From the NCBI RefSeq assembly GCF_023016155.1, contig NZ_JALKBG010000008.1, positions 746,501-810,500 on the forward strand: a stretch of DNA of 64,000 nt, given 5' to 3'. The stretch's first letter is position 1. Each line of letters begins with the position of its first letter. Positions 1 through 64,000 of this stretch are shown in pieces. The notes beneath the pieces are model-generated. The model saw only the letters and a list, made by a program, of their open reading frames with translations. It made no database searches and was not told the origin of the DNA. The DNA is from Aliiroseovarius sp. F20344 (GTDB lineage: Bacteria > Pseudomonadota > Alphaproteobacteria > Rhodobacterales > Rhodobacteraceae). Made by a program: the position numbers and the translations under genes.

Positions 1-666
1 CGCAGATTTGACGACATTCTGATGATGGCGGTTGAGCGCAAAGGCTCGTTCGGGGCCGTCTTGGATGGCATCGAAAAACCGAAATCCGCAGATGAATTGG
101 CTGCGCTGGATGACAGCGCGTGGCTGGCCTGTTTTGCCAAGGGGGTTTTTCAGGCGGGGCTGGCCTGGCAGGTCATCGTCAACAAGTGGGACGGCATCGA
201 AGAGGCATTTCACGGGTTCGACATTGGTCGCTGCGCGATGATGTCCGACGACTGGTTTGACACGCTGTTGGCCGACACGCGCGTTATTCGCAGTGCCCCC
301 AAGATCCGCGCAATTCAGGAGAACGCGGTTTTCATTCAATCCGTTGCCTCCGAAGCGGGAAGTTTCGGACGGAAGATTGGGGAATGGCCCGCCGAAGACT
401 ACTTTGGGCTGCTGGATTGGCTGAAAGCCAACGGCGCCCGGTTGGGTGGCAATACTGGCGCATATGCCCTGCGCATGATGGGGCGTGATGGATTTATGAT
501 GACACGGGATGTTGTGGCACGATTGGTTGCTGAAGGAGTGATCGAGAAAGCGCCGACATCAAAAGCCGCCAAGGCTGCGGTTCAGGCCGCGTTCAACCGA
601 TGGCACGAAGAAAGTGGGCGCAGCTTCACCGAAATCTCGCGCATTTTGGCATATAGTATCGACTAA
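1..666 (+). CDS. DNA-3-methyladenine glycosylase I-like protein (5' end cut by window)
   Basis: The frame is open to base 1 with no stop, and translation before the ATG at 22 (RRFDDIL) resembles the usual N-terminus of this group, so the true start is probably just outside the window. The region FQAGLAW matches the QAGLSW core of Tag-family helix-hairpin-helix glycosylases, which remove 3-methyladenine from DNA. The visible part is odd for a real Tag. The Glu normally found just before the QAGLSW core is not seen, and there are no Cys/His pairs at the two ends that could form the Tag zinc site. I call it a Tag-family homologue of uncertain activity. The next gene follows 13 bases after the stop. 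Confidence 0.75.
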   Translation, partial: RRFDDILMMAVERKGSFGAVLDGIEKPKSADELAALDDSAWLACFAKGVFQAGLAWQVIVNKWDGIEEAFHGFDIGRCAMMSDDWFDTLLADTRVIRSAPKIRAIQENAVFIQSVASEAGSFGRKIGEWPAEDYFGLLDWLKANGARLGGNTGAYALRMMGRDGFMMTRDVVARLVAEGVIEKAPTSKAAKAAVQAAFNRWHEESGRSFTEISRILAYSID

Positions 667-679
667 GAAGGACAGAAGA

Positions 680-1429
680 TTGACCGCGTATCTCGACACG
701 GCGCAGGGGCGTCGCATTGCTTATGTAAAGACCGAAGGGGATGGGCCGACCATTCTGTTCTTATCCGGTTTGAAATCGGATATGGAAGGCACCAAGGCCG
801 TCGCACTTGAGGCTTGTGCGAAAGAGCAAGGGCGCGCTTTCGTGCGCTTTGACTATTCGGGGCACGGCATTAGCTCGGGCGAGTTTCGTGAGGGCTGCAT
901 TGGCGACTGGCATGAAGATACGCTTGAGGTGGTCGACAATCTGATCGACGGCCCGGTGTTGGCTGTGGGCAGTTCGATGGGGGGCTGGCAGTCGCTGCTT
1001 TTGGCACGCGCGCGCCCTGATCGCGTGATGGGATTGGTGACAATCGCCGCCGCGCCGGATTTCACGGAAGATGGCTATTGGGCTGGCTTCTCGGATGAGC
1101 AGAAGGCCGAGCTGGAGCGCGAAGGCTTCCTGTCGATCCCGTCCGACTATGACGAGGATTACATCATCACCAAGCGCATGATCGAAGATGGGCGCAACCA
1201 CATGGTGCTGCGATCCACTCTGCGGTTGGACATGCCCGTGCGCTTCCTTCAAGGGACCGAGGATACGGCCGTCCCGACGTCACAGGCAGTGAAGTTGCTG
1301 GAGCACGCAGAAGGTGATGACATTCGCCTGACCCTTGTGAAAGGGGCGGATCACCGGTTCTCGGATGACGAATGTCTGCGCACGATTCAGAAAATGGTAA
1401 AGGTCGTTCTAGCCAGAGGTGAAGCATGA
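680..1429 (+). CDS. Alpha/beta hydrolase (serine hydrolase) 1 of 3
   Basis: A 249-residue cytoplasmic alpha/beta hydrolase. The nucleophile elbow is G97-S-S99-M-G101, followed by a likely acid in GTEDTAVP and a likely catalytic His in KGADHRF near the C-terminus. The start is taken as TTG at 680 because AAGAAGGA lies 7 bases before it and conservation begins at TAYLDTAQGRR; the ATG at 614 would extend into the preceding gene. The stop overlaps the next start (ATGA at 1426), so the two are translationally coupled. The substrate cannot be told; short-chain ester, thioester or amide hydrolysis are all possible. Confidence 0.85.
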   Translation: MTAYLDTAQGRRIAYVKTEGDGPTILFLSGLKSDMEGTKAVALEACAKEQGRAFVRFDYSGHGISSGEFREGCIGDWHEDTLEVVDNLIDGPVLAVGSSMGGWQSLLLARARPDRVMGLVTIAAAPDFTEDGYWAGFSDEQKAELEREGFLSIPSDYDEDYIITKRMIEDGRNHMVLRSTLRLDMPVRFLQGTEDTAVPTSQAVKLLEHAEGDDIRLTLVKGADHRFSDDECLRTIQKMVKVVLARGEA

Positions 1430-2394
1430 AAAACGTGTTGCGAGGTGCCATGGCATTGGCGGCAATAGTCGCTGCTGCTTTTGTGATCGGTCCGTATGAG
1501 CCGGTTGATCTTAACGTCCAGTTTGATGCGGCTGCAATCGGGCCCGACCCCGACGCTTATCTGGCCCGCCGTGAGGCGGTCTTCGATGATCTGATCGAGG
1601 GTGCTGAGAAACAAATCGTCTGGGCCGGTGAGGCTGGGCAAAAGACGCGGCTTTCAGTTGTCTACATCCACGGTTTTTCGGCATCCCATCAGGAAATCAG
1701 CCCTGTGCAGGAACTGGTGGCCGACGGGCTTGGGGCAAATCTCTATAACGCTCGGCTGGCCGGGCATGGCCGCAGCGCAGAAGCGATGGCAGGTCCAACC
1801 GTAAACGACTGGATGGTTGATTTTGCCGAAGCGATGGCCATCGGGCGCGCCATCGGGGATGAGGTTTTGATCATTGCGACCTCAACCGGTGGGACAATTG
1901 CCGCACTGGGCATGTTCGACGCACAGGCGGCGTCAGGGGTGAAGGGCATCACCTTCATTTCCCCTAACTTTGGGATCAACCATTCTGCCGCGCCTCTGCT
2001 GACCTTCCCGGCGGCGCGACATTGGGTGCCGCTGGCGACAGGTGCGACACGTGGTTTCACGCCGCTCAATGAGGCTCAGGCCAAATACTGGACAGAAAGC
2101 TACCCCACCGCCGCGCTGATGCCGATGGCGGCGATGGTGAAAGTCGCGGCGAACTCGGGCTATGGGATCGTCGATGTGCCAGCGATGTTCATCTACTCGA
2201 ATGAGGATCAAGTGGTTTCCGCGGATGCCACCGAGAAAGTGGCAGCAGATTGGGGTGGGATCGTACACCGGCAGGTGATTGAGCCTGCACCCGGGCTTGA
2301 CCCGTCAGCGCATGTTCTGGCGGGCGACATTGTCAGCCCAAATGGCACAGCCCCCACGGTTGAAATAATTCTGGACTGGGCACGCGGGTTATAG
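1426..2394 (+). CDS. Alpha/beta hydrolase with N-terminal membrane anchor or signal, 2 of 3
   Basis: A 322-residue alpha/beta hydrolase fold protein. Residues 1-22 form a hydrophobic signal or anchor, unlike its two neighbours, so the enzyme probably acts in the periplasm or at the membrane. The oxyanion region reads YIHGFSAS. The elbow reads IATSTGG, with Ala in place of the first Gly of GxSxG. A late Asp (YSNEDQVV) and a late His (DPSAHVL) complete a possible triad. It overlaps the upstream hydrolase by four bases and is followed 66 bases later by a third. Lysophospholipase or esterase activity is a guess from fold alone. Confidence 0.8.
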   Translation: MKNVLRGAMALAAIVAAAFVIGPYEPVDLNVQFDAAAIGPDPDAYLARREAVFDDLIEGAEKQIVWAGEAGQKTRLSVVYIHGFSASHQEISPVQELVADGLGANLYNARLAGHGRSAEAMAGPTVNDWMVDFAEAMAIGRAIGDEVLIIATSTGGTIAALGMFDAQAASGVKGITFISPNFGINHSAAPLLTFPAARHWVPLATGATRGFTPLNEAQAKYWTESYPTAALMPMAAMVKVAANSGYGIVDVPAMFIYSNEDQVVSADATEKVAADWGGIVHRQVIEPAPGLDPSAHVLAGDIVSPNGTAPTVEIILDWARGL

Positions 2395-2460
2395 CTTGCG
2401 TGACCCAACCGGGCGGGTCACTGTTTGGGTGAGGCAGAAAAAATAATAAGCGAGACAGTG

Positions 2461-3171
2461 ATGCAGGAACCCTTGGTTCTGATCCCCGGAATGATGTGTG
2501 ACGCGCGTGTATTCGGACCGCAAATCAATGACCTGTCGCGGGATCATACCGTGATTGTGGCCGCCCCGACGCGCGGTGAAACCGTGCGAGAGATGGCAGC
2601 GCTGTTGCTTGAAGAACTGCCCGATCGATTTGCTCTGGCAGGTCTAAGCCTTGGCGGCATCGTCGCGATGGAGATGGCGCGTCGTGCGCCCGATCGCGTG
2701 AACCGGCTGGCTTTGATCTCGACAACGCCTTTGTCTGACACTCCGGCGCAAGCCACTTGGCGTGAACCGCAAATTGTGCGCGCAAGCGCTGGCCGGCTGG
2801 ACGAAGCGTTGGCCGAGGCCTTCCCAATGGATTGTCTTGCCCCTACGGATGGTAAGAGTGCGATCCTGGATTTGGTGTATCAGATGGCGCATGATTTGGG
2901 GTCTGAAGTCTTCGTACGTCAAGCACGTGCGCTTCAACGGCGATCGGATGCGCAGCGCGCGCTACAGCGTTTGAAAGTGCCCACAATGGTGATGTGCGGC
3001 GCGCACGACACGCTGACCCCCCCTAAGCGGCATGAAACAATGTCCGAGCTGATCCATGATGCTGAACTTGTTGTTCTGCCTGATGCGGGGCATCTGCCGA
3101 CGCTAGAGATGCCAGAGCATGTGAACATCGGGATCCGTGCCTGGATGGAACTACCGCTTCAGTTGCGGTGA
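2461..3171 (+). CDS. Alpha/beta hydrolase 3 of 3
   Basis: A 236-residue alpha/beta hydrolase. The protein begins QEPLVLIPGMMCD (oxyanion loop PGMMCD) and carries a classical elbow GLSLGG, an Asp in CGAHDTLTPP and a His in DAGHLPTLE. The ATG at 2461 is preferred over one at 2425 because the fold starts immediately after it; the ribosome site is weak (AAGCGAGA). It lies within the run of three same-strand hydrolases and is closed by a strong terminator. The CGAHDTLTPP and GHLPTLEMPE patterns are those of small-molecule ester or C-C hydrolases, but the substrate is unknown. Confidence 0.83.
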   Translation: MQEPLVLIPGMMCDARVFGPQINDLSRDHTVIVAAPTRGETVREMAALLLEELPDRFALAGLSLGGIVAMEMARRAPDRVNRLALISTTPLSDTPAQATWREPQIVRASAGRLDEALAEAFPMDCLAPTDGKSAILDLVYQMAHDLGSEVFVRQARALQRRSDAQRALQRLKVPTMVMCGAHDTLTPPKRHETMSELIHDAELVVLPDAGHLPTLEMPEHVNIGIRAWMELPLQLR

Positions 3172-3174
3172 AAC

Positions 3175-3202
3175 AAAAAAACGCGCCGTTTGGCGCGTTT
3201 TT
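3175..3202. terminator. Bidirectional intrinsic terminator between hydrolase 3 and phaZ
   Basis: A 7-bp GC-rich stem ACGCGCC/GGCGCGT with a 4-base loop is flanked by an A run on the left and a T run on the right. It can therefore end transcription from both converging genes. Confidence 0.85.
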
Positions 3203-3226
3203 CGTTTTTGGCCAACTTGGGGACGT

Positions 3227-4534
3227 TTACCCGACGACCTTCTTCAGTGCGACGGTTTTGCCCTTCTTGGCAGCCTTTTTCTTGGCGGCCTGTGCTGCGT
3301 GGCGCCCGGCGTTCTGATCGATGAAATCCAAAACCAGTGGACGGATGTTGTTACGCCAGCTTTTGCCTGCGAAAATACCGTAGTGACCGGCGCCTTCTTC
3401 AACGTGGCTGGCCTTTTTGTCATCCGACAAGCCGGTCAACATGTCCAAGGCCGCGATGCATTGGCCCGGTGCCGTAATGTCATCTTTGGTGCCTTCGACG
3501 GTCTTCACCGCAACGTCTGTGATCTTACCGATGTCCACATTATGCCCATCGACCACAAATTCATTCTTCGCAATTTCGCCGTTTTTGAACACGCGCTCGA
3601 CCGTCGACAGATAGAATTCTGCGGTCATATCCATCACCGCCAGATACTCATCATAAAAACGATTGTGTTTGTCATGATCTGACGCTTCGCCCTTGGCTAC
3701 GCGCATGATCTGATCTGCAAAAGCTTTCGAGTGGGTCTCGGCATTCATAGACATGAAGCCGGCCAGCTGCAGAAGGCCGGGATAGACCATGCGACCCGCG
3801 CCTGCGTATTTAAAGCCTACGCGCTGAATGGCCATTTCTTCCAGCTGGCCCATCGTCACACGACGGCCGAAATCGGTGACGTCGGTGGCCGCGGCGTCTG
3901 GGTTGATCGGGCCGCCGATCAGGGTCAGAGTTTGCGGCTGCGCCTCGGGGTCAATCTCAGCCAGATATGCGGTTGCTGCAAGTGTCAGCGGGGCCGGCTG
4001 GCACACCGCTACAACGTTGATGTCCGGGCCGAGATGTCGCATGAAATCAACAAGATAGAGTGTATAGTCCTCGACGTCGAACTTGCCTTCGCTGACCGGA
4101 ATGTCGCGGGCATTGTGCCAGTCGGTCACATAGACTTCTGCGTCAGGCAAAAGGCTGGCAACTGTGGAGTGCAAAAGCGTTGCGTAGTGCCCCGACATGG
4201 GGGCCACCAGCATAACGCGGCGGGACTTTTCAGGGCGGCCCAGAACCTTAAATTGGATCAGGTCACCAAAGGGGCGCTCGACCAGCTTTTCGATCTGAAC
4301 CACGTGGTCACGACCATCTTCGGCCACAACACTTGTAATGCCCCAATCGGGTTTCACGATCATGCGGTGGAAGCTGCGTTCAGCAACTTCACCCCATGCC
4401 GCCATCATCTGAAAGAACGGGTTTGGGACAAGCGAGGTGGCTGGGTACGAGCCCATCGCTGCAGCGGTCGCACCGAGCCACTGATTCGTGTTTCGGATGG
4501 TCTCCATCAGGTCGTAGGTCGCCATGTATCGCAT
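3227..4534 (-). CDS. phaZ: Intracellular polyhydroxyalkanoate depolymerase
   Basis: Degrades intracellular polyhydroxybutyrate granules to free hydroxy acids. The 435-residue protein has the family start MRYMATYDLMETIRNTNQW, the motif APMSGHYATLL, and a Cys nucleophile at about C178 (VVAVCQPAP), as in Ralstonia-type intracellular depolymerases. Late motifs include HVEEGAGHYGIF with the likely catalytic His. The C-terminus is a Lys/Ala-rich tail (AAKKKAAKKGKT) that could bind the granule surface or nucleic acid. The start at 4534 has GGGGA 7 bases upstream; an ATG 57 bases further out lacks this. It is divergent from phaC across about 110 bases, so the two share a regulatory region. Confidence 0.93.
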   Translation of the reverse strand: MRYMATYDLMETIRNTNQWLGATAAAMGSYPATSLVPNPFFQMMAAWGEVAERSFHRMIVKPDWGITSVVAEDGRDHVVQIEKLVERPFGDLIQFKVLGRPEKSRRVMLVAPMSGHYATLLHSTVASLLPDAEVYVTDWHNARDIPVSEGKFDVEDYTLYLVDFMRHLGPDINVVAVCQPAPLTLAATAYLAEIDPEAQPQTLTLIGGPINPDAAATDVTDFGRRVTMGQLEEMAIQRVGFKYAGAGRMVYPGLLQLAGFMSMNAETHSKAFADQIMRVAKGEASDHDKHNRFYDEYLAVMDMTAEFYLSTVERVFKNGEIAKNEFVVDGHNVDIGKITDVAVKTVEGTKDDITAPGQCIAALDMLTGLSDDKKASHVEEGAGHYGIFAGKSWRNNIRPLVLDFIDQNAGRHAAQAAKKKAAKKGKTVALKKVVG

Positions 4535-4644
4535 GTACTGTCCCCAATTAGCCTTTGCATTTTGTTTCTGCATTCGCATAGTTCTTAACATATGCGGTTT
4601 TTAATATGCTGCAACAGCGAAAAGGATAGGGGGGAATTTGCTAT

Positions 4645-6450
4645 ATGACAACAGACCAAAAGGTAACTCCGCCCGACCAGCCGCTCGAATTGTCCGAATT
4701 GGGGGCGAACCTCGCCAAGATTGAAGCGCTCTCGACCCGCTTGGGCGAGATCATGGCGAACCGCAAACCCGTCCGTCCCAGCCTTCAGGGGCCGGGGCAG
4801 GATTTCTACCTCAAAGCGGCCAGCTCGATGTGGTCGGACATGATGGCCAACCCTGCTAAGATGATCGAACAGCAAGCAGCCTTCTGGGGAAAAACGCTGG
4901 AACATGCCGTCGAGGCACAAGCGGCCCTGATATCGGGTGAGTTTAAAGCGCCAGAGGACCCGGCCCCTAAGGATCGTCGTTTTTCGAACCCTCTTTGGGA
5001 GACGCACCCCTATTTCAACTATCTGAAGCGGCAATATCAGATCACCTCGGGAACGATGGCCGAGGCACTGGAAGGTGTTGAAGGGCTAGACGCGGAAGAG
5101 CGTCGCCGCATGGATTTCTTCACCCAGCAAATGATCGACATGATGAGCCCGACCAATTTTCTGGGCACCAACCCCGATGCCATGGAGCGCGCGATTGAAA
5201 CCAATGGTCAGTCATTGGTGGACGGGTTGGAAAATCTGGTGTCCGATTTGGAAGCGAATGACGGCGAGCTGCTGGTGAAACTCGTCGATGAGAGCGCCTT
5301 TGAGGTTGGCGGCAACATTGCCACCACGCCCGGCGAAGTCGTCTTTCGCAATCGGATGATCGAGCTGATCCAATACGCGCCGACTACGGAAAAGGTGCAT
5401 GCAACACCGCTGATCATCTTCCCGCCGTGGATCAACAAATTCTACATCATGGATTTGAAAGAGCAGAACAGCTTGATCAAATGGATCGTTGACCAAGGCT
5501 ATACGCTGTTTGTTGTAAGCTGGGTGAACCCAGATGCGTCTTACCGCGATGTTGGATTGGGTGATTACATCGAAGACGGATACATTACGGCGATCCGCGA
5601 AGTGAAAGAAATCACCAGTCAGAAGAAGGTGAATGTCGTTGGATACTGCATCGCGGGCACAACGCTGTCGCTGACGCTCGCATTGATGAAGAAACGCGGT
5701 GACAAGTCGGTGAACTCAGCAACCTTCTTTACCACTCTGACCGATTTCTCGGATCAGGGCGAGGTTGGCGTGTTTCTGGATGAAGATTTCGTCGACGGGA
5801 TCGAAGAAGAGGTCAATGAGCGTGGATATCTGGACAGTTTCTTCATGTCGCGCACGTTTTCGTATCTGCGGCCCAATGATCTGATCTATGGTCCCGCAAT
5901 CAACAGCTACATGCTGGGCAAGACCCCGCCAGCCTTCGATCTGCTTTATTGGAACGGCGACAGCACCAATCTACCGGCCAAGATGACCGTCGAATATTTG
6001 CGTGGTCTCTGCGTAGGGAACGAACTCGCAGACGGCGGCTTTGATCTTCTGGGCGAAACACTGTCACTATCGGATGTGGATACGCCGATATGTGCCATTG
6101 CGTGCGAAACGGATCACATTGCGGCTTGGAAGTCCTCGTATGCTGGCATGCGCCAGATGTCGGGCAAGGATAAGACATTCATCCTGTCCGAAAGTGGTCA
6201 TATCGCAGGTATTGTGAACCCACCTTCCAAGAAGAAGTATGGTCACTACACCAACGAAGATTGGCCGGAAGCGCCTGAGGATTGGCATGAGAACGCCAGC
6301 TTCCACGAGGGATCCTGGTGGGGGCATTGGGACAAATGGCTGGCTAAAAAGTCCGGAAAAAAGGTGGATGCGCGCGAGCCGGGTGATTCGTCTCACCCGT
6401 CTTTGGCACCCGCGCCGGGCACCTATGTGAAGGCCATACCCAAAGATTAG
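4645..6450 (+). CDS. phaC: Class I polyhydroxyalkanoate synthase
   Basis: Polymerises (R)-3-hydroxyacyl-CoA, mainly 3-hydroxybutyryl-CoA, into storage polyester on the granule surface. The 601-residue length fits class I. The lipase-like box reads GYCIAG with the nucleophile C335; D490 (CETDHIAAW) and H519 (SESGHIAG) complete the triad. The N-terminal third (about 1-200) is the less conserved synthase N domain and the rest is the alpha/beta catalytic domain, ending with WGHWDKWL and a short polar tail. It is preceded by divergent phaZ and followed by phaP and phaR. A short GCTG-CAA-CAGC palindrome at 4608-4618 sits in the shared promoter region, but it is a weaker match to the sites before phaP. 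Confidence 0.97.
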   Translation: MTTDQKVTPPDQPLELSELGANLAKIEALSTRLGEIMANRKPVRPSLQGPGQDFYLKAASSMWSDMMANPAKMIEQQAAFWGKTLEHAVEAQAALISGEFKAPEDPAPKDRRFSNPLWETHPYFNYLKRQYQITSGTMAEALEGVEGLDAEERRRMDFFTQQMIDMMSPTNFLGTNPDAMERAIETNGQSLVDGLENLVSDLEANDGELLVKLVDESAFEVGGNIATTPGEVVFRNRMIELIQYAPTTEKVHATPLIIFPPWINKFYIMDLKEQNSLIKWIVDQGYTLFVVSWVNPDASYRDVGLGDYIEDGYITAIREVKEITSQKKVNVVGYCIAGTTLSLTLALMKKRGDKSVNSATFFTTLTDFSDQGEVGVFLDEDFVDGIEEEVNERGYLDSFFMSRTFSYLRPNDLIYGPAINSYMLGKTPPAFDLLYWNGDSTNLPAKMTVEYLRGLCVGNELADGGFDLLGETLSLSDVDTPICAIACETDHIAAWKSSYAGMRQMSGKDKTFILSESGHIAGIVNPPSKKKYGHYTNEDWPEAPEDWHENASFHEGSWWGHWDKWLAKKSGKKVDAREPGDSSHPSLAPAPGTYVKAIPKD

Positions 6451-6492
6451 TCCGTCATAAAAGCTTGGAAAGTAACAACTTAAAAGTGTTAC

Positions 6493-6553
6493 ATGCTGCA
6501 GTGCAGAAAAAACTTGATTTGCTGCACTGCAGCATCCATATTGAGTGCAGAAA
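6493..6553 (+). promoter_or_regulatory. Putative PhaR operator and promoter region of phaP
   Basis: A perfect 14-bp inverted repeat (6493-6506 against 6522-6535, arms ATGCTGCAGTGCAG and its reverse complement) is separated by 15 bases. A third copy of the half-site, GTGCAGAAA, follows at 6545-6553 and repeats GTGCAGAAA at 6501-6509. The same core GCAGTGCAGAAA occurs just before phaR. PhaR regulators are known to bind TGC-rich sites before phasin genes; assigning these sites to PhaR is inference from location and sequence. Confidence 0.7.
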
Positions 6554-6600
6554 CAAAACGGCGCTTTCTCCCGGCGCCCCCGCTACTCTAGGAGCTTAAA

Positions 6601-7044
6601 ATGACCAAGACTCAAGATTACACCAAAATGTTCCAAGACATGATGTCCAACTTCCCGCTGGACATGTCTGTTGCTCAGGACGCCTTCAAAAACCAGGCTG
6701 CCATGGGTGAGAAAATGACCAAAGTTGCTCTGCAAGCTGCAGACAAGTCGGCCGAAATCTCGACCAAATGGACCAAAGAAACTCTGGCCAAAATGGGCGA
6801 TGTTGCTGCTGCTAAAGAAGACGCTGCTGACTACACCAAAGCCATGACCGATTTCGCATCGGCTCAGGCTGAGCTGGCTGCTGAGAACATGGCTGCTTTC
6901 GCTGAAGTTGCGAAAAAAGTACAAGCTGAAACCGTTGAGCTGATGATGGCTGCTGGCCAAGAGCTGGGCGAAGAAGCTCAGGCTGCTGTTAAGAAAGCTT
7001 CGGACGAAGTTTCGAAGGCTGCCAAAAAAGCAACCGCTAAATAA
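6601..7044 (+). CDS. phaP: Phasin (PHA granule-associated protein)
   Basis: A 147-residue, Ala/Lys/Glu-rich, almost wholly helical protein of the phasin family, which coats PHA granules and controls their size and number. It has no signal peptide. The C-terminal third is made of Ala-Lys-rich amphipathic helix (EEAQAAVKKASDEVSKAAKK). Codon use is unusually uniform (GCT for Ala, AAA for Lys), as expected for a highly expressed gene. AGGAG lies 6 bases before the ATG. The upstream region carries three TGC-rich repeats, and a strong terminator follows, so this is a monocistronic transcript. Confidence 0.92.
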   Translation: MTKTQDYTKMFQDMMSNFPLDMSVAQDAFKNQAAMGEKMTKVALQAADKSAEISTKWTKETLAKMGDVAAAKEDAADYTKAMTDFASAQAELAAENMAAFAEVAKKVQAETVELMMAAGQELGEEAQAAVKKASDEVSKAAKKATAK

Positions 7045-7091
7045 GCACAGGAAATCCTGCTGGCGCACTCCTCCCTGCCGGCACCTTCCTA

Positions 7092-7120
7092 AAGGACGAG
7101 CCATCGGCTCGTCCTTTTTT
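7092..7120 (+). terminator. Intrinsic terminator of phaP
   Basis: An 11-bp perfect stem AAGGACGAGCC/GGCTCGTCCTT with loop ATC is followed by T residues. It separates abundant phaP transcription from phaR. Confidence 0.9.
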
Positions 7121-7184
7121 GATTTCCATCCCCGCACAGAATTTGAGCAAAACTCTTGCCTTTGTGGTCCGCGCTGTTAGGCTT

Positions 7185-7211
7185 TTGCAGTGCAGAAAGA
7201 GAAATTTCTGC
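7185..7211 (+). promoter_or_regulatory. Putative PhaR autoregulatory site before phaR
   Basis: TTGCAGTGCAGAAA matches the half-sites before phaP, and it is followed by an inverted TTTCTGC, giving GCAGAAA-N6-TTTCTGC. The 3' arm ends one base before the ribosome site of phaR, so a bound repressor would block initiation. Confidence 0.6.
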
Positions 7212-7222
7212 GGGGAGGTAAT

Positions 7223-7792
7223 ATGAACAAGTCTCAGGACGCACTGCTGATCAAGCGTTACGCCAGCCGTCGGCTCTACAACACGGAAACGTCCGATTAT
7301 GTCACATTGGATGATATCGCTGGTTTCATTCGCGATGGCCGCGAAGTGCAGATCATTGATCTGAAATCAGGTGATGACCTGACGCGTCAGTATTTGCTGC
7401 AAATCATTGCGGAACATGAAAGCCGTGGCGAAAGTGTTTTGCCAGTGGATGTGCTGACAGATCTGGTTCGCTCTTACACCACACAGGCACAAAGCGTAGT
7501 GCCGCAGTTTTTGGCCGCCAGCTTTGAAATGTTGCGCGATGGTCAATCGAAAATGATGGAAAATCTGGGTACGATGGGAAATCCCATGGCGAACATGCCG
7601 GGGTTTGAGGCCATGCAAGCACAGCAGGAAGCCTTTATGAAGGCGATGATGGGGGGCTTTTCTGGCACTTCTGGCCCTGCGCAAGAGGGCGAAACCGACG
7701 AGAAATCCAAAGAGCCCACGGATAATGACGAGCTGGAGAAGATCAAAAAGCAGTTGGTCGATCTTCAGACGAAGCTGTCCAAGCTCAGCTAA
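7223..7792 (+). CDS. phaR: PHA synthesis repressor PhaR
   Basis: Senses free PHA polymer and represses phasin and its own gene. The 189-residue protein has the PHB/PHA accumulation regulator DNA-binding domain at about residues 8-70 (IKRYASRRLYNTETSDYVTL), followed by the PHB-binding segment (TDLVRSYTTQAQSVVPQFL). A Met/Gln-rich stretch and a C-terminal coiled coil (ELEKIKKQLVDLQTKL) close the protein. The start is ATG 7223 with GGGGAGG just upstream; a GTG at 7190 lies within the putative operator and is rejected. It follows phaP and converges on lexA across a shared terminator. Confidence 0.95.
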   Translation: MNKSQDALLIKRYASRRLYNTETSDYVTLDDIAGFIRDGREVQIIDLKSGDDLTRQYLLQIIAEHESRGESVLPVDVLTDLVRSYTTQAQSVVPQFLAASFEMLRDGQSKMMENLGTMGNPMANMPGFEAMQAQQEAFMKAMMGGFSGTSGPAQEGETDEKSKEPTDNDELEKIKKQLVDLQTKLSKLS

Positions 7793-7814
7793 CCCGGTTA
7801 GTTCCGATCCATAC

Positions 7815-7843
7815 AAAAAGCCCGGCATTGGCCGGGCTTTTTT
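7815..7843. terminator. Bidirectional terminator between phaR and lexA
   Basis: The stem AAAGCCCGGC/GCCGGGCTTT with loop ATTG has an A run before it and a T run after it. It serves both converging genes. Confidence 0.88.
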
Positions 7844-7867
7844 CTTTGAATCAACGCATAGCGGGGA

Positions 7868-8566
7868 TCAGTAGGTTCGGATCAACCCAACCAGCTTACC
7901 CTGTACCTTAACCTGACCTTCCGGCAGAAGGCGGGTTTCGTAGGCTGGGTTGGCCGCTTCAAGCGCGATCATATCACCGTTCTTACGGAACCGTTTCAGC
8001 GTGGCCTCATAGCCATCGACTTGCGCCACAACGATATCACCATTTTCCGCCCGGTTGGTTTCGCGGATCACCACAACGTCGCCATTGTTGATCCCGGCAT
8101 CGATCATCGAATCCCCTTTGACTTCAAGGGCATAGTGACGACCACCCGCACCAAGCATTGCGCCGGGGACAGACACATGCTGCGCGCCGTCGGTGATGGC
8201 CTCGATCGGTTCACCGGCGGCAATCCGGCCCAGAAGTGGCAGTTCATTTACACCAAGCGCATCCAAGGGCAGGGCGGTGCTGGGGGTGCTTTCGGGGCGA
8301 CCACCTTCCACAACGCGCGGCTCGAACCCGGCACGACCAGAGTTCTCCATGGTTTCGGGCAATTTCACAATTTCGATGGCCCGGGCGCGATGGGCTAGCC
8401 TGCGGATAAACCCGCGTTCTTCCAAAGCCGTAATCAATCGGTGAATGCCCGACTTCGAGCGCAGATCAAGCGCCTCTTTCATTTCATCAAATGAGGGTGA
8501 TACCCCGTCCTTCTGCATCCGCTTGTGGATGAATTCCAGAAGTTCCAACTGCTTTCGGGTCAGCAT
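7868..8566 (-). CDS. lexA: SOS response repressor LexA
   Basis: Represses DNA-damage genes and self-cleaves when RecA is activated. The 232-residue protein has a winged-helix N-terminus ([36 protein letters not shown]), an Ala-Gly scissile bond at about A117-G118 (RIAAGEP), catalytic S153 (KGDSMID) and K191 (ATLKRF). The ATG at 8566 has GGAGG 7 bases upstream; an ATG eight codons earlier has no such site. It is the last gene of a leftward run after trpG-trpD-trpC-moaC-moeA, but has its own promoter with three LexA half-sites. Confidence 0.97.
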
Positions 8567-8664
8567 CTGCGTTCCTCCGTCCTCGTTCATGGGCAGAGAA
8601 CCGTGTCAGGCGATGAAAATTCGCCTATATTTCATGGTTCAGCCCGTGGCCCTCGTTGCGGGGC

Positions 8665-8704
8665 GTTCAAGGGATGTTCTATCCATGTTCTTGGTTTGTG
8701 TCAA
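8665..8704 (-). promoter_or_regulatory. lexA promoter with triple LexA (SOS) half-sites
   Basis: Three GTTC tetramers start at 8665, 8676 and 8687, each separated by exactly 7 bases. Read leftward they form GAAC-N7-GAAC-N7-GAAC, two overlapping copies of the alphaproteobacterial SOS box. They overlay a promoter read leftward: -35 TTGACA (8699-8704), 17-base spacer, -10 TAGAAC (8676-8681). The middle half-site lies in the -10 box, so LexA binding would exclude RNA polymerase. Confidence 0.88.
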
Positions 8705-8736
8705 CGGGGCAGCGCAAAGCCGCGCGGCCGGGGCGA

Positions 8737-9909
8737 CTAGATCGGCAGATACTCGATCACGTCACCACTGGGTCGCGCAGGATCGGAACGAGGCCGCACC
8801 GCCAAAGCATTGGCCTGTGCCAGAACGCTTAAAAGCGCACTGTCTTGGCTGTCGAAAATGGTGATCTGATCGCCATCGACGCGCGCGCGCATGTAATGTT
8901 CGCGTGGGCCATTTGCGGCGATATCTTTCGATAGATGCGCTTGACGACGTGGGGCAGCGGCTTCGCCTAGCCCCAACATCGCGCGCAGGGCAGGCACAAG
9001 AAAGACGTGGCCACACACCATCGAGGATACGGGGTTGCCGGGAAGGCCAATCATCGTGGCACGGCCCATCCGTCCTGCCATCAACGGCTTTCCGGGCCGC
9101 ATCAGCACTTTGTAAAAGCTCTGATCCATGCCCATTTCGGTAGCGACATCGCTAACGATGTCATGATCGCCAACAGAAGCCCCGCCGATCGTCACAATAA
9201 GATCGGCGTCGGACGCCAGATCCAAGGCCGTCCGCAAGCTGTCCTTGTTGTCCCGCGCAATGGGCAACATCCGGGCGTGACCGCCATTTGCCTCGACCAG
9301 AGCTTTCAGGCCAAAGGCGTTGGAGGCGATGATCTGGTCCGGGCCGGGCTCTTCGCCGGGCATCACCAACTCATCCCCCGTGGCCAGCAGCGCCACAACG
9401 GGTTTGCGAGAAACGGTCAGGGTGAGCACGTTCATCGCCGCAGCAAGCGCAAGATCAGCAGGCGTTAAGACGCGAGGCGCGGGAATACTGTCCCCCGGTC
9501 CGAAATCTGCCCCTGCCGGGCGCACATGTGGGCCCTTATCTAGTTTGCGCGCCAGCGTGATCAGGTCGCCCTTACGCTCGACATCCTCTTGAATAATAAC
9601 GCGATTGCTGCCTTCTGGCAGGGGCGCGCCGGTGAAAATGCGCACGCATTCGCCGGGGCCGACGCGACCGGAAAATCCATGTCCGGCGGCACTTTCTCCG
9701 ATCACACGAAACATCGCCTCGGGGTCGGCCTCGACGCCATTCAATGCATAGCCATCCATGGCAGATGCGGCGAAGGGAGGTTGCAAGCGGGTGGCCGTGA
9801 CGGCGGCGGCAAGCGTGCGACCAGAGGTCTCGGCCAGAGGGACATCTTCAGTTCCACAAGGCGTGACCAAATCAAAGATTGCGTCCAGCGCCTCGTTCAC
9901 CGTGATCAT
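8737..9909 (-). CDS. moeA: Molybdopterin molybdotransferase MoeA
   Basis: Inserts molybdate into adenylylated molybdopterin in molybdenum cofactor synthesis. The 390-residue protein shows the family landmarks [32 protein letters not shown] and GLPGNPVSS. Its start overlaps the stop of moaC by four bases (ATGA), so moaC and moeA are translationally coupled. About 170 bases containing the lexA promoter separate its end from the lexA start, so read-through from the trp side may add to lexA transcription. Confidence 0.96.
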
Positions 9910-10403
9910 CTGCTTGCCCCAGAATCTACCGTGTATGTTCCCGACTTCCCGCCTTCTTTGCGTAGAAGGCGAATACCCGTGATTTCCATACCCTTTTCGG
10001 CCGCTTTCAGCATGTCATATACGGTTAGGCAGGCCAAAGAGACCGCAGTCAGCGCCTCCATTTCAACGCCTGTCTGGCCGCCGGTTTTGACCGTGGCCGT
10101 GATACGTACGCCGGGCAGATCGGGCTGAGGTTCAAGCTCCAGCGCAACCTTGGTAATCGGCAGTGGGTGGCAGAGCGGGATCAGGTCCGAGGTTTTCTTG
10201 GCGCCCATGATGCCCGCAAGCCGCGCGATGCCTAGAACATCACCCTTTTTCGCGGTGCCGGATGTGACAAGCGCCAAGGTTTCGGGCTTCATCTTCACGA
10301 AGCCTTCGGCCAGCGCGATACGATCCGTTACGGCCTTGTCCGAGACATCGACCATATGGGCCTGTCCGTCAGCGTCGAAATGGGTCAGTGGGCTGTCACT
10401 CAT
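9906..10403 (-). CDS. moaC: Cyclic pyranopterin monophosphate synthase MoaC
   Basis: Converts the product of MoaA (3',8-cyclo-GTP) to cyclic pyranopterin monophosphate, the first stable intermediate of the molybdenum cofactor. At 165 residues it has the normal length. Diagnostic stretches are [26 protein letters not shown] and [17 protein letters not shown], the last with the catalytic-region Asp. It overlaps trpC upstream and moeA downstream by four bases each, so cofactor genes are embedded in the tryptophan operon. moaA is not in the window. Confidence 0.97.
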
Positions 10404-11200
10404 GCTGGCACCGGGTCAGCAAGGATTGCACGGGTTGCGGCCTCGACATCGTCTTGACGCATCAGGCTTTCCCCGATCAGGAAGCTGCGCGCGCCATGTG
10501 CTGCCATGTCAGCCAGATCTTGCGGCGTGAAAAGCCCACTTTCGCAGACCAGATGACGCTCGGCCCCGGCCAGCTTTGACAATCGGCGGGTGGTGTCGAG
10601 CGAGGTCTCAAATGTCTTCAAATTGCGGTTGTTCACGCCCAGCAGCGGCGATTTCAGGATCGTTGCACGCTCCAACTCGTCTTCGTCATGGACCTCAACC
10701 AAAACATCCATGCCCCAGGAAAAGGCCGCATCTTCAAGCTCTTGAGCTTGTGTGTCTTCAACGGACGCCATGATGATCAGGATGCAGTCTGCCCCCAACG
10801 CGCGCGCCTCGGCGACCTGATAGGTATCATACATGAAATCCTTGCGCAGGGCAGGCAGCGACACGGCGGAACGCGCCGCCACGAGGAACTCATCAGCGCC
10901 TTGGAAAGATGGCGTATCGGTCAAGACCGACAGGCAGGATGCCCCGCCGGCTTCATAGGCTTTGGCGATCTCAGGCGGGTTGAAGTCCTCGCGGATCAAG
11001 CCTTTGGACGGGCTGGCCTTTTTGACCTCGGCGATCAGGCCATAGCCTGTTTCGGCGTCGCGCATCAGCGATGCGGCAAAGCCCCGCGTGGGAGAGGCGT
11101 CACGGGCGGCGGCCTCGACCTCGGACAGGGGGCGGGCGGCTTTGCACGCGGCCACGTGTTCGAGTTTATAGGCTTTGATTTTGTCTAGAACGGTGCTCAT
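10400..11200 (-). CDS. trpC: Indole-3-glycerol phosphate synthase
   Basis: Closes the indole ring from carboxyphenylamino-deoxyribulose phosphate in tryptophan synthesis. The 266-residue TIM barrel is monofunctional, with no fused trpF domain. Visible motifs are [32 protein letters not shown] and VCESGLF, which carry the catalytic Lys/Glu residues and phosphate-binding loops of the family. It lies 36 bases downstream of trpD and overlaps moaC by four bases. Confidence 0.97.
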
Positions 11201-11236
11201 GAGAGGGGTTTAAGTCCTTGAAGGGGTAGGAGCAAG

Positions 11237-12253
11237 TCAGGCCGCCGATGTCAGAGCCGCCAGAGCTTCGATCTTGGCTTTGGCAGCCCCGCTGTCGATG
11301 CTTTCGGACGCCATTTCGACGCCAGCTTTCAGATCATCCACCTTATCAGCAACGATCAGAGCCGCGGCAGCGTTCAGAAGAACGGCATCACGATAGGCCG
11401 ATGCTTCACCGGCCAGCAATGCCCGGAACGCGACTGCGTTCTCAGCGGGATCTCCGCCCAAGATCGAGGCCAGCTTGTGAACGGGCAAACCTGCATCCTC
11501 TGGATGGATTTCGCGCGCGTGGATTTTACCACCCTCAACTGCAGCTACAGAAGTCGGGCCAGTGATCGAGATTTCGTCCATCCCATCAGCGCCGTGGACC
11601 AGCCAAGCCTTCTCGGACCCCAGTGATTGCAGGGTTTCTGCCATCGGAAAGATCAGGTCAGCCGCAAAAGCGCCGGTCAGTTGGCGTTTGGCCCCGGCGG
11701 GGTTGGTCAGCGGGCCAAGGATGTTGAAGATTGTTTTGCACCCCAGTTCCTGACGCACCGGCATGACGTGTTTCATCGCGGGGTGATGCATCGGGGCCAT
11801 CATGAAGCCGATGCCGACCTCGTTTATGGCACGTTCAGCCACGTCTGCGCCAACCATCACGTTCACGCCCATCTCGGTCAAAGCGTCAGCCGCGCCCGAT
11901 TTCGAAGACAGGTTGCGGTTGCCGTGCTTTGCGACCGTGACACCAGCGCCTGCCACGACGAAGGCCGTTGCGGTCGAGATGTTGAGCGTGCCCATCCCGT
12001 CGCCACCCGTGCCAACGATGTCCATCGCGCCGTCGGGGGCGTTCACCTTGGCGCATTTCGCGCGCATGACCGCCGCAGCCGCCGCGTATTCCGCCACGCT
12101 TTCTCCACGTGCACGCATAGCCGCCAAAAGCGCGCCGATTTGCGCCGAGGTTGCGCGGCCCTCGAACAGCTCTTCAAAGGCAGTCTCGGCTTGAGCGCGC
12201 GACAGAGGGCCTTCGGTGGCAGCGTAAATCAGGGGCTTCATAGCGTCGCTCAT
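11237..12253 (-). CDS. trpD: Anthranilate phosphoribosyltransferase
   Basis: Transfers phosphoribose from PRPP to anthranilate. The 338-residue protein has the glycosyltransferase family 3 signature [14 protein letters not shown] (PRPP pyrophosphate loop) followed by [17 protein letters not shown], and the helical N-terminal domain. The start overlaps the trpG stop (ATGA), implying coupling to the amidotransferase subunit of the preceding step. It is not fused to trpG, unlike in enterobacteria. Confidence 0.97.
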
Positions 12254-12831
12254 GCGGGCACCTTTGTTTTCTTCAAGAAGTTATCAAGCATCGCGTGGCC
12301 ATGTTCCGACCGTATGCTTTCGGGGTGAAACTGCACGCCTTCGATCTCAAGTTCTTTGTGGCGCAGTCCCATGATCAGCCCATTGTCGAGCTCGGCGGTG
12401 ATCTCAAGACAGTCGGGCAGGGTGGCGCGATCTACGACAAGCGAATGATAGCGCGTCGCTTGCAGTGGTGACGGCAGACCTTCAAACACGCCTTTGCCTT
12501 CGTGGCGGACCTCTCCCATTTTACCGTGGACGATTTCCGGAGCGCGGATCACATCACCGCCAAATGCCTCGCCAATGGTTTGATGGCCAAGGCATACGCC
12601 GAATAGGGGGATCTTTGCTTCTGCGGCAGCCATGGTCAGCGGGAGACAGATGCCCGCTTGTGCTGGGTCACACGGGCCCGGAGACAACACGATGCCTTCT
12701 GCGCCCATGCCCATCGCCTCTTGCACATCCAGCGCATCATTGCGGCGCACAACCACGTCGGCCCCAAGCTCGCCAAAGTAATGGACGAGGTTGTAGGTGA
12801 AGCTGTCATAGTTATCGATCAACAGGATCAT
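12250..12831 (-). CDS. trpG: Anthranilate synthase component II (glutamine amidotransferase)
   Basis: Supplies ammonia from glutamine to TrpE; as a PabA-like subunit it may also serve para-aminobenzoate synthesis. The 193-residue class I amidotransferase has C80 (FGVCLGHQ), H169 and E171 (VQFHPES). The start at 12831 ([14 protein letters not shown]) is the usual family start, with AAAGG 7 bases upstream; a longer frame to 12906 adds an unconserved extension. It is first in the leftward trpG-trpD-trpC-moaC-moeA run. trpE is not next to it; a divergent deacetylase gene lies upstream instead. Confidence 0.96.
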
Positions 12832-12960
12832 CTTGCGGCCTTTCGCCAAAGTTGTATCAGAAGGGGTTACGAACGGCCCTTGTCGGGCTATACATGGTCC
12901 AGGCAAGCGCCGAGGGTCAAGAGCGGCGCGGTATCAATCGAGTATTTGGGGGTAACAGCC

Positions 12961-14253
12961 ATGGCAAAAGGCTTCCTTTCAGGTGTTATTATGGGCGGCG
13001 TTGTGTCGGTTTTGGGTTTGGCGGTTGTGTCACCCATGTTACCGCCGATTAAATCGGCCCCGATGAATGAGGCTGTGGTCGAGACACTTTCTGACACCAC
13101 CGAACCCGCTGTGGATACGCCGTTGGTCGAGGAAAGCTCGGAAATGACTGACGCAGCACCCGCAACGGAAGCGGTGGACGAAGCACCAGCAATCGATCCA
13201 GACGACGCGGCATCGGAAACTGAAGCCGCTCCAGTCGACGAACCATCTAGTGCCGAGCCATCTGCCCCGATGACAGCCGATGACAGTGGCTCTGTGCAAG
13301 ACCCCGCGACTACACCCACACCCGAAACGCCTGAGGCCGATACGCCGCCAGACGCCACCCCGGATGCTGATGCGCCTGAGGTATCTCAAAGCGAACAAGG
13401 CGGATTCGGAACCGCCGTTACGCCGATTGATGACCGTGCAACCGGCGTGACCACAAACCGTCTTCCCAGCATTGATGGTGACGCTGAGGACCCGGAAGCG
13501 GTGACGCAGGTCGAACCCGAAGACGGAACCATACCAGAAGCGGCCCCTGAAGTGTCGCAAAGTGATTTTTCGAACTCCCCGTTGGCGATCGAACGGAATT
13601 CCGTGCCCCATCCTGCCACAGACGGGCGCCCGCTGATGGCGATTGTGCTGAAGGATATGGGCGAAGCGCGCAACGAATTGCAGGGGGTCGACAATCTTCC
13701 CTTCACAATCAGTGTTATTGTGGACGTCAACGCGCCTGATCTAGACGACGCCATCGCCTTCTACCGCGAGGCAGGGGCTGAAATCCTCATCCAAGCTGAT
13801 CTTCCAGCCGGCTCGACCCCAACCGATGCCGAGGTGAATTTCCAAGTGCAGCAACCCAATCTGAATAAAGGTGCGGCGGTCTTTATGAAACCTGAAAGTG
13901 GGTTCCAGACCAACGCACCTTTGTCGCGCCAAATCGCCGAAATTCTTGTGACGTCCGGCCATGGTTTGGTGACACGACCTGAGGGACTGAACACTGGCCA
14001 CAAAAACGCGCTGAAGATTGGTGTGCCATCTGGGCTGGTTTTCCGTGACCTTGATGGAAACGGACAAGACAGCAAGATGATCCGCCGCTTTATGGATAAC
14101 GCCGCATTTAAAGCCAGCTTGGAAAACGGTGTGATCCTGATGGGACGCGCTGTGCCCGAGACGATGGCCGCCCTTATCGAATGGAACCTCGGAAATCGCG
14201 CGAATTCAGTTGCGTTGGTGCCTGTGTCGACAGTGCTTCTGGGCGGAACCTGA
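12961..14253 (+). CDS. Divergent polysaccharide deacetylase (YibQ/DUF610 family)
   Basis: A 430-residue protein. An N-terminal membrane segment (about residues 6-27, SGVIMGGVVSVLGLAVVSPM) is followed by roughly 160 residues of Ala/Pro/Asp/Glu/Thr low-complexity linker, then the deacetylase-like domain (PLMAIVLKDMGEARNELQGV onward; VILMGRAVPETMAALIEW near the end). YibQ proteins have a NodB-like fold but lack the usual metal-binding motif, so activity is unproven. The ATG at 12961 follows GGGGG by 8 bases. The domain would lie in the periplasm on a long acidic tether. It diverges from trpG and converges on the cupin gene with two bases between the stops. Confidence 0.82.
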   Translation: MAKGFLSGVIMGGVVSVLGLAVVSPMLPPIKSAPMNEAVVETLSDTTEPAVDTPLVEESSEMTDAAPATEAVDEAPAIDPDDAASETEAAPVDEPSSAEPSAPMTADDSGSVQDPATTPTPETPEADTPPDATPDADAPEVSQSEQGGFGTAVTPIDDRATGVTTNRLPSIDGDAEDPEAVTQVEPEDGTIPEAAPEVSQSDFSNSPLAIERNSVPHPATDGRPLMAIVLKDMGEARNELQGVDNLPFTISVIVDVNAPDLDDAIAFYREAGAEILIQADLPAGSTPTDAEVNFQVQQPNLNKGAAVFMKPESGFQTNAPLSRQIAEILVTSGHGLVTRPEGLNTGHKNALKIGVPSGLVFRDLDGNGQDSKMIRRFMDNAAFKASLENGVILMGRAVPETMAALIEWNLGNRANSVALVPVSTVLLGGT

Positions 14254-14255
14254 TG

Positions 14256-14681
14256 TCAGCCACGCGGGATGTCAAAACCCTGTGGTGCCAGCGTGAAGCC
14301 GTCGAACTGAAAGCCCGGAGATACCGTGCAGCTGACCAGAGTGTAAGCTCCGGTCGAGCGCGCCGCTTGCCAATGATCCTTGGGGACAATGATCTGCGGG
14401 GCCTGACCTTTCGCTAAATCGGGCCCAAGCTGATGATCTATTGCTGGGCCCTGATCGCTGTCCGCCATCGATAAAATCAACGGCGCGCCGGAGTGATACA
14501 GCCAGATCTCGGTCGCATCGACCCTATGCCAGTGGCTGCACTCACCCTCTTTCAATAGGAAATAGATGCAGGTGCCTGTGGGACGACCTTCGCTGTTCGT
14601 ATCCACCCAGGTCTGCCGATAATGACCGCCTTCGGGATGTGGCGTGAGGTTCAATTGGGCGATGATCTGGTCTGGGGTCAT
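14256..14681 (-). CDS. Cupin family protein (DUF985-type)
   Basis: A 141-residue single-domain cupin. Typical stretches are PHPEGGHYRQTW, CIYFLLKEGECSHWHRVDATE (cupin motif 1 with the metal-binding His pair and Glu), GAYTLVSCTVSPGFQFDGF and a C-terminal acidic/hydrophobic end. Members are small sugar- or metabolite-binding beta barrels of mostly unknown role. It starts 7 bases after the stop of the upstream membrane protein gene, suggesting a two-gene operon. No substrate can be named. Confidence 0.82.
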   Translation of the reverse strand: MTPDQIIAQLNLTPHPEGGHYRQTWVDTNSEGRPTGTCIYFLLKEGECSHWHRVDATEIWLYHSGAPLILSMADSDQGPAIDHQLGPDLAKGQAPQIIVPKDHWQAARSTGAYTLVSCTVSPGFQFDGFTLAPQGFDIPRG

Positions 14682-14688
14682 GACGTAC

Positions 14689-15465
14689 TCATGATTGTCT
14701 CAGGCTTGATTTGAGTTCAACTAGGGATTTGCCCAGTCGAAATGGGGCCGCGAAGCTGACCATACAAAGCGCGATCACCTGCCAGATCAGGATGCCGGAA
14801 TGTTGTTGCAGATATTCCCATTCGTCCTTCAATGAGCCGACCTCGGACACCAAATCTTCGTACGCGCGTGCCAAAACGTTAAAATCCCCGACCACCTCGG
14901 GTCGGGTTGGAGTAAGTGCGGTGGCGGCAGCACTAGTTTTCTCGTCTTGCGCTGCAAAGACAAGGAAACGTTCGATGCTGAAGGAATCAGCCTGATCCCG
15001 CATTTGCTGCATCTCGGCCTCGCGAGAGGAAGCGTGTTCTCCGAATAGAAAGCTTAAGCCCGCAAGAGGCGCGACGGATTGAGTAACTTCAATGAACAGA
15101 GGGAGATCGGCATTGGCCGCAGTTGAGGCCGAAAGGAACTCGATCTTTTCGCACAGCGTCAACAAATGTGGGTCCGAGGCCTCTTCGCAATATCGCAGCC
15201 GAAATCGAGCTGCGTCCCCATCAAAGGCCCGCGTGACCGCATAGGCCACGTCAATTTGTCGATCAAGTCGCGAGCTGTCAGATGTGTACAGCCCGGCGAT
15301 GATGGCGATCAGCGCACCAACCCCACCTAGCAGGACCCAGACCAAATCGGCCAGCTTCCAAGCCTTGTCTCCGGGTGGTTTGCGAAACAGGAACAGCGTG
15401 CCGACCGCGCCGACCCCGAAAAGCAGCAACATGAAGTGAACTTGATAGTGTGCGATATGAGCCAT
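14689..15465 (-). CDS. Unrecognised three-segment membrane protein
   Basis: I do not recognise the family. The 258-residue protein has two N-terminal hydrophobic segments (about 10-28 and 38-60), a soluble central domain of about 160 residues containing paired Cys (RYCEEASDPHLLTLCEKIEF), then a helical stretch (EDLVSEVGSLKDEWEYLQQH) and a C-terminal membrane segment (about 226-246). The layout suggests a central domain held between membrane anchors. It is upstream of and nearly contiguous with the cupin gene, and downstream of the eno terminator. Confidence 0.7.
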   Translation of the reverse strand: MAHIAHYQVHFMLLLFGVGAVGTLFLFRKPPGDKAWKLADLVWVLLGGVGALIAIIAGLYTSDSSRLDRQIDVAYAVTRAFDGDAARFRLRYCEEASDPHLLTLCEKIEFLSASTAANADLPLFIEVTQSVAPLAGLSFLFGEHASSREAEMQQMRDQADSFSIERFLVFAAQDEKTSAAATALTPTRPEVVGDFNVLARAYEDLVSEVGSLKDEWEYLQQHSGILIWQVIALCMVSFAAPFRLGKSLVELKSSLRQS

Positions 15466-15546
15466 GGAGGAAGTTTAGGCGCTCTGGCCGAGGCCGCAAC
15501 AGGGATGACAAACTTGTCATGTTGAAGACCAAGGTGAAGGGCCAAC

Positions 15547-15582
15547 GAAGAAGGCCGGGGATATCCCCGGCCTTCTTTTTTC
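15547..15582. terminator. Hairpin terminator downstream of eno
   Basis: A very strong palindrome GAAGAAGGCCGGGGAT/ATCCCCGGCCTTCTTT lies about 17 bases after the eno stop. The T run is better on the plus strand, but the leftward reading also gives a T-rich tail, and eno is the only gene reading into it. Confidence 0.7.
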
Positions 15583-15598
15583 GCTAGCGGCGGTTGCT

Positions 15599-16900
<1,302 letters not shown>

Positions 16901-16956
16901 TCAGTTGAGGCGTCTTTAGCGCGTTCGGCGCGTTACGACAACAGGGCAGGGGTATG

Positions 16957-17841
16957 TTAGCGCGCGCGGGCCCTCTGTTCGCGCAAGAACATGTAGATTC
17001 CGGTGCCAATCACGATGGTTGCACCCAGATAGGTCCAGTGATCTGGGCGTTCGGCAAAGATGAGCACGCCAAGGATCATCGAAAAAATCAGGCGCATATA
17101 GCGAAACGGCATGATGATGGATGTCTCGGCTATCCGCATCGCCTGCACAATGGCGTAATAGCCCGACACGCCACAGATCACAGCGCCAAGGATATAAGTC
17201 CATTCCACGCCTGCAGGCATCACGAAGGGATCATTGATGGGCGCAAGGATCAGGCCCGCGGGAATGACAGATGCAAAGCCATAGAAGGCCACGCTCAGCG
17301 ACGGGATGGATGGATCCATCTGACGGGTCAATAGATCGCGTAGGGCGATGCCAAACACAGCGGCAATGGGTAAAAGAGCGGCCAGTTGGAAGCTTTCACC
17401 ACCTGGACGAATGATAATCAACACACCGATGAAGCCAATGATAATCGCGCTCCAACGGCGCCAACCTACCTGTTCGCCCAGAAACAGGGCAGCCCCTGCG
17501 GTGATCGCAAGCGGCGTGGCTTGAAACACCGCAGCAACTGTCGAGAGGGGAACAAGGGAGAGCGCTGTGATGAAGAACATGGCGGACACGGCCTCGGACG
17601 CATTTCGCCACAGCATGATAGGCGATCGCATGTCGCGATGAACCAAAGGCGCAAGCGTTCCGCGCTGCATATAGGTCATGATGGCAAAGGAGATCATCCC
17701 GCCCGCACCAAGGAACAGAAGCACTTCCGACACCGGGATGCCACGCGACATCGATTTGATAAACGCATCTTCCCCGGCGAAAACTGCCATCGAGAAAATC
17801 ACAAAGATGATGCCACGAATATTTTGCATTGAAGGTCCCAT
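16957..17841 (-). CDS. EamA-type drug/metabolite transporter
   Basis: A 294-residue inner-membrane protein with about ten hydrophobic helices in two EamA repeats. The first repeat ends near LIIIRPGGE, a very typical EamA motif; the second holds YYAIVQAMRIAETSIIMPFRYMR and GTGIYMFLRE. A C-terminal Arg-rich tail would face the cytoplasm. Members export or import amino acids, nucleosides, sugars or drugs, and nothing here names a substrate. The start may be 12 bases further in (MQNIRG). Neighbours are eno and a Fur-family gene, with no operon link. Confidence 0.85.
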   Translation of the reverse strand: MGPSMQNIRGIIFVIFSMAVFAGEDAFIKSMSRGIPVSEVLLFLGAGGMISFAIMTYMQRGTLAPLVHRDMRSPIMLWRNASEAVSAMFFITALSLVPLSTVAAVFQATPLAITAGAALFLGEQVGWRRWSAIIIGFIGVLIIIRPGGESFQLAALLPIAAVFGIALRDLLTRQMDPSIPSLSVAFYGFASVIPAGLILAPINDPFVMPAGVEWTYILGAVICGVSGYYAIVQAMRIAETSIIMPFRYMRLIFSMILGVLIFAERPDHWTYLGATIVIGTGIYMFLREQRARAR

Positions 17842-17931
17842 TCACGCGTCAGGCGACAGAAACCGATAAACGGGCGCGCGACAAGACAGTTTTTTAGGAT
17901 GGGTCGGATCACGGAACGTGATGGGAAGGCG

Positions 17932-18348
17932 TCAGTCCTTTTTGCGCACGCCGTACAGCTCCAGCCGGTGGCCCTTCAATTCAAAGCCAAGCTTTGTTGC
18001 GATCTTTTCCTGAAGCGCCTCAATCTCGGGGTCTAGAAACTCGATGACCTCACCGGTTGCCAAGTCAATCAGGTGGTCGTGGTGATCACGGTCCGCACTT
18101 TCGTACCGCGCGCGTCCGTCGCCGAATTCGTTCTTGACCAAAATGCCGGCTTCTTCAAACAGCTTCACGGTACGATAGACGGTCGCGAGCGAAATGCGGT
18201 TGTCCACGGCGGCAGCGCGGGCGTGCAGGCCTTCGACGTCGGGGTGGTCATGGTGGGCATCTTCCAGCACACGCGCAATCACACGGCGCTGCTCGGTCAT
18301 ACGCAGCCCCATGTCTTCACAGCGTTTTATGATGGATGCGCCTGACAT
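17932..18348 (-). CDS. Fur-family metalloregulator (Fur/Mur type)
   Basis: A 138-residue metal-dependent repressor. The winged helix spans about 1-80 (MTEQRRVIARVLEDAH; RISLATVYRTVKLFEEAGI), and the dimer/metal region has DRDHHDHLID and a C-terminal LELYGVR. There is one Cys only and no CxxC pair, so the structural zinc site of enterobacterial Fur is absent, as in many alphaproteobacterial Fur/Mur proteins that sense manganese or iron. Sequence favours Fur/Mur over Irr because no heme-regulatory motif is seen. A weak palindrome, TTCAAATGAGTTTGCA at 18440-18455, lies upstream between this gene and the divergent TetR gene. Confidence 0.88.
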   Translation of the reverse strand: MSGASIIKRCEDMGLRMTEQRRVIARVLEDAHHDHPDVEGLHARAAAVDNRISLATVYRTVKLFEEAGILVKNEFGDGRARYESADRDHHDHLIDLATGEVIEFLDPEIEALQEKIATKLGFELKGHRLELYGVRKKD

Positions 18349-18517
18349 CTGATCCTCGGTCCTTTGTGCTTCGCCTCTTATGCCGCGAAAAGATCGGCAG
18401 GCAAAGGGGTGACGTTAAATCCGGCTGTCGGGGATTACATTCAAATGAGTTTGCACTAGAAATGGTTGGGATCGTCACCCGGGTGGCGGCGCAACCGGGG
18501 TGACAAGGCGGCATTAC

Positions 18518-19180
18518 GTGACAGCTGATCAAAACATCAAACGCGCACGGTCTGACGCGCAGAAGGCCGAACGTCAGGCCGCAATTCTGTCGGCGGCGCG
18601 TGATATGATTGATGAGGACGGGTTTGATCGCGTCACGATGAGCGCCTTGGCCAAACGCGCCGGATTGGCGAAGGGAACGCTCTATCTCTATGTGCGGTCG
18701 AAAGAAGAGCTGTTTCTTCTGTTGTTCGTCCAGGCGATGGAGCGGGTTGTGAGCCGCTTCAAAACCGAAACGCGACCCGGCAGCAATGCGGCGCAGATCG
18801 CGAAAGGTATCGCGAAACAGGCGCAAACAACGCCGCTGTTCCTGCCGATGTTTGCGCGTTTGGTGGCTATGATTGAATCGAACGTGGCGGACGAGCCTTT
18901 GTTCGCGGCGAAACGTCAAATGATGGTCCTAAGTGCGGAATGGGCCACGCATTTGGCGCATGTCACGGGGGTCGCGCCAGATCGGATCGAACCACTGGCA
19001 CATGCGATCATGATGGCCATGCAAGGGGCGGCGCAGTTTGATCTGTCATCGCAACGTGACCCCACAGACTTGCCTGAAGACATTCGTGATGCCTTTTCGC
19101 GCTACGCATTTTCACCCAGCTTTGAACCCTCAGCCCGCTTGTTGCTCGAGGCCGCAATGGCTAAAGCGCCTAGCGAATAA
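18518..19180 (+). CDS. TetR/AcrR-family transcriptional regulator
   Basis: A 220-residue repressor. The N-terminal helix-turn-helix spans about 20-65 (ILSAARDMIDEDGFDRVTMS; GLAKGTLYLYVRSKEELF) and is followed by an all-helical ligand domain typical of TetR proteins. The start is GTG 18518 with AAGGCGG about 6 bases before; GTG 18500 is the alternative. It diverges from the Fur/Mur gene across 169 bases and converges with the PhzF gene, overlapping it by 11 bases. Its target is not evident; the divergent neighbour is not a usual TetR target. Confidence 0.87.
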   Translation: MTADQNIKRARSDAQKAERQAAILSAARDMIDEDGFDRVTMSALAKRAGLAKGTLYLYVRSKEELFLLLFVQAMERVVSRFKTETRPGSNAAQIAKGIAKQAQTTPLFLPMFARLVAMIESNVADEPLFAAKRQMMVLSAEWATHLAHVTGVAPDRIEPLAHAIMMAMQGAAQFDLSSQRDPTDLPEDIRDAFSRYAFSPSFEPSARLLLEAAMAKAPSE

Positions 19181-20006
19181 GCTGACCAGACATCATGCGA
19201 ACGGCCGATCCGGCCACGGTGACTTTCCCCGGTTCCGCCTGCAACTCGATTTGCGACGGACGCCCCATGTCATATCCTTGATGGATGATAAGGTTTTGCG
19301 GAGCATCACGGTCTTCACATAAAAGCGCCGCCAGAGGGGCCGCAGCCGAACCTGTCGCAGGATCTTCGGGAATGCCATCCAAGGGCGCGAACATGCGGGC
19401 GTGAATTGTACCGTCGGGGTCTTCCACCCACGCATAAACCGCGAAGTCGTGAGTGCCGGGGAACAGCTGTGTGCCTTCACGCATGGCGTCCGTGTTGGGC
19501 GTCAGGGCCGAGAGCGTGTCGCGACTGTCCAGTTGAGCGTAGACAAAATCCCCACCTAGCGAGGCGATTTCCGGCTGCTCAACGATGTTCTCAGCAGTGC
19601 ACCCAATGGCGCGGGCCACAAGTTCGGGCGCGGGTTTTCCTTTGCGCTCCAACGGCACCTCGGTCACGAAGCTGGCCTGTCCCGCCGCCGCAGTCGCGGG
19701 CAGAGGGCCGACACCCAGCTCAAGCACCATATCCGGGCCATGCCCCATTTCAGCAAGCATCACCGCTGTGCCAATGGTGGGATGCCCCGCAAAGGGCAAC
19801 TCCCGGTTGGGCGTGAAGATGCGAATGCGCGCGGTGTGATTGGGATCTTCCGGGGGCAGCACAAACGTCGTTTCCGAGAAATTGAATTCCCGCGCGATCG
19901 TTTGCATCTGGGTGTCCGTTAAACCCGTGCCATCTGGAATGATAGCCAGCTGATTGCCGCCATAAGGCGTATCCGTAAACACATCATAGACGGCGTAATC
20001 TCGCAT
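19170..20006 (-). CDS. PhzF-family epimerase/isomerase-like protein
   Basis: A 278-residue protein of the PhzF (diaminopimelate-epimerase fold) family. The N-terminal motif FNFSETTFV holds the catalytic Glu; GHPTIGTA and [12 protein letters not shown] are the two hallmark loops. The start at 20006 ([20 protein letters not shown]) matches family N-termini. Its ATG overlaps the stop of the antiporter gene by one base (TGATG), so the two genes are coupled. Family members include phenazine isomerase and many uncharacterised metabolic enzymes; no phenazine genes lie nearby, so the reaction is unknown. Confidence 0.9.
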
Positions 20007-21268
20007 CACATCAGCTCCGGTTCGCGGCCGATCCGTTTTGCCATGGGGGCAACCGTCAGCCCTTGCACGATGATCGAGAAGATCACGACGATATAGGTTG
20101 CGGTTAGGATCAGCGGTTTCCATTCACTGTCGGGCAGGGACAAGGCCAGTGCAACCGAAATCCCGCCTTTCAAGCCGCCCCAGGTCATGATCGGGATCAC
20201 CCCTTTCGAGAAGCTGCGGAAGGGTTTGAGCAGTATCACAGGCACGGCTACGGCGGTCAAACGAGCAACCAGAGCCAGCGCGATTGCCATTGTGCCGGCC
20301 ATCACCGCGTCCATGGTGAAGGCAACCGCGAAAACCTCGAACCCGATCATCAGGAACAGAACGGCGTTTAGGATTTCGTCAATCAGTTTCCAGAACGCGT
20401 CCACATAGTTGCGGGTCTCTTCGCTCATCCCGTGTTTTGCGCCCACGTCGCCGATCAGAAGGCCAGCACAAACCGCCATGATTGGGGCCGAGAAATGCAG
20501 CGCCGCGGCCAAAGAATAGCCACCGAAGGCAAGGCCAAGGGTCAGAAGCACTTCAAGCGAGTAATCGTCAATCAGGCGCATGATGCGGAAGGTCAGCCAG
20601 CCAAGGGCAACACCCAGAATGGCACCGCCAAAGGCTTCCTGCAGGAACAGAATGACCGCGCCCATAGCCGCGCTTTCTTCATGCCCGCTGCCATGGCTGC
20701 CGTGATGTGGAAAGGCCAACCCGACCAGCACAAGAAAGACCACATAGCCCACGCCATCGTTGAACAGGCTTTCGCCCGCGATCTTGGTTTCCAGCGATTT
20801 CTGCAGATTGGCTTCGCGCAGGACACCCAGAACGGCCACAGGGTCTGTGGGGGTGATCAGTGACCCAAAGACCAGTGCGATCAAGATCGGCATGCCGGTG
20901 ATCCAGCTGAAACCAACCCCAACCACAACGGTGGAAAGGGCGACGCCCATTGTGGCCATCAGAAACACCAACCGCCACTGCTCGCGCAGGTCCGAAATTT
21001 TGACGTGTAGCGCCCCAGCAAACAGCAAAAGACCCAACATGCCCTCAAGCAGAGCATCCGAGAAGTCGATGCTGGTTACTTGCGTGCGCACCTGATCGGC
21101 GACGCCCAGTCCGGGGGCAACCAGATCCAGCACCAAGATCGCAATCGAAGCCGCAAGCGATACAACCAGAATGCCGATGGCTGATGGCAGTTTTAGAAAC
21201 AGGTAGTTGATGGCGCCAAATAAGCCGGCAAGTACAATTAAAAGCGAAGCAATTTGTAAAAAAGTCAT
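20006..21268 (-). CDS. CPA1-type Na+/H+ antiporter (NhaP-like)
   Basis: A 420-residue inner-membrane protein with about twelve hydrophobic helices. The ion-binding signature is ITPTDPVAV together with GESLFNDGVGYV, as in NhaP/CPA1 exchangers; WGGLKGGISVALAL near the C-terminus is also typical. A His/Ser-rich loop (FPHHGSHGSGHEES) sits between helices and could sense pH or metal, though that is only a suggestion. The start is ATG 21268 with GGGA 8 bases upstream; an upstream ATG adds an unconserved 17 residues. It is translated just ahead of the PhzF gene. Confidence 0.92.
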   Translation of the reverse strand: MTFLQIASLLIVLAGLFGAINYLFLKLPSAIGILVVSLAASIAILVLDLVAPGLGVADQVRTQVTSIDFSDALLEGMLGLLLFAGALHVKISDLREQWRLVFLMATMGVALSTVVVGVGFSWITGMPILIALVFGSLITPTDPVAVLGVLREANLQKSLETKIAGESLFNDGVGYVVFLVLVGLAFPHHGSHGSGHEESAAMGAVILFLQEAFGGAILGVALGWLTFRIMRLIDDYSLEVLLTLGLAFGGYSLAAALHFSAPIMAVCAGLLIGDVGAKHGMSEETRNYVDAFWKLIDEILNAVLFLMIGFEVFAVAFTMDAVMAGTMAIALALVARLTAVAVPVILLKPFRSFSKGVIPIMTWGGLKGGISVALALSLPDSEWKPLILTATYIVVIFSIIVQGLTVAPMAKRIGREPELM

Positions 21269-21358
21269 GGTTGATCCCGTGTGATCTGTCGTCGCGTTGA
21301 TGTGCCTCATAACATGCACGTCGCGTGTGACAAACCTTGGAAAATGCGACCGATTTAC

Positions 21359-22042
21359 TCAGTCTGGGATACGCAGCTTGGCCCAAACGGGAAGATGGTC
21401 GGATGCGATGCGGGCCAGCCTAGACTGATCAACACCTGCGTCGCGCAACTCGACCCCTTCAGAAGTTGCAATTCGGTCCAGTGCCGCCATTGGCCGCGAG
21501 GCATGATAGGACCGCCCCGGTGAATGGATATCGAAATGCACTTCCAAAGGTTCAAATCCACGGCGTGGGGACCATTCGTTGAAATCGCCAAGAATGACGG
21601 TCGGCAGCTCGATATGATCGAAATGCCCCGCCAGCGCACGCATTTGCTGGTGGCGATAGGGGCGCAGCAGTCCCAGATGGGTGCCGATCACCTGCATCTT
21701 GCCTTCAATGCCTACAGACACGGCGCCGCGCGGCTCCAGCCCCGGCAGCTCGACCGTGTGCGCATCGTGGAATGTCAGCCCTTTGCGCACCAGAACAGCA
21801 TTGCCATGGCTCCCTAAAGACAGCCCGTTCGAGGCAAAGGGAACGGGTATGAAATCCGTTTCGCCTTCGATCATCTTGAAAGGCAACGCGGTGGGGCGTG
21901 GTCCCAAACGCCGGTCGGCCTCTTGCAGGACAATTACATCAGCATTCAGGTCGTTCAGCACATGCAAAATGCGATGTGGATCGCGTCTGCGGTCAAGCCC
22001 AATGGCTTTGCGCATATTGTAGGTTGCGATTTTCAGGTCCAT
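21359..22042 (-). CDS. Endonuclease/exonuclease/phosphatase family protein
   Basis: A 227-residue metal-dependent phosphoesterase-fold protein. The motifs are KIATYNMRKAIG (metal Asn), VIVLQEAD (catalytic Glu), GTHLGLLR, VILGDFNEW (Asp-x-Asn pair) and ASDHLPVWAKL (Asp-His pair). The full set of EEP active-site residues is present, so it is probably active on a phosphodiester; substrates in this family range from DNA to lipids. There is no signal peptide. A second EEP protein (exonuclease III) lies 1.4 kb upstream on the same strand but is only distantly similar. Confidence 0.88.
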   Translation of the reverse strand: MDLKIATYNMRKAIGLDRRRDPHRILHVLNDLNADVIVLQEADRRLGPRPTALPFKMIEGETDFIPVPFASNGLSLGSHGNAVLVRKGLTFHDAHTVELPGLEPRGAVSVGIEGKMQVIGTHLGLLRPYRHQQMRALAGHFDHIELPTVILGDFNEWSPRRGFEPLEVHFDIHSPGRSYHASRPMAALDRIATSEGVELRDAGVDQSRLARIASDHLPVWAKLRIPD

Positions 22043-22066
22043 GTCGAAAGTGCTGTGTGGCGAAGG

Positions 22067-22513
22067 TCAGAACAGATGCGTCATCAGATGATAGCGATTT
22101 CGCGACTGAAAGCCCATGCGTTCATAAAGCGCACGGGCACGCTCATTGTCGCTGTCGACCTCAAGATGCATGGCTTTAATTCCCTGACCTGACAGGGCGC
22201 GGACCAATGCGGCCAGGGCTTCCGACCCCATGCCGCGCCCGCGCACTTTCTCGCGCACGTATAGCTCGTCCAGAAACACGTCGATCCCGCCGAACTCAAT
22301 CGACCAGCCGAAGCTGACCGCCACATATCCGACCGGAGCAACGCGCGGTCCAATCATCCAGATCGCGCCATGCGGGGATCCCTCAAGCAAGGGCAACAAA
22401 GCGCCTCGGCGCGTGTCGTCGTCCTGTTCGATCCCTTCTTCGGCGTGAAATCCCGCCACAAGCGGCATAAGCCGATCCAGATCTTCCGGTGTTGCAAGGC
22501 GAAGGCTGCTCAT
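22067..22513 (-). CDS. GNAT-family N-acetyltransferase
   Basis: A 148-residue single GNAT domain. The acetyl-CoA pyrophosphate loop reads VRGRGMGSEAL, preceded by the beta strand LDELYVREK and followed by LEVDSDNERARALYERMGF, a typical ending for GNAT proteins acting on small molecules or protein N-termini. It overlaps the downstream end of the nucleoside hydrolase gene by four bases, so the two are co-translated. The acceptor substrate is unknown. Confidence 0.9.
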   Translation of the reverse strand: MSSLRLATPEDLDRLMPLVAGFHAEEGIEQDDDTRRGALLPLLEGSPHGAIWMIGPRVAPVGYVAVSFGWSIEFGGIDVFLDELYVREKVRGRGMGSEALAALVRALSGQGIKAMHLEVDSDNERARALYERMGFQSRNRYHLMTHLF

Positions 22514-23448
22514 AGGCGGGCGATCCTTTTGGTGAGAAGGTCAAAAAAGCCATCAGCATCAAGATCGCCAATGAACAGGGCGTTTGGTTGGGCATCCGTG
22601 ACACCCCACCAGTCTGCAACCGTCATGCCCATCGTCAGTTCAGATCCGGTTTCGATCTGGACGTTCACATGCCGACCTGAAAACAGATCGGGTTGGATCA
22701 GATAGGCAATCACGGTTGGATCATGCAAAGGCGCGCCTTCGGATCCGTATTTATGGATGTCGAACCGTTCGAAGAAATCCGTCATCTCGGCCACCGCGTG
22801 GCCGACGTCTCCGGGCAGGGCGCGGAAAGCGTCGTTGCGCGGTTTGGTGACCAGCGCTTTGTGGGTCACATCCAGCGGCATGACCACAAGCGGCACACCG
22901 GAGCGAAAGACGATATCCGCGGCCTGCGGGTCCACGTAGATGTTGAATTCTGCCGCCGGGGTGACATTGCCCACCTCGAAATAAGCGCCACCCATCAGGA
23001 CGATTTCCTGCACACGGTTCACGATGTCCGGAGCACGCTCGAAAGCTGTGGCGATGTTTGTCAGCGGCCCGAGCGGGCAGAGCGTGACAGTGCCGGGGCT
23101 CTCGGACCGCAGAGTGTCGATGATAAAGTCGACCGCGTGCTGATCTTGCAGTGACATTTTGGGGTCTGGCAGGTCGGGTCCATCCAGCCCGGTTTTCCCA
23201 TGCACATACTCTGCCGTCACCAGATCGCGCCGCAAGGGGCGATCGCAGCCTGCAAACACAAGGGTCTCGGGCTTGCCCGCCAGTTCACACACGATGCGCG
23301 CGTTCTTGGCGGTCAGGGCCAGCGGTACGTTTCCGGCCACTGCGGTGATGCCCAGAACCTGAACATCCTCAGGGCTGGCCAAAGCCAAAAGGATGGCAAC
23401 GGCATCGTCCTGACCGGGGTCCGTATCGATGATAATTTTACGCGTCAT
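22510..23448 (-). CDS. Inosine/uridine-type nucleoside hydrolase
   Basis: Cleaves the N-glycosidic bond of ribonucleosides, feeding bases and ribose into salvage. The 312-residue protein has the calcium-binding N-terminal motif DTDPGQDDAVA, GPLTNIATA, FNIYVDPQAAD and a late PLHDPTVIAYL that holds the active-site His/Asp. This is the complete set for IunH-type hydrolases. Base preference cannot be told from the sequence. It is followed by the GNAT gene with overlap and preceded by exonuclease III with a 9-base gap, suggesting one transcript. Confidence 0.93.
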   Translation of the reverse strand: MTRKIIIDTDPGQDDAVAILLALASPEDVQVLGITAVAGNVPLALTAKNARIVCELAGKPETLVFAGCDRPLRRDLVTAEYVHGKTGLDGPDLPDPKMSLQDQHAVDFIIDTLRSESPGTVTLCPLGPLTNIATAFERAPDIVNRVQEIVLMGGAYFEVGNVTPAAEFNIYVDPQAADIVFRSGVPLVVMPLDVTHKALVTKPRNDAFRALPGDVGHAVAEMTDFFERFDIHKYGSEGAPLHDPTVIAYLIQPDLFSGRHVNVQIETGSELTMGMTVADWWGVTDAQPNALFIGDLDADGFFDLLTKRIARL

Positions 23449-23457
23449 GACAGCCCT

Positions 23458-24237
23458 TTACGCGGCAAGTTTAATCCAAATCGGAACGTGGTCCGAGGGC
23501 TTTTCACGCCCGCGCACCTCTTTGTCGATCTGACAGTCCTCCAGCATGTCCGCGCATTCTGGCGACAAAAGGAAATGGTCGATGCGGATGCCATCATTGC
23601 GCTGCCATGATCCGCGTTGGAAATCCCAGAACGAATACTGCTCTGGTGCCTGATTTCGGGCGCGGAACGCTTCGGTTAGGCCAAGGTTCAGGATTTTGCG
23701 CCAAGCCTCGCGGCTTTCCGGGCGATAGAGCGCGTCTTCGGTCCAATCCTGCGGACGTGCGGCGTCTTCGGCTTGCGGAATGATGTTGTAATCCCCCGCC
23801 ATCAGGAAGGGCATTTCTTCTGCCAGTAGTTCCTCAGCGCGAGCGCGCAGCCGCTCCATCCATGCAAGCTTGTAGTCGTATTTCGGACCCGGAACTGGGT
23901 TCCCGTTGGGCAGATATAGCCCGCAGATGCGCACCGCGTGATCGCCCACCACGGTGGCCTCAATATAACGCGCCTGTTCATCCTCGTCGTCGCCCGGCAA
24001 TCCGCGCGTCACATCCTCCAGCGGAAGCTTGGAAAGCAGGGCCACGCCGTTGAAGCTTTTCTGCCCATGGGTTTCAACATTATATCCTTTGTCTTCAAAG
24101 ACTTCTCGGGGGAAGTTCTCGTCAATCGATTTGATCTCTTGCAAGATCGCCACGTCGGGTTGGGCCTCGTCCAGCCAATCCATAAGTGCGGGAAGACGTG
24201 CCTTGATCCCGTTGATGTTGAAGCTGGCGATTTTCAT
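23458..24237 (-). CDS. xth: Exodeoxyribonuclease III
   Basis: AP endonuclease and 3'-repair exonuclease of base excision repair. The 259-residue EEP protein has KIASFNINGIKARL, ILQEIKS, GYNVETHGQKSFNGVALLS, LMAGDYNIIP and RIDHFLLSPE followed by KPSDHVPIW, the complete exonuclease III set. GGAGG lies four bases before the ATG at 24237. It probably heads a leftward transcript with the nucleoside hydrolase and GNAT genes. Confidence 0.96.
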   Translation of the reverse strand: MKIASFNINGIKARLPALMDWLDEAQPDVAILQEIKSIDENFPREVFEDKGYNVETHGQKSFNGVALLSKLPLEDVTRGLPGDDEDEQARYIEATVVGDHAVRICGLYLPNGNPVPGPKYDYKLAWMERLRARAEELLAEEMPFLMAGDYNIIPQAEDAARPQDWTEDALYRPESREAWRKILNLGLTEAFRARNQAPEQYSFWDFQRGSWQRNDGIRIDHFLLSPECADMLEDCQIDKEVRGREKPSDHVPIWIKLAA

Positions 24238-24393
24238 GAGGCCTCCGGATGTCATTCAAACCTATGTAAGGGGCAACAGCCATGATGCACAAGCGCGCAT
24301 CGGTTCTGTGCTTGGTCGTGGCGGAAATCCGTCGTGGAGGCTTGAATGTAAATCGAATAAACATATGTAAGAGCTGTCCATGGGAGATTTCTG

Positions 24394-25092
24394 ATGAAAC
24401 ACATTTTACTGGCAGGTGGCTTTGCCCTTTCCGCAACCGCAGCCTTCGCCGACACCAAAAACTTTGACGTTAAGCCCTTTGACGAATTGCATGTCAGCAC
24501 CGGATTGCAGGTCGAGGTGACCGCAGGCGAGGTGTTTCAGGTGCGCGCCGAAGGCAAGTCGCGTGGATTGAAGCGATTGGACGTGACCCAGACCGGAGAC
24601 ATCGTGCGCTTAAGCCAATCCGAAAAAGGGTTGGCGCGGTTTTCACCGTTTCTGAAAATGCAGGATGCGTCGATGACAGTCTATGTCACGTTGCCGGAAC
24701 TGACCGAGCTTAGAGTGTGGGGTGGATCGCACGTACTGGCAAAGGACAGCCTTGCATCAATACATTTGACTAAGGTTAGCTCTGGATCTGAAGTTGAATT
24801 GGAGGGCATCAATTCGTTGAAAGTCACTGTCGATATCAGCTCGGGATCTTCCGCAACGCTTCAGGGAGAGTGCGATCTGTTGATAGCGGAAGCCTCTTCG
24901 GGGGCTGATTTGCGTGGCAAAGGATTGAGGTGCGAAACCGCCGTTGCGGAGGCTAATTCTGGCAGTTCTACAACGGTTTACGCAGAGCAGGTTGAAGCGC
25001 GCGCGTATACTGGTGGCCACATCAACATCTATGGAGCAACCGAGGTGACAGCAAAAGTCGGTTCCGGCGGTCATGTCGCGCGTCACGACTGA
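24394..25092 (+). CDS. Secreted GIN-domain (DUF2807) beta-helix protein
   Basis: A 232-residue exported protein. A signal peptide with cleavage near AFA-D (residues 1-19) is followed by a repeating beta-helix-like region: strands of the type VSSGSEVEL, ISSGSSATL, ASSGADLRG and NSGSSTTVY at about 20-residue spacing, which is the hallmark of the GIN domain. The role in proteobacteria is unknown; surface or periplasmic binding is suggested by the fold only. It reads toward and overlaps the flavoprotein gene by 10 bases. GGGAGA lies about 6 bases before the ATG. Confidence 0.83.
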   Translation: MKHILLAGGFALSATAAFADTKNFDVKPFDELHVSTGLQVEVTAGEVFQVRAEGKSRGLKRLDVTQTGDIVRLSQSEKGLARFSPFLKMQDASMTVYVTLPELTELRVWGGSHVLAKDSLASIHLTKVSSGSEVELEGINSLKVTVDISSGSSATLQGECDLLIAEASSGADLRGKGLRCETAVAEANSGSSTTVYAEQVEARAYTGGHINIYGATEVTAKVGSGGHVARHD

Positions 25093-26273
25093 GCGATATG
25101 TTGTCCGGCAGCATGGGCGCTGGCCCAAGCCCATTGGAAATTAAACCCGCCCAGCCAGCCGGTCACATCCACGCATTCACCAATGAAATAAAGCCCTGGA
25201 ACGGTTTTTGACATCATGGATTTGCTGTCCAGCCCTTCGGTGGACACACCACCCAGCGTAACCTCTGCCGTACGGTAGCCTTCCGTGCCGGATGGGGTCA
25301 GCTGCCAGTCGGACATTCGCCCAATAAGTGCCTCAAGGGCCGCGTCTGACTGGTCGGCAAGGCGCTGTGTCAGATCAAACTGATCGGCCCATTCTGTGGT
25401 CAAATGCTCAACCAAACGCGCGGGCAGGTGGCGTGCAAGCTCGGTCGACAATTGGTGGCGCCCTGCGCTTTGACGCTGCGCGCGCATTTTCTCAAGCAGC
25501 CCCATATTGTGGGTCAGGTCGATATGGACGGGCTCCCCCATTTGCCAATAGGACGAGATCTGCAGGATCGCCGGCCCAGACAGACCGCGATGAGTGAAGA
25601 GAAGCGCCTCTTCAAAGCTGGCGCGCGAATTCCAGACGCGCACAGGCAAAGACACTCCCGACAGTGCGGAAAAGCGCCCATCGGGGAAGGTGAACGGCAC
25701 CAACCCCGCATTGGTGTCGATGATTTGATGCCCGAATTGCCGCGCAATATCATAGGCAAAGCCGGTGGCCCCCATCTTTGGGATCGACTTGCCCCCGGTG
25801 GCAAGCACAAGGTTTTGGCAGGTGAGCGGCCCGTGCGATGCCTCCAGTGCGAACCCGCCATCAATGCGCGTGACCTTGGTGACGGATGTCGACAGCGCAA
25901 GCTCCGCCCCAGCGTCACGTAGGCGAGACGTTAGCATCTCGACAATCTGGGTGGATTTTTCATCACAAAAAAGCTGTCCCAGCGTTTTTTCATGCCATTT
26001 GATGCCAGCTTGATCGACCATCTCGATGAAATTCCATTGGGTGAAACGGGCCAGTGCGGATTTGTGGAAGTGCGGATTTTGGCTCAGGAAGTTCTTCGGC
26101 TCGGCATACATGTTGGTGAAATTGCAGCGCCCGCCGCCCGAGATGCGAATTTTTTCACCGGGCTTCTTGGCATGGTCAATCACAAGCGTAGCGCCTGCTT
26201 TCGCGGCATAGGGCGCCGCAAACAGTCCCGCCGCACCCGCGCCAATGATGATCGTATGCCAATTTGTTTTCAT
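25083..26273 (-). CDS. HI0933/BaiN-like FAD-dependent oxidoreductase
   Basis: A 396-residue flavoprotein. The N-terminal Rossmann FAD-binding motif is IIGAGAAGLFAAPYAAKAG, and the family landmarks GEKIRISGGGRCNFTN, FTHRGLSGPAILQISSYW, AEVTLGGVSTEGLDSKSMMS and GLYFIGECVDVTGWLGGFNFQ are all present. The closing motif binds FAD. Such proteins are widely conserved, often misnamed as aminoacetone oxidases, and their substrates are mostly unknown. It is a single gene by spacing and converges with the GIN-domain gene. Confidence 0.93.
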   Translation of the reverse strand: MKTNWHTIIIGAGAAGLFAAPYAAKAGATLVIDHAKKPGEKIRISGGGRCNFTNMYAEPKNFLSQNPHFHKSALARFTQWNFIEMVDQAGIKWHEKTLGQLFCDEKSTQIVEMLTSRLRDAGAELALSTSVTKVTRIDGGFALEASHGPLTCQNLVLATGGKSIPKMGATGFAYDIARQFGHQIIDTNAGLVPFTFPDGRFSALSGVSLPVRVWNSRASFEEALLFTHRGLSGPAILQISSYWQMGEPVHIDLTHNMGLLEKMRAQRQSAGRHQLSTELARHLPARLVEHLTTEWADQFDLTQRLADQSDAALEALIGRMSDWQLTPSGTEGYRTAEVTLGGVSTEGLDSKSMMSKTVPGLYFIGECVDVTGWLGGFNFQWAWASAHAAGQHIAQS

Positions 26274-26368
26274 GCGCGCGTCGTAGCCTGTTCAGGGGAT
26301 AGGGGGAAGAAAAATGCGCTGAGGGGCGATTTTCTGAGGGTCTGGTCAGTGTTTGTTAACTCTGATCC

Positions 26369-26391
26369 GTCAAGTTTGAGGCAAATCTGAC
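26369..26391 (+). promoter_or_regulatory. Imperfect palindrome before the globin-like gene
   Basis: GTCAAGTTTG-AGG-CAAATCTGAC has 10-bp arms matching at 8 of 10 positions. It lies 23 bases before the TTG start of the globin-like gene. It may be an operator; no known consensus is matched. Confidence 0.35.
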
Positions 26392-26414
26392 GTTTTACTG
26401 GAAGGATCTCTGCT

Positions 26415-26831
26415 TTGGACCACCTGACCCGTTCGCAATGCCTGCACAGTCTGGACCTGCTGGTCGGGCAAGAAGACGCTTTCGCAAAGGCCTTCTTCCC
26501 GCTTCTGTTCCAACGCGCGCCAGAATTACGTGTTCTGTTCCCTAAGGATATTGATGATCCCGCATTGCAACTGAGTGTGATCTACCGGATGGTCGTGGCC
26601 TTCGCCGGAAGTGACGTCACTTTGACCGCTGGGCTACGCCTGATCGGGTTTCGCTTGGCCATGCGCGGATTGCATGCGGATCAGGCCAATCTGTTGGCGA
26701 ACACATTGATTGGCACGCTAAAGCGCCAGCTGGGAAATTCTTGGCAAAGCGATTTCGCCTATGCGTGGCGGATCGCCAAAAAAGACGCGTTAGAGGCTAT
26801 GGCGCTGGGTGCCGAATTGATGGCCGCCTGA
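26415..26831 (+). CDS. Globin-like protein lacking the proximal heme histidine
   Basis: A 138-residue single globin-fold protein, similar in pattern to the globin part of flavohemoglobins: AFAKAFFPLLFQRAPELRVLFPKD (B-C-D region), then GLRLIGFRLAMRGLHADQAN and LANTLIGTLKRQLGNSW (E-H region), ending in an aromatic helix (FAYAWRIAKKDALEAM). The start is TTG 26415 with AAGGA 8 bases upstream. The position of the proximal His, in flavohemoglobin KHTSF-type context, is occupied by Leu (about L81 in GFRLAMRGL), so heme binding in the usual way is doubtful. Some non-heme globins act as sensor domains. Alignment was by eye. Confidence 0.7.
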   Translation: MDHLTRSQCLHSLDLLVGQEDAFAKAFFPLLFQRAPELRVLFPKDIDDPALQLSVIYRMVVAFAGSDVTLTAGLRLIGFRLAMRGLHADQANLLANTLIGTLKRQLGNSWQSDFAYAWRIAKKDALEAMALGAELMAA

Positions 26832-26834
26832 AGA

Positions 26835-27164
26835 TCACATCGAGAATGATGTGCCACATCCGCAAGACGCCGTGGCGTTCGGGTTGTCGATCACAAAACG
26901 CGCTCCGATCAGCTCTTCCGTGAAGTCGATCACGGCGTCGGTCAGAAAGGGCAAGGACACTTCGTCCACGACCACTTGCTCGCCGCTGCCTTCAAGAACC
27001 AGATCACCTTCGGCCGGATCATCCAACGAGATCTCGTACTGAAAGCCGGAACAGCCGCCGCCTTCGACAGCCACGCGCAACGCTTTGCCCTGCGCGCTTG
27101 CGCCGATTTCGGACAGTCGAGCGAAGGCTCGTTCAGTGACTTTGGGGGGCAGGGTCAGGTCCAT
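26835..27164 (-). CDS. erpA: Iron-sulfur insertion protein ErpA-like (HesB/IscA family)
   Basis: A 109-residue A-type carrier delivering Fe-S clusters to apoproteins. The three cluster Cys are in GGGCSGFQY and at the C-terminus in SCGCGTSF. The start is ATG 27164 (MDLTLPPKVTERAF), as longer frames extend into unconserved sequence. The protein ends just 4 bases from the globin-like gene, which converges on it. A second A-type carrier lies near 50.7 kb. Calling this one ErpA rather than IscA/SufA rests on overall resemblance and its place beside dgt. Confidence 0.85.
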   Translation of the reverse strand: MDLTLPPKVTERAFARLSEIGASAQGKALRVAVEGGGCSGFQYEISLDDPAEGDLVLEGSGEQVVVDEVSLPFLTDAVIDFTEELIGARFVIDNPNATASCGCGTSFSM

Positions 27165-27298
27165 CGGGAATTCCGTTTCATGTTCACGCCAAAGGGAATA
27201 TAGGTTGGCCAGACGGGCGCGACAAGACGCCCTGAACATCTGTGATGCAGACGGGACATCTGCATTGCGACAGCGATGACAGGCAGAAAGGGGCAGCC

Positions 27299-28441
27299 AT
27301 GCTTGCCAGATTTGCAACCCAACCCGGTGCCAGCCGGGGGCGGCTTCATGCGGAAGGGGAAAGCGAATTTCGCGAGCCCTATCAACGGGATCGCGACCGG
27401 ATCATCCATTCTTCGGGCTTTCGCAGGCTGAAACACAAAACGCAGGTGTTTGTTGAGCACGAAGGCGACTATTTCCGCACGCGTTTGACACATTCCATCG
27501 AGGTGGCGCAGGTCGCGCGTACAATTGCAGGGGCGCTGGGCCTGAATAGTCATCTGACCGAGGCCGTCGCGCTTGCCCATGATCTGGGCCACACGCCGTT
27601 TGGTCACACGGGCGAGGATAAGCTGGACGAGCTGATGGCCCCCTATGGAGGGTTTGATCACAACGCGCAGGCGCTGAAGATCGTCACCTCGCTCGAGCGG
27701 CACTATGCCAATTGGGACGGGCTGAACCTGACATGGGAAACGCTGGAAGGAATTGCGAAGCATAACGGTCCGGTGACGGGCGATCTGCCCTATGCGCTGG
27801 CGGACTATAACGCCGTTCATGATCTGGAATTGTCCACCCATGCAGGCGCTGAGGCGCAAGTGGCCGCTTTGGCCGATGACATCGCGTATAACAATCACGA
27901 CCTGCATGACGGGTTGCGCGCGGGTCTTTTTACCATGGAAGAGATCGCCGAGCTGCCCATCGTAGGGGCCGCGATTGCCGAAGTGGACGGACTTTATCCC
28001 GGGTTGGATGCAGGCCGTCGGCGGCACGAGGCCTTGCGCCGCGTCTTTGGCGTGATGGTTGAAGATGTTCTTGCGACATCTAAAGACCTGCTCACGGAAG
28101 CCGATCCACATTCGGTCGAGGATATTCGGGCTTTGGATCACGCGGTCATTCGCTTTTCGCCCGAGTTGTGGAGCGATCTGAAAGTGATCCGCAAGTTTCT
28201 GTTTACCCGCATGTATCGCGCTCCGTCCGTGGTGGAAATGCGCACGCAAGTGACCGCAGTGGTGGGGGATTTGTTTGGTCACTTCATGGAACACCCAATG
28301 GAGTTGCCCGATGAGTGGTGCCGCGAGATCGAGGCCGCAGACGGAGAGACCGCTTTGGCGCGGCTTGTGTCGGATTACATTGCGGGAATGACAGATCGTT
28401 TTGCCCTGCAGGAACACGCGCGTTTGGAGTTGAGCGGGTAG
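27299..28441 (+). CDS. dgt: Deoxyguanosinetriphosphate triphosphohydrolase-like protein
   Basis: Releases triphosphate from dNTPs. The 380-residue HD-domain protein has FRRLKHKTQVF, RLTHSIEVAQVARTIA and ALAHDLGHTPFGHTGE (the His/His-Asp metal site), and LADDIAYNNHDLHDGL. The start is ATG 27299 with AAGGGG about 6 bases before; a frame to 27242 is less likely. It diverges from erpA. The length fits the short alphaproteobacterial form rather than the 505-residue E. coli enzyme. Downstream lies a repeat-like hairpin element, then argS on the same strand. Confidence 0.94.
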   Translation: MLARFATQPGASRGRLHAEGESEFREPYQRDRDRIIHSSGFRRLKHKTQVFVEHEGDYFRTRLTHSIEVAQVARTIAGALGLNSHLTEAVALAHDLGHTPFGHTGEDKLDELMAPYGGFDHNAQALKIVTSLERHYANWDGLNLTWETLEGIAKHNGPVTGDLPYALADYNAVHDLELSTHAGAEAQVAALADDIAYNNHDLHDGLRAGLFTMEEIAELPIVGAAIAEVDGLYPGLDAGRRRHEALRRVFGVMVEDVLATSKDLLTEADPHSVEDIRALDHAVIRFSPELWSDLKVIRKFLFTRMYRAPSVVEMRTQVTAVVGDLFGHFMEHPMELPDEWCREIEAADGETALARLVSDYIAGMTDRFALQEHARLELSG

Positions 28442-28499
28442 GGGCTTTGCCCCTCTGCGCTGCGCGCATTCACCCTAGGATATTTGCGACAAGAAAATG
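28441..28499 (+). repeat. Dispersed intergenic repeat copy A (hairpin plus GGATATTT-ACAAGAA core)
   Basis: A short hairpin GGGGC-TTT-GCCCC begins at the last base of dgt and is followed about 25 bases later by GGATATTTGCGACAAGAAAA. The same arrangement, inverted, occurs at 44401-44454. From memory this kind of element is common between genes in Roseobacter-group genomes. Confidence 0.5.
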
Positions 28500-28583
28500 C
28501 GAAGGTGCAGGATCAGCGCCCGCATCGCTTGACCTTTGGGGCGGGGGTGCTAGGAGTGCGCCTGAGAGAAAAGGACCAAACCC

Positions 28584-30305
28584 ATGAACCTGTTTGCCGA
28601 CATTCGCACGCTTGTGATCGACGCCCTGACCCAGATGGTCAGCGAAGGCGCTTTGCCCGAGGGGCTGAGCTTTGACAACGTGGCTGTCGAACCGCCCCGC
28701 GATGCGGCGCATGGGGATATGGCAACCAATGCCGCCATGGTGCTGGCGAAACCTGCCAAGATGAAGCCGCGTGACATTGCAGAGGTGCTGGCCGGCAAAC
28801 TGGCCGAGGATGCGCGTATTGATGTTGCCGAAGTGGCCGGGCCGGGCTTTTTGAACCTTCGTTTGTCCGCGTCTGTGTGGACGGGGCTGGTTGAAGCGGT
28901 TCTTGCGACAGATGGCTATGGCCGGTCGGCTGTGGGCGCTGGGCAGAAGGTAAATGTCGAATATGTCTCGGCGAACCCCACCGGTCCTTTGCATGTCGGG
29001 CACACGCGTGGCGCGGTGTTCGGTGATGCGCTGGCGAGCCTTTTGGATTTCGCCGGTCATGATGTGACACGCGAATACTATATCAACGATGGCGGCGCGC
29101 AGGTCGATGTGTTGGCGCGGTCGGTTTATCTGCGGTATCTGGAGGCGCACGGCCAAGAGGTTGCGTTCGAAGATGGCACCTATCCTGGCGACTATCTGGT
29201 TCCGGTTGGTCAGGCGCTGAAAGCCAAGGTGGGCGATGCCTATATTGGCAAGCCGGAATCCGAATGGCTGGTCGAAATCCGCGAGTTTGCGACAGAGGCG
29301 ATGATGGATCTGATCCGCGAGGATCTGGCGCAGCTGGGCGTGAAGATGGATGTCTTCTTCTCGGAAAAATCGCTTTATGGCACGGGCCGGATTGAAGGCG
29401 CGCTTGAGGCGCTGACCGACAAGGGCTTGATCTATGAAGGCGTGCTTGAGCCGCCCAAGGGAAAGAAGCCCGAAGATTGGGAGCCGCGCGAGCAGACCCT
29501 GTTCAAGTCGACCGAGCATGGCGATGACGTGGACCGCCCGGTGAAAAAATCGGACGGCAGCTGGACCTATTTTGCACCCGATATTGCCTATCACTTTGAC
29601 AAGGTTGAACGGGGCTTTGATGCCCTGATCGACGTGTTTGGCGCGGATCACGGTGGCTATGTCAAACGGATGAAAGCCGCGGTCTCGGCCCTGTCCGATG
29701 GCAGGGTACCTCTGGATATTAAGCTGACCCAACTGGTGAAGCTTTATAAGAATGGTGAGCCGTTCAAAATGTCGAAGCGTGCTGGCACCTTCGTCACCCT
29801 GCGCGATGTAGTTGATCAGGTGGGCGCGGATGTGACCCGTTTTGTGATGCTGACGCGCAAGAACGATGCGCCATTGGATTTCGATTTCGACAAAGTATTG
29901 GAGCAATCCAAGGACAATCCGGTGTTCTATGTGCAATACGCACACGCGCGGGTCCGGTCGGTCATGCGTAAGGCGGAAGAGCAGGGCGTGACCCTGACCA
30001 ACACCCCGCATTTGCAGGATGAAGCCGAACTGGCCGTTGCTAAGAAACTGGCCGAATGGCCGCGTTTGGTCGAGATCGCCGCGCGCACCCATGAGCCGCA
30101 TCGGATTGCGTTCTATCTTTATGAATTAGCCTCGGAATTCCACGCTCTGTGGAACCGTGGCAATGACAAGCCCGAGCTGCGTTTCCTTCAGGATGGCAAT
30201 AATGACTCAACGGCGGCGAAAATTGCCCTACCGCGTGCAGTGGCCGTTGTCATTTCGTCTGGATTGGGTATTTTGGGCGTAACTCCGGCTGAGGAAATGC
30301 GCTGA
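28584..30305 (+). CDS. argS: Arginyl-tRNA synthetase
   Basis: Charges tRNA-Arg. The 573-residue class I synthetase has [20 protein letters not shown] (HIGH motif as HVGH) and FKMSKRAGT (KMSK), plus the N-terminal Add1 domain and the C-terminal anticodon-binding DALR domain ([27 protein letters not shown]). AAGGA lies about 9 bases before the ATG. It is followed on the same strand by a SPOR gene, nagZ, scpA and scpB. Confidence 0.98.
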
Positions 30306-30405
30306 TAAAGGTGCCCCGGTCGGGTTCGAGTAGAGCAGTTTGACCGGTGCAGGGTGTGTAGAGAGCCATAAGGCCAAGCCCCTGAAATACCGGGTGTGAG
30401 GCAAA

Positions 30406-31578
30406 ATGGCAGAAATGAACTGGGGTCAAGGCACCCCACATCCGGCGTATCAAAACCATCCTGACTATGACCATGCGACCCGTCCTGTGGCCACTCCTGC
30501 TGTCGGGTCAGCCTATGTGCATCCGGCGCATGGTGGCCCGGCTCCACATGTGCCTCATGATCAGACCGATCAATATGGGTATGTCCAAGATCCTGCTTAT
30601 GCCGCGCCAGCTGGTCCCGCTTCTGCCAATGTCAGAGGGGGAATCCTAGTAAACTACGCGGGCGCTGCGGTCTCGCTGGCCCTGATCGTCGGGCTGGGCG
30701 TTTGGGGATACAAACTGGCCATGCGCGACGTGACGGGAATTCCGGTTGTGCGCGCCCTTGAAGGTCCAATGCGCGTTCAGCCTGTCAATCCCGGTGGCCA
30801 ATCGGCGGATCACCAAGGTCTTGCCGTGAATGCTGTTCAGGCTGAAGGCGAGGCCTCGGCCCCTGCTGACCGTTTGGTCTTGGCGCCTGAGCCTGCGTCT
30901 CTGTCCATCGAAGAAGACTTGGGCGCGGAAGTTGCCCGGTCTGATACAGATGTAACCGTTCCTGCGGCGGCCATTCAGGCCTATGTCGCCGCGCCCGGAG
31001 CAGATACTGATCCGGTCGCCGCTGCGTTGGCGATTGCGGAACAGGTTGCCGCAAATGCGCCCGTTTTGGGCGGAGACACCCCCGCACAACCGACCGAGGT
31101 CGTGGCCTCGCTTGCGGCCACACCAGTTCCTGCACCTTCGGTTGTTGAAGAAACTGTCGCCGCCGCTGTGCCCAGCGTGAAAATCATTCCTGCGTCGGTT
31201 CCCGGCGTCAGCAAATCTCTGCGTCCTGCGGTTCGGCCTTCGGATCTGAACACCAAGGTCGCAGCAGCACCTGCGCCCAGCACCGCCACAGCGGCCACAA
31301 AGGAAGTCGACCCTGCCACTTTGGCAGCTGGAACGCGGCTTGTTCAACTGGGTGCGTTTGACAGCGCCGAGGTTGCCCGCGAACAGTGGGACGCTCTGGC
31401 CAGCCGCTTCGAGGATTATATGGGTGGCAAGGCCCGCGTGATCGAGAAAGCCCAGACAGGCGGCAAGACCTTCTATCGCCTGCGCGCGATGGGATTTGCT
31501 GATCTGGCAGATGCACGCCGCTTCTGTTCGGTTCTTATGGCGTCTAAGGCCGCCTGTATTCCGGTTGCGACCAGATAG
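30406..31578 (+). CDS. SPOR-domain cell-division-type membrane protein
   Basis: A 390-residue bitopic membrane protein. A cytoplasmic His/Pro/Tyr-rich N-terminus (about 1-80) is followed by one membrane helix (about 85-105, GAAVSLALIVGLGVWGYKLA), a long Ala/Val/Pro-rich periplasmic linker, and a C-terminal SPOR domain (about 310-390, TRLVQLGAFDSAEVAREQWD; FYRLRAMGFADLADARRFC). SPOR domains bind denuded septal peptidoglycan. The neighbour nagZ acts on peptidoglycan fragments, starting three bases after this stop, which fits a role in wall growth. Confidence 0.9.
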   Translation: MAEMNWGQGTPHPAYQNHPDYDHATRPVATPAVGSAYVHPAHGGPAPHVPHDQTDQYGYVQDPAYAAPAGPASANVRGGILVNYAGAAVSLALIVGLGVWGYKLAMRDVTGIPVVRALEGPMRVQPVNPGGQSADHQGLAVNAVQAEGEASAPADRLVLAPEPASLSIEEDLGAEVARSDTDVTVPAAAIQAYVAAPGADTDPVAAALAIAEQVAANAPVLGGDTPAQPTEVVASLAATPVPAPSVVEETVAAAVPSVKIIPASVPGVSKSLRPAVRPSDLNTKVAAAPAPSTATAATKEVDPATLAAGTRLVQLGAFDSAEVAREQWDALASRFEDYMGGKARVIEKAQTGGKTFYRLRAMGFADLADARRFCSVLMASKAACIPVATR

Positions 31579-31580
31579 CC

Positions 31581-32612
31581 ATGTCCCGCCAAGGCGCATA
31601 TGTATTCGGCTGCGAGGGCACCTCCCTTTCCCGCGCCGAGCGTGACTTTTATGAACGCGTGCAGCCTTGGGGATTCATTCTGTTTGCCCGCAATGTTGAA
31701 GCGCCGGATCAGTTGCGCGCCTTAACCAGTGAACTTCGCGGCGCGGTTGGGCGTAATGTTCCCATATTTATTGATCAGGAAGGTGGTCGCGTTGCCCGGA
31801 TGGGCGCGCCCTATTGGCGTGAATGGCTGCCTGCTTTGGATCAGGTGAAGCTCAACCCCAAAGCTTCGGTCCGCAGTCTATACGTGCGTTATCGCCTGAT
31901 CGCGGATGAGCTTTTGTCTGTCGGCATCGACGGAAACTGTGCGCCTTTGGCGGATATCGCCTCGGCCGATACGCATCCAATTTTGCGCAATCGCTGCTAT
32001 GGCGAGGACGTTGTTAAAGTGGCGGAACGGGCTGCAAGCGTGGCCCAAGCCCTTCTGGATGGTGGCGTACTGCCCGTTGTCAAACATATCCCCGGCCACG
32101 GTCGGTCGACGCTTGATACTCATCTGGAACTTCCACGGGTAAAAACCAAAGCGAAAGAGCTGGGCTGGACAGACTTCATGGCGTTTGAACCGCTTGCAGG
32201 TCTCCCGCTGGGCATGTCGGCCCATATCATTTTTGAAGACATTGATCCCGACCATCCCGCGACGCAAAGCCCAGACATGATCGCTCTGATCCGGAATAAG
32301 ATTGGCTTTGGCGGTCTGTTGATGACCGATGACATAAACATGCAAGCGCTGTCTGGGGCGTTGTCCGTGCGCTCGCGCGCGGCCCTACGGGCCGGATGTG
32401 ACATCGTTTTGCACTGCAACGGGGTGCTTGAGCAGATGGAAGAGGTCGCAGATGCCTGCGAAGATCTGTCTGGGGATGCACTTTCACGGGCAGAAACTGC
32501 GCTTTCGTGGCGCAAACCACCCGTTCCCATTGACATTGACGCTTTGGACGCCGAATTTCAGAGCCTGATGACAGGTCAGGCAGTGAAACAGGCGGGTGAT
32601 GAGCGAAGCTGA
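31581..32612 (+). CDS. nagZ: Beta-N-acetylhexosaminidase NagZ
   Basis: Removes GlcNAc from anhydromuropeptides in cytoplasmic peptidoglycan recycling. The 343-residue glycoside hydrolase family 3 protein has IFIDQEGGRVARM, VKHIPGHGRSTLDTHLELPR (with the catalytic His-containing loop) and LLMTDDINMQALSG (nucleophile Asp). There is no signal peptide, as expected for a cytosolic enzyme. It is sandwiched between the SPOR gene and scpA, and overlaps scpA by 14 bases. Confidence 0.95.
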   Translation: MSRQGAYVFGCEGTSLSRAERDFYERVQPWGFILFARNVEAPDQLRALTSELRGAVGRNVPIFIDQEGGRVARMGAPYWREWLPALDQVKLNPKASVRSLYVRYRLIADELLSVGIDGNCAPLADIASADTHPILRNRCYGEDVVKVAERAASVAQALLDGGVLPVVKHIPGHGRSTLDTHLELPRVKTKAKELGWTDFMAFEPLAGLPLGMSAHIIFEDIDPDHPATQSPDMIALIRNKIGFGGLLMTDDINMQALSGALSVRSRAALRAGCDIVLHCNGVLEQMEEVADACEDLSGDALSRAETALSWRKPPVPIDIDALDAEFQSLMTGQAVKQAGDERS

Positions 32613-33393
32613 AGAGTTTCAAGAAGATGCGATGTCAGTGTCCGAGCGGATGGCCGCCGAGGCATTGATCGTTGACGTCGAGGGGTTCGAGGGCCCTCTT
32701 GACCTTCTGTTGACTCTGTCGCGCACACAGAAAGTGGATTTGCGCAAGATCTCGGTCTTGGAGTTGTCTGTACAGTATCTGGCCTTTGTGGAACGGGCGC
32801 GTCATTTGCGCATTGAACTTGCGGCGGACTATCTGGTGATGGCCGCGTGGCTGGCATTCCTGAAGTCCCGACTGCTTTTGCCGCCTGATCCGACCGAAGA
32901 AGGCCCGTCCGGCGAAGAGCTTGCAGCCCACCTTGCGTTCCAGCTTGAGCGCCTACAAGGCATGCGCGATGCCGCGGCCAAGCTGATGGCACGCGATCAG
33001 TTGGGGCGCGATTTCTTTGCTCGTGGTGTGCCCGAAGATGTGACGCGCGTACGCCGCGTGACCTATACCGCCACGCTTCTGGATCTGATGCAGGGCTACG
33101 CCCGGATCCGCACCAAAGATGAGTTTCGACCGTTCGTCATGGACCGTGACGCGGTGATGACGATGGAGCAGGCCCTGGACCGGATGCGTGGTCTGATCGG
33201 CTATGCAGGCGACTGGACCGATCTGACATCCTATCTGCCTGAAGGGTGGGAAGTTGAACCCGCCAAACGCCGCTCGGCCATGGCTGCGAACTTCGCGGCC
33301 ACGTTGGAAATGGCGAAACGTGGTGAACTAGAGCTTAGACAGGGCGAGACATTCTCGCCCATTCAAATCCGCAGGAAATCGAATGACGGATGA
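32599..33393 (+). CDS. scpA: Segregation and condensation protein A
   Basis: Kleisin subunit that bridges the SMC heads in chromosome condensation. The 264-residue protein has the conserved start FEGPLDLLLTLSRTQKVDL, ISVLELSVQYLAFVERAR and ADYLVMAAWLAFLKSRLLLP, and a C-terminal winged helix. The start is uncertain among ATG 32599, GTG 32596 and an internal Met at about residue 12. It overlaps nagZ by 14 bases and scpB by 11, so translation is coupled. Confidence 0.94.
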   Translation: MSEAEEFQEDAMSVSERMAAEALIVDVEGFEGPLDLLLTLSRTQKVDLRKISVLELSVQYLAFVERARHLRIELAADYLVMAAWLAFLKSRLLLPPDPTEEGPSGEELAAHLAFQLERLQGMRDAAAKLMARDQLGRDFFARGVPEDVTRVRRVTYTATLLDLMQGYARIRTKDEFRPFVMDRDAVMTMEQALDRMRGLIGYAGDWTDLTSYLPEGWEVEPAKRRSAMAANFAATLEMAKRGELELRQGETFSPIQIRRKSNDG

Positions 33394-34072
33394 TGTGATT
33401 GGTAACGCGCCCAGTGACGGGCAGGACGAGACGACCGAGCGTGAGGAGAGCCTGTTCGAGGCCCCGCCAATGGGCGAACAAGAACGTATGGTCGAAGCCA
33501 TCCTGTTTGCGTCGACCGAAGCGGTCAGCGTGAAAGAGCTGGAAGACCGGATGCCGCATGGTTGCGACGCCGCCGAGGCCCTAGTGCATCTGCGCAAACG
33601 CTATGAAGGTCGCGGTGTGACAGTTGTCAAAGTGGGTGACGCTTGGGCCATCCGTACCGCGCCTGACCTTGGTTATCTGATGCAGAAAGAAACGGTTGAG
33701 CAGCGCAAGCTGAGCCGTGCAGCCATCGAGACATTGGCAATTATCGCCTATCATCAACCGGTTACGCGGGCTGAAATCGAAGAAATCCGCGGCGTATCCG
33801 TTAGCCGCGGCACAATTGATCAGCTGATCGAGATGGAGTGGATCCGCTTTGGCCGCCGCCGTATGACACCGGGCCGTCCCGTGACGTTTGTGGTAACTCC
33901 GGGCTTCCTTGATCACTTCGGGTTGGAAAGCGCACGCGACCTGCCGGGGCTGAAAGAACTGCGCTCGGCCGGGCTTTTGGAAAGCCGTCCGCCCCCAGGT
34001 GCCATGCCTGGCCCCGTCAGCGACGAGGAAGAGGAAAGCGCAGAAGGTCAGTCCGAACTGTTCGAGGACTAA
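33383..34072 (+). CDS. scpB: Segregation and condensation protein B
   Basis: Winged-helix partner that binds the ScpA kleisin as a dimer. The 229-residue protein contains MVEAILFASTEAVSVKELED, LSRAAIETLAIIAYHQPVTR and IEEIRGVSVSRGTIDQLIEM, all typical. The C-terminus is acidic and Pro-rich (PPPGAMPGPVSDEEEESAEG). It overlaps scpA by 11 bases. In many relatives, as I recall, tatABC follow; here a formate/nitrite-type channel gene follows after 71 bases instead. Confidence 0.95.
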   Translation: MTDDVIGNAPSDGQDETTEREESLFEAPPMGEQERMVEAILFASTEAVSVKELEDRMPHGCDAAEALVHLRKRYEGRGVTVVKVGDAWAIRTAPDLGYLMQKETVEQRKLSRAAIETLAIIAYHQPVTRAEIEEIRGVSVSRGTIDQLIEMEWIRFGRRRMTPGRPVTFVVTPGFLDHFGLESARDLPGLKELRSAGLLESRPPPGAMPGPVSDEEEESAEGQSELFED

Positions 34073-34143
34073 GCCTGTTGCCTTTGACCCGACCGAGGTA
34101 CTTAAATTAGACGGGTCTGATCTGATCGGCTAACGTCTTTTGT

Positions 34144-34923
34144 ATGAGTGATTCAGATTCCCACGATGCCTATCGCCCGCCTGTAATCGCTGCCTTGATC
34201 GAAACTGCGGGCGTGGCCAAGGCGGCCCTTCCTGCAACGCAAATGCTGGTTCTGGCTATTTTGGCCGGGGCTTTCATCGGGTTCGGCGCCGCCGCCTACA
34301 CAACCGTCATGACCGGTGTCGACATGGGCTATGGTCCGTCGCGCCTTGTGGGTGGAGTTGTGTTTTCTTTGGGGCTGATCCTTGTGATTGTCGGCGGGGC
34401 GGAGCTCTTTACAGGAAACGCGCTGATGGTGATGGCTGCGGTGGATCGGAAGATCACGCCGGCGCAGCTGTTTCGAAACTGGGGTATTGTCTATCTGGGC
34501 AATCTGATCGGCGCCGTGGGGCTGGGGATCGCTTTCGGGCTGTCCGGGCTTCTGGATGGGGCCGTTGGGGCAACAGCTGTCAAACTGGCCGAGGCAAAGG
34601 CAAACCTGCCCATTATGGAAGCTCTGGTCCGGGGCGCGTTATGTAATGCGCTTGTCTGTCTTGCCGTTTGGCTGACATTCGCCGCGCGCAGCGTCACCGG
34701 AAAGATCCTTGCTATTCTCTGGCCGATCTCGGGATTTGTGCTGTTGGGATTGGAACACTCGGTGGCCAATATGTTCTTCTTCCCGCAGGGGTGGGCGGCA
34801 GGCGTCAATGTGACCGCAGGCGCAGCGCTTTCAAATCTGTTCTACGTGACGATCGGCAACATCATCGGTGGCGCGCTGGGTGTGGCACTGGCCTATCGAC
34901 TTGCCTATTTGGGACCACGCTAA
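34144..34923 (+). CDS. Formate/nitrite transporter family channel
   Basis: A 259-residue inner-membrane protein of the FNT family (FocA/NirC/HSC), which forms pentameric channels for formate, nitrite or hydrosulfide. Six hydrophobic helices are visible. The family loops are GGAELFTGNALMV, RGALCNALVCLAVWL and LGLEHSVANMFFFPQG; the last contains the central pore His. No formate, nitrite or sulfide enzyme gene lies nearby, so the anion cannot be named. The stop is followed after 18 bases by the end of the converging dCTP deaminase gene. Confidence 0.92.
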   Translation: MSDSDSHDAYRPPVIAALIETAGVAKAALPATQMLVLAILAGAFIGFGAAAYTTVMTGVDMGYGPSRLVGGVVFSLGLILVIVGGAELFTGNALMVMAAVDRKITPAQLFRNWGIVYLGNLIGAVGLGIAFGLSGLLDGAVGATAVKLAEAKANLPIMEALVRGALCNALVCLAVWLTFAARSVTGKILAILWPISGFVLLGLEHSVANMFFFPQGWAAGVNVTAGAALSNLFYVTIGNIIGGALGVALAYRLAYLGPR

Positions 34924-34941
34924 ACTGGCGACTGATGTGCT

Positions 34942-36015
34942 TTAGCGGAAGTGCTTGGACAGCTTCAGACCTTGGCCCTGATAGTTCGATTTGATGTCGA
35001 CACCGTAGAGTGCTTCGGGCACTTCGCTCATATTCTCATAGACCAAACGTCCCACAACCTGACCATGCTCAAGCACAAATGGGGCTTCGTGACAGCGCAC
35101 TTCCAAAACGCCGCGCGAGCCAGAACCCCCAGCCGCATCATAGCCAAAGCCGGGGTCAAAGAAGCCTGCATAATGCACGCGAAACTCGCCCACCATGGCA
35201 AGGTACGGGGCCATTTCGGCGGCGCAATCGGGCGGGATGGCGATGGCTTCGCGGCTCACAAGGATATAAAACGCGCCGGGATCAAGGATGATGCGGCCTT
35301 CGTTTGTCCGGACCTCTTCCCAGTATTCGGACGGATCGTAATGGGCGAGCTTCGACAGATCCACGACACCCGTGTGACGTTTAGCACGGTAGCCCACCAG
35401 ATCGCCCTCGGCAGGCTTCAGATCCACCGAAAACCCCAACCCGTCCGAGATCACAGGATCGCCCGAGACGATCGGGCTGCGCTCATGCACGGCGCGCAGC
35501 TCGGCATCAGACAGGATGGTCTTTCCTTGCCGGAAAATGATTTGGTTCAGAAGTTGACCGGGCTGCGCCACCACAGAAAAGCTCTGCGGGCACAACTCGG
35601 CATAGAGCGGGCCGTCATATCCTTCGGGAACGCGGTCAAATTCGATCCCCTGATCGGTAATCACGCGGGTCATCAGGTCGACACGGCCAATCGAGCTTTT
35701 GGCGCTGGCAGCGGCGGTCATGCCTTGGGGCAGGTTTAGGCGCTCCATAAGCGGAATCACATAAACGCAGCCCTTCTCCAGAACTGCGCCCCCGGTCAAT
35801 GACAGCTCGTGCATTGTCAGTTCGGACAGGCGATCCGCCACAGTGGCGCCTTTGCCAGGAAGGAACGAGGCGCGTACGCGATAAGCCTTTTCACCTAGAC
35901 GCAGATCCAGCGAGGCAGGCTGAATCTGATCATTGAGAATCGGAGAGGACGCGGAAATTCCACCTTCTGTGATCATCTGTTTGATCTGATGATCCGCCAA
36001 GACACCGGATTTCAT
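34942..36015 (-). CDS. dcd: 2'-Deoxycytidine 5'-triphosphate deaminase, long form
   Basis: Deaminates dCTP to dUTP for thymidylate synthesis. At 357 residues it is nearly twice the E. coli enzyme and appears to hold two tandem Dcd/dUTPase-fold halves: LNDQIQPASLDLRLGEKAYR to SAKSSIGRVDLMTRV and PEGYDGPLYAEL in the first (the Ser/Arg and Glu active-site region), and FYILVSREAIAIPPDCAAEM to GVLEVRCHEAPFVLEHGQVV in the second. The second half lacks the Ser-Ser-x-x-Arg motif and is probably structural. It converges with the FNT channel gene. Confidence 0.85.
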   Translation of the reverse strand: MKSGVLADHQIKQMITEGGISASSPILNDQIQPASLDLRLGEKAYRVRASFLPGKGATVADRLSELTMHELSLTGGAVLEKGCVYVIPLMERLNLPQGMTAAASAKSSIGRVDLMTRVITDQGIEFDRVPEGYDGPLYAELCPQSFSVVAQPGQLLNQIIFRQGKTILSDAELRAVHERSPIVSGDPVISDGLGFSVDLKPAEGDLVGYRAKRHTGVVDLSKLAHYDPSEYWEEVRTNEGRIILDPGAFYILVSREAIAIPPDCAAEMAPYLAMVGEFRVHYAGFFDPGFGYDAAGGSGSRGVLEVRCHEAPFVLEHGQVVGRLVYENMSEVPEALYGVDIKSNYQGQGLKLSKHFR

Positions 36016-36061
36016 GGCGTTCCTCCTTCGCCGCAGGCCGAAAATGGACCTGTTAGATACA

Positions 36062-36090
36062 AAAACACCCGCCCGAAAGCCGGGCGGGCG
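36062..36090 (-). terminator. Terminator downstream of tRNA-Pro
   Basis: The stem CCCGCCCG/CGGGCGGG with loop AAAGC (plus-strand reading) is followed leftward by TGTTTTTG. It lies 11 bases past the CCA end of the tRNA. Confidence 0.8.
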
Positions 36091-36100
36091 GTTTTTGAAT

Positions 36101-36177
36101 TGGTCGGGCTAGCAGGACTCGAACCTGCGACCTTCCGTCCCCCAGACGGACGCGCTACCAGGCTGCGCCATAGCCCG
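36101..36177 (-). tRNA. tRNA-Pro (anticodon GGG)
   Basis: A 77-base cloverleaf. The acceptor stem is CGGGCTA/TAGCCCG, discriminator A, and CCA is encoded. The anticodon stem TCCGT/ACGGA has loop CTGGGGG with anticodon GGG (36141-36143), and the T-loop is TTCGAGT. It reads the CCC and CCU proline codons. It lies between dcd and the merR/ihfA block. Confidence 0.97.
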
Positions 36178-36289
36178 ACTGAGGCTCTTACATAGTGATT
36201 TTCACGGGCAGGGCAAGCGAGAAAAGCCGCGAAATCGTGCATTCTTTCCGATGAAATATCCAAGTATCTGAATCGGATCGGCGCAGGCG

Positions 36290-37237
36290 TCATTCAGCCC
36301 GCCCATCATCTGATGGGGCAGGGGGCATTCGCTGGGCCAGTTCTTTCAAACGTGCAAGCATTCCGTAGGCTGCACCATCCGGCAAGGCACCGCCAGAAGA
36401 CTTAAGCGCGCGCAACTGGGACGCAACGGATGCGCTGGCTGCTGCGGCATGCGCATCATCGGGGGTATCGGATGGGACATGCGAGACATCGATGGCTGCG
36501 GGGATTGCTGCAGCGGGTTCAGGCGAAGAACTCTCGGCTTCAGTGTCGGCAGAGGTGTCCACCTGTGCGTCATCGGCAGCTTCATCCGGCGTGGCCACGA
36601 CGGGTTCGGAAACCGGGTCGCTCACTTCAGGCGTTTCTTCGCTGCGCCCAGAGAACAGATCGTTAGCCATGCCTGGCTCGTGCGTACTGGCGGAAGACGT
36701 GGACTGCTCCTCAACCTCTTCAGGCGCGTCGGTCAACGTGGGTGGGACGTCCTCATCAAGCGCGGCAGCTGCGGGTTCAGGTTCGGCCTCGGAAGGCGTG
36801 GTATCTTTGCTAACCTCTTGAGTAGGAAGCGAAGTTTCCGCCACTTCTGGCTCCGCTTCGGGTGCAGCTGGCCGTTCTTCAACAACCGCTTCAGCTTTCG
36901 CCGCCGCAGGTGTCATGGACACCACGTTTGACCCATCCGGATCACGCAATTCATCACTGTCCAAGGGGGTCGACATGGCAGCGACATGTTTGACGCCGTT
37001 TTCACGCAGAAGTTTCTGAACGCCGCGAATGGTCATGCCATCCTCGTGCAGAAGCTTTCGAATGCCACCCAGAAGCTCCATATCAGCAGGGCGATAATAC
37101 CGTCGGCCACCGGCGCGTTTGACGGGCTTCACTTGCGTGAAACGACTTTCCCAGAACCGCAAAACATGTGTGGGCACGCCCAGCCAATCGGCCACCTCGC
37201 TAATGGTGCGAAAGGCGTCAGGTGACTTTTTGTCCAT
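36290..37237 (-). CDS. MerR-family regulator with long acidic tail
   Basis: A 315-residue protein. The N-terminal 80 residues are a MerR winged helix-turn-helix ([49 protein letters not shown]). The rest is about 190 residues of Glu/Pro/Ala/Ser/Asp low complexity, then a short conserved end ([20 protein letters not shown]). No effector-binding domain or metal Cys set is visible. It lies 62 bases downstream of ihfA on the same strand, an arrangement common in alphaproteobacteria. Its target is unknown; the acidic tail could contact other proteins. Confidence 0.88.
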
Positions 37238-37299
37238 GTCTCTGCCCGTTCTTTTTTTTGCTCTGCCAGTGTCGGTTTTGCGATCACACGCGGACTAGA

Positions 37300-37602
37300 T
37301 CAGCGCTTGTTCCCTGCGGCGACCCGATCTTTCATCAGATGTGAAGGACGGAAGGTCAGAACGCGCCGTGGCAGGATCGGCACTTCTTCTCCGGTCTTCG
37401 GGTTGCGGCCTACACGTGCCGCTTTGTCACGAACCGAAAAGGTACCGAATGAAGAAATCTTCACACTCTGGCCACTGACCAGCGCGTCCGAGATGTGGTT
37501 CAAGACGTTTTCTACAAGTTGCGCGCTTTCGTTGCGCGACAGGCCAACCTCACGAAACACGGACTCGCTCAAGTCCATACGTGTCAAAGTCTTTTCACTC
37601 AT
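37300..37602 (-). CDS. ihfA: Integration host factor subunit alpha
   Basis: DNA-bending nucleoid protein forming a heterodimer with IhfB. The 100-residue HU/IHF protein starts [40 protein letters not shown] is the DNA-clasping arm, and the tip Pro is present. GGGGGA lies about 5 bases before ATG 37602; an ATG 36 bases earlier is disfavoured. The 226-base gap upstream contains a TTGACT (37705-37710, leftward) that could be a -35 element, but no convincing -10 was found. Confidence 0.95.
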
Positions 37603-37828
37603 ATTGTCCCCCTGAATGTATTTCTTTTTTTTGCCCATTTATTGGCGATTGGACGCCGGGCGCGTTTAGATACTGCTGTGAAGCATGTAAGCTTTGAATT
37701 TCCGAGTCAATATCAATGACTTGCGAAAGCAGAAGCTTGCCGGGGCAAATTGAGGTGAAACCGCTGGAATGCAAAGAATTGCAACGATCCGTTCGGTAAT
37801 GAGGGTGACGTTCGGGTAAAACGCTGGA

Positions 37829-38803
37829 TTACCAGCGCAGAACGACGGCCCCCCAAGCCAATCCGCCGCCGATGGCTTCGGCCACCAACAGATCGCCGTC
37901 CTTGATCTTGCCTTCGCTGCGCGCGACCGACATGGCCAGCGGGATAGAGGCGGCTGAGGTGTTGCCGTGATCCTGAACGGTGACAACAACACGATCCATG
38001 GGCACGCCCATCTTCTTGGCAGTGCCTTGAATGATGCGGATATTGGCCTGATGCGGGACGATCCAGTTGATATCGTCATCTGTAAGACCAGCTTTGTCCA
38101 AGGCGGCTTCGGCGGTTTGGGTTAGTTTGCCAACGGCCTGACGGAACAGCGGATTGCCCTGCATACGCAAGTGGCCCGAGGTTTGCGTCGTCGAAACACC
38201 ACCATCCACATAGAGCATTTCGCGCATGCTGCCGTCAGAGTTGAGGTCCGCGGACAGGATACCGCGATCTTCGCTGGTTCCAGTGCCTTCTTGGGCTTCA
38301 AGAACAAGTGCTCCTGCACCGTCGCCAAACAGAACACAGGTAGCGCGGTCTTTCATATCCAGAATGCGAGAGAATGTTTCCGACCCAATCACCAAAACAC
38401 GCTTGGCTTGTCCCGAAACGATCAAGGCGTTGGCATTGGTCAGGGCAAAAACGAAGCCAGCACAAACGGCCTGCACGTCAAAGCCAAAACCGCGTGTCAT
38501 GCCCAGTTCGTTTTGGACCATCGTGGCCACGGACGGGAAGGTCAGGTCGGGTGTCGAGGTTGCCAATACAATTGCGTCGATGTCGTTGGGCTCAAGCCCG
38601 GCATCGGCAAGTGCGGCGCGTGCAGCGTGCGCACCCATTTGCGAAGTGGTCTCGCCTTCGGCTGCAAAGTGGCGGCGTTCAATCCCGGATCGGGTGCGAA
38701 TCCATTCATCTGATGTGTCGACAATGTCTTCGAAATACGAGTTCGGAACCACGCGTTCGGGCAAATAATGCCCAACGCCTTTGACCACGGCGCGAAGTGT
38801 CAT
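37829..38803 (-). CDS. fabH: 3-Oxoacyl-[acyl-carrier-protein] synthase III
   Basis: Starts fatty acid elongation by condensing acetyl-CoA with malonyl-ACP. The 324-residue thiolase-fold protein has the catalytic triad C114 (AVCAGF), H251 (VPHQANIRI) and N281 (DHGNTSAAS). The start overlaps the plsX stop by four bases, so the two lipid genes are coupled. The product may prefer short-chain acyl-CoA, but substrate width cannot be seen. Confidence 0.97.
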
Positions 38804-39888
38804 TCTGGCTGCTCACCTTCCGGTTTTTTTGTTGAGGCATCTTGGCTTGGCGCAACTGCAGATGCAACCCGGGCTGCAAGCTTTTGATTAAAGCCGCTTT
38901 CCCCAAGCCGGAAAGCCAGTTTGATGGCGGCTGACATGCCCGTCGCATCTGCTGATCCGTGGCTTTTGACGACTGTGCCGTTCAGGCCAAGGAACACGCC
39001 GCCATTGTTGCGGCGCGGATCCACGCGTTTGCTGAGGCGACGCAGCGATGTCAGAGCCAGCAAAGCCGAGATCTTTGACAGGATCGTCGCGTTGAACGCG
39101 TCGCGCAGCAGTCCAGAAACCAGGCTTGCAGTGCCTTCAGCGGTTTTCAGCGCGACATTACCAGTGAAACCGTCTGTGACAATAACGTCCACACGATCAG
39201 ACGGAATGTCGCCACCCTCAACAAAGCCAACATAGTCGATATCGGCGTTCTCGGCGGCGTCACCGATCAGCTCGTGGGCGCTTTTCAGCTCTGGCCGGCC
39301 TTTATGTTCTTCAGTCCCGACATTCAAAAGTCCAACGCGTGGTCGCGCAAGGCCAAGCCCGTTGCGTGCGTAAGAGGCACCCATCAGGGCATATTGCAAA
39401 AGGTCGGTGTCGTCGGCACGGATATCAGCGCCCACATCCAGCATCACGTTGAACCCTTCAGGGTTTCGTGAGGGCCAGAGACAGGCGATGGCAGGGCGGT
39501 TCACGCCGGGCAGTTTACGCAGGCGGACCATCGACAGAAGCATCAACGCACCGGTGTTTCCGCAGCTCACAGCCACGTCGGCCTCGCCATTGCGGACAGC
39601 ATCAATGGTCGACCACATCGAGGTGTTCTGACCATTGCGCATCACATAGCTTGGTTTGTCGTCCATGGTGACAACTTCATCGGCATGACGAATGTCACAG
39701 ACGTCAGACAACCCCTTTGTCCGGGCAATCAGTTTTTCAAGTTCGGGTTTGTTGCCGTGCAGGATGAACCCGATATTCGGATTCTTATCCGCAGACAGCG
39801 CAAGACCGGCAACGACGGCTGCCGGTCCAAGATCTCCGCCCATGGCGTCGACCGATACGATTGTGCGTTTGGGGGCGTTCATTGTCAT
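38800..39888 (-). CDS. plsX: Phosphate acyltransferase PlsX
   Basis: Makes acyl-phosphate from acyl-ACP for phospholipid synthesis. The 362-residue protein has [17 protein letters not shown] at the start, [31 protein letters not shown] and [16 protein letters not shown], all family signatures. The C-terminal 30 residues are Ser/Lys/Glu-rich and unconserved. ATG 39888 with GGGA 8 bases upstream is used; the next Met is two codons in. It is downstream of rpmF and coupled to fabH. Confidence 0.96.
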
Positions 39889-39944
39889 TCTTTATCCCAT
39901 GCTCGGGGATTTTCTGACATGCCCACCCGCGCGGGGCAAGTGCC

Positions 39945-40154
39945 TTACGCTGCGTCCTCGTCATCCAGGTCGATTTCATCGGCCATGGCAACAACTTCAC
40001 GATCATCATAGTGACCGCAGGACGGGCAAACGTGGTGGGGGCGCTTCAGCTCGCCGCAGTTCGAACATTCGTTCGGGTTCGCAGCAACCAGAGCGTCATG
40101 TGCGCGGCGATTGTTGCGGCGCGACTTGGATACTTTGTTCTGTTGGACGGCCAT
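39945..40154 (-). CDS. rpmF: 50S ribosomal protein L32
   Basis: A 69-residue ribosomal protein. It starts [20 protein letters not shown], and a four-Cys zinc ribbon is formed by [18 protein letters not shown], so this is the zinc-binding (C+) form of L32. The acidic C-terminal end ([11 protein letters not shown]) is usual for alphaproteobacteria. It lies upstream of plsX-fabH and downstream of a leftward promoter at 40298-40325. Confidence 0.97.
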
Positions 40155-40297
40155 GGTCTCAACCTTCGATTTTGGGGGCGCATGGCCCGTTGAATTCTTT
40201 AGGCTTCAGGGAAGCCTGCTTATCCTCGTGTCTGAGTCTGGCGCCTCATACGCTGTTTGCGGGGCGCTGTCCAACCCATCTTGTGGAAGAAGCCGGG

Positions 40298-40325
40298 AAA
40301 ATACTGGGATTCTTTTTTCTTGCAA
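40298..40325 (-). promoter_or_regulatory. Candidate promoter for rpmF-plsX-fabH
   Basis: Read leftward: -35 TTGCAA (40320-40325), 16-base spacer, -10 TATTTT (40298-40303), in the 242-base gap between DUF177 and rpmF. The match is by eye only. Confidence 0.45.
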
Positions 40326-40396
40326 GAGGTGATTTGGCCGATTTCGGCGATTTTCCCAGATTTATTGGCGTTTCACAGCCGGTGCTGCGCACAACA

Positions 40397-40987
40397 TCAG
40401 CTATCGTCAGACCCATCCTTGCCCGCCAGTTGATCCCTGAGTGCTGACAGGCCGGCGAAAGGCTTTGCATCTTCATCGCTCATCGGGGCAACACCCGGAG
40501 CCGCGAAATTCTGCTGATCAAGTTCAGCCCCTTCGACGCGCGGAAACAAAGGCAAGGCCAGCGCAAGGGATTCGATCATCACTGCGCCCAGATCAATCTC
40601 GGCCCCCAAAGGCTCCAAGGTTTCGTCTTCGGGCATCTCAACTTCGTCACCCATCTCAAGCTCGGGCAGATCACGCACCCAACGGCGGCTTACCGCCTCT
40701 TCAATGCGTGTGGTCACGGGGTCAAGGGTCACAACGCAGTCCTGCACGACGGTGGCGCCAAGCTGTGCTTTCAGCTGCCAATCCGTTTTGCCGCGGGCTG
40801 AAAGCGTCCCTTTGAACCGCAACTTTCGTAGGGCCGGCAGGCCAAGGTCTAAAGCAATGGCTTTGCAATCGGCATCTGCTGGCACAAGTTCGAACTGCGT
40901 ATCTACATTGGTGGATAGATCAGAAACGCGCAGGACATGTTTAAACAGGGGCGTTTGCTGGTCCTTTTCGGGCCTTTCGATGCTCAT
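40397..40987 (-). CDS. DUF177 (YceD-type) protein, probable 23S rRNA accumulation factor
   Basis: A 196-residue protein of the DUF177 family, found beside rpmF in most bacteria and linked to 23S rRNA accumulation. The diagnostic stretch is VVQDCVVTLDPVTTRIEEAV with the conserved Cys, followed by an acidic middle (EMGDEVEMPEDETLEPLGAE) and AVMIESLALALPLFPR. The start is ATG 40987 with GGAGA about 8 bases upstream. It diverges from bamE and is followed by rpmF after 242 bases. Confidence 0.9.
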   Translation of the reverse strand: MSIERPEKDQQTPLFKHVLRVSDLSTNVDTQFELVPADADCKAIALDLGLPALRKLRFKGTLSARGKTDWQLKAQLGATVVQDCVVTLDPVTTRIEEAVSRRWVRDLPELEMGDEVEMPEDETLEPLGAEIDLGAVMIESLALALPLFPRVEGAELDQQNFAAPGVAPMSDEDAKPFAGLSALRDQLAGKDGSDDS

Positions 40988-41129
40988 TGACGTTTCTCCT
41001 GACCGATCGCGGGCGGATATGGTGGTAATCCTCAAGAACCAGATACAAGATCGGTATCGTTTCTTGAACCGTGGCCATTCCTGCGATAAGCCGATACCCA
41101 GAAGCATGGGCAGAACGCAAGGGGAGCAT

Positions 41130-41603
41130 ATGTCTTATCTTACGGATGGGCTGAAGAAAGCTGGCAAGGCCGTCGCAATGGCAACGCTTGCGATCTCTCT
41201 GGCCGCCTGTGCTGCGACCTATCGCAATCACGGATATATGCCTGTGAAAGAAGATGTGGATCTTCTGGTCGTCGGCAAAGACACCCGCGAGACCGTCACA
41301 GAAGCGATCGGCAAGCCCGGGACTGCGGGTATTTTGGCCGATAGCGCCTACTACTATGTGCGCTCGCGATTCGAGCACTACCTTTACAACGCCCCGAAAG
41401 AGATCGACCGCGAAGTGCTGGCAATCAGCTTTGATGGCAAAGGACGGGTGGAGAACATCGAACGCTTCGGTCTTGAAGATGGCCGCGTCATTGTGCTTGA
41501 GCGTCGTGTAACAGAAAGCAACATCAAGGGCGTCAGCTTCCTGCGTCAGCTCTTTGGTTCCTTCGGGCGCATCGACTTAGCCGAGCAACTTGGCGGTGGC
41601 TAA
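41130..41603 (+). CDS. bamE: Outer membrane protein assembly factor BamE
   Basis: Lipoprotein subunit of the BAM complex that folds outer-membrane beta barrels. The 157-residue precursor has a lipobox LAAC with lipidated C27, then a SmpA/OmlA domain (NHGYMPVKEDVDLLVVGKDT; VTEAIGKPGT; YYYVRSRFEHYLYNAPKEID). GGGGAG lies a few bases before ATG 41130; an in-frame ATG at 41106 is possible but less well spaced. It diverges from DUF177 and ends in a clear terminator. Confidence 0.93.
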   Translation: MSYLTDGLKKAGKAVAMATLAISLAACAATYRNHGYMPVKEDVDLLVVGKDTRETVTEAIGKPGTAGILADSAYYYVRSRFEHYLYNAPKEIDREVLAISFDGKGRVENIERFGLEDGRVIVLERRVTESNIKGVSFLRQLFGSFGRIDLAEQLGGG

Positions 41604-41625
41604 GGGCTGCGAAATCCAGAATACT

Positions 41626-41653
41626 AAGGCGTCGGTCATCCGGCGCCTTTTTT
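41626..41653 (+). terminator. Intrinsic terminator of bamE
   Basis: A 10-bp stem AAGGCGTCGG/CCGGCGCCTT (one G-T wobble) with loop TCAT is followed by T residues. Confidence 0.85.
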
Positions 41654-41783
41654 ATATTGTCCGTGTGGCTCCACGCCGTGGGTTTTCCTTTCGCCACGTC
41701 ATGATGATGTCATATCTTGTCGACACGATGGGGCGGCCACATATGATGACCCAAGCAGGTTACGCCACTGGCGGGGGCAAGAT

Positions 41784-42524
41784 ATGCCGACACTGAATAC
41801 GCCCCGATACCGGGCACGGTTTGACGAAACGCAGGCTGACATTCGCGCAGCACAAGCGTTGCGCCACAAGTGCTTCCGCACGGGGCAGGGGGTGGACAGC
41901 GACGCGTATGACGAGATTTGCCGCCATGTGCTGGTCGAAGACCAACAGACCGGAAAGCTGGTTGCCTGCTTTCGGCTGATGCCGTTTCAGAACGGGCAAT
42001 CCATCGGAGACAGCTATTCTGCACAGTTTTATGAGCTTTCAGCGCTGCGCGATTATGCGGCCCCGATGATCGAATTGGGGCGGTTCTGCATCGACCCGGA
42101 TGCGCGAGACGGGGCTGATATTCTGCGCGTCGCGTGGGGGGCGATGACCCGCTATGTGGATGCCGAAAATATTGGCCTGATGTTTGGGTGTTCGTCCTTT
42201 CAGGGAACAGACGAAGCGCGCTATCTGGATACGTTTGCGCTGCTCCGTGATCGCCATATTGCGCCAAAACGCTGGCTGCCCCGTGTCAAAGCCCCCAAGG
42301 TTTTTCGTTTTGCGCAGCGTTTACGCCGCAAGCCGGATGCGAAACGCGCGATGCTAGGCTTGCCGCCCCTGTTGCGTACCTATCTGATGATGGGAGGCTG
42401 GGTGTCTGATCATGCGGTGGTGGATCACGATCTGAATACGCTGCATGTGTTTACGGGGGTCGAGATCGCTTCGGTCCCACCTGCGCGCGCGCGTCTTCTG
42501 CGGGCCGTGGTTCCCTCTGCCTAA
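41784..42524 (+). CDS. olsB: OlsB-like ornithine-ACP acyltransferase (GNAT fold)
   Basis: A 246-residue GNAT-fold protein related to OlsB, which N-acylates ornithine with a 3-hydroxyacyl-ACP to give lyso-ornithine lipid. Recognisable stretches are QALRHKCFRTGQGVDSDAYD, LVACFRLMPF, ELGRFCIDPDARDGADILRV, GLMFGCSSFQGTD and PPLLRTYLMMGGWVSDHAVV. The second enzyme, OlsA, is not adjacent. GGGGG lies about 6 bases before the ATG. The upstream 180 bases hold the bamE terminator and a TGTCAT-N4-TGTC pair that falls one base short of Pho-box spacing. Confidence 0.8.
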   Translation: MPTLNTPRYRARFDETQADIRAAQALRHKCFRTGQGVDSDAYDEICRHVLVEDQQTGKLVACFRLMPFQNGQSIGDSYSAQFYELSALRDYAAPMIELGRFCIDPDARDGADILRVAWGAMTRYVDAENIGLMFGCSSFQGTDEARYLDTFALLRDRHIAPKRWLPRVKAPKVFRFAQRLRRKPDAKRAMLGLPPLLRTYLMMGGWVSDHAVVDHDLNTLHVFTGVEIASVPPARARLLRAVVPSA

Positions 42525-42579
42525 GTATTGTCCGTTACATCGCCTTGACCAGCTGCGCCCAAGACCGTAACCCGGCGGC

Positions 42580-44397
42580 ATGGCACGTGTACCCCTTCTG
42601 CAAATGAACGATATCGCCCTGACCTTTGGCGGCGATCCCATTTTTAACAGCTTGGATCTTGTAGTTCAGCCCGGTGACCGCGTGGCGCTGGTGGGGCGCA
42701 ACGGGTCTGGCAAGTCGACACTTATGAAGATCATGGCAGGCATGGTGGAACCGGACAGCGGAACCCGTGTTCTGTCGCCCGGCGTGACGGTTGGATACAT
42801 GGATCAGCACCCCGATCTGTCCGCATTTGAAACACTGGGAGAGTTCGCCGCGTCCGGGCTGGAACCCGGACAGGATTACCTTGTTGAACGCGTGGCCGAA
42901 GGGTTGAAGATGCGATTGGACACGCCGGTTTCAACCGCATCTGGTGGGGAACGTCGTCGCGCGGCTTTGGCCAAGCTTCTGGCCGAGGCGCCAAAGCTGA
43001 TGTTACTGGACGAACCAACCAACCATTTGGATATTCAAGCGATCGAATGGCTTGAGAATGAGCTGAAGCAGACGCGCGCGGGTTTTGTTCTGATCAGCCA
43101 CGACAGGGCCTTCCTGCGGGCACTGACCCGAGCAACGCTCTGGGTCGATCGGGGCGAGGTGCGCAGGCAAGAAAAAGGGTTCGAGCATTTTGAAGCATGG
43201 CGCGACAAGATGTGGGAAGAAGAAGATCAGAACCGCCATAAACTGAACCGCAAAATCAAAGCGGAAGCGCGTTGGGCGGTTGAGGGGATTTCAGCCCGCC
43301 GCAAACGCAATCAAGGACGGCTACGCGCCTTGCAGGATCTTAAAGCCGACCGGGCCTCGCAGATCAAACGGCAAGGTGCTGCTGAAATGGCATTGGAAGC
43401 TGGGCCCAAGTCGGGCCGAAAAGTGATTGAAGCCAAAGGAATTTCAAAGTCTTACGGCGACAAGGTGATCCTGAAACCTTTCGACCTGCGCGTCATGCGC
43501 GGGGAAACCATCGCCTTTGTTGGACCGAACGGCGCAGGGAAAACCACGCTTCTGAAAATTCTGACCGGGCAGGAAGAACCAGACACTGGCAGTGTGTCCT
43601 TTGGCACCGGAATTGAAATGGCCGTGTTTGACCAGAACCGCTCAACGCTGGATGAAAATTCCAGCCTTTGGGAAAACCTGACCTCGGACCCGGAAATGAG
43701 CATCTCGGGCAAATCCGATCAGGTCATGGTGCGCGGCAATCCAAAACACGTCGTCGGATACCTAAAAGAATTCCTGTTCTCAGATGAACAGGCCCGTGCG
43801 CCCGTGCGATCCCTCTCGGGAGGTGAAAAGGCGCGATTGATCCTTGCCCGTATCATGGCGCGGCAATCGAACCTATTGGTGCTGGATGAACCCACCAACG
43901 ATCTGGACGTGGAAACGCTGGACCTGCTGCAAGAGCTGATCTCAGGCTTTGACGGCACGGTTCTGGTGGTCAGCCACGATCGTGACTTTCTGGATCGCGT
44001 CGCAGAACGCACCATTGCGATGGAAGGGGACGGGATTGCCACAGCTTACGCCGGCGGCTGGTCTGACTATCGCGCGCAACGACAAGACGTGGCAGCGCCA
44101 AGCGCCAAGAAAAGCGACAAACCCAAGCCTGCACAGAAAGAGAAACCCAGGGAACAGAAAGCCCCAACGGGGCTGAGCTTCACCGAAAAGCACCGGCTGG
44201 AAGTGCTTCCAGACGAAATCGACCGCCTCATGGCCGAGATTGCCAAACTGGAAGAGTTCCTTATGGATCCGGATCTCTTTTCAAAAGAACCGGTGAAGTT
44301 CAAGAAAGCGTCCGAAGGCCTGACCGAGCGGCAACAGAAACTCGCTGCTGCCGAGGAAGAATGGTTGGAGCTGGAAGAAAAGTCCGAAGCCAACTAA
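42580..44397 (+). CDS. ABC-F family ATPase (Uup-like)
   Basis: A 605-residue soluble tandem ATPase without membrane segments, likely acting on ribosomes or, if Uup-like, on branched DNA. Walker A motifs are GRNGSGKST and GPNGAGKTT; signatures are ASGGERRRAALAKLL and LSGGEKARLILARIMA; Walker B is LMLLDEPTNHLD and LLVLDEPTNDLD. The inter-domain linker is a Lys/Arg-rich helix pair, and the C-terminus has a charged linker followed by a coiled coil (FTEKHRLEVLPDEIDRLMAE), the feature that places it with Uup. It follows olsB by 55 bases. Confidence 0.93.
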   Translation: MARVPLLQMNDIALTFGGDPIFNSLDLVVQPGDRVALVGRNGSGKSTLMKIMAGMVEPDSGTRVLSPGVTVGYMDQHPDLSAFETLGEFAASGLEPGQDYLVERVAEGLKMRLDTPVSTASGGERRRAALAKLLAEAPKLMLLDEPTNHLDIQAIEWLENELKQTRAGFVLISHDRAFLRALTRATLWVDRGEVRRQEKGFEHFEAWRDKMWEEEDQNRHKLNRKIKAEARWAVEGISARRKRNQGRLRALQDLKADRASQIKRQGAAEMALEAGPKSGRKVIEAKGISKSYGDKVILKPFDLRVMRGETIAFVGPNGAGKTTLLKILTGQEEPDTGSVSFGTGIEMAVFDQNRSTLDENSSLWENLTSDPEMSISGKSDQVMVRGNPKHVVGYLKEFLFSDEQARAPVRSLSGGEKARLILARIMARQSNLLVLDEPTNDLDVETLDLLQELISGFDGTVLVVSHDRDFLDRVAERTIAMEGDGIATAYAGGWSDYRAQRQDVAAPSAKKSDKPKPAQKEKPREQKAPTGLSFTEKHRLEVLPDEIDRLMAEIAKLEEFLMDPDLFSKEPVKFKKASEGLTERQQKLAAAEEEWLELEEKSEAN

Positions 44398-44400
44398 CCC

Positions 44401-44454
44401 CTTTTTCTTGTTCGAAATATCCTTCGGGGGACCGGGGGTGCAAAACCCCCGGTC
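44401..44454 (-). repeat. Dispersed intergenic repeat copy B
   Basis: Read leftward: a perfect 9-bp hairpin GACCGGGGG/CCCCCGGTC with a 7-base loop containing TTTTGC, then CCCCGAAGGATATTTCGAAC and AAGAAAAAG. It matches copy A near 28.45 kb in both the TTTGC loop and the GGATATTT-N3-ACAAGAAAA core. No T run follows, so a terminator is less likely. Confidence 0.5.
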
Positions 44455-44467
44455 CTGACGGTTCAGA

Positions 44468-46006
44468 TTACTTCGGCAGATGGATGTTGAAACGCTCGCG
44501 AATTGCAGCATCAACGCCCGGATCCAACAGCGCCTGCGAACGCTCCGCCAAAATAGATTCTTTGCGCGCGGTGGCTGCTGACACCAGATCTGGTTTGCCC
44601 ACTTCAGCCCATTCTTTAGGTGAACATCGATCGCCAAGAGATGGGTAGACATATTCGGTCTGCATCAGGCTGAGCGTCTGATCTGCGCCAAGATAATGCC
44701 CGGGGCCATCCAGACAGACGGATTTCATCAGATCCAGATCCACGGCATCTTCTGTCACCTCAATCCCACGCACGCAGCGTAGGGCTTGCCCAACGATGTC
44801 ATCGCCCAAGATCAGGCTTTCATGGCAGAACCCAAGAAGGGACGCGTGCATGCCTGCTGCCTCATACACCATGTTCAACCCAGACAGACCGGCCATCACG
44901 TTCGAGCACATCTGCTCCCACCCGGCTTGCATGTCTGGCAGCTTGGAATCCGAGAACCCCGAGGCCGCACCACCGGGCAACCCATAGAACTGGTGCATTT
45001 GTGAGCATCCAGCCGCCAGCAACGCTTGTTCGCCCGATCCGCCCGACATCGCGCCTGATCGTAGGTCGACCACGAAAGGCCATGTGCCGAAAATCGCAGG
45101 ATGACCGGGTGAGATCGCGTTGACATAGACCACGCCTGCCAGACACTCCGCCACAGCCTGTACGATTGCACCCGCCAAGGTGGGCGGGGCGGTAGCGGTG
45201 GCCATTCCTGCCGACAACAGCAGCACCGGCATACCGGCAGCGATGACTTTCTCCATCACCTCGCAGCTTTCGGTGGCGAATTTCATGGGTGGCACAACAA
45301 AGCAGTTTGTATTCGAGACGAAGGGCCGCGCGCGCCAGGCGTCTTCGCCCCCCGCCATCATGTGCAAAAGCTCGATCCCGTCATCCACGAAATCTGGCTC
45401 GGTGAAGGACACGCCGATATGTTTCTTTGTCCCGGTCACGCAGGCATAGATCGAGTTCAGATCCATTTCACGATTGTCCAGGATGTCCCGGCAGACCATG
45501 GGACGCTGCAGGAAGTGGATGTTGTCCAGCTGATCCACAATCCGGGCCGCGTCATGCAGGTCTTGCACGGTGCTGTCGCGATAGTCCTTGCCGTCGGGTT
45601 CGACCATGTGGACCGCCGCCCCAGCCGTACCGTAGTGCACGCGGTTGCCGGAGAGGTTTAGGTCATGTTGAGGATCACGCGCGCAAAGGGTGATCCCTTT
45701 CGCGGCTTTCGCCAGCATGTCTTCGACCAAGGCGCGTGGGAAGCGTAACCGTCCGTCATCGCCAAGAATGGCACCTGCGCGGGTCATGATGTCGATGCCC
45801 GATGCCGGAGCGTCAGCCAGCCCGATCTGTTCAAGCGCATCAAGTGCGGCTTGGTGGATGCGTTCCATTCCGGCCTGTGTCAGGGGCTTATAGGTGCCAC
45901 CTTCAAGGCCTGCGCGCACCGGGCGCGATTCCTTGGCCAACGGGGCCGCACGAAGCGCCTGCCGGGCCTGCCGTCCACCAGAGCGGCGTGAAGTTCTTGT
46001 TGTCAT
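44468..46006 (-). CDS. Non-pyrrolysine MttB-family methyltransferase
   Basis: A 512-residue protein of the trimethylamine methyltransferase (MttB) family, TIM-barrel enzymes that move methyl groups from quaternary or tertiary amines to a corrinoid protein. The frame is continuous, with no in-frame UAG where archaeal MttB inserts pyrrolysine, so this is the non-Pyl type, whose studied relatives use glycine betaine or similar compounds. Landmarks: YKPLTQAGMERIHQAALDAL, NRVHYGTAGAAVHMV, GTKKHIGVSFTEPD, SAGMATATAPPTLAGA and GHYLGADQTLSLMQTEYVYP. AGGAAGGA lies about 9 bases before ATG 46006. No corrinoid protein or reductive activator gene is adjacent, leaving the acceptor unknown. Confidence 0.88.
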   Translation of the reverse strand: MTTRTSRRSGGRQARQALRAAPLAKESRPVRAGLEGGTYKPLTQAGMERIHQAALDALEQIGLADAPASGIDIMTRAGAILGDDGRLRFPRALVEDMLAKAAKGITLCARDPQHDLNLSGNRVHYGTAGAAVHMVEPDGKDYRDSTVQDLHDAARIVDQLDNIHFLQRPMVCRDILDNREMDLNSIYACVTGTKKHIGVSFTEPDFVDDGIELLHMMAGGEDAWRARPFVSNTNCFVVPPMKFATESCEVMEKVIAAGMPVLLLSAGMATATAPPTLAGAIVQAVAECLAGVVYVNAISPGHPAIFGTWPFVVDLRSGAMSGGSGEQALLAAGCSQMHQFYGLPGGAASGFSDSKLPDMQAGWEQMCSNVMAGLSGLNMVYEAAGMHASLLGFCHESLILGDDIVGQALRCVRGIEVTEDAVDLDLMKSVCLDGPGHYLGADQTLSLMQTEYVYPSLGDRCSPKEWAEVGKPDLVSAATARKESILAERSQALLDPGVDAAIRERFNIHLPK

Positions 46007-46196
46007 ATGGATTTGTCCTTCCTGCTGTGTCGTCAATTTCTAAGAAATGACGTCAGCAGGGGCGGCCTCGGGCCGCGCGACCGCGTTCTGCGCCGATGGT
46101 GCGCACAACGAGCGAGATTTTCCAATCCAGTCGGTCCATAGGGTTCCTCCACAGTGTTAACTATTGGAGACGAATGTTGGGGATTCTATTCCGTTT

Positions 46197-46215
46197 GCGT
46201 CATTTGGCATGACGC
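46197..46215. promoter_or_regulatory. Palindrome in the gap between mttB and hemolysin III genes
   Basis: GCGTCA-N7-TGACGC, a perfect 6-bp inverted repeat. It sits upstream of the MttB gene and downstream of the hemolysin III stop, so it could be an operator for MttB. The 240-base gap shows no clear promoter otherwise. Confidence 0.35.
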
Positions 46216-46246
46216 TTTCTGGACCCCTTGGGATGTTAATCAGGGG

Positions 46247-46981
46247 TTAGGACCACGCAACCATCACGACAGCAGCATAGTGGGCCGCGGCGCCCAAAAG
46301 CACATGTACATGCCATATGGCCCGGTTGAAGGGCCAGTGGTCGCGTAGGTGAAACAGCGTGCCGATGGTGAACAGAAACCCGCCGCCCACCAAAAGGATC
46401 AGCACCCCAAGGCTAACGCTCGCCAGCAATGGTCCGATCATCAAAACCCCCATCCAGCCCAGCATCAGGGTCAGCATGAAGCCGGTGCGTTCAAACCGGC
46501 ATAGGAAAAAGAGCTTCAGCGCCATGCCAACAAGCGCCACGGTCCAGATTAGGGCAGCCCATGCCAAACCAGTTCCGCCCCCGATTCCAATCAGCGCGAT
46601 GGGCGTATAGGTGGCTGCTATAAAAAGAAAAATCGCCGCGTGATCAAAGCGGCGAAGGACAGAGCGGGCAGATGTGTGCAGGGTCATGTTGTAGGCAGCG
46701 GAAAGCGCGAAGCTGGCGACCATCCCGATGCCATAAACAAGCAGTGGCGGCAGGTGTCCCATTGGCGCATCCCCTGACGCCCAGAGGATCAAGGTGATGG
46801 ATCCGATAAGCGCGGCGATCACCCCAAGCCCATGTACAACCCCGTCGGCCACATATTCGCGAAAGGTGAAGTGCTGCCCGAAATGGTGTCGGTCAGGCAG
46901 AGTGTCGGTGTGGTGGGCAGTGCAGCTGTCCGTCAGATTTTCAGCGTGGCGGCCCAGATAATGTTCACGGAAACGATCCAT
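46247..46981 (-). CDS. Hemolysin III (HlyIII/PAQR) family membrane protein
   Basis: A 244-residue protein with seven hydrophobic segments after a His-rich cytoplasmic N-terminus (SCTAHHTDTLPDRHHFGQHF). Family motifs are EYVADGVVHGLG, SAAYNMTLHT, RRFDHAAIFLFIAATYTP and a C-terminal WHVHVLLGAAAHY. Those Asp and His residues match the metal site of the PAQR/HlyIII fold. The hemolysin name is historical and a hemolytic role is not implied. GAGGG lies about 8 bases before the ATG. Confidence 0.9.
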   Translation of the reverse strand: MDRFREHYLGRHAENLTDSCTAHHTDTLPDRHHFGQHFTFREYVADGVVHGLGVIAALIGSITLILWASGDAPMGHLPPLLVYGIGMVASFALSAAYNMTLHTSARSVLRRFDHAAIFLFIAATYTPIALIGIGGGTGLAWAALIWTVALVGMALKLFFLCRFERTGFMLTLMLGWMGVLMIGPLLASVSLGVLILLVGGGFLFTIGTLFHLRDHWPFNRAIWHVHVLLGAAAHYAAVVMVAWS

Positions 46982-47080
46982 GTGAATACCCTCTCTCGCT
47001 TGCCTCTAATATAAGGGGCGATACAGGCGTAGGTGTGCCGAGCTTTGGTCAATAAAATGTCAGTTGCCCGTGACACCAGC

Positions 47081-47097
47081 CCCTCTAGATTAGAGGG
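47081..47097. promoter_or_regulatory. Short perfect palindrome upstream of hemolysin III
   Basis: CCCTCTA-GAT-TAGAGGG, 7-bp perfect arms, about 100 bases before the hemolysin III start and 31 bases past the decarboxylase stop. No T run follows in either direction, so an operator or RNA hairpin is as likely as a terminator. Confidence 0.35.
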
Positions 47098-47127
47098 TAA
47101 TCATGAAAATGTAAAGATTTCCTAATG

Positions 47128-48525
47128 TTACAGATCTTTTGCAAGCTCGGATAGAACGGCGGGGATGGCCATCACGTCTTCTCGCGTGCAGGTGAATTGT
47201 CCTACAGACACTCGAATGACAAAGGATCCGTCGTGATAGGTCTGCGTCAGATAGATGCGTCCGTCGCGGTTTACACGCTCCAACAATTCGGCGGTTTTCG
47301 CGTCGTCGCGATAGCGGAAGCTAAAGAGCGATAGGATCGGAGGCGTCGTAATCTCGAAGCCGGGCAGGGCGGCGATGGCCTCGCTCGCCTCGTTCGCCCA
47401 CGCGACGTGGTTTCGGATGCGGGCGCGCAGGCCCGACAGGCCCTCGGCGCGCAAGAGGAACCAGATTTTCAGCGCGCGGAACCGGCGGCCAAGGGGCAGG
47501 GTCCACTCGTTGTAATTTACGATCTCGTCCGCGCCCTGCGTCTTCAGGTATTCTGGGCGCAGCCCCATTGCGCCGATTTGCGGACCGGGATCGCGCAGGA
47601 ACTGCACGGCGCAATCGAACTGCGCGCCCAGCCATTTATGCGGGTTGAAGATGATGCTGTCAGCGTCTTCGATCCCCGCCCACAGATGACGGAACTCTTC
47701 GCATATCATCGCGGACCCCGCCCACGCGGCGTCCACATGAACGGTCAGCCCATGGCTTTGCGCCACTTTGATGCAGGCAGCAATGTTATCGCAGGCCCCG
47801 ATCGAGGTGCCGCCGACGCACAGCACGACGCCTGCAGGTTTACGCCCGGCGGCGATGTCGTCGCGGATCAGACGATCCAGCGCGTCCGGGTCCATAGACC
47901 ATGTGGGGTGGCCAGGAATTGTGGGCACCTTTACAAGATTGTCCTGCCCGATCCCCGACAAGCGAACGGCCTTGTCGACGCTGGAATGGGTCTGCGCGCT
48001 GGCATAGATGCGAAGCTGAGGCGCACCGGAGAGTCCTTTGGTGATGCCGGTATGATCCAGCGCAAGCTCTCGCATCGTGGTTACGGCGGAGAACGTAGCG
48101 GTTGTCGCGCTGTCATGGATGGTGCCGGTGAAGTCTTCGGGCAGACCCATTCCGTCACGCAACCAGCGGATCACCAAATCCTCCATTTCATTGGCGGCAG
48201 GGGCGGTCTGCCACAGCATCGCTTGGGCCGACATCGCGTTGGCCAGTTGCTCGGCCAGCATCGAAGCGGGGGCGGCATTGGCAGGGAAGTAGGCAAAGAA
48301 ACGCGGATGCTGCCAATGCGTCATGGCGTCGGGCACAAGGCGGGTGAAGTCGTCAAATATCGTTTCTACCGGCTCTGGGATCTCGGGAACCGGGGACTCG
48401 ATCTTGGCCAGAAACTCGCCGGGGGCCAAATCCGGGCGCACCGGACGATCGCGCAGACCCGTGTGATAATCGCGCGCCCAGTCAGCGGCCTTTTTTTGCC
48501 AGTCGGCCAGATCGTCATAGTTCAT
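47128..48525 (-). CDS. PLP-dependent group II decarboxylase (aromatic L-amino acid type)
   Basis: A 465-residue pyridoxal phosphate enzyme. The PLP Lys is in IIFNPHKWLGAQFDC, with HVDAAWAGSAMI and GVVLCVGGTSIGACDNI upstream; HWQHPRFFAYFPANAAPASM near the start is typical of the tryptophan/tyrosine/DOPA decarboxylase group. The product is an amine plus CO2, but the substrate amino acid is not evident. AAGGGAG lies 7 bases before the ATG, and a good promoter (TTGACA-N16-TAACAT) lies just upstream. It is monocistronic by context. Confidence 0.92.
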   Translation of the reverse strand: MNYDDLADWQKKAADWARDYHTGLRDRPVRPDLAPGEFLAKIESPVPEIPEPVETIFDDFTRLVPDAMTHWQHPRFFAYFPANAAPASMLAEQLANAMSAQAMLWQTAPAANEMEDLVIRWLRDGMGLPEDFTGTIHDSATTATFSAVTTMRELALDHTGITKGLSGAPQLRIYASAQTHSSVDKAVRLSGIGQDNLVKVPTIPGHPTWSMDPDALDRLIRDDIAAGRKPAGVVLCVGGTSIGACDNIAACIKVAQSHGLTVHVDAAWAGSAMICEEFRHLWAGIEDADSIIFNPHKWLGAQFDCAVQFLRDPGPQIGAMGLRPEYLKTQGADEIVNYNEWTLPLGRRFRALKIWFLLRAEGLSGLRARIRNHVAWANEASEAIAALPGFEITTPPILSLFSFRYRDDAKTAELLERVNRDGRIYLTQTYHDGSFVIRVSVGQFTCTREDVMAIPAVLSELAKDL

Positions 48526-48552
48526 TGCACGCTCCCTTGAATAACAGTTGCG

Positions 48553-48580
48553 ATGTTAATTAATTGGGGTGATCTGTCAA
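48553..48580 (-). promoter_or_regulatory. Promoter of the PLP decarboxylase gene
   Basis: Read leftward: consensus -35 TTGACA (48575-48580), 16-base spacer, -10 TAACAT (48553-48558). The predicted start lies about 20 bases before the start codon. Confidence 0.6.
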
Positions 48581-48586
48581 GATGCG

Positions 48587-48612
48587 AAAACCCCGACGCA
48601 ATGGCCGGGGTT
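48587..48612 (-). terminator. Terminator of tpiA
   Basis: Read leftward: AACCCCG, about 10-base loop, CGGGGTT followed by TTC. It lies 25 bases after the tpiA stop and just before the decarboxylase promoter. Confidence 0.7.
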
Positions 48613-48637
48613 AAGAGCAAGTGATTCCTAAAAGGGA

Positions 48638-49384
48638 TCAGGATGATGCAAGCGCCGCGATGATCTGACCGAAATCTTCGGCCTTCAGGCTGGCCCCGCC
48701 AACCAGCGCACCATCGACGTTGGACACGCCGAAAATATCAGCGGCATTGCTTGGTTTGACCGACCCACCATAGAGAATGCGCGTTGACAGGCCGACGCCG
48801 TCACCAAAGCGGCGCACAAGACGGGCGCGAATAAAATCATGCACGTCGCCGATCTGATCCAGCGTCGGGACTTTCCCTGTGCCAATCGCCCAAATGGGTT
48901 CATAGGCGACAACCAAATTTTCACCTGTGACCTGATCGGGTATCGAGCCCGCCAGCTGTCCGCCGATAATATCAAGCGTGTTGTTGGTCTCGCGCTCTTC
49001 CAGACTTTCGCCGCAGCAGATCACAACCTTCAGACCAGACTCAATTGCGGCGCGCGCCTTCAAGCGCACATGGTTGTCGCTTTCATTGTGATCTTCGCGA
49101 CGTTCCGAATGGCCAAGGATCACATGGGTTGCGCCCGCGTCCTTCAGCATCTGGGCCGAGATGTCACCGGTATGTGCGCCGGTTTCGGCATTGTGGCAAT
49201 CCTGCCCACCGATGGCGATGCCATCCCCGCAGACCGAGGACGCGCGGTGGATCAACGTGGCCGGGGGACAGATCAAGATATCACAATCTGCGTCACCGTA
49301 ACTTTGCGCCAGCGCCTCCAGCTCGGCCAGGTTGTCTTGCAGGCCATTCATTTTCCAATTGCCCGCTGCCATCTTGCGCCGCAT
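48638..49384 (-). CDS. tpiA: Triosephosphate isomerase
   Basis: Interconverts dihydroxyacetone phosphate and glyceraldehyde 3-phosphate. The 248-residue TIM barrel has AAGNWKMNG (catalytic Lys), VILGHSERR (His) and VAYEPIWAIGTGK (Glu), then YGGSVKPSNA and GALVGGASL. The start is ATG 49384 with AAGGGAG about 6 bases upstream; the open frame continues further out but is not conserved. It diverges from the 2OG-dioxygenase gene. Confidence 0.98.
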   Translation of the reverse strand: MRRKMAAGNWKMNGLQDNLAELEALAQSYGDADCDILICPPATLIHRASSVCGDGIAIGGQDCHNAETGAHTGDISAQMLKDAGATHVILGHSERREDHNESDNHVRLKARAAIESGLKVVICCGESLEERETNNTLDIIGGQLAGSIPDQVTGENLVVAYEPIWAIGTGKVPTLDQIGDVHDFIRARLVRRFGDGVGLSTRILYGGSVKPSNAADIFGVSNVDGALVGGASLKAEDFGQIIAALASS

Positions 49385-49515
49385 GTCGATCTCCCTTGTG
49401 ATGTTCGGACTGTTTTCCATTGCGGCGCGCGGGGCGTCAAGTCCTGCGGCCATTTTGCCGTTGATCCGTATGGTGCGTCCTGTAGAAGCGGGCAAGACTA
49501 TCTATGAGGTTTTCG

Positions 49516-50433
49516 ATGATCCCCAGACTGGATGCTGCCCTGATTGATGCCCGTGACCCCGCCACGATGGCCGAGCTGTTGCGCGGTGTGCAGGAGGTCG
49601 GCTTTCTGACCGTTCACAACACGGCGATCAGCAATGATGAACTGTCTGCGACAATTGCGATGTATCGCAAGTTCTTCCATCAGCCCGATGCGGTGAAAGA
49701 CGTCGTCAACATGGCGAAAACGGGTGCAAATCGCGGGTGGGGGGCCGCAGGCAGCGAGCAAGTGGATCCTGATGCCAATCCCGATTTTAAAGAAGTCTTC
49801 GATTGCGGGTTCGAACTGGCCGCGGATGACCCTTTGCGGGCAGAGAACCTGTCGGTCTACGGTGACAATCAATGGCCCGAGCTTGAGGAGTTCCGCGAAG
49901 CCATCCAAGCTTACTACGCCAAAGCCTTGGGCGTCGCGATGGGCGTTCTTCGGGGAATTGCGGCCGCGATCGGCGAGGATGAGACCTATTTCGATGCGGC
50001 CTTCACCCGACCGATGGCGCTTTTGCGTGGAAACTACTATCCACCGCGCCCGGATTGGGCGGGGGACAAGGATTTCGGAATTGCGGCGCATACGGATTAC
50101 GGCTGCGTGACGCTTTTGGCCTCGGACGGTGTGGCCGGGCTTGAAGTGCTGGGAGCAGACGAAACCTGGATGCCGGTGGATGCACCGCTTGGGGATTTTG
50201 TCATCAACTTCGGCGAGATGCTGGAAATGTGGACAGGTGGCCGGGTGAAAGCGACCTTGCACCGCGTGGTTGGATCAGGGGACGAGCGGGTATCTGTCCC
50301 GATGTTCTTCAATCCTAACCACGACACCAATGTGGCCCCGAAAGGCGCGGATCAGGCCATTCTGGCTGGGGACCACATGAAGAAGCGGTTTGATGAGACC
50401 TATCTGCACCTGATGACGCGAAACGCCTCTTAA
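49516..50433 (+). CDS. Isopenicillin N synthase-like 2OG-Fe(II) dioxygenase
   Basis: A 305-residue non-heme iron oxygenase. The iron ligands are H192 and D194 (HTDYG) and H249 (ATLHRV), and a downstream RVSVPMFFNP holds the co-substrate Arg. The N-terminal DIOX_N-like region (GFLTVHNTAISNDELSATI) places it with the plant-like/IPNS group, not the AlkB or JmjC groups. The start is ATG 49516 with GAGG 6 bases upstream; ATG 49504 is the alternative. The substrate is unknown. It converges with the TfoX-like gene, overlapping by 4 bases. Confidence 0.9.
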   Translation: MIPRLDAALIDARDPATMAELLRGVQEVGFLTVHNTAISNDELSATIAMYRKFFHQPDAVKDVVNMAKTGANRGWGAAGSEQVDPDANPDFKEVFDCGFELAADDPLRAENLSVYGDNQWPELEEFREAIQAYYAKALGVAMGVLRGIAAAIGEDETYFDAAFTRPMALLRGNYYPPRPDWAGDKDFGIAAHTDYGCVTLLASDGVAGLEVLGADETWMPVDAPLGDFVINFGEMLEMWTGGRVKATLHRVVGSGDERVSVPMFFNPNHDTNVAPKGADQAILAGDHMKKRFDETYLHLMTRNAS

Positions 50434-50738
50434 AGCGCGTCAAGCGCGCGGCGGGCCCAATCGGTTGCAAGCTCGGGATCGTCCAAGGCGTCCTCGGGCA
50501 GGGTCCAATATCCCATGGTTTTGCCATTCATCCCGAAAATGCGGCTGCCCGCATCCACCATAGCGTCGGCAAAACCGCCTTTCGCTTTCAGGAAGACCTC
50601 ACCCTCGCTGGACAGGATCGCAAATACTTGTCCGTCGCAGTAAAACGTGGCCCCACCCATCATCTTGCGATGCGTCAGCGGACCCAGCCCGGAAAAGAGC
50701 TCTTTCACAAAAGCGATGTCGCTGTTGGTGACAGACAT
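50430..50738 (-). CDS. TfoX/Sxy N-terminal domain protein
   Basis: A 102-residue protein consisting of the TfoX N-terminal domain only: FVKELFSGLGPLTHRKMMGG, TFYCDGQVFAILSSEGEVFL and GYWTLPEDALDDPELATDWA. Full-length TfoX regulates competence in gamma-proteobacteria; stand-alone N-domains are common in alphaproteobacteria and have no proven role. Its start overlaps the stop of the SufA/IscA-type gene by one base, so it is probably co-transcribed with the Fe-S genes. Confidence 0.85.
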   Translation of the reverse strand: MSVTNSDIAFVKELFSGLGPLTHRKMMGGATFYCDGQVFAILSSEGEVFLKAKGGFADAMVDAGSRIFGMNGKTMGYWTLPEDALDDPELATDWARRALDAL

Positions 50739-51130
50739 CAGAATTTCGGAGGGGCGTTCAAATCCGCAGGGGCGGCAGAGAGTGTATCGTCAAACTTGAT
50801 CGATTCACCGCAGCCGCAGGCCTCGGTCACGTTCGGGTTGTTAAACTTGAAGCCGCTTTCCAGAAGCGAGACCTCATAGTCTATCTCGGTCCCGAAAAGG
50901 AACATCTGCGCCATCGGGGCGATCATCACGCGGGCATTGCCCTGTTCAACCACCTCGTCATGGGCTTCAACTTCGTCGACATAGTCCATGGTGTATTCCA
51001 TCCCCGCACAGCCGCCTTTCTTGACGCCGATGCGCAGGCCTTTATGGCCGTCCTTCTCCATCAGCTTGGCAATCTGAGCCTCGGCTGCTGGGGTCATGGT
51101 GATAGGTGATTTGCCGGGAATGCCGAACAT
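50738..51130 (-). CDS. A-type iron-sulfur carrier (SufA/IscA family)
   Basis: A 130-residue cluster carrier. Cluster-ligand Cys are in KKGGCAGMEY and EACGCGESI, in the HesB fold, with a short unconserved C-terminal tail. Its place next to a SufT-type gene argues for the SUF pathway, although a two-gene SatD/DUF3307 module now lies between them. It is the second A-type carrier in the window, the first being ErpA-like near 27 kb. It follows DUF3307 by 29 bases and overlaps the TfoX-like gene by one base. Confidence 0.88.
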   Translation of the reverse strand: MFGIPGKSPITMTPAAEAQIAKLMEKDGHKGLRIGVKKGGCAGMEYTMDYVDEVEAHDEVVEQGNARVMIAPMAQMFLFGTEIDYEVSLLESGFKFNNPNVTEACGCGESIKFDDTLSAAPADLNAPPKF

Positions 51131-51159
51131 GTCTGTGATCCTTGTCGCTTGTCCCTAAT

Positions 51160-51867
51160 TTAGGGAAGCAGGGCGGTAATCTCAAGCGGGGGCAGAAGGG
51201 AAAGCAGGCCTTGGGTGGCGAAACCTATCAGGATGGCCCAGCCGAAACTGGCCAAAGTGCCGATGATCACATATTCGGCAGTGCGCTGGTCACGGCTTGC
51301 GGTGCCAAAACGCAAGATGGATTTGGCGGCAATCAGGAAGCCTACGCCAAGGGGCAGCTCTGCCAGGATCAGGACAAAGACCAGCCCACGCTCCAAAACG
51401 CCAATGGTCCAGCCGCCGCCCTTCAGTCCGTTGTTGCGGATCCGCATGGAGTGAGGCTGCATGAGAAGACCCACAGCAAATCCGCCGGCGCGGGTGGCAA
51501 GGATAAACCCTGTGGCGAGCGCCATAAGGGGCAAGGCGGTATCGGGCCATACGCCCCAGAGGCTTGGCACGTATGCCGCCACGGCCAAGAGGGTCAGCAG
51601 ATGCGCCGCTTGATCCCACAGAAAACCCGAAAGTTTCCGGAATCCACCCCATTGCTTCACAGCGTCGATGGCCAGATGGGCGAGGGCAAGCGCCAGCAGT
51701 TCGGGCGCGTCATAGACGCCCAGCGCGGCCTGAGCGGTGATCAGCACGATCAAAGCGTGAAGCAGCAAGACCGGAAAGCGCTGCTTGTTGTCGTTGATCC
51801 ATTTGGTTTGGAACACGAAATCAGCCAGCACATGGGCGAAGAGGAGAGCTGTGAAGGTTTCAATCAT
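51160..51867 (-). CDS. DUF3307 membrane protein (SatD partner)
   Basis: A 235-residue inner-membrane protein with about six hydrophobic segments. The N-terminal signature LLFAHVLADFVFQTKWINDN (His-x-x-x-Asp-Phe-x-x-Gln) identifies DUF3307, and further acidic or basic residues lie inside predicted helices (LAHLAIDAVKQ; FLWDQAAHLL), suggesting a metal site or a catalytic pocket within the membrane. Nothing is known of its reaction. It starts two bases after the satD stop, so the two proteins are translated together. From memory, DUF3307 and SatD genes pair in many phyla. Confidence 0.85.
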   Translation of the reverse strand: MIETFTALLFAHVLADFVFQTKWINDNKQRFPVLLLHALIVLITAQAALGVYDAPELLALALAHLAIDAVKQWGGFRKLSGFLWDQAAHLLTLLAVAAYVPSLWGVWPDTALPLMALATGFILATRAGGFAVGLLMQPHSMRIRNNGLKGGGWTIGVLERGLVFVLILAELPLGVGFLIAAKSILRFGTASRDQRTAEYVIIGTLASFGWAILIGFATQGLLSLLPPLEITALLP

Positions 51868-51869
51868 GT

Positions 51870-52511
51870 CTATAGCTCATGCATGTCAATGGCGCGTAAT
51901 GCGATCCAGATCGATTCAAACCCAGCGCCGTCCAGTGCCTTTGTGATGGCTTGACGAGATTTCCCCAAGCCCTTTGCGACTGAAGAGTAGCTGGGTATTT
52001 CTCCGGGTGCCAGCATTGGTAAAATGGCAGCGGCCTGCGCGGGGGTCCAGCTTTGAGAGATGTGGTCTACCAATACAAAGGCTGCGCTGACCGCTCCGAT
52101 GTCTTGATGGCTGAGTTCGACACTCACGGTTTTGGATTTCATACTGTCAAGAAGGCGACCGCTTTCAACAAACACCTGATCTGCGGACATGTTCAGATCG
52201 ATGCCCGGCTGGATTGGCCCAGCTTCGCCCTCAGCCACCGCCATAAATGTCGAAAACTCTTTGCCTTCGCATCTCAACGCTGCCCGAAAGGCCAATGCAG
52301 ATCGCAGTGCCAGTTCAGGCCGCGCAAGCCGTACCTGCCACCCATCCCCGCGTTGGCGGGTGAAGTGGAGGTCTTCTCCGTGCCATTCAGCCAAAGTCTC
52401 GGCGCAGTCCGAAAGCGCCTCAAATGCGCGCTCCAGATCCTCGGGCGACATCTGGGTCGAGCCGATGATGTCCCCGGTCAAGACAGCGATATTCGTCAGT
52501 TTTTCAGTCAT
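51870..52511 (-). CDS. SatD-family regulator: cyclase-like domain fused to helix-turn-helix
   Basis: A 213-residue soluble protein. The N-terminal 130 residues resemble a class III nucleotide cyclase: AVLTGDIIGSTQM (D14) and RQRGDGWQV (D56) lie 42 residues apart, like the two metal Asp residues of cyclases, and VESGRLLDSMKSKTVSVELS resembles the later N-x-A-A-R-L region. The C-terminal 174-200 segment (YSSVAKGLGKSRQAITKALD) is a helix-turn-helix. SatD was named for acid tolerance in streptococci, but its activity is not established. The start codon lies three bases from the first of four palindromes and no ribosome site is visible, suggesting a leaderless message and self-regulation. It is coupled to DUF3307. 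Confidence 0.82.
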   Translation of the reverse strand: MTEKLTNIAVLTGDIIGSTQMSPEDLERAFEALSDCAETLAEWHGEDLHFTRQRGDGWQVRLARPELALRSALAFRAALRCEGKEFSTFMAVAEGEAGPIQPGIDLNMSADQVFVESGRLLDSMKSKTVSVELSHQDIGAVSAAFVLVDHISQSWTPAQAAAILPMLAPGEIPSYSSVAKGLGKSRQAITKALDGAGFESIWIALRAIDMHEL

Positions 52512-52514
52512 GGT

Positions 52515-52622
52515 GCAACCATAATAGGTTGCGAATGACTAAATGCAACCTTTTTTGGTTGCGATTCAAGTTTAGCAACCCTTTTCGGTTGCCTTTCACG
52601 TTTCGCAATCCAAATGGGTTGC
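52515..52622 (-). promoter_or_regulatory. Four-palindrome operator array upstream of satD
   Basis: Four 18-bp palindromes GCAACC-N6-GGTTGC start at 52515, 52545, 52575 and 52605. Each is followed by a 12-base linker, so the period is exactly 30 bp. Sites 1-3 are perfect in both arms; site 4 has GCAATC on the left. Linkers and central six bases all differ, so this is not a simple duplication. The array spans nearly the whole gap between the SufT-type gene and satD. Thirty bp is close to three helix turns, so all sites face one side of the DNA. Confidence 0.92.
52521..52548 (-). promoter_or_regulatory. Putative satD promoter embedded in the operator array
   Basis: Read leftward: -35 TTGCAT (52543-52548, overlapping site 2), 16-base spacer, -10 TATTAT (52521-52526, the centre of site 1). 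Transcription would start at or next to the satD ATG. Confidence 0.55.
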
Positions 52623-52631
52623 GCTGGGCGT

Positions 52632-52997
52632 TTACATAAAGCCCAGCTCCAAACGTGCTTCGTCCGACATATTCTCCATGCCCCAGGGCGGTTCCCATGT
52701 CAGTTCGACATTGACCTGCTTCACGCCTGCGACTGGTTCGATCGCTTCGACCAGCCAGCCCGGCATCTCGCCCGCCACTGGGCAACCGGGGGCGGTAAGG
52801 GTCATGATCAGGTCGACTTCGTTCTGGTCGTTGATCTCGATCGTGTAAACGAGGCCAAGATCAAAGATATTCACCGGGATCTCGGGATCATAGACAGTGC
52901 GGCAGGCTTCAACCACTGCATCATAGAGCGGGTGTTCGACGCTGGACGGCTTGATCAGGGGTTCCCCTTCGATCCGTGTATCGGCTGTATTGGTCAT
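52632..52997 (-). CDS. sufT: SufT-like DUF59/MIP18 Fe-S assembly protein
   Basis: A 121-residue DUF59-domain protein taking part in Fe-S cluster maturation. The motifs YDPEIPVNIFDLGLVYTI, TLTAPGCPVAG (with the conserved Cys) and NVELTWEPPWGMENMSDEAR are typical of the SUF-linked group. The rest of the SUF operon (sufBCDS) is not in the window; the gene upstream, across 262 bases, is divergent. The SatD operator array begins 9 bases after its stop. Confidence 0.9.
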   Translation of the reverse strand: MTNTADTRIEGEPLIKPSSVEHPLYDAVVEACRTVYDPEIPVNIFDLGLVYTIEINDQNEVDLIMTLTAPGCPVAGEMPGWLVEAIEPVAGVKQVNVELTWEPPWGMENMSDEARLELGFM

Positions 52998-53259
52998 GTT
53001 GGTCTCGTTCTAATCCTGAGCAAACATATAGGGTTCTCGTGGCCAGAGGTCCAGAGCTGCAATGTGTCACATGGTAAAGTGACGAAAAGATTGCTTGAAC
53101 ACTCGCTTAAAAAGGTCCAAGGGGACTCAGCTTTATATTGACGAAGAAGTGGCCAATTTTCGCCATAGTTGTGGGGCAACCCTAGCCGAAGCGAAGAACC
53201 ATTTTCGATTGATACATTCGCTCACGGGTGTTGGGGATTAATTAAGGGATCGTGGCGGT

Positions 53260-53514
53260 ATGACCACGGATATTGAAGGCCCTTCGAAACGAGGGTCGAT
53301 TAAAAAAAATCGGATTGATCAATTGTCGGAAGCGGCGCAGATGGTTCAGGGATTTGCCTATGACCTTGCCGCTTATCTCGATCCAATCACGACAACCGAG
53401 TTGATGTTGACCAGCAGAAGGCTGGAACGTCTGGCTGAGCGCTTGTCGAAAGAGCCCGATGTGCTGGCGGCGTTGGTCAAATTGGATGATGCCGGAGCAG
53501 AGGTTGATGGCTAA
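53260..53514 (+). CDS. Small hypothetical helical protein
   Basis: An 84-residue protein I do not recognise. It is mostly amphipathic helix: RIDQLSEAAQMVQGFAYDLA, then TELMLTSRRLERLAERLSKE and a short acidic end. There is no signal peptide, membrane segment or Cys. The ATG at 53260 has GGCGG close upstream; the preceding 260 bases hold no other gene. It is followed by tgt after 54 bases. It could be a small regulatory or structural protein; evidence for a function is lacking. Confidence 0.6.
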   Translation: MTTDIEGPSKRGSIKKNRIDQLSEAAQMVQGFAYDLAAYLDPITTTELMLTSRRLERLAERLSKEPDVLAALVKLDDAGAEVDG

Positions 53515-53568
53515 GGCCATCTGACAAAAGCGCTTGGCTTTCGGGCTGTGTTGGGTCACATCTCGGCC

Positions 53569-54711
53569 ATGACTGATCAAAGCACGAAAAACTTCTCGTA
53601 CACGCTTAAGGCCACGGATGGGATGGCACGCACCGGGGTGATATCAACGCCTCGCGGCGACATCCGCACGCCAGCCTTCATGCCTGTGGGCACTGCGGCC
53701 ACTGTGAAGGCGATGATGCCTGAAAGCGTTGCCGCGACAGGTGCGGACATTCTGTTGGGCAACACCTATCACCTGATGTTGCGCCCCACCGCAGAACGGA
53801 TCGACCGTTTGGGTGGGCTGCACAAGTTCATGAATTGGGACAAACCGATCCTGACGGATAGCGGCGGGTTTCAGGTCATGTCTCTGGCAAGCCTTCGCAA
53901 GCTGACCGAGAAGGGCGTGACCTTCAAATCGCATATCGACGGGTCCAAGCATGAGCTGACGCCGGAACGGTCTATGGAAATTCAGCGCCTGTTGGGTTCG
54001 GACATCGTCATGTGCTTTGACGAATGCCCGGCATTGCCCGCTGATCGTGACCGGATTGCCGAAAGCATGCGCTTGTCCATGCGCTGGGCCGAGCGGTCAC
54101 GTGAAGCGTTTGGGGATCGGCCAGGATACGCGCTGTTCGGTATCATGCAGGGCGGACTTGAACGGGACTTCCGCGAGGAAAGTGCTGAGGCGCTGAAGGC
54201 CATCGGGTTTGAAGGCTACGCGATCGGCGGTTTGGCCGTGGGCGAGGGGCAGGAGGCCATGTTTGGCTGCCTCGACTTCGCGCCGGGGTTTCTGCCCGAA
54301 GACAAGCCCCGCTACCTGATGGGTGTCGGCAAGCCAGACGACATTGTTGGGGCCGTAAAACGTGGAGTGGACATGATGGATTGCGTGCTGCCGTCGCGGT
54401 CGGGCCGCACCGGTCAGGTTTGGACCCGCATGGGTGTTCTGAACATCAAGAACGCGCGCCATCAGGACGATCCGCGCCCGATTGACGAGAATTGCACCTG
54501 TCCGGCCTGCGCCAACTACTCACGCGCCTATCTGCATCACGTCTTCCGCTCGAACGAGATGATCTCGGGCATGCTGCTGACATGGCACAACCTGCATTAC
54601 TTCCAAGAAATCATGCAGGGCATGCGGGATGCCATTTCCGAGGGCCGGTTTGATGCGTGGGAGGCTGATTTCCACGCGACACGTGCCCAAGGGGATATTG
54701 ATCCGCTATAA
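53569..54711 (+). CDS. tgt: Queuine tRNA-ribosyltransferase
   Basis: Exchanges the wobble guanine of GUN-anticodon tRNAs, such as the tRNA-Asp genes in this window, for preQ1. The 380-residue TIM-barrel enzyme has [54 protein letters not shown] with the nucleophile Asp, and a zinc site [19 protein letters not shown] 53569 is used, as the conserved region begins soon after; a GTG at 53548 is possible. No clear ribosome site is seen. A flavodoxin-like gene follows after 6 bases. Confidence 0.97.
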
Positions 54712-54717
54712 GGGGAT

Positions 54718-55203
54718 ATGGCTGAGCTTCTGATCATATGGCATTCGCGCACGGGCGGCAGTCAACAGATGGCCGAGGCTGCCTATCACGCGGCGCAACC
54801 CGAAGGGCCAGCACGCATAATGCGCGCCGAAGATGCCCAGCCTGACGATCTGCTGGCTGCATCGGGATATCTGTTTTGTGCGCCCGAAAATCTGGCCAGT
54901 CTGTCGGGTCAGATGAAAGAGTTCTTCGATCGTTGCTATTATCCTGTTCTGGGCAAAATCGAAGGCCGACCCTATGCGCAGATGATATGTGCCGGATCGG
55001 ACGGGCAGGGGGCGGCGCGTCAGTTGGCGCGCATCGCAACAGGATGGCGGCTGCGCGAGGTCCAGCCCGCACTGATCCTTTGCACCCATGCCCAAACGCC
55101 GGAAGGGATTCTGGCACCTAAGAACCTGACCGATGATCAGCTTCAGCCGTGCCGCGAAATTGGGGCCGCAATGGCCGCCGGGCTTGCACTGGGCGTCTTT
55201 TAG
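54718..55203 (+). CDS. Flavodoxin-like NAD(P)H-dependent oxidoreductase family protein
   Basis: A 161-residue protein. The N-terminal phosphate-binding loop IIWHSRTGGSQQMAEAAY is the FMN loop of flavodoxin-fold proteins; GYLFCAPENLASLSGQMKEF and the later ICAGSDGQGAARQL are the other two FMN loops. It lacks long loops and extra domains, fitting an FMN-binding reductase or electron carrier. It begins 6 bases after tgt, so it is probably co-transcribed, although queuosine synthesis is not known to need it. Confidence 0.83.
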   Translation: MAELLIIWHSRTGGSQQMAEAAYHAAQPEGPARIMRAEDAQPDDLLAASGYLFCAPENLASLSGQMKEFFDRCYYPVLGKIEGRPYAQMICAGSDGQGAARQLARIATGWRLREVQPALILCTHAQTPEGILAPKNLTDDQLQPCREIGAAMAAGLALGVF

Positions 55204-55300
55204 CGCCACTGGCCCCGTTTTTCCTGTGGATATCCTTCTCAGACTCTTGTGGAACCGCGCACGGACCGTCACAATGCTGCGAAATACAGGTCAATAGGTG

Positions 55301-55329
55301 GTTGAAACCCGCTGATCATACACCCAGAT
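55301..55329 (+). promoter_or_regulatory. Candidate heat-shock (sigma-32) promoter of lon
   Basis: GTTGAAA (55301-55307), 15-base spacer, CCCAGAT (55323-55329). The known consensus is CTTGAAA with CCCATnT at similar spacing, so the match is 6 of 7 in the -35 and 5 of 6 specified bases in the -10. It lies 100 bases before the lon ATG. Confidence 0.6.
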
Positions 55330-55428
55330 AGGCGTAACCGGCCTTTCATCTGAAGGCTGACAATCCGGAGGTGATCCGAGCTGCCGCACAGCGGGGCCGC
55401 ATCATCTGCCCAATAACAAGGATTACCC

Positions 55429-57834
55429 ATGAGTGAGCAACTGAGCCAATCCTTCCCGGTCCTTCCGCTGCGTGACATTGTGGTCTTCCCACATATGATC
55501 GTGCCGCTGTTTGTGGGACGCGAAAAAAGCGTTCGCGCGCTGGAAGAAGTGATGGCTGATGACAAGCAGATCTTGCTGTCCAGCCAGATTGATCCTGCCA
55601 TTGACGAACCCGATGTCGAAGGCATCTATGAAGTTGGCGTCTTGGCCAATGTTCTGCAATTGCTGAAGCTGCCCGACGGCACCGTGAAGGTGTTGGTCGA
55701 AGGCCAGTCGCGTGTACGCATCACCGATTATGTGGACAACGCAGACTATTTCGAAGCCTTTGCCGAGATTATCGAAGAGCGCCCCGGCGACGCCAATGAG
55801 ATCGAAGCGCTTCTGCGCTCGGTCGGGGACGAGTTCGAGCGTTACGCCAAGATCAAGAAAAACATCCCGGAAGAGGCGCTGGCCGCCGTTTCCGAAACCC
55901 GCGCACCTGACAAGCTGGCTGACTTGGTCGCCGGTCATCTGGGCGTGGAAGTCGACCAAAAGCAAGAGCTTTTGGAGACCTTTGTCGTGTCTGAACGGCT
56001 TGAGAAAGTCTATGGCTTGATGCAGGGCGAAATGTCTGTCCTGAAGGTCGAGAAGAAGATCAAGACCCGCGTGAAGTCTCAGATGGAGCGCACCCAGCGT
56101 GAATACTATTTGAATGAGCAAATGAAGGCCATTCAGAAAGAGCTGGGCGACGGCGACGAGGGCCAGAACGAGCTGGCCGAGCTGGAAGAAAAGATCGAAG
56201 AAGTTAAGCTTTCCAAGGAAGCGCGCGAAAAGGCGGATGCCGAGCTGAAGAAGCTCAAGAACATGTCGCCCATGTCGGCGGAAGCCACGGTTGTGCGCAA
56301 CTATCTGGACTGGATGCTGGGTCTGCCATGGGGCAAGAAAAGCCGCGTGAAGAAAGACCTGAACAATGCCCAGAAAGTGCTCGACGCTGATCACTACGGG
56401 CTTGAGAAGGTTAAGGAACGGATCGTCGAGTATCTGGCTGTTCAGCAGCGATCAAAGAAGCTGAAAGGCCCGATCATGTGCCTTGTTGGCCCTCCGGGTG
56501 TGGGTAAAACTTCGCTGGGGAAATCGGTTGCCAAGGCGACGGGGCGCGAGTTCATCCGCATCTCGCTGGGTGGCGTACGTGACGAAAGCGAAATCCGCGG
56601 TCACCGTCGGACCTATATCGGGTCTATGCCCGGTAAGATCATTCAGGCGCTGAAAAAGGCGAAAACCACGAACCCGCTGATCCTCTTGGATGAGATCGAC
56701 AAGATGGGGCAGGATTTCCGTGGCGATCCCGCATCGGCGATGCTGGAAGTGCTTGATCCGGAACAGAACTCGACCTTCGTCGATCACTATCTTGAGGTCG
56801 AATATGACCTGTCGAACGTGATGTTCCTGACCACGGCGAACTCCTACAACATGCCCGGACCGCTTTTGGACCGGATGGAGATCATTTCGCTGGCCGGATA
56901 TACCGAGGACGAGAAGCGCGAGATCGCGTCGCGTCACCTTCTGCCCCAGACCATTCAGGATCACGGGCTGAAAAAGGGTGAGTTTGCGGTGCCGGAAAGC
57001 ACTCTGACTGACATCATCCGGTACTACACCCGCGAAGCTGGTGTGCGGAACCTGAAGCGCGAGCTGGCAAAGCTGGCGCGGAAAGCCGTGACCAAACTGG
57101 TGAAGAAAGAGGTCGAAACCGTCGAGGTTACACCCGATCTGCTGGACGACTATCTGGGCGTGCGCAAGCATCGCTTCGGTCTTGCCGAAGAGGCTGACCA
57201 AGTAGGTGTTGTCACCGGTCTGGCTTGGACCAGCGTTGGTGGCGATCTGTTGTCGATCGAGGCGCTGCGCCTGCCGGGCAAGGGCCGTATGAAGACAACC
57301 GGGAAACTCGGCGACGTCATGAAGGAATCGATTGATGCGGCCAGTTCTTATGTCCGTTCGATTGCGCCTGAGATTGGTGTGAAGCCGCCCCAGTTCGAAA
57401 AGTGGGACATCCACGTGCATGTGCCGGAAGGTGCGACGCCCAAGGATGGCCCATCAGCAGGTCTGGCCATGGTGACGTCCATCGTGTCTGTCCTGACGGG
57501 CATTCCGGTGAAGAAAGACATCGCCATGACGGGCGAGGTTACTTTGCGCGGCAATGCGCTGGCCATTGGCGGCTTGAAAGAGAAGCTGTTGGCGGCCCTG
57601 CGTGGAGGCATCAAGACGGTTCTGATCCCGCAGGAAAACGAAAAGGACCTGCGCGAGATCCCGGACAACGTGAAAGAGGGGCTGACCATTATCCCCGTAA
57701 GCCACGTCTCTGAGGTTCTGGAACACGCCTTGGTGCGCAAACCGGAAGCTGTCGAATGGGATGAAGCGGCGGAAGAAGCAGCTGCCAAGGCCCTAGCGAA
57801 AGAAGCCGGGACCTCGGGTGCTACAGCGCATTAA
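55429..57834 (+). CDS. lon: ATP-dependent protease Lon
   Basis: Degrades misfolded and regulatory proteins in the cytoplasm. The 801-residue protein has the N-terminal LON domain (FPVLPLRDIVVFPHMIVPLF), a helical region, an AAA+ module with Walker A GPPGVGKT at 354-361, and a C-terminal protease domain with the catalytic dyad S676 (KDGPSAGLAM) and K719 (GGLKEKLLAA). Substrate-binding AAA+ loops are intact. It is transcribed alone with a candidate sigma-32 promoter in front and a strong terminator behind. Confidence 0.98.
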   Translation: MSEQLSQSFPVLPLRDIVVFPHMIVPLFVGREKSVRALEEVMADDKQILLSSQIDPAIDEPDVEGIYEVGVLANVLQLLKLPDGTVKVLVEGQSRVRITDYVDNADYFEAFAEIIEERPGDANEIEALLRSVGDEFERYAKIKKNIPEEALAAVSETRAPDKLADLVAGHLGVEVDQKQELLETFVVSERLEKVYGLMQGEMSVLKVEKKIKTRVKSQMERTQREYYLNEQMKAIQKELGDGDEGQNELAELEEKIEEVKLSKEAREKADAELKKLKNMSPMSAEATVVRNYLDWMLGLPWGKKSRVKKDLNNAQKVLDADHYGLEKVKERIVEYLAVQQRSKKLKGPIMCLVGPPGVGKTSLGKSVAKATGREFIRISLGGVRDESEIRGHRRTYIGSMPGKIIQALKKAKTTNPLILLDEIDKMGQDFRGDPASAMLEVLDPEQNSTFVDHYLEVEYDLSNVMFLTTANSYNMPGPLLDRMEIISLAGYTEDEKREIASRHLLPQTIQDHGLKKGEFAVPESTLTDIIRYYTREAGVRNLKRELAKLARKAVTKLVKKEVETVEVTPDLLDDYLGVRKHRFGLAEEADQVGVVTGLAWTSVGGDLLSIEALRLPGKGRMKTTGKLGDVMKESIDAASSYVRSIAPEIGVKPPQFEKWDIHVHVPEGATPKDGPSAGLAMVTSIVSVLTGIPVKKDIAMTGEVTLRGNALAIGGLKEKLLAALRGGIKTVLIPQENEKDLREIPDNVKEGLTIIPVSHVSEVLEHALVRKPEAVEWDEAAEEAAAKALAKEAGTSGATAH

Positions 57835-57859
57835 GTTAGCCGCCTTAAAATGAATGAAA

Positions 57860-57889
57860 GGGCGCGGCCGTGAATGCCGCGCCCTTTTT
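57860..57889 (+). terminator. Intrinsic terminator of lon
   Basis: A 9-bp stem GGGCGCGGC/GCCGCGCCC with a 7-base loop is followed by five T. A short A run before it may help it act on the converging GlxA-type gene as well. Confidence 0.9.
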
Positions 57890-57921
57890 CGTTTCTGCCT
57901 GATCTGCGGACTGCTGACCTG

Positions 57922-58923
57922 CTATCCCCCGCCGGCTGAAAACCGATGTGGGGACATGCCAAAGGTTTCGCGGAATCGTTTTGAGAAGTAGGCGGCAGAA
58001 TCATAGCCGCAGGCGATGGCCACATCGACAACAGGCATATCCGTTTCAGCCAAAAGAATGCGAGCGCGTTGCAGGCGCAGGTCCTGAAGATACTTCTTTG
58101 GGGTCGTATTCAGGTGGTGGCGAAACAGACGCTCCATCTGGCGGCGTGAAATGCCCAATTCCTCGGTGACGTGATCCAGATTAACGCTGTCTTCAAGGTT
58201 CTCTTCAAAAAAGGTCAGAACCCGCACCAACTTGTCATTGCGCACCCCAATCGTTGCCGAGGTGGAGCTTTGCTGGCGATCGGTCTCGGAGCGTTGAACC
58301 GTGTGCAGACACATGTTCAGAACGGCTTGTGCAAGCACGGGACCATGCGTGTCATAGATCAGGCGCAGGAACAGATCTGTCGCTGCCGCACCCCCGCCAC
58401 ACGTCATCACGCGATTGTCGATTGTGTAAAGCTGCTCGACCGGATCAAGGTCCGGGAAATGTTCACGAAACGGGGCGATGTTTTCCCAATGCAGGGTGAA
58501 CTTGTGGCCCCCAAGGATGCCCGCTTTGGCCAGCGTGTAGGCGCCTGTGCAAAGTGATCCGACCGTATGCCCCATGCGCCATTGCAACCGCACCCAGTCG
58601 GACACCTTACCTGACACAGATCTTTCGGGCTGTACGCCGGAACAGACAAATACTCGGCTGTTTGGGGGGATGTCGCCCAGCGGCTGGTCGATGCCAATCT
58701 CAATCCCGTTTGAGCAACGAACGTTTTCCCCATCTTCGGACATTGTGGTCCAGCTATATAGGCTTTGACCTGTCAGTTGATTGGCAATGCGCAACGGCTC
58801 GATCGCGGACGTAAACGCCAGCATGGATAGGTTGTCGAGCAACACGAAAACAATCGGGTCTGGCGCGACCTGAGAGGCGATGGCGACATGGGCGACGCCC
58901 TTGGGAACGACGGGTTCTGGCAT
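57922..58923 (-). CDS. GlxA-family AraC-type transcriptional regulator
   Basis: A 333-residue two-domain regulator. The N-terminal DJ-1/PfpI-like amidotransferase domain (about 15-205) has FVLLDNLSMLAFTSAIEPLR and GSLCTGAYTLAKAGIL; the Cys sits in the elbow but need not be catalytic. The C-terminal AraC double helix-turn-helix covers about 235-330 (LGISRRQMERLFRHHLNTTP; VVDVAIACGYDSAAYFSKRF). Proteins of this layout include GbdR and related amine or amino acid regulators. The start is taken at ATG 58923, as a 23-residue extension would cross the palindrome. Its regulon is not evident. Confidence 0.88.
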   Translation of the reverse strand: MPEPVVPKGVAHVAIASQVAPDPIVFVLLDNLSMLAFTSAIEPLRIANQLTGQSLYSWTTMSEDGENVRCSNGIEIGIDQPLGDIPPNSRVFVCSGVQPERSVSGKVSDWVRLQWRMGHTVGSLCTGAYTLAKAGILGGHKFTLHWENIAPFREHFPDLDPVEQLYTIDNRVMTCGGGAAATDLFLRLIYDTHGPVLAQAVLNMCLHTVQRSETDRQQSSTSATIGVRNDKLVRVLTFFEENLEDSVNLDHVTEELGISRRQMERLFRHHLNTTPKKYLQDLRLQRARILLAETDMPVVDVAIACGYDSAAYFSKRFRETFGMSPHRFSAGGG

Positions 58924-58950
58924 GGCAAACCTGCTAATCTGATGTGTAAT

Positions 58951-58983
58951 CTTAACGTTGTTTGACCACCAAACAAAGTTAAG
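58951..58983. promoter_or_regulatory. 33-bp near-perfect palindrome before the GlxA-type regulator
   Basis: CTTAACGTTGTTTG and CAAACAAAGTTAAG are 14-bp arms with one mismatch, spaced by ACCAC. It lies 27 bases before the start codon of the regulator. It may be an autoregulatory or foreign operator, or form a hairpin in the leader RNA. Confidence 0.6.
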
Positions 58984-59081
58984 CAGCGTCATGTTGCAAA
59001 CTGCTTGCGTCAGAAATTAAAAAAAGTGGATTTCCCCTCTTGCCAACCCCGGACGAATAGCGATATGTCGCGTCCCACGGC

Positions 59082-59157
<76 letters not shown>

Positions 59158-59195
59158 TTTACTCCCTACAGCAAGTACCACATGATGCTTTCATC

Positions 59196-59792
59196 ATGGA
59201 TTCTGTTTTTCCAGACCTATACGTTATTCGCCACGGCCAGACCGAATGGAATGTTGCCCGTCGTCATCAGGGGCGGCTGGATTCGCCATTGACCGAAAAG
59301 GGCCAGACACAAGCCCGCGACATGGGACAGATGCTGTCGCGCAGGGTGGCTGGGCGCATGGACATACAATCTTTCAGTTCACCGCAGGGGCGGGCGCTTC
59401 ATACAGCACAGATTGCGCTGACCCCGCTGGGCTGGCAGGTGACACAGGATGCGCGTCTTTGCGAAGTCTCATATGGAGCTTGGGAAGGCCTTACGCGAGA
59501 CGAGATTGACGCAGGATGGCCTGAACAGGCGGCGTATGCCGAACAAAATCCGGTTGAATGGAATTTCTCATCGCCAGGCGGGGAAGGGCTGCATGATCTG
59601 AAGGCCCGTGCGGACAGTTTTCTGCGTGAATTAACCGGACCCGCGATAGTCTTCACCCATGGCGTCCTGTCGCGCGTTCTTCGGGCGCAGTGGCTTGGGT
59701 TGAATGAATACGAAATGCTGGAGCTTCCGGGCGGGCAGGGGATTATTTTCCACCTAAGTTCCGATGGTGGGCACCGCGTGATCGAAAAATAA
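59196..59792 (+). CDS. Histidine phosphatase family protein
   Basis: A 198-residue phosphoglycerate-mutase-like phosphatase. The N-terminal RHG motif is YVIRHGQTEWNV with the phospho-accepting His; a second His is in VFTHGVLSRVLRAQWL, and Glu-Arg contacts lie in CEVSYGAWEGLTRDEI. These are complete for the family. Substrates vary widely (sugar phosphates, nucleotides, alpha-ribazole phosphate). The start is ATG 59196; the frame extends 5' into the tRNA-Val gene and that part is not coding. No good ribosome site is seen. Confidence 0.88.
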   Translation: MDSVFPDLYVIRHGQTEWNVARRHQGRLDSPLTEKGQTQARDMGQMLSRRVAGRMDIQSFSSPQGRALHTAQIALTPLGWQVTQDARLCEVSYGAWEGLTRDEIDAGWPEQAAYAEQNPVEWNFSSPGGEGLHDLKARADSFLRELTGPAIVFTHGVLSRVLRAQWLGLNEYEMLELPGGQGIIFHLSSDGGHRVIEK

Positions 59793-59871
59793 TCTGAAAT
59801 TCGCAAAAGGCCGCTTGACGCCCCCGGCGGCTGGCCCTAGAACGCCCAAACAGTCGCAAGACTGGCAGTGA

Positions 59872-59948
59872 GCGGTTGTAGCTCAGATGGTTAGAGTACC
59901 GGCCTGTCACGCCGGGGGTCGCGGGTTCGAGCCCCGTCAACCGCGCCA
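59872..59948 (+). tRNA. tRNA-Asp (anticodon GTC), copy 1
   Basis: A 77-base cloverleaf. The acceptor is GCGGTTG/CAACCGC, discriminator G, CCA encoded. The anticodon stem CCGGC/GCCGG has loop CTGTCAC with GTC at 59906-59908. It is a target of Tgt (queuosine). It differs from copy 2 only at tRNA base 16 (A here). Confidence 0.98.
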
Positions 59949-59964
59949 CCACTGCCTGAAAGAA

Positions 59965-59988
59965 GCCCCGCCTTTGGCGGGGTTTTTT
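59965..59988 (+). terminator. Terminator between the tRNA-Asp genes
   Basis: CCCCGCC-TTT-GGCGGGG followed by six T. It separates copy 1 from copy 2, so each has its own transcript end. Confidence 0.9.
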
Positions 59989-60099
59989 CTTTGTGCAGCC
60001 TAGCGATTCCACGTCATGAATTCGGACCAGGTTTTCGCTTCTCACAGCGCGTTTTTCCATTGACCACTTGGCGACCTCGGGCTATTCACGCCGCCACGC

Positions 60100-60176
60100 G
60101 CGGTTGTAGCTCAGTTGGTTAGAGTACCGGCCTGTCACGCCGGGGGTCGCGGGTTCGAGCCCCGTCAACCGCGCCA
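60100..60176 (+). tRNA. tRNA-Asp (anticodon GTC), copy 2
   Basis: A 77-base cloverleaf identical to copy 1 except T instead of A at base 16 in the D-loop (60115). The anticodon GTC is at 60134-60136. CCA is encoded. It lies 151 bases after copy 1; flanking sequence is not duplicated. Confidence 0.98.
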
Positions 60177-60257
60177 CTTCACCACATTTCGTCAGATCAT
60201 CAGGCCTGCTAGGCAGGGCTGCTGTTGTGGCGAACCCCCTTGGTGCAGGAGATCCAA

Positions 60258-60470
60258 ATGTCCATTATCGACGAGATGCCATTCTCACTGATCTTGGTGG
60301 CGTGTTTGACGCTGGGCCTTGCGCCTTTTGCGCCGCCACATATTTGGGAAAAGCTAGGGATGCTCTTTTCCGGCACGTTGACCAAACCCGTGGATATCTT
60401 CGATTTCCTGCTGCATGGCATGCCTTGGATCATCCTAGTTCTAAAGCTGTTTCGCCTCAGGCGCGCATAA
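60258..60470 (+). CDS. Small membrane protein
   Basis: A 70-residue hydrophobic protein: SLILVACLTLGLAPFAPPHI, then KLGMLFSGTLTKPVDIFDFL and GMPWIILVLKLFRLRRA. There are two membrane segments with a short polar loop and a positive tail (cytoplasmic C-terminus). GGAG lies about 7 bases before the ATG at 60258. Close relatives in Roseobacter genomes are, from memory, annotated as RND transporter fragments, but at this size that name is not supported. Its role is unknown. Confidence 0.7.
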   Translation: MSIIDEMPFSLILVACLTLGLAPFAPPHIWEKLGMLFSGTLTKPVDIFDFLLHGMPWIILVLKLFRLRRA

Positions 60471-60502
60471 GAAAACCCCGGCAGGCAATGCTATCGGGGT
60501 TT
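60471..60502 (-). terminator. Terminator of the M20 peptidase gene
   Basis: Read leftward: AAACCCCG, 14-base loop, CGGGGTTT followed by TC. It lies 26 bases past the peptidase stop and may also limit the converging small membrane protein gene. Confidence 0.65.
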
Positions 60503-60527
60503 CATGAGTTTTGGTTTCCAATACGGA

Positions 60528-61904
60528 TCAGGTCAGTTCAGCAAGAATGCGCGCCCAGCTGCGGATGCCCTTATGGAAGCTCTCCAGATCGTATTTCTCG
60601 TTCGGGGAGTGGATTTTGTCATCGTCATTGGCAAAGCCCACCAGCATGCTTTCCATGCCGAGGATCGACTTGAAATAGCCCGCGATGGGGATCGAACCGC
60701 CCATGCCAGCGAAAACCGCGTCGCGATTCCATTCATCCGACAGGCCTTTCTGGGCGGCGCTGAATTCGGGGCGGGTGATGTCCATGACGGCGGCGGGTGA
60801 GCCTTCCAGATCATTGTCCCAGACCACTTTCATATCCGGCTTCAACTGCGCCTCCACATGCGCGCGCACGCGATCGCGCAGCTTGTCGGGATCCATATCG
60901 CCCACAAGGCGACAGGTGATCTTGCAGTGTGCCTCGGACGGGATGACAGTTTTTGAACCAACACCGTTATAACCGCCCCAAATGCCATTTACCTCGAGCG
61001 TCGGGCGTGCCCATTGCTGCTCCAGGCAGGACCGATCTTTTTCTCCGTGGCACTGCGTATAGCCCGCATTGTCCAGATAGGCTTTTTCGTCGAAGCCCGA
61101 GTTCTCCCATCCCTGCAACTGCTGGGTGGGGGTGTCGTGAACGCCTTCATAGAATCCGTCCACCGCCACCTTGCCGGTATCATCATCATAGAAGCTGGCT
61201 ACGATACGGGACATTTCGCGCAGCGGGTTCAGGCCGGGGCCGCCGTAATGGCCTGAATGCAGATCTAGTTTGGGCCCGATCAGCGTGAACTCATCTTTCA
61301 ACATGCCGCGCAGCTGGCTTGAGATAGAAGGAACACCGGGGCTTACCATCGAGGTGTCGCAGATCAGCGCAATATCCGCAGTCAGCTCATCGCGATTCTC
61401 TTCCATGAACGGGATCAAGGACGGCGAGCCTGATTCCTCTTCGCCCTCAAAAAAGATGGTCAGCTTTGCGGGAAGGGACCCATGCACCTCTTTCCAGGCA
61501 CGGCACGCTTCGACAAAGGTCATGAGCTGGCCCTTGTCATCGGACGCGCCACGGGCGCGAATGATCTTGCCGTCGGGGGTGTCTTCGACGAACGGTGCAA
61601 ATGGGTCATGGTCCCATTTGTCCAAAGGATCCACGGGTTGAACGTCGTAGTGGCCGTAAAACAAAAGATGCCGATCACCATCTCCGCCATGACCAACGAC
61701 CATCGGATGGCCCGGTGTGTCGCGTCTATCAGTTTGAAAACCAATGGTTTTAAGGTCATCGACCAACCAATCGGCAGCAGTAGTACAGTGCTGAGCGAAG
61801 GCTGGATCCGTGGAAATGGACTGAATGCGCAACAGTTCAAGCAAGCGGTCGATGGCATCGGGAAGGTCCGCGTCAATACGGTCCAGGACTTTATCAAGCG
61901 ACAT
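60528..61904 (-). CDS. M20-family dipeptidase/metallopeptidase
   Basis: A 458-residue cytoplasmic di-zinc peptidase of the M20 dipeptidase group. The metal ligands are His and Asp in YGHYDVQPVDP, Asp in RGASDDKGQLMTF and Glu in FEGEEESGSPSL (with the catalytic Glu); LDLHSGHYGG is the dimer-domain His loop. Fast-evolving loops and the lid domain lie between. The start is ATG 61904 with GGAGA 7 bases upstream; an upstream open frame adds an unconserved Arg-rich extension. It diverges from hemA across 259 bases. Confidence 0.92.
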   Translation of the reverse strand: MSLDKVLDRIDADLPDAIDRLLELLRIQSISTDPAFAQHCTTAADWLVDDLKTIGFQTDRRDTPGHPMVVGHGGDGDRHLLFYGHYDVQPVDPLDKWDHDPFAPFVEDTPDGKIIRARGASDDKGQLMTFVEACRAWKEVHGSLPAKLTIFFEGEEESGSPSLIPFMEENRDELTADIALICDTSMVSPGVPSISSQLRGMLKDEFTLIGPKLDLHSGHYGGPGLNPLREMSRIVASFYDDDTGKVAVDGFYEGVHDTPTQQLQGWENSGFDEKAYLDNAGYTQCHGEKDRSCLEQQWARPTLEVNGIWGGYNGVGSKTVIPSEAHCKITCRLVGDMDPDKLRDRVRAHVEAQLKPDMKVVWDNDLEGSPAAVMDITRPEFSAAQKGLSDEWNRDAVFAGMGGSIPIAGYFKSILGMESMLVGFANDDDKIHSPNEKYDLESFHKGIRSWARILAELT

Positions 61905-62016
61905 ATGGTGTCTCCGGTATCGGGATTTTGGCCGGGAGCCTAACACCCTAATGGCCACTGTCCAGACCGATTGCCTGCGGGACGAGTTGTCGCGCCGGAT
62001 CGGAAAACTCTTCCGT

Positions 62017-62057
62017 TTGAGGTGGATCAATGTAAAACCCCGATCAGCCCCTTAAAT
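62017..62057 (+). promoter_or_regulatory. FNR/FnrL-type box and promoter of hemA
   Basis: TTGAG-GTGG-ATCAA (62017-62030) matches the FNR consensus TTGAT-N4-ATCAA at 9 of 10 bases. A -10-like TTAAAT lies at 62052-62057; a start about 7 bases on would place the box centre at about -41, the class II position. FnrL control of hemA is known in Rhodobacter. Confidence 0.62.
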
Positions 62058-62163
62058 GGGGCGAGCGAACAGGCGCAACATACATTTTTTTGAATGTGTT
62101 TTGCGGGGGAATCCCTGTATAAGGCTGCTTAGGGAACTGGATGAAACGGCCCGGGAGGGTAAC

Positions 62164-63387
62164 TTGGACTACAATCATAAGCTGGATGAGGCGCTGTCGC
62201 GCCTGCACGAAGAAGGGCGTTATCGCACCTTTATCGAGATTGAGCGCGCGAAGGGGCAGTTCCCCCATGCGACATGGCTCAAGCCCGATGGGTCCGAAGC
62301 TCCTGTCACCGTTTGGTGCGGCAATGATTATCTTGGCATGGGACAGCATCCGGCTGTTCTGGAAGCAATGCACGAAGCGATTGACGCAACGGGTGCAGGG
62401 TCGGGCGGGACGCGCAATATCTCGGGCACGACTGTTTATCACAAGCGTCTGGAAGCCGAGATTGCGGATCTGCACCAGAAAGAAAGCGCGCTGCTTTTCA
62501 CCTCGGCCTACATTGCGAATGACGCAACCCTGTCCACGCTGCCCAAGCTGTTCCCCGGCCTGATTATTTATTCCGACGAATTGAACCACGCCTCGATGAT
62601 CGAAGGTGTGCGCCGCAATGGCGGTGCCAAGCGCATCTTCCGCCACAATGATGTCGAACATCTGCGCGAACTCTTGCAGGCCGATGATCCGGCGGCGCCC
62701 AAGCTGATCGCGTTCGAAAGTGTGTACTCGATGGACGGCGATTTTGGCCCGATCGAAGAGATCTGCGATCTGGCGGATGAGTTCGGCGCCCTGACCTATA
62801 TCGACGAAGTGCACGCCGTGGGCATGTACGGCCCGCGCGGGGCAGGGGTCACAGAACGTGACAATCTGGCCCATCGGATCGACATCATCAACGGCACGCT
62901 GGCGAAAGCTTATGGCGTCATGGGCGGCTATATCGCAGCTTCGCACAAGATGTGTGACGCGGTACGCTCCTACGCACCGGGCTTCATTTTCACCACATCG
63001 CTGCCACCCGCTGTGGCCGCTGCTGCTGCCGCTTCGGTGAAGCATCTGAAATCAGATCAGGAATTGCGCGACCAACATCAGACGCAAGCCAAGATCTTGA
63101 AAACCCGCCTGAAGGCTATGGGGCTGCCGATCATTGATCATGGGTCGCATATTGTTCCAGTGATCGTGGGCGATCCGGTTCACACCAAGCAGCTTTCCGA
63201 TATGTTGTTGGAAAACTTCGGTATTTATGTTCAACCGATCAATTTTCCAACCGTCCCACGCGGCACTGAAAGGCTTCGGTTCACGCCGTCTCCGGTGCAT
63301 GGACCGGACGAAATGGATAAGCTTGTTCGCGCGCTGGACAGCCTCTGGTCGCATTGTGAGCTAAATCGTGCCGAACTCTCTGCTTAG
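62164..63387 (+). CDS. hemA: 5-Aminolevulinate synthase
   Basis: Condenses glycine and succinyl-CoA to 5-aminolevulinate, the first step of heme and corrinoid synthesis in alphaproteobacteria. The 407-residue PLP enzyme keeps family motifs [52 protein letters not shown] and the PLP Lys K248 ([12 protein letters not shown]), the same number as in Rhodobacter HemA. The start is TTG 62164 ([11 protein letters not shown]), with GGGAGG 5-6 bases upstream; the ATG at 62056 would add 36 unconserved residues. A candidate FNR box lies 134 bases upstream. Confidence 0.97.
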
Positions 63388-63494
63388 GCGGAAAGTTAAT
63401 ATACACAAATTTGCGTGATGTGTTACCTTCCCTCAACGGAAACGGTGGACCACGAATCGTTTCCTTGGGACAATGAGGCATCAGGAGCAATCGT

Positions 63495-64000
63495 ATGATC
63501 GGGCGTTGGAGCACGTCTCAGGTCGAGGAGGAAGAACAACCTACTGGGTTTGATTCCTACGAGGTCCTGTTGGGCGACGTGATGCGCGGCGAACGCGCGA
63601 CGCTTGGAAAGTCCCTTCTGGATGTTCAGCGCGAGCTGAAAATCAAAGCCAACTACATTGCAGCAATCGAAAACTCAGACCCGTCAGCCTTTGCATCGCA
63701 AGGCTTTATCGCGGGTTATGTTCGCTCGTATGCGCGATATCTGGGCCTTGACCCGGAATGGGCCTATTCGACCTTCTGCAGAGAAGCTGGATTTGAAGTT
63801 GATCGGGGAAACTCGAAAGGCCTGATGAGTGAGAAAAAGGCAGAGCGGAATCCCGAGTATCGCGGTGATCCTCTGTCCAATCCACAAGCCAGCTGGGTCC
63901 CGAAAAAGGAAAGCGTTTTCACGGGTGTTGAACCCGGCGCGATTGGCTCCATCTCCATGCTTTTGCTGCTAATCGGCGGCCTTGGCTATGGCGGTTGGGC
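63495..64000 (+). CDS. RodZ-like helix-turn-helix membrane protein (3' end cut by window)
   Basis: The frame starts at ATG 63495 with AGGAG 8 bases upstream and runs open to the window edge, so the gene is partial. At least 168 residues are visible. An acidic N-terminus is followed by a Cro/RodZ-type helix-turn-helix (about 28-105: LGDVMRGERATLGKSLLDVQ; KANYIAAIENSDPSAFAS; GFIAGYVRSYARYLGLDPEW), then a polar linker and the start of a membrane segment (about 154 on, SISMLLLLIGGLGYGGW). RodZ proteins link the cytoskeleton MreB to wall synthesis; many alphaproteobacterial homologues are only HTH-TM proteins of unknown role. Confidence 0.85.
   Translation, partial: MIGRWSTSQVEEEEQPTGFDSYEVLLGDVMRGERATLGKSLLDVQRELKIKANYIAAIENSDPSAFASQGFIAGYVRSYARYLGLDPEWAYSTFCREAGFEVDRGNSKGLMSEKKAERNPEYRGDPLSNPQASWVPKKESVFTGVEPGAIGSISMLLLLIGGLGYGGW

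Follow-up and report, generated by a model that had tools for sequence, protein, structure and literature searches.

We consider it likely that four evenly spaced palindromes in front of a satD-like gene of Aliiroseovarius sp. F20344 are the operator array of the protein which that gene encodes, and that they serve the negative autoregulation of its operon, a pair of genes for the SatD-like protein and a DUF3307 protein. The array, its conservation, the gene pair and the covariation between protein and operator can be read directly from the sequences compared. For two uncharacterised genes in the window, i.e. the whole stretch of 64,000 nucleotides that was analysed, this provides a testable regulatory unit, with predictions at base resolution for the binder, its sites, the key residues and the likely promoter.

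The four 18-bp palindromes follow each other at a step of exactly 30 bp and fill the leader of the operon, between the stop of a FeS_assembly_P (DUF59) gene (52632-52997) and the ATG of the satD-like gene at 52511, both genes being on the minus strand. Site 1, the closest to the start, lies at 52515..52532 and reads GCAACC-ATAATA-GGTTGC, so that TATTAT forms its centre on the minus strand. It is followed by site 2 (52545..52562, GCAACC-TTTTTT-GGTTGC), site 3 (52575..52592, GCAACC-CTTTTC-GGTTGC) and the distal site 4 (52605..52622, GCAATC-CAAATG-GGTTGC); as palindromes, none of these has a strand. An earlier, sequence-only reading of this DNA had described four copies of GCAACC-N6-GGTTGC at a 30-bp period. 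The positions and the period stand; the arms are perfect in three sites, and the fourth begins with GCAATC, a single mismatch.

At up to one mismatch these four sites are the sole matches in the window, and dinucleotide shuffles of the window give a mean of 0.37 matches, with four reached in 1 of 100 shuffles. Single sites at up to three mismatches are not enriched in the window (49 matches vs a shuffle mean of 45.5), therefore the cluster and its period are what stand out. When pairs of sites in tandem were searched for in the 3.36-Mb genome, with up to three mismatches allowed, the array's three overlapping pairs were recovered along with one 3-mismatch place elsewhere; the reversed control pattern has 3 matches per strand. 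Bar this one place, the tandem form is unique in the genome, which agrees with that reading. Single near-matches (up to two mismatches) number 447 on the forward strand of the own genome, vs 337 for the reversed control, and we draw no conclusion from this difference. A lone GCAATC-N6-GGTTGC is found elsewhere in the same genome (G000:C6:611989-612006, L001).

The 30-bp step had also been taken as three turns of helix that place four dimers on one DNA face. At 10.5 bp per turn, however, 30 bp corresponds to 2.86 turns (-51 degrees per step), and the relatives mostly have 29 bp (2.76 turns, -86 degrees) or 28 bp (2.67 turns, -120 degrees). None of these are whole turns, therefore a same-face design is unsupported and successive dimers would spiral slowly around the helix. 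This non-integral helical pitch speaks against dimers stacked simply on the same face.

Two genes follow the array on the minus strand. The satD-like gene (51870..52511) encodes the presumed array binder, a protein of 213 amino acids with a class III cyclase-like N domain and a C-terminal helix-turn-helix (HTH). The second gene of the operon (51160..51867, 235 amino acids) matches DUF3307 (PF11750, E 8.5e-15), and its product is, by hydropathy and a structure model, probably a multi-helix polytopic membrane protein. The model is confident (pLDDT 92) and has no fold match in the PDB (best E 0.25). An Fe-S_biosyn gene comes next. Beyond the DUF59 gene, an 84-residue ORF on the plus strand (53260-53514) has no Pfam or NCBIfam match, and the gene after it presumably resembles a tRNA-guanine transglycosylase.

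The N domain of the SatD-like protein, at about residues 6-126 (52134..52496, minus strand), is modelled with a class III cyclase-like fold. The 50 PDB matches listed by Foldseek are all cyclases, the best with E 4e-4 and probability 1.00; ten have E<=0.001, and the TM-score is about 0.4 over the whole query. A profile match to the cyclase Ma1120 has E 1.4e-4 and aligns Asp14 and Asp56 with the two Asp residues of Ma1120 that correspond to the metal-binding pair of class III cyclases, and each is kept in 155 of 156 relatives. R119 is found in 80 and F114 in 148 of the same 156 proteins, and the Ma1120 profile alignment ends before the catalytic Asn/Arg region. A fold search of a viral library gave one match at E<=0.001, a phage protein annotated as 'guanylate cyclase domain-containing'. 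The domain may be a nucleotide-binding sensor, possibly one that has lost catalysis.

The name 'satD', as used in the sequence-only reading, is a loose one. Searched against Pfam and NCBIfam, the window protein has no match at E<=1. Three of 24 relatives from the alignment, which were compared by E-value, match the SatD family PF16264 at E<=1 (best E 0.016), as do five of eight proteins from other classes at E<=0.0051, the best of these (E 8.2e-5) with 22.8 bits against a curated cut-off of 29, which none of the 33 proteins scanned reaches. The window protein would thus be, at most, distantly related to Pfam SatD.

How widespread are this protein and its array? SatD-like proteins were found in 86 of 394 genomes of the own family (two of them weak partial matches) and in 10 of the 21 genomes of the genus, the own genome being included in both counts. 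Named genomes yielded 200 relatives, the best 80 of which were kept, including Aliiroseovarius, Thalassovita, Yoonia, Celeribacter and Thioclava. The nearest six relatives are 67-74% identical to the window protein, and five of these six are Aliiroseovarius. Further afield, 9 of 385 genomes in a class sample match, three from the own family (the own genome among them) and six on the cyclase-like part only, and 15 of 299 in a phylum sample, where full-length matches also occur in other classes. One family of another class has SatD-like matches in 53 of 147 genomes. These other-class loci are probably gammaproteobacteria for the most part, because the helix of a named copy, on a Vibrio lentus plasmid, is nearly identical to that of some of these loci.

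For the comparisons below, the own group consists of the own-family loci and the 80 named ones, the latter with a Castellaniella MAG (L161) and a record titled 'Proteobacteria bacterium' (L139) among them. Of 195 loci, ten scored below 60 bits and were set aside except for L217, and removal of protein duplicates left 158 loci. An array was called wherever at least two related palindromes are spaced 28-31 bp apart. A finder tuned to GCAA-type arms called arrays in 65 of 86 loci and in 0 of 1720 shuffled leaders; one blind to the arm letters called them in 131 of the 158 unique loci, and in 1.2% of 3160 shuffles. With other spacings the blind finder matched 8 (20-23 bp), 34 (24-27 bp), 20 (32-35 bp) and 7 (36-39 bp) of the 158 loci, and part of these matches are probably the same arrays out of register. 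Arrays of two to five palindromes occur in 124 of 149 own-group loci. In other classes 33 of 36 loci have arrays, with 2.1% of 1800 shuffles and three to eight of the 36 loci at other spacings.

At least five of the 25 own-group loci without a called array show sites by eye or in an earlier scan. A set with divergent recognition helices seems to lack the array: L060, L073, L169, L175, L180, L185 and similar loci have helices of the KQT, QQT or RQM type and no array was found there. These may use another operator. Three satD-like genes, at G1113, G1145 and L101, have an in-frame stop or a frameshift and are possibly decaying copies.

The layout of the array is thus conserved in front of other satD-like genes, and the GCAACC letters, which were expected to be found there too, vary by species. 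The loci used for the covariation analysis have arms of the types GCAACC, GCACCC, GCAAGC, GCAAGT, GCAGGC, TCAAGC and GAAAGC, and further other-class arrays add GTAACC, ACAACC and TTAGCC. The step varies with class, being 30 bp where the fifth arm letter is C, as in the window (C5 arrays, 84 of 106 steps), 29 bp in the rest of the own group (86 of 115) and 28 bp in other classes (41 of 63). The arms had been thought to be fixed by selection. In fact they are alike within an array but change between species, in step with the protein.

The gene pair is conserved along with the array. Among the 145 own-group loci whose downstream sequence extends to 700 nt or more, 134 have a DUF3307-like ORF after satD on the same strand, as do 35 of the 36 loci from other classes. 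DUF59 precedes satD on the same strand in 141 of 149 own-group loci (in about 120 of these within 270 bp), and was found within the fetched stretch in none of the 36 other-class loci. The array therefore travels with satD-DUF3307 and not with DUF59.

Which protein binds the array? The variation of the arms allows this question to be approached through covariation. The recognition helix of the SatD-like protein is formed by residues 186-195 (RQAITKALDG; 51927..51956, minus strand), and residues 186, 187 and 191 of it covary with arm positions 1, 2 and 5. The data are 129 loci with a consensus arm, with L101 (frameshifted) and L104 (short, at a contig end) excluded. Entropy-normalised mutual information over 213 columns picks residues 186, 187, 188 and 191 as the best for arm positions 1, 2, 4 and 5, respectively, all of them in the modelled helix (mean pLDDT 96). 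For arm positions 3 and 6 the top columns, 83 and 49, lie outside the HTH and have weak scores. For arm position 5 column 89 ranks above 191 by z-score (26.6 vs 23.3), which is a mark of shared ancestry, and columns 184, 89 and 111 are likewise high by mutual information.

Because ancestry confounds plain mutual information, a tree-controlled scan was added. The tree was built from residues 1-170 only, and changes on the same branch were counted for 19,095 residue-base combinations. The pair of Lys191 and C5 ranks first (p 1.6e-9, Bonferroni about 3e-5), with 125 of 129 loci in agreement and six shared branch changes of seven and nine. It is followed by Arg186 and G1 (p 1.1e-6, Bonferroni about 0.02; 121 of 129 loci; five shared changes of seven and 11) and by Gln187 and C2 (p 2.8e-6, Bonferroni about 0.054; 121 of 129; four shared changes of four and 12). 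The four exceptions to K191/C5 are L093, L135 (R191), L126 and L165, and the eight to R186/G1 are L207, L149, L126, L041, L038, L134, L165 and L209. Dropping five arrays that were judged off-register lowered the p-values; this is not independent support, because four of the five dropped arrays were exceptions to the rule. Independent pairs across supported branches (treekit) gave, for K191/C5, three in the same direction, none opposite and one without difference (median p 0.25); they point the same way as the tree scan and are too few for significance, with other residue-base pairs weaker. K191 occurs with C5 in separate settings, e.g. L085, L170, L176 and L204, and L205, a congener of L204, has Q191 with GCAAGT arms.

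The resulting rule was recorded before 27 further other-class loci were fetched, a few other-class loci having already been seen by then. On 26 further arrays it is correct at position 1 in 22 of 23 testable cases, at position 2 in 25 of 26, and at position 5 in 23 of 26, the last with a half-of-arms threshold that was set after the further arrays had been displayed. Two of the three misses at position 5 have Arg191. A side rule that paired E187 with G2 failed in both of the two further cases. Contacts of Arg with G and of Gln with A are textbook ones. Natural variation thus appears to yield a three-position code, in which R186 would read G1 and Q186 A1, Q187 C2, and K191 C5.

The SatD-like protein is therefore very probably the binder of the array, and the satD-like gene is, as far as covariation can tell, preceded by an operator that its own HTH reads. 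This agrees with the sequence-only reading, which had named the adjacent HTH protein as the natural candidate; the covariation, and a rule upheld on later-fetched loci, now speak for it. It is very unlikely that another DNA-binding protein uses the array and that satD is merely its target. The neighbouring position of the HTH gene is circumstantial, and binding by the SatD-like protein is a prediction, both of which leave some room for a different binder. That said, such a binder would explain neither why the arm letters follow residues 186, 187 and 191, with K191 and C5 changing together on six branches, nor why this rule was upheld on loci fetched later, and at this sensitivity the genome has no other tandem sites, bar the 3-mismatch place. 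It would also sit poorly with an exchange in the genus. The congener L252 (G396) has DUF59 and DUF3307 DNA that is 85.5-89% identical to that of L251 and L253, with an array and a satD of another type between them, this satD being 40% identical to the window's in amino acids. In this congener, regulator and operators were exchanged as one unit.

Covariation says nothing on the direction of regulation, for which the position of the promoter is informative. In the window, a putative -10 element, TATTAT (52521..52526, minus strand), forms the centre of site 1, and a putative -35 element, TTGCAT (52543..52548, minus strand), lies 16 bp before it, mostly in the inner arm of site 2. Scored with a matrix of -10 base frequencies, the proximal centres of 50 own-group C5-class arrays average 5.68 bits, with 80% at 4 bits or more, and sites 2-4 average 2.48, 1.01 and 0.80 bits. 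The 39 C5 arrays with a 30-bp proximal step have the consensus TTGCAT-16-TATAAT, with the ATG about 9 nt past the -10. This preference is clear in the C5 class only: proximal and second sites score alike in non-C5 own-group arrays (n=72; 2.44 vs 2.31 bits), and other-class arrays show no proximal preference (n=33; 2.94 vs 3.44 bits). A generic promoter scan gave no match at its threshold. The predicted transcription start is no more than about 3 nt from the ATG, which would make the transcript leaderless. The array thus likely overlaps the promoter in the window's C5 class, a feature that the earlier reading missed. Since the start-proximal site covers the -10-like element in this class, the SatD-like protein probably represses its own operon.

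Could the same protein bind the array and activate instead, with distal sites that recruit polymerase and only the proximal site limiting output? We regard this as unlikely, with two observations in its favour. Distal sites are retained though the proximal one alone would occlude the promoter, and in other classes the distance between the start codon and the beginning of the proximal site ranges from 18 to 215 bp, with no -10 preference at that site. In the window's class, however, the placement of site 1 over the -10 and of an arm of site 2 over the -35 is the arrangement of a repressor, and the covariation lends activation no help, as it is silent on direction.

The predicted promoter also bears on the idea that the leader repeats function as RNA hairpins, i.e. 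as an attenuator, a riboswitch or processing sites. Arms of 6 bp could fold in RNA, and arm mismatches in other-class arrays are more often G-T than A-C (39 vs 23), as pairing in RNA would favour. In the own group this bias is reversed (60 vs 115), so there is no consistent G-U excess, and no Rfam match was found. Moreover, with the likely promoter in site 1, sites 2-4 would be outside the mRNA that it produces. We judge hairpins to be extremely unlikely, and autorepression by the SatD-like protein remains our preferred reading.

The operon has a patchy distribution. Of the 21 genomes of the genus, 10 have the complete set behind DUF59, i.e. array, satD and DUF3307, and the other 11 lack all three at that place; in the latter, Fe-S_biosyn follows DUF59 by 66-164 bp and no array was found. 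Two loci without satD host a palindrome just past the DUF59 stop: in L250 it is GCAACCCAATCGGGTTG, like the distal site of the sister species, and in L254 it is decayed and resembles the distal site. These remnants look as if satD-DUF3307 had been deleted.

Some relatives are on mobile elements. A satD-like gene is found on four plasmid records, in one of which, from Vibrio lentus, the finder called an array. This copy (L280, plasmid p1) has three perfect TTAGCC-N6-GGCTAA sites at 28 bp before a satD-DUF3307 pair. On a Sphingomonas insulae plasmid (L279), the satD-like and DUF3307 genes adjoin Pycsar effector family and E2 domain-associated cysteine-rich proteins, with an ImmA/IrrE gene upstream and no array found. 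Evenly spaced repeats, an HTH binder and gene relatives on four plasmid records raise the possibility of an iteron- or centromere-like array that organises DNA, as in partition systems. Against this, the window's contig is chromosomal-sized, the array lies in front of satD, the gene pair has no ATPase partner, there are just two to five sites, and only one of the four plasmid relatives has an array by the finder. A role of this kind is extremely unlikely, and we continue to favour the autorepressor.

The neighbourhoods were also examined for signs of a defence or type II toxin-antitoxin module, the idea of a defence island having arisen from the Pycsar protein beside the L279 pair. Neither window protein matches a PADLOC family at E<=1. 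The 128 ORFs that neighbour 20 other-class loci (20 of 53 matching genomes) hit 36 families, vs 52 for 139 control ORFs taken 50 kb away on the same contigs (100 kb in one case; the longest of 140 control ORFs was omitted), and a defence-island reading was not adopted. Many of the neighbour matches listed look, by name, like generic helicases or cysteine desulfurases. Among the neighbour matches listed there are also single ORFs of the families PycTM, RTasSLATT, 2TM effector and type IV restriction enzyme, which makes a link to defence conceivable. An ORF at one of the loci L283-L302, near a further satD-like gene, matches PycTM with E 1.4e-36, the second such neighbour after L279. As for a phage origin, neither protein has a match at E<=0.01 among 50,697 phage records; PMC8504454 lists a jumbo-phage ORF as similar to a DUF3307 protein.

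We propose the following mechanism for the operon. A dimer of the SatD-like protein would bind each 18-bp palindrome through its C-terminal HTH, and neighbouring dimers would pack at a fixed pitch of 28-30 bp. With the -10 covered by site 1 and the -35 by an arm of site 2, a bound array would bar RNA polymerase from the leaderless satD-DUF3307 promoter; the sites further upstream would add cooperativity and make the response sharper. The cyclase-like domain may sense a nucleotide or nucleotide-like ligand, by which binding would be relieved or strengthened.

A wider reading is possible, though rather improbable in our view: that the satD-DUF3307 pair forms a self-contained module with patchy inheritance, whose degenerate cyclase-HTH protein senses a nucleotide and restrains a membrane protein via its self-operator array. 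Loss of the regulator would then be harmful, and its specificity would diverge and be exchanged together with the operators, resulting in insulated 'immunity groups', a term that likens these mutually insulated specificities to those of phage repressors. PMC11323703 reports that satD of S. pyogenes is essential in emm1, emm28 and emm49 strains, yet accessory, being found in 178 of 249 genomes. If the genes are related and the wider reading is true, the harm of losing the regulator would fit this combination.

The results raise further questions. Why does a chromosomal autoregulator change and swap its specificity? What does the cyclase-like fold ahead of the HTH sense? The recognition code, which was upheld across two or more classes of the phylum, may also be useful for the design of insulated repressor-operator pairs.

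How does this system compare with known ones? The sequence-only reading knew of no described regulator with this operator. Likewise, among the matches listed from the open-licence literature, we found no operator for SatD or DUF3307, and no regulator role or operator for Pfam SatD (secretion and acid tolerance D). Some relatives of the window protein are weakly similar to that family, PF16264, with all proteins scanned below the curated cut-off. The class III adenylyl and guanylyl cyclases, such as Ma1120 and Rv1900c, share the fold of the N domain and both metal Asp residues; the window family differs from them in a variable R119 and in its fusion to a small HTH, and its cyclase function is putative. 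The mycobacterial proteins Rv0386, Rv0891c and their kin also unite a cyclase domain and an HTH in one polypeptide, and some of these fusions are larger proteins of the LuxR/ATPase type, in contrast to the window protein with its 213 amino acids and an array of its own operators. In phage lambda CI, TetR and toxin-antitoxin operons, a repressor gene is preceded by palindromes that overlap its promoter. The present arrays differ from these tandem-operator autorepressors in having up to five sites and a class-specific pitch of 30, 29 or 28 bp. Finally, HTH residues of the IclR family have been correlated with operator base positions by mutual information, according to PMC8222616. Our system belongs to another family, with one tandem self-target found in the genome searched, arrays of fixed pitch, and a recognition rule that was tested on loci fetched later.
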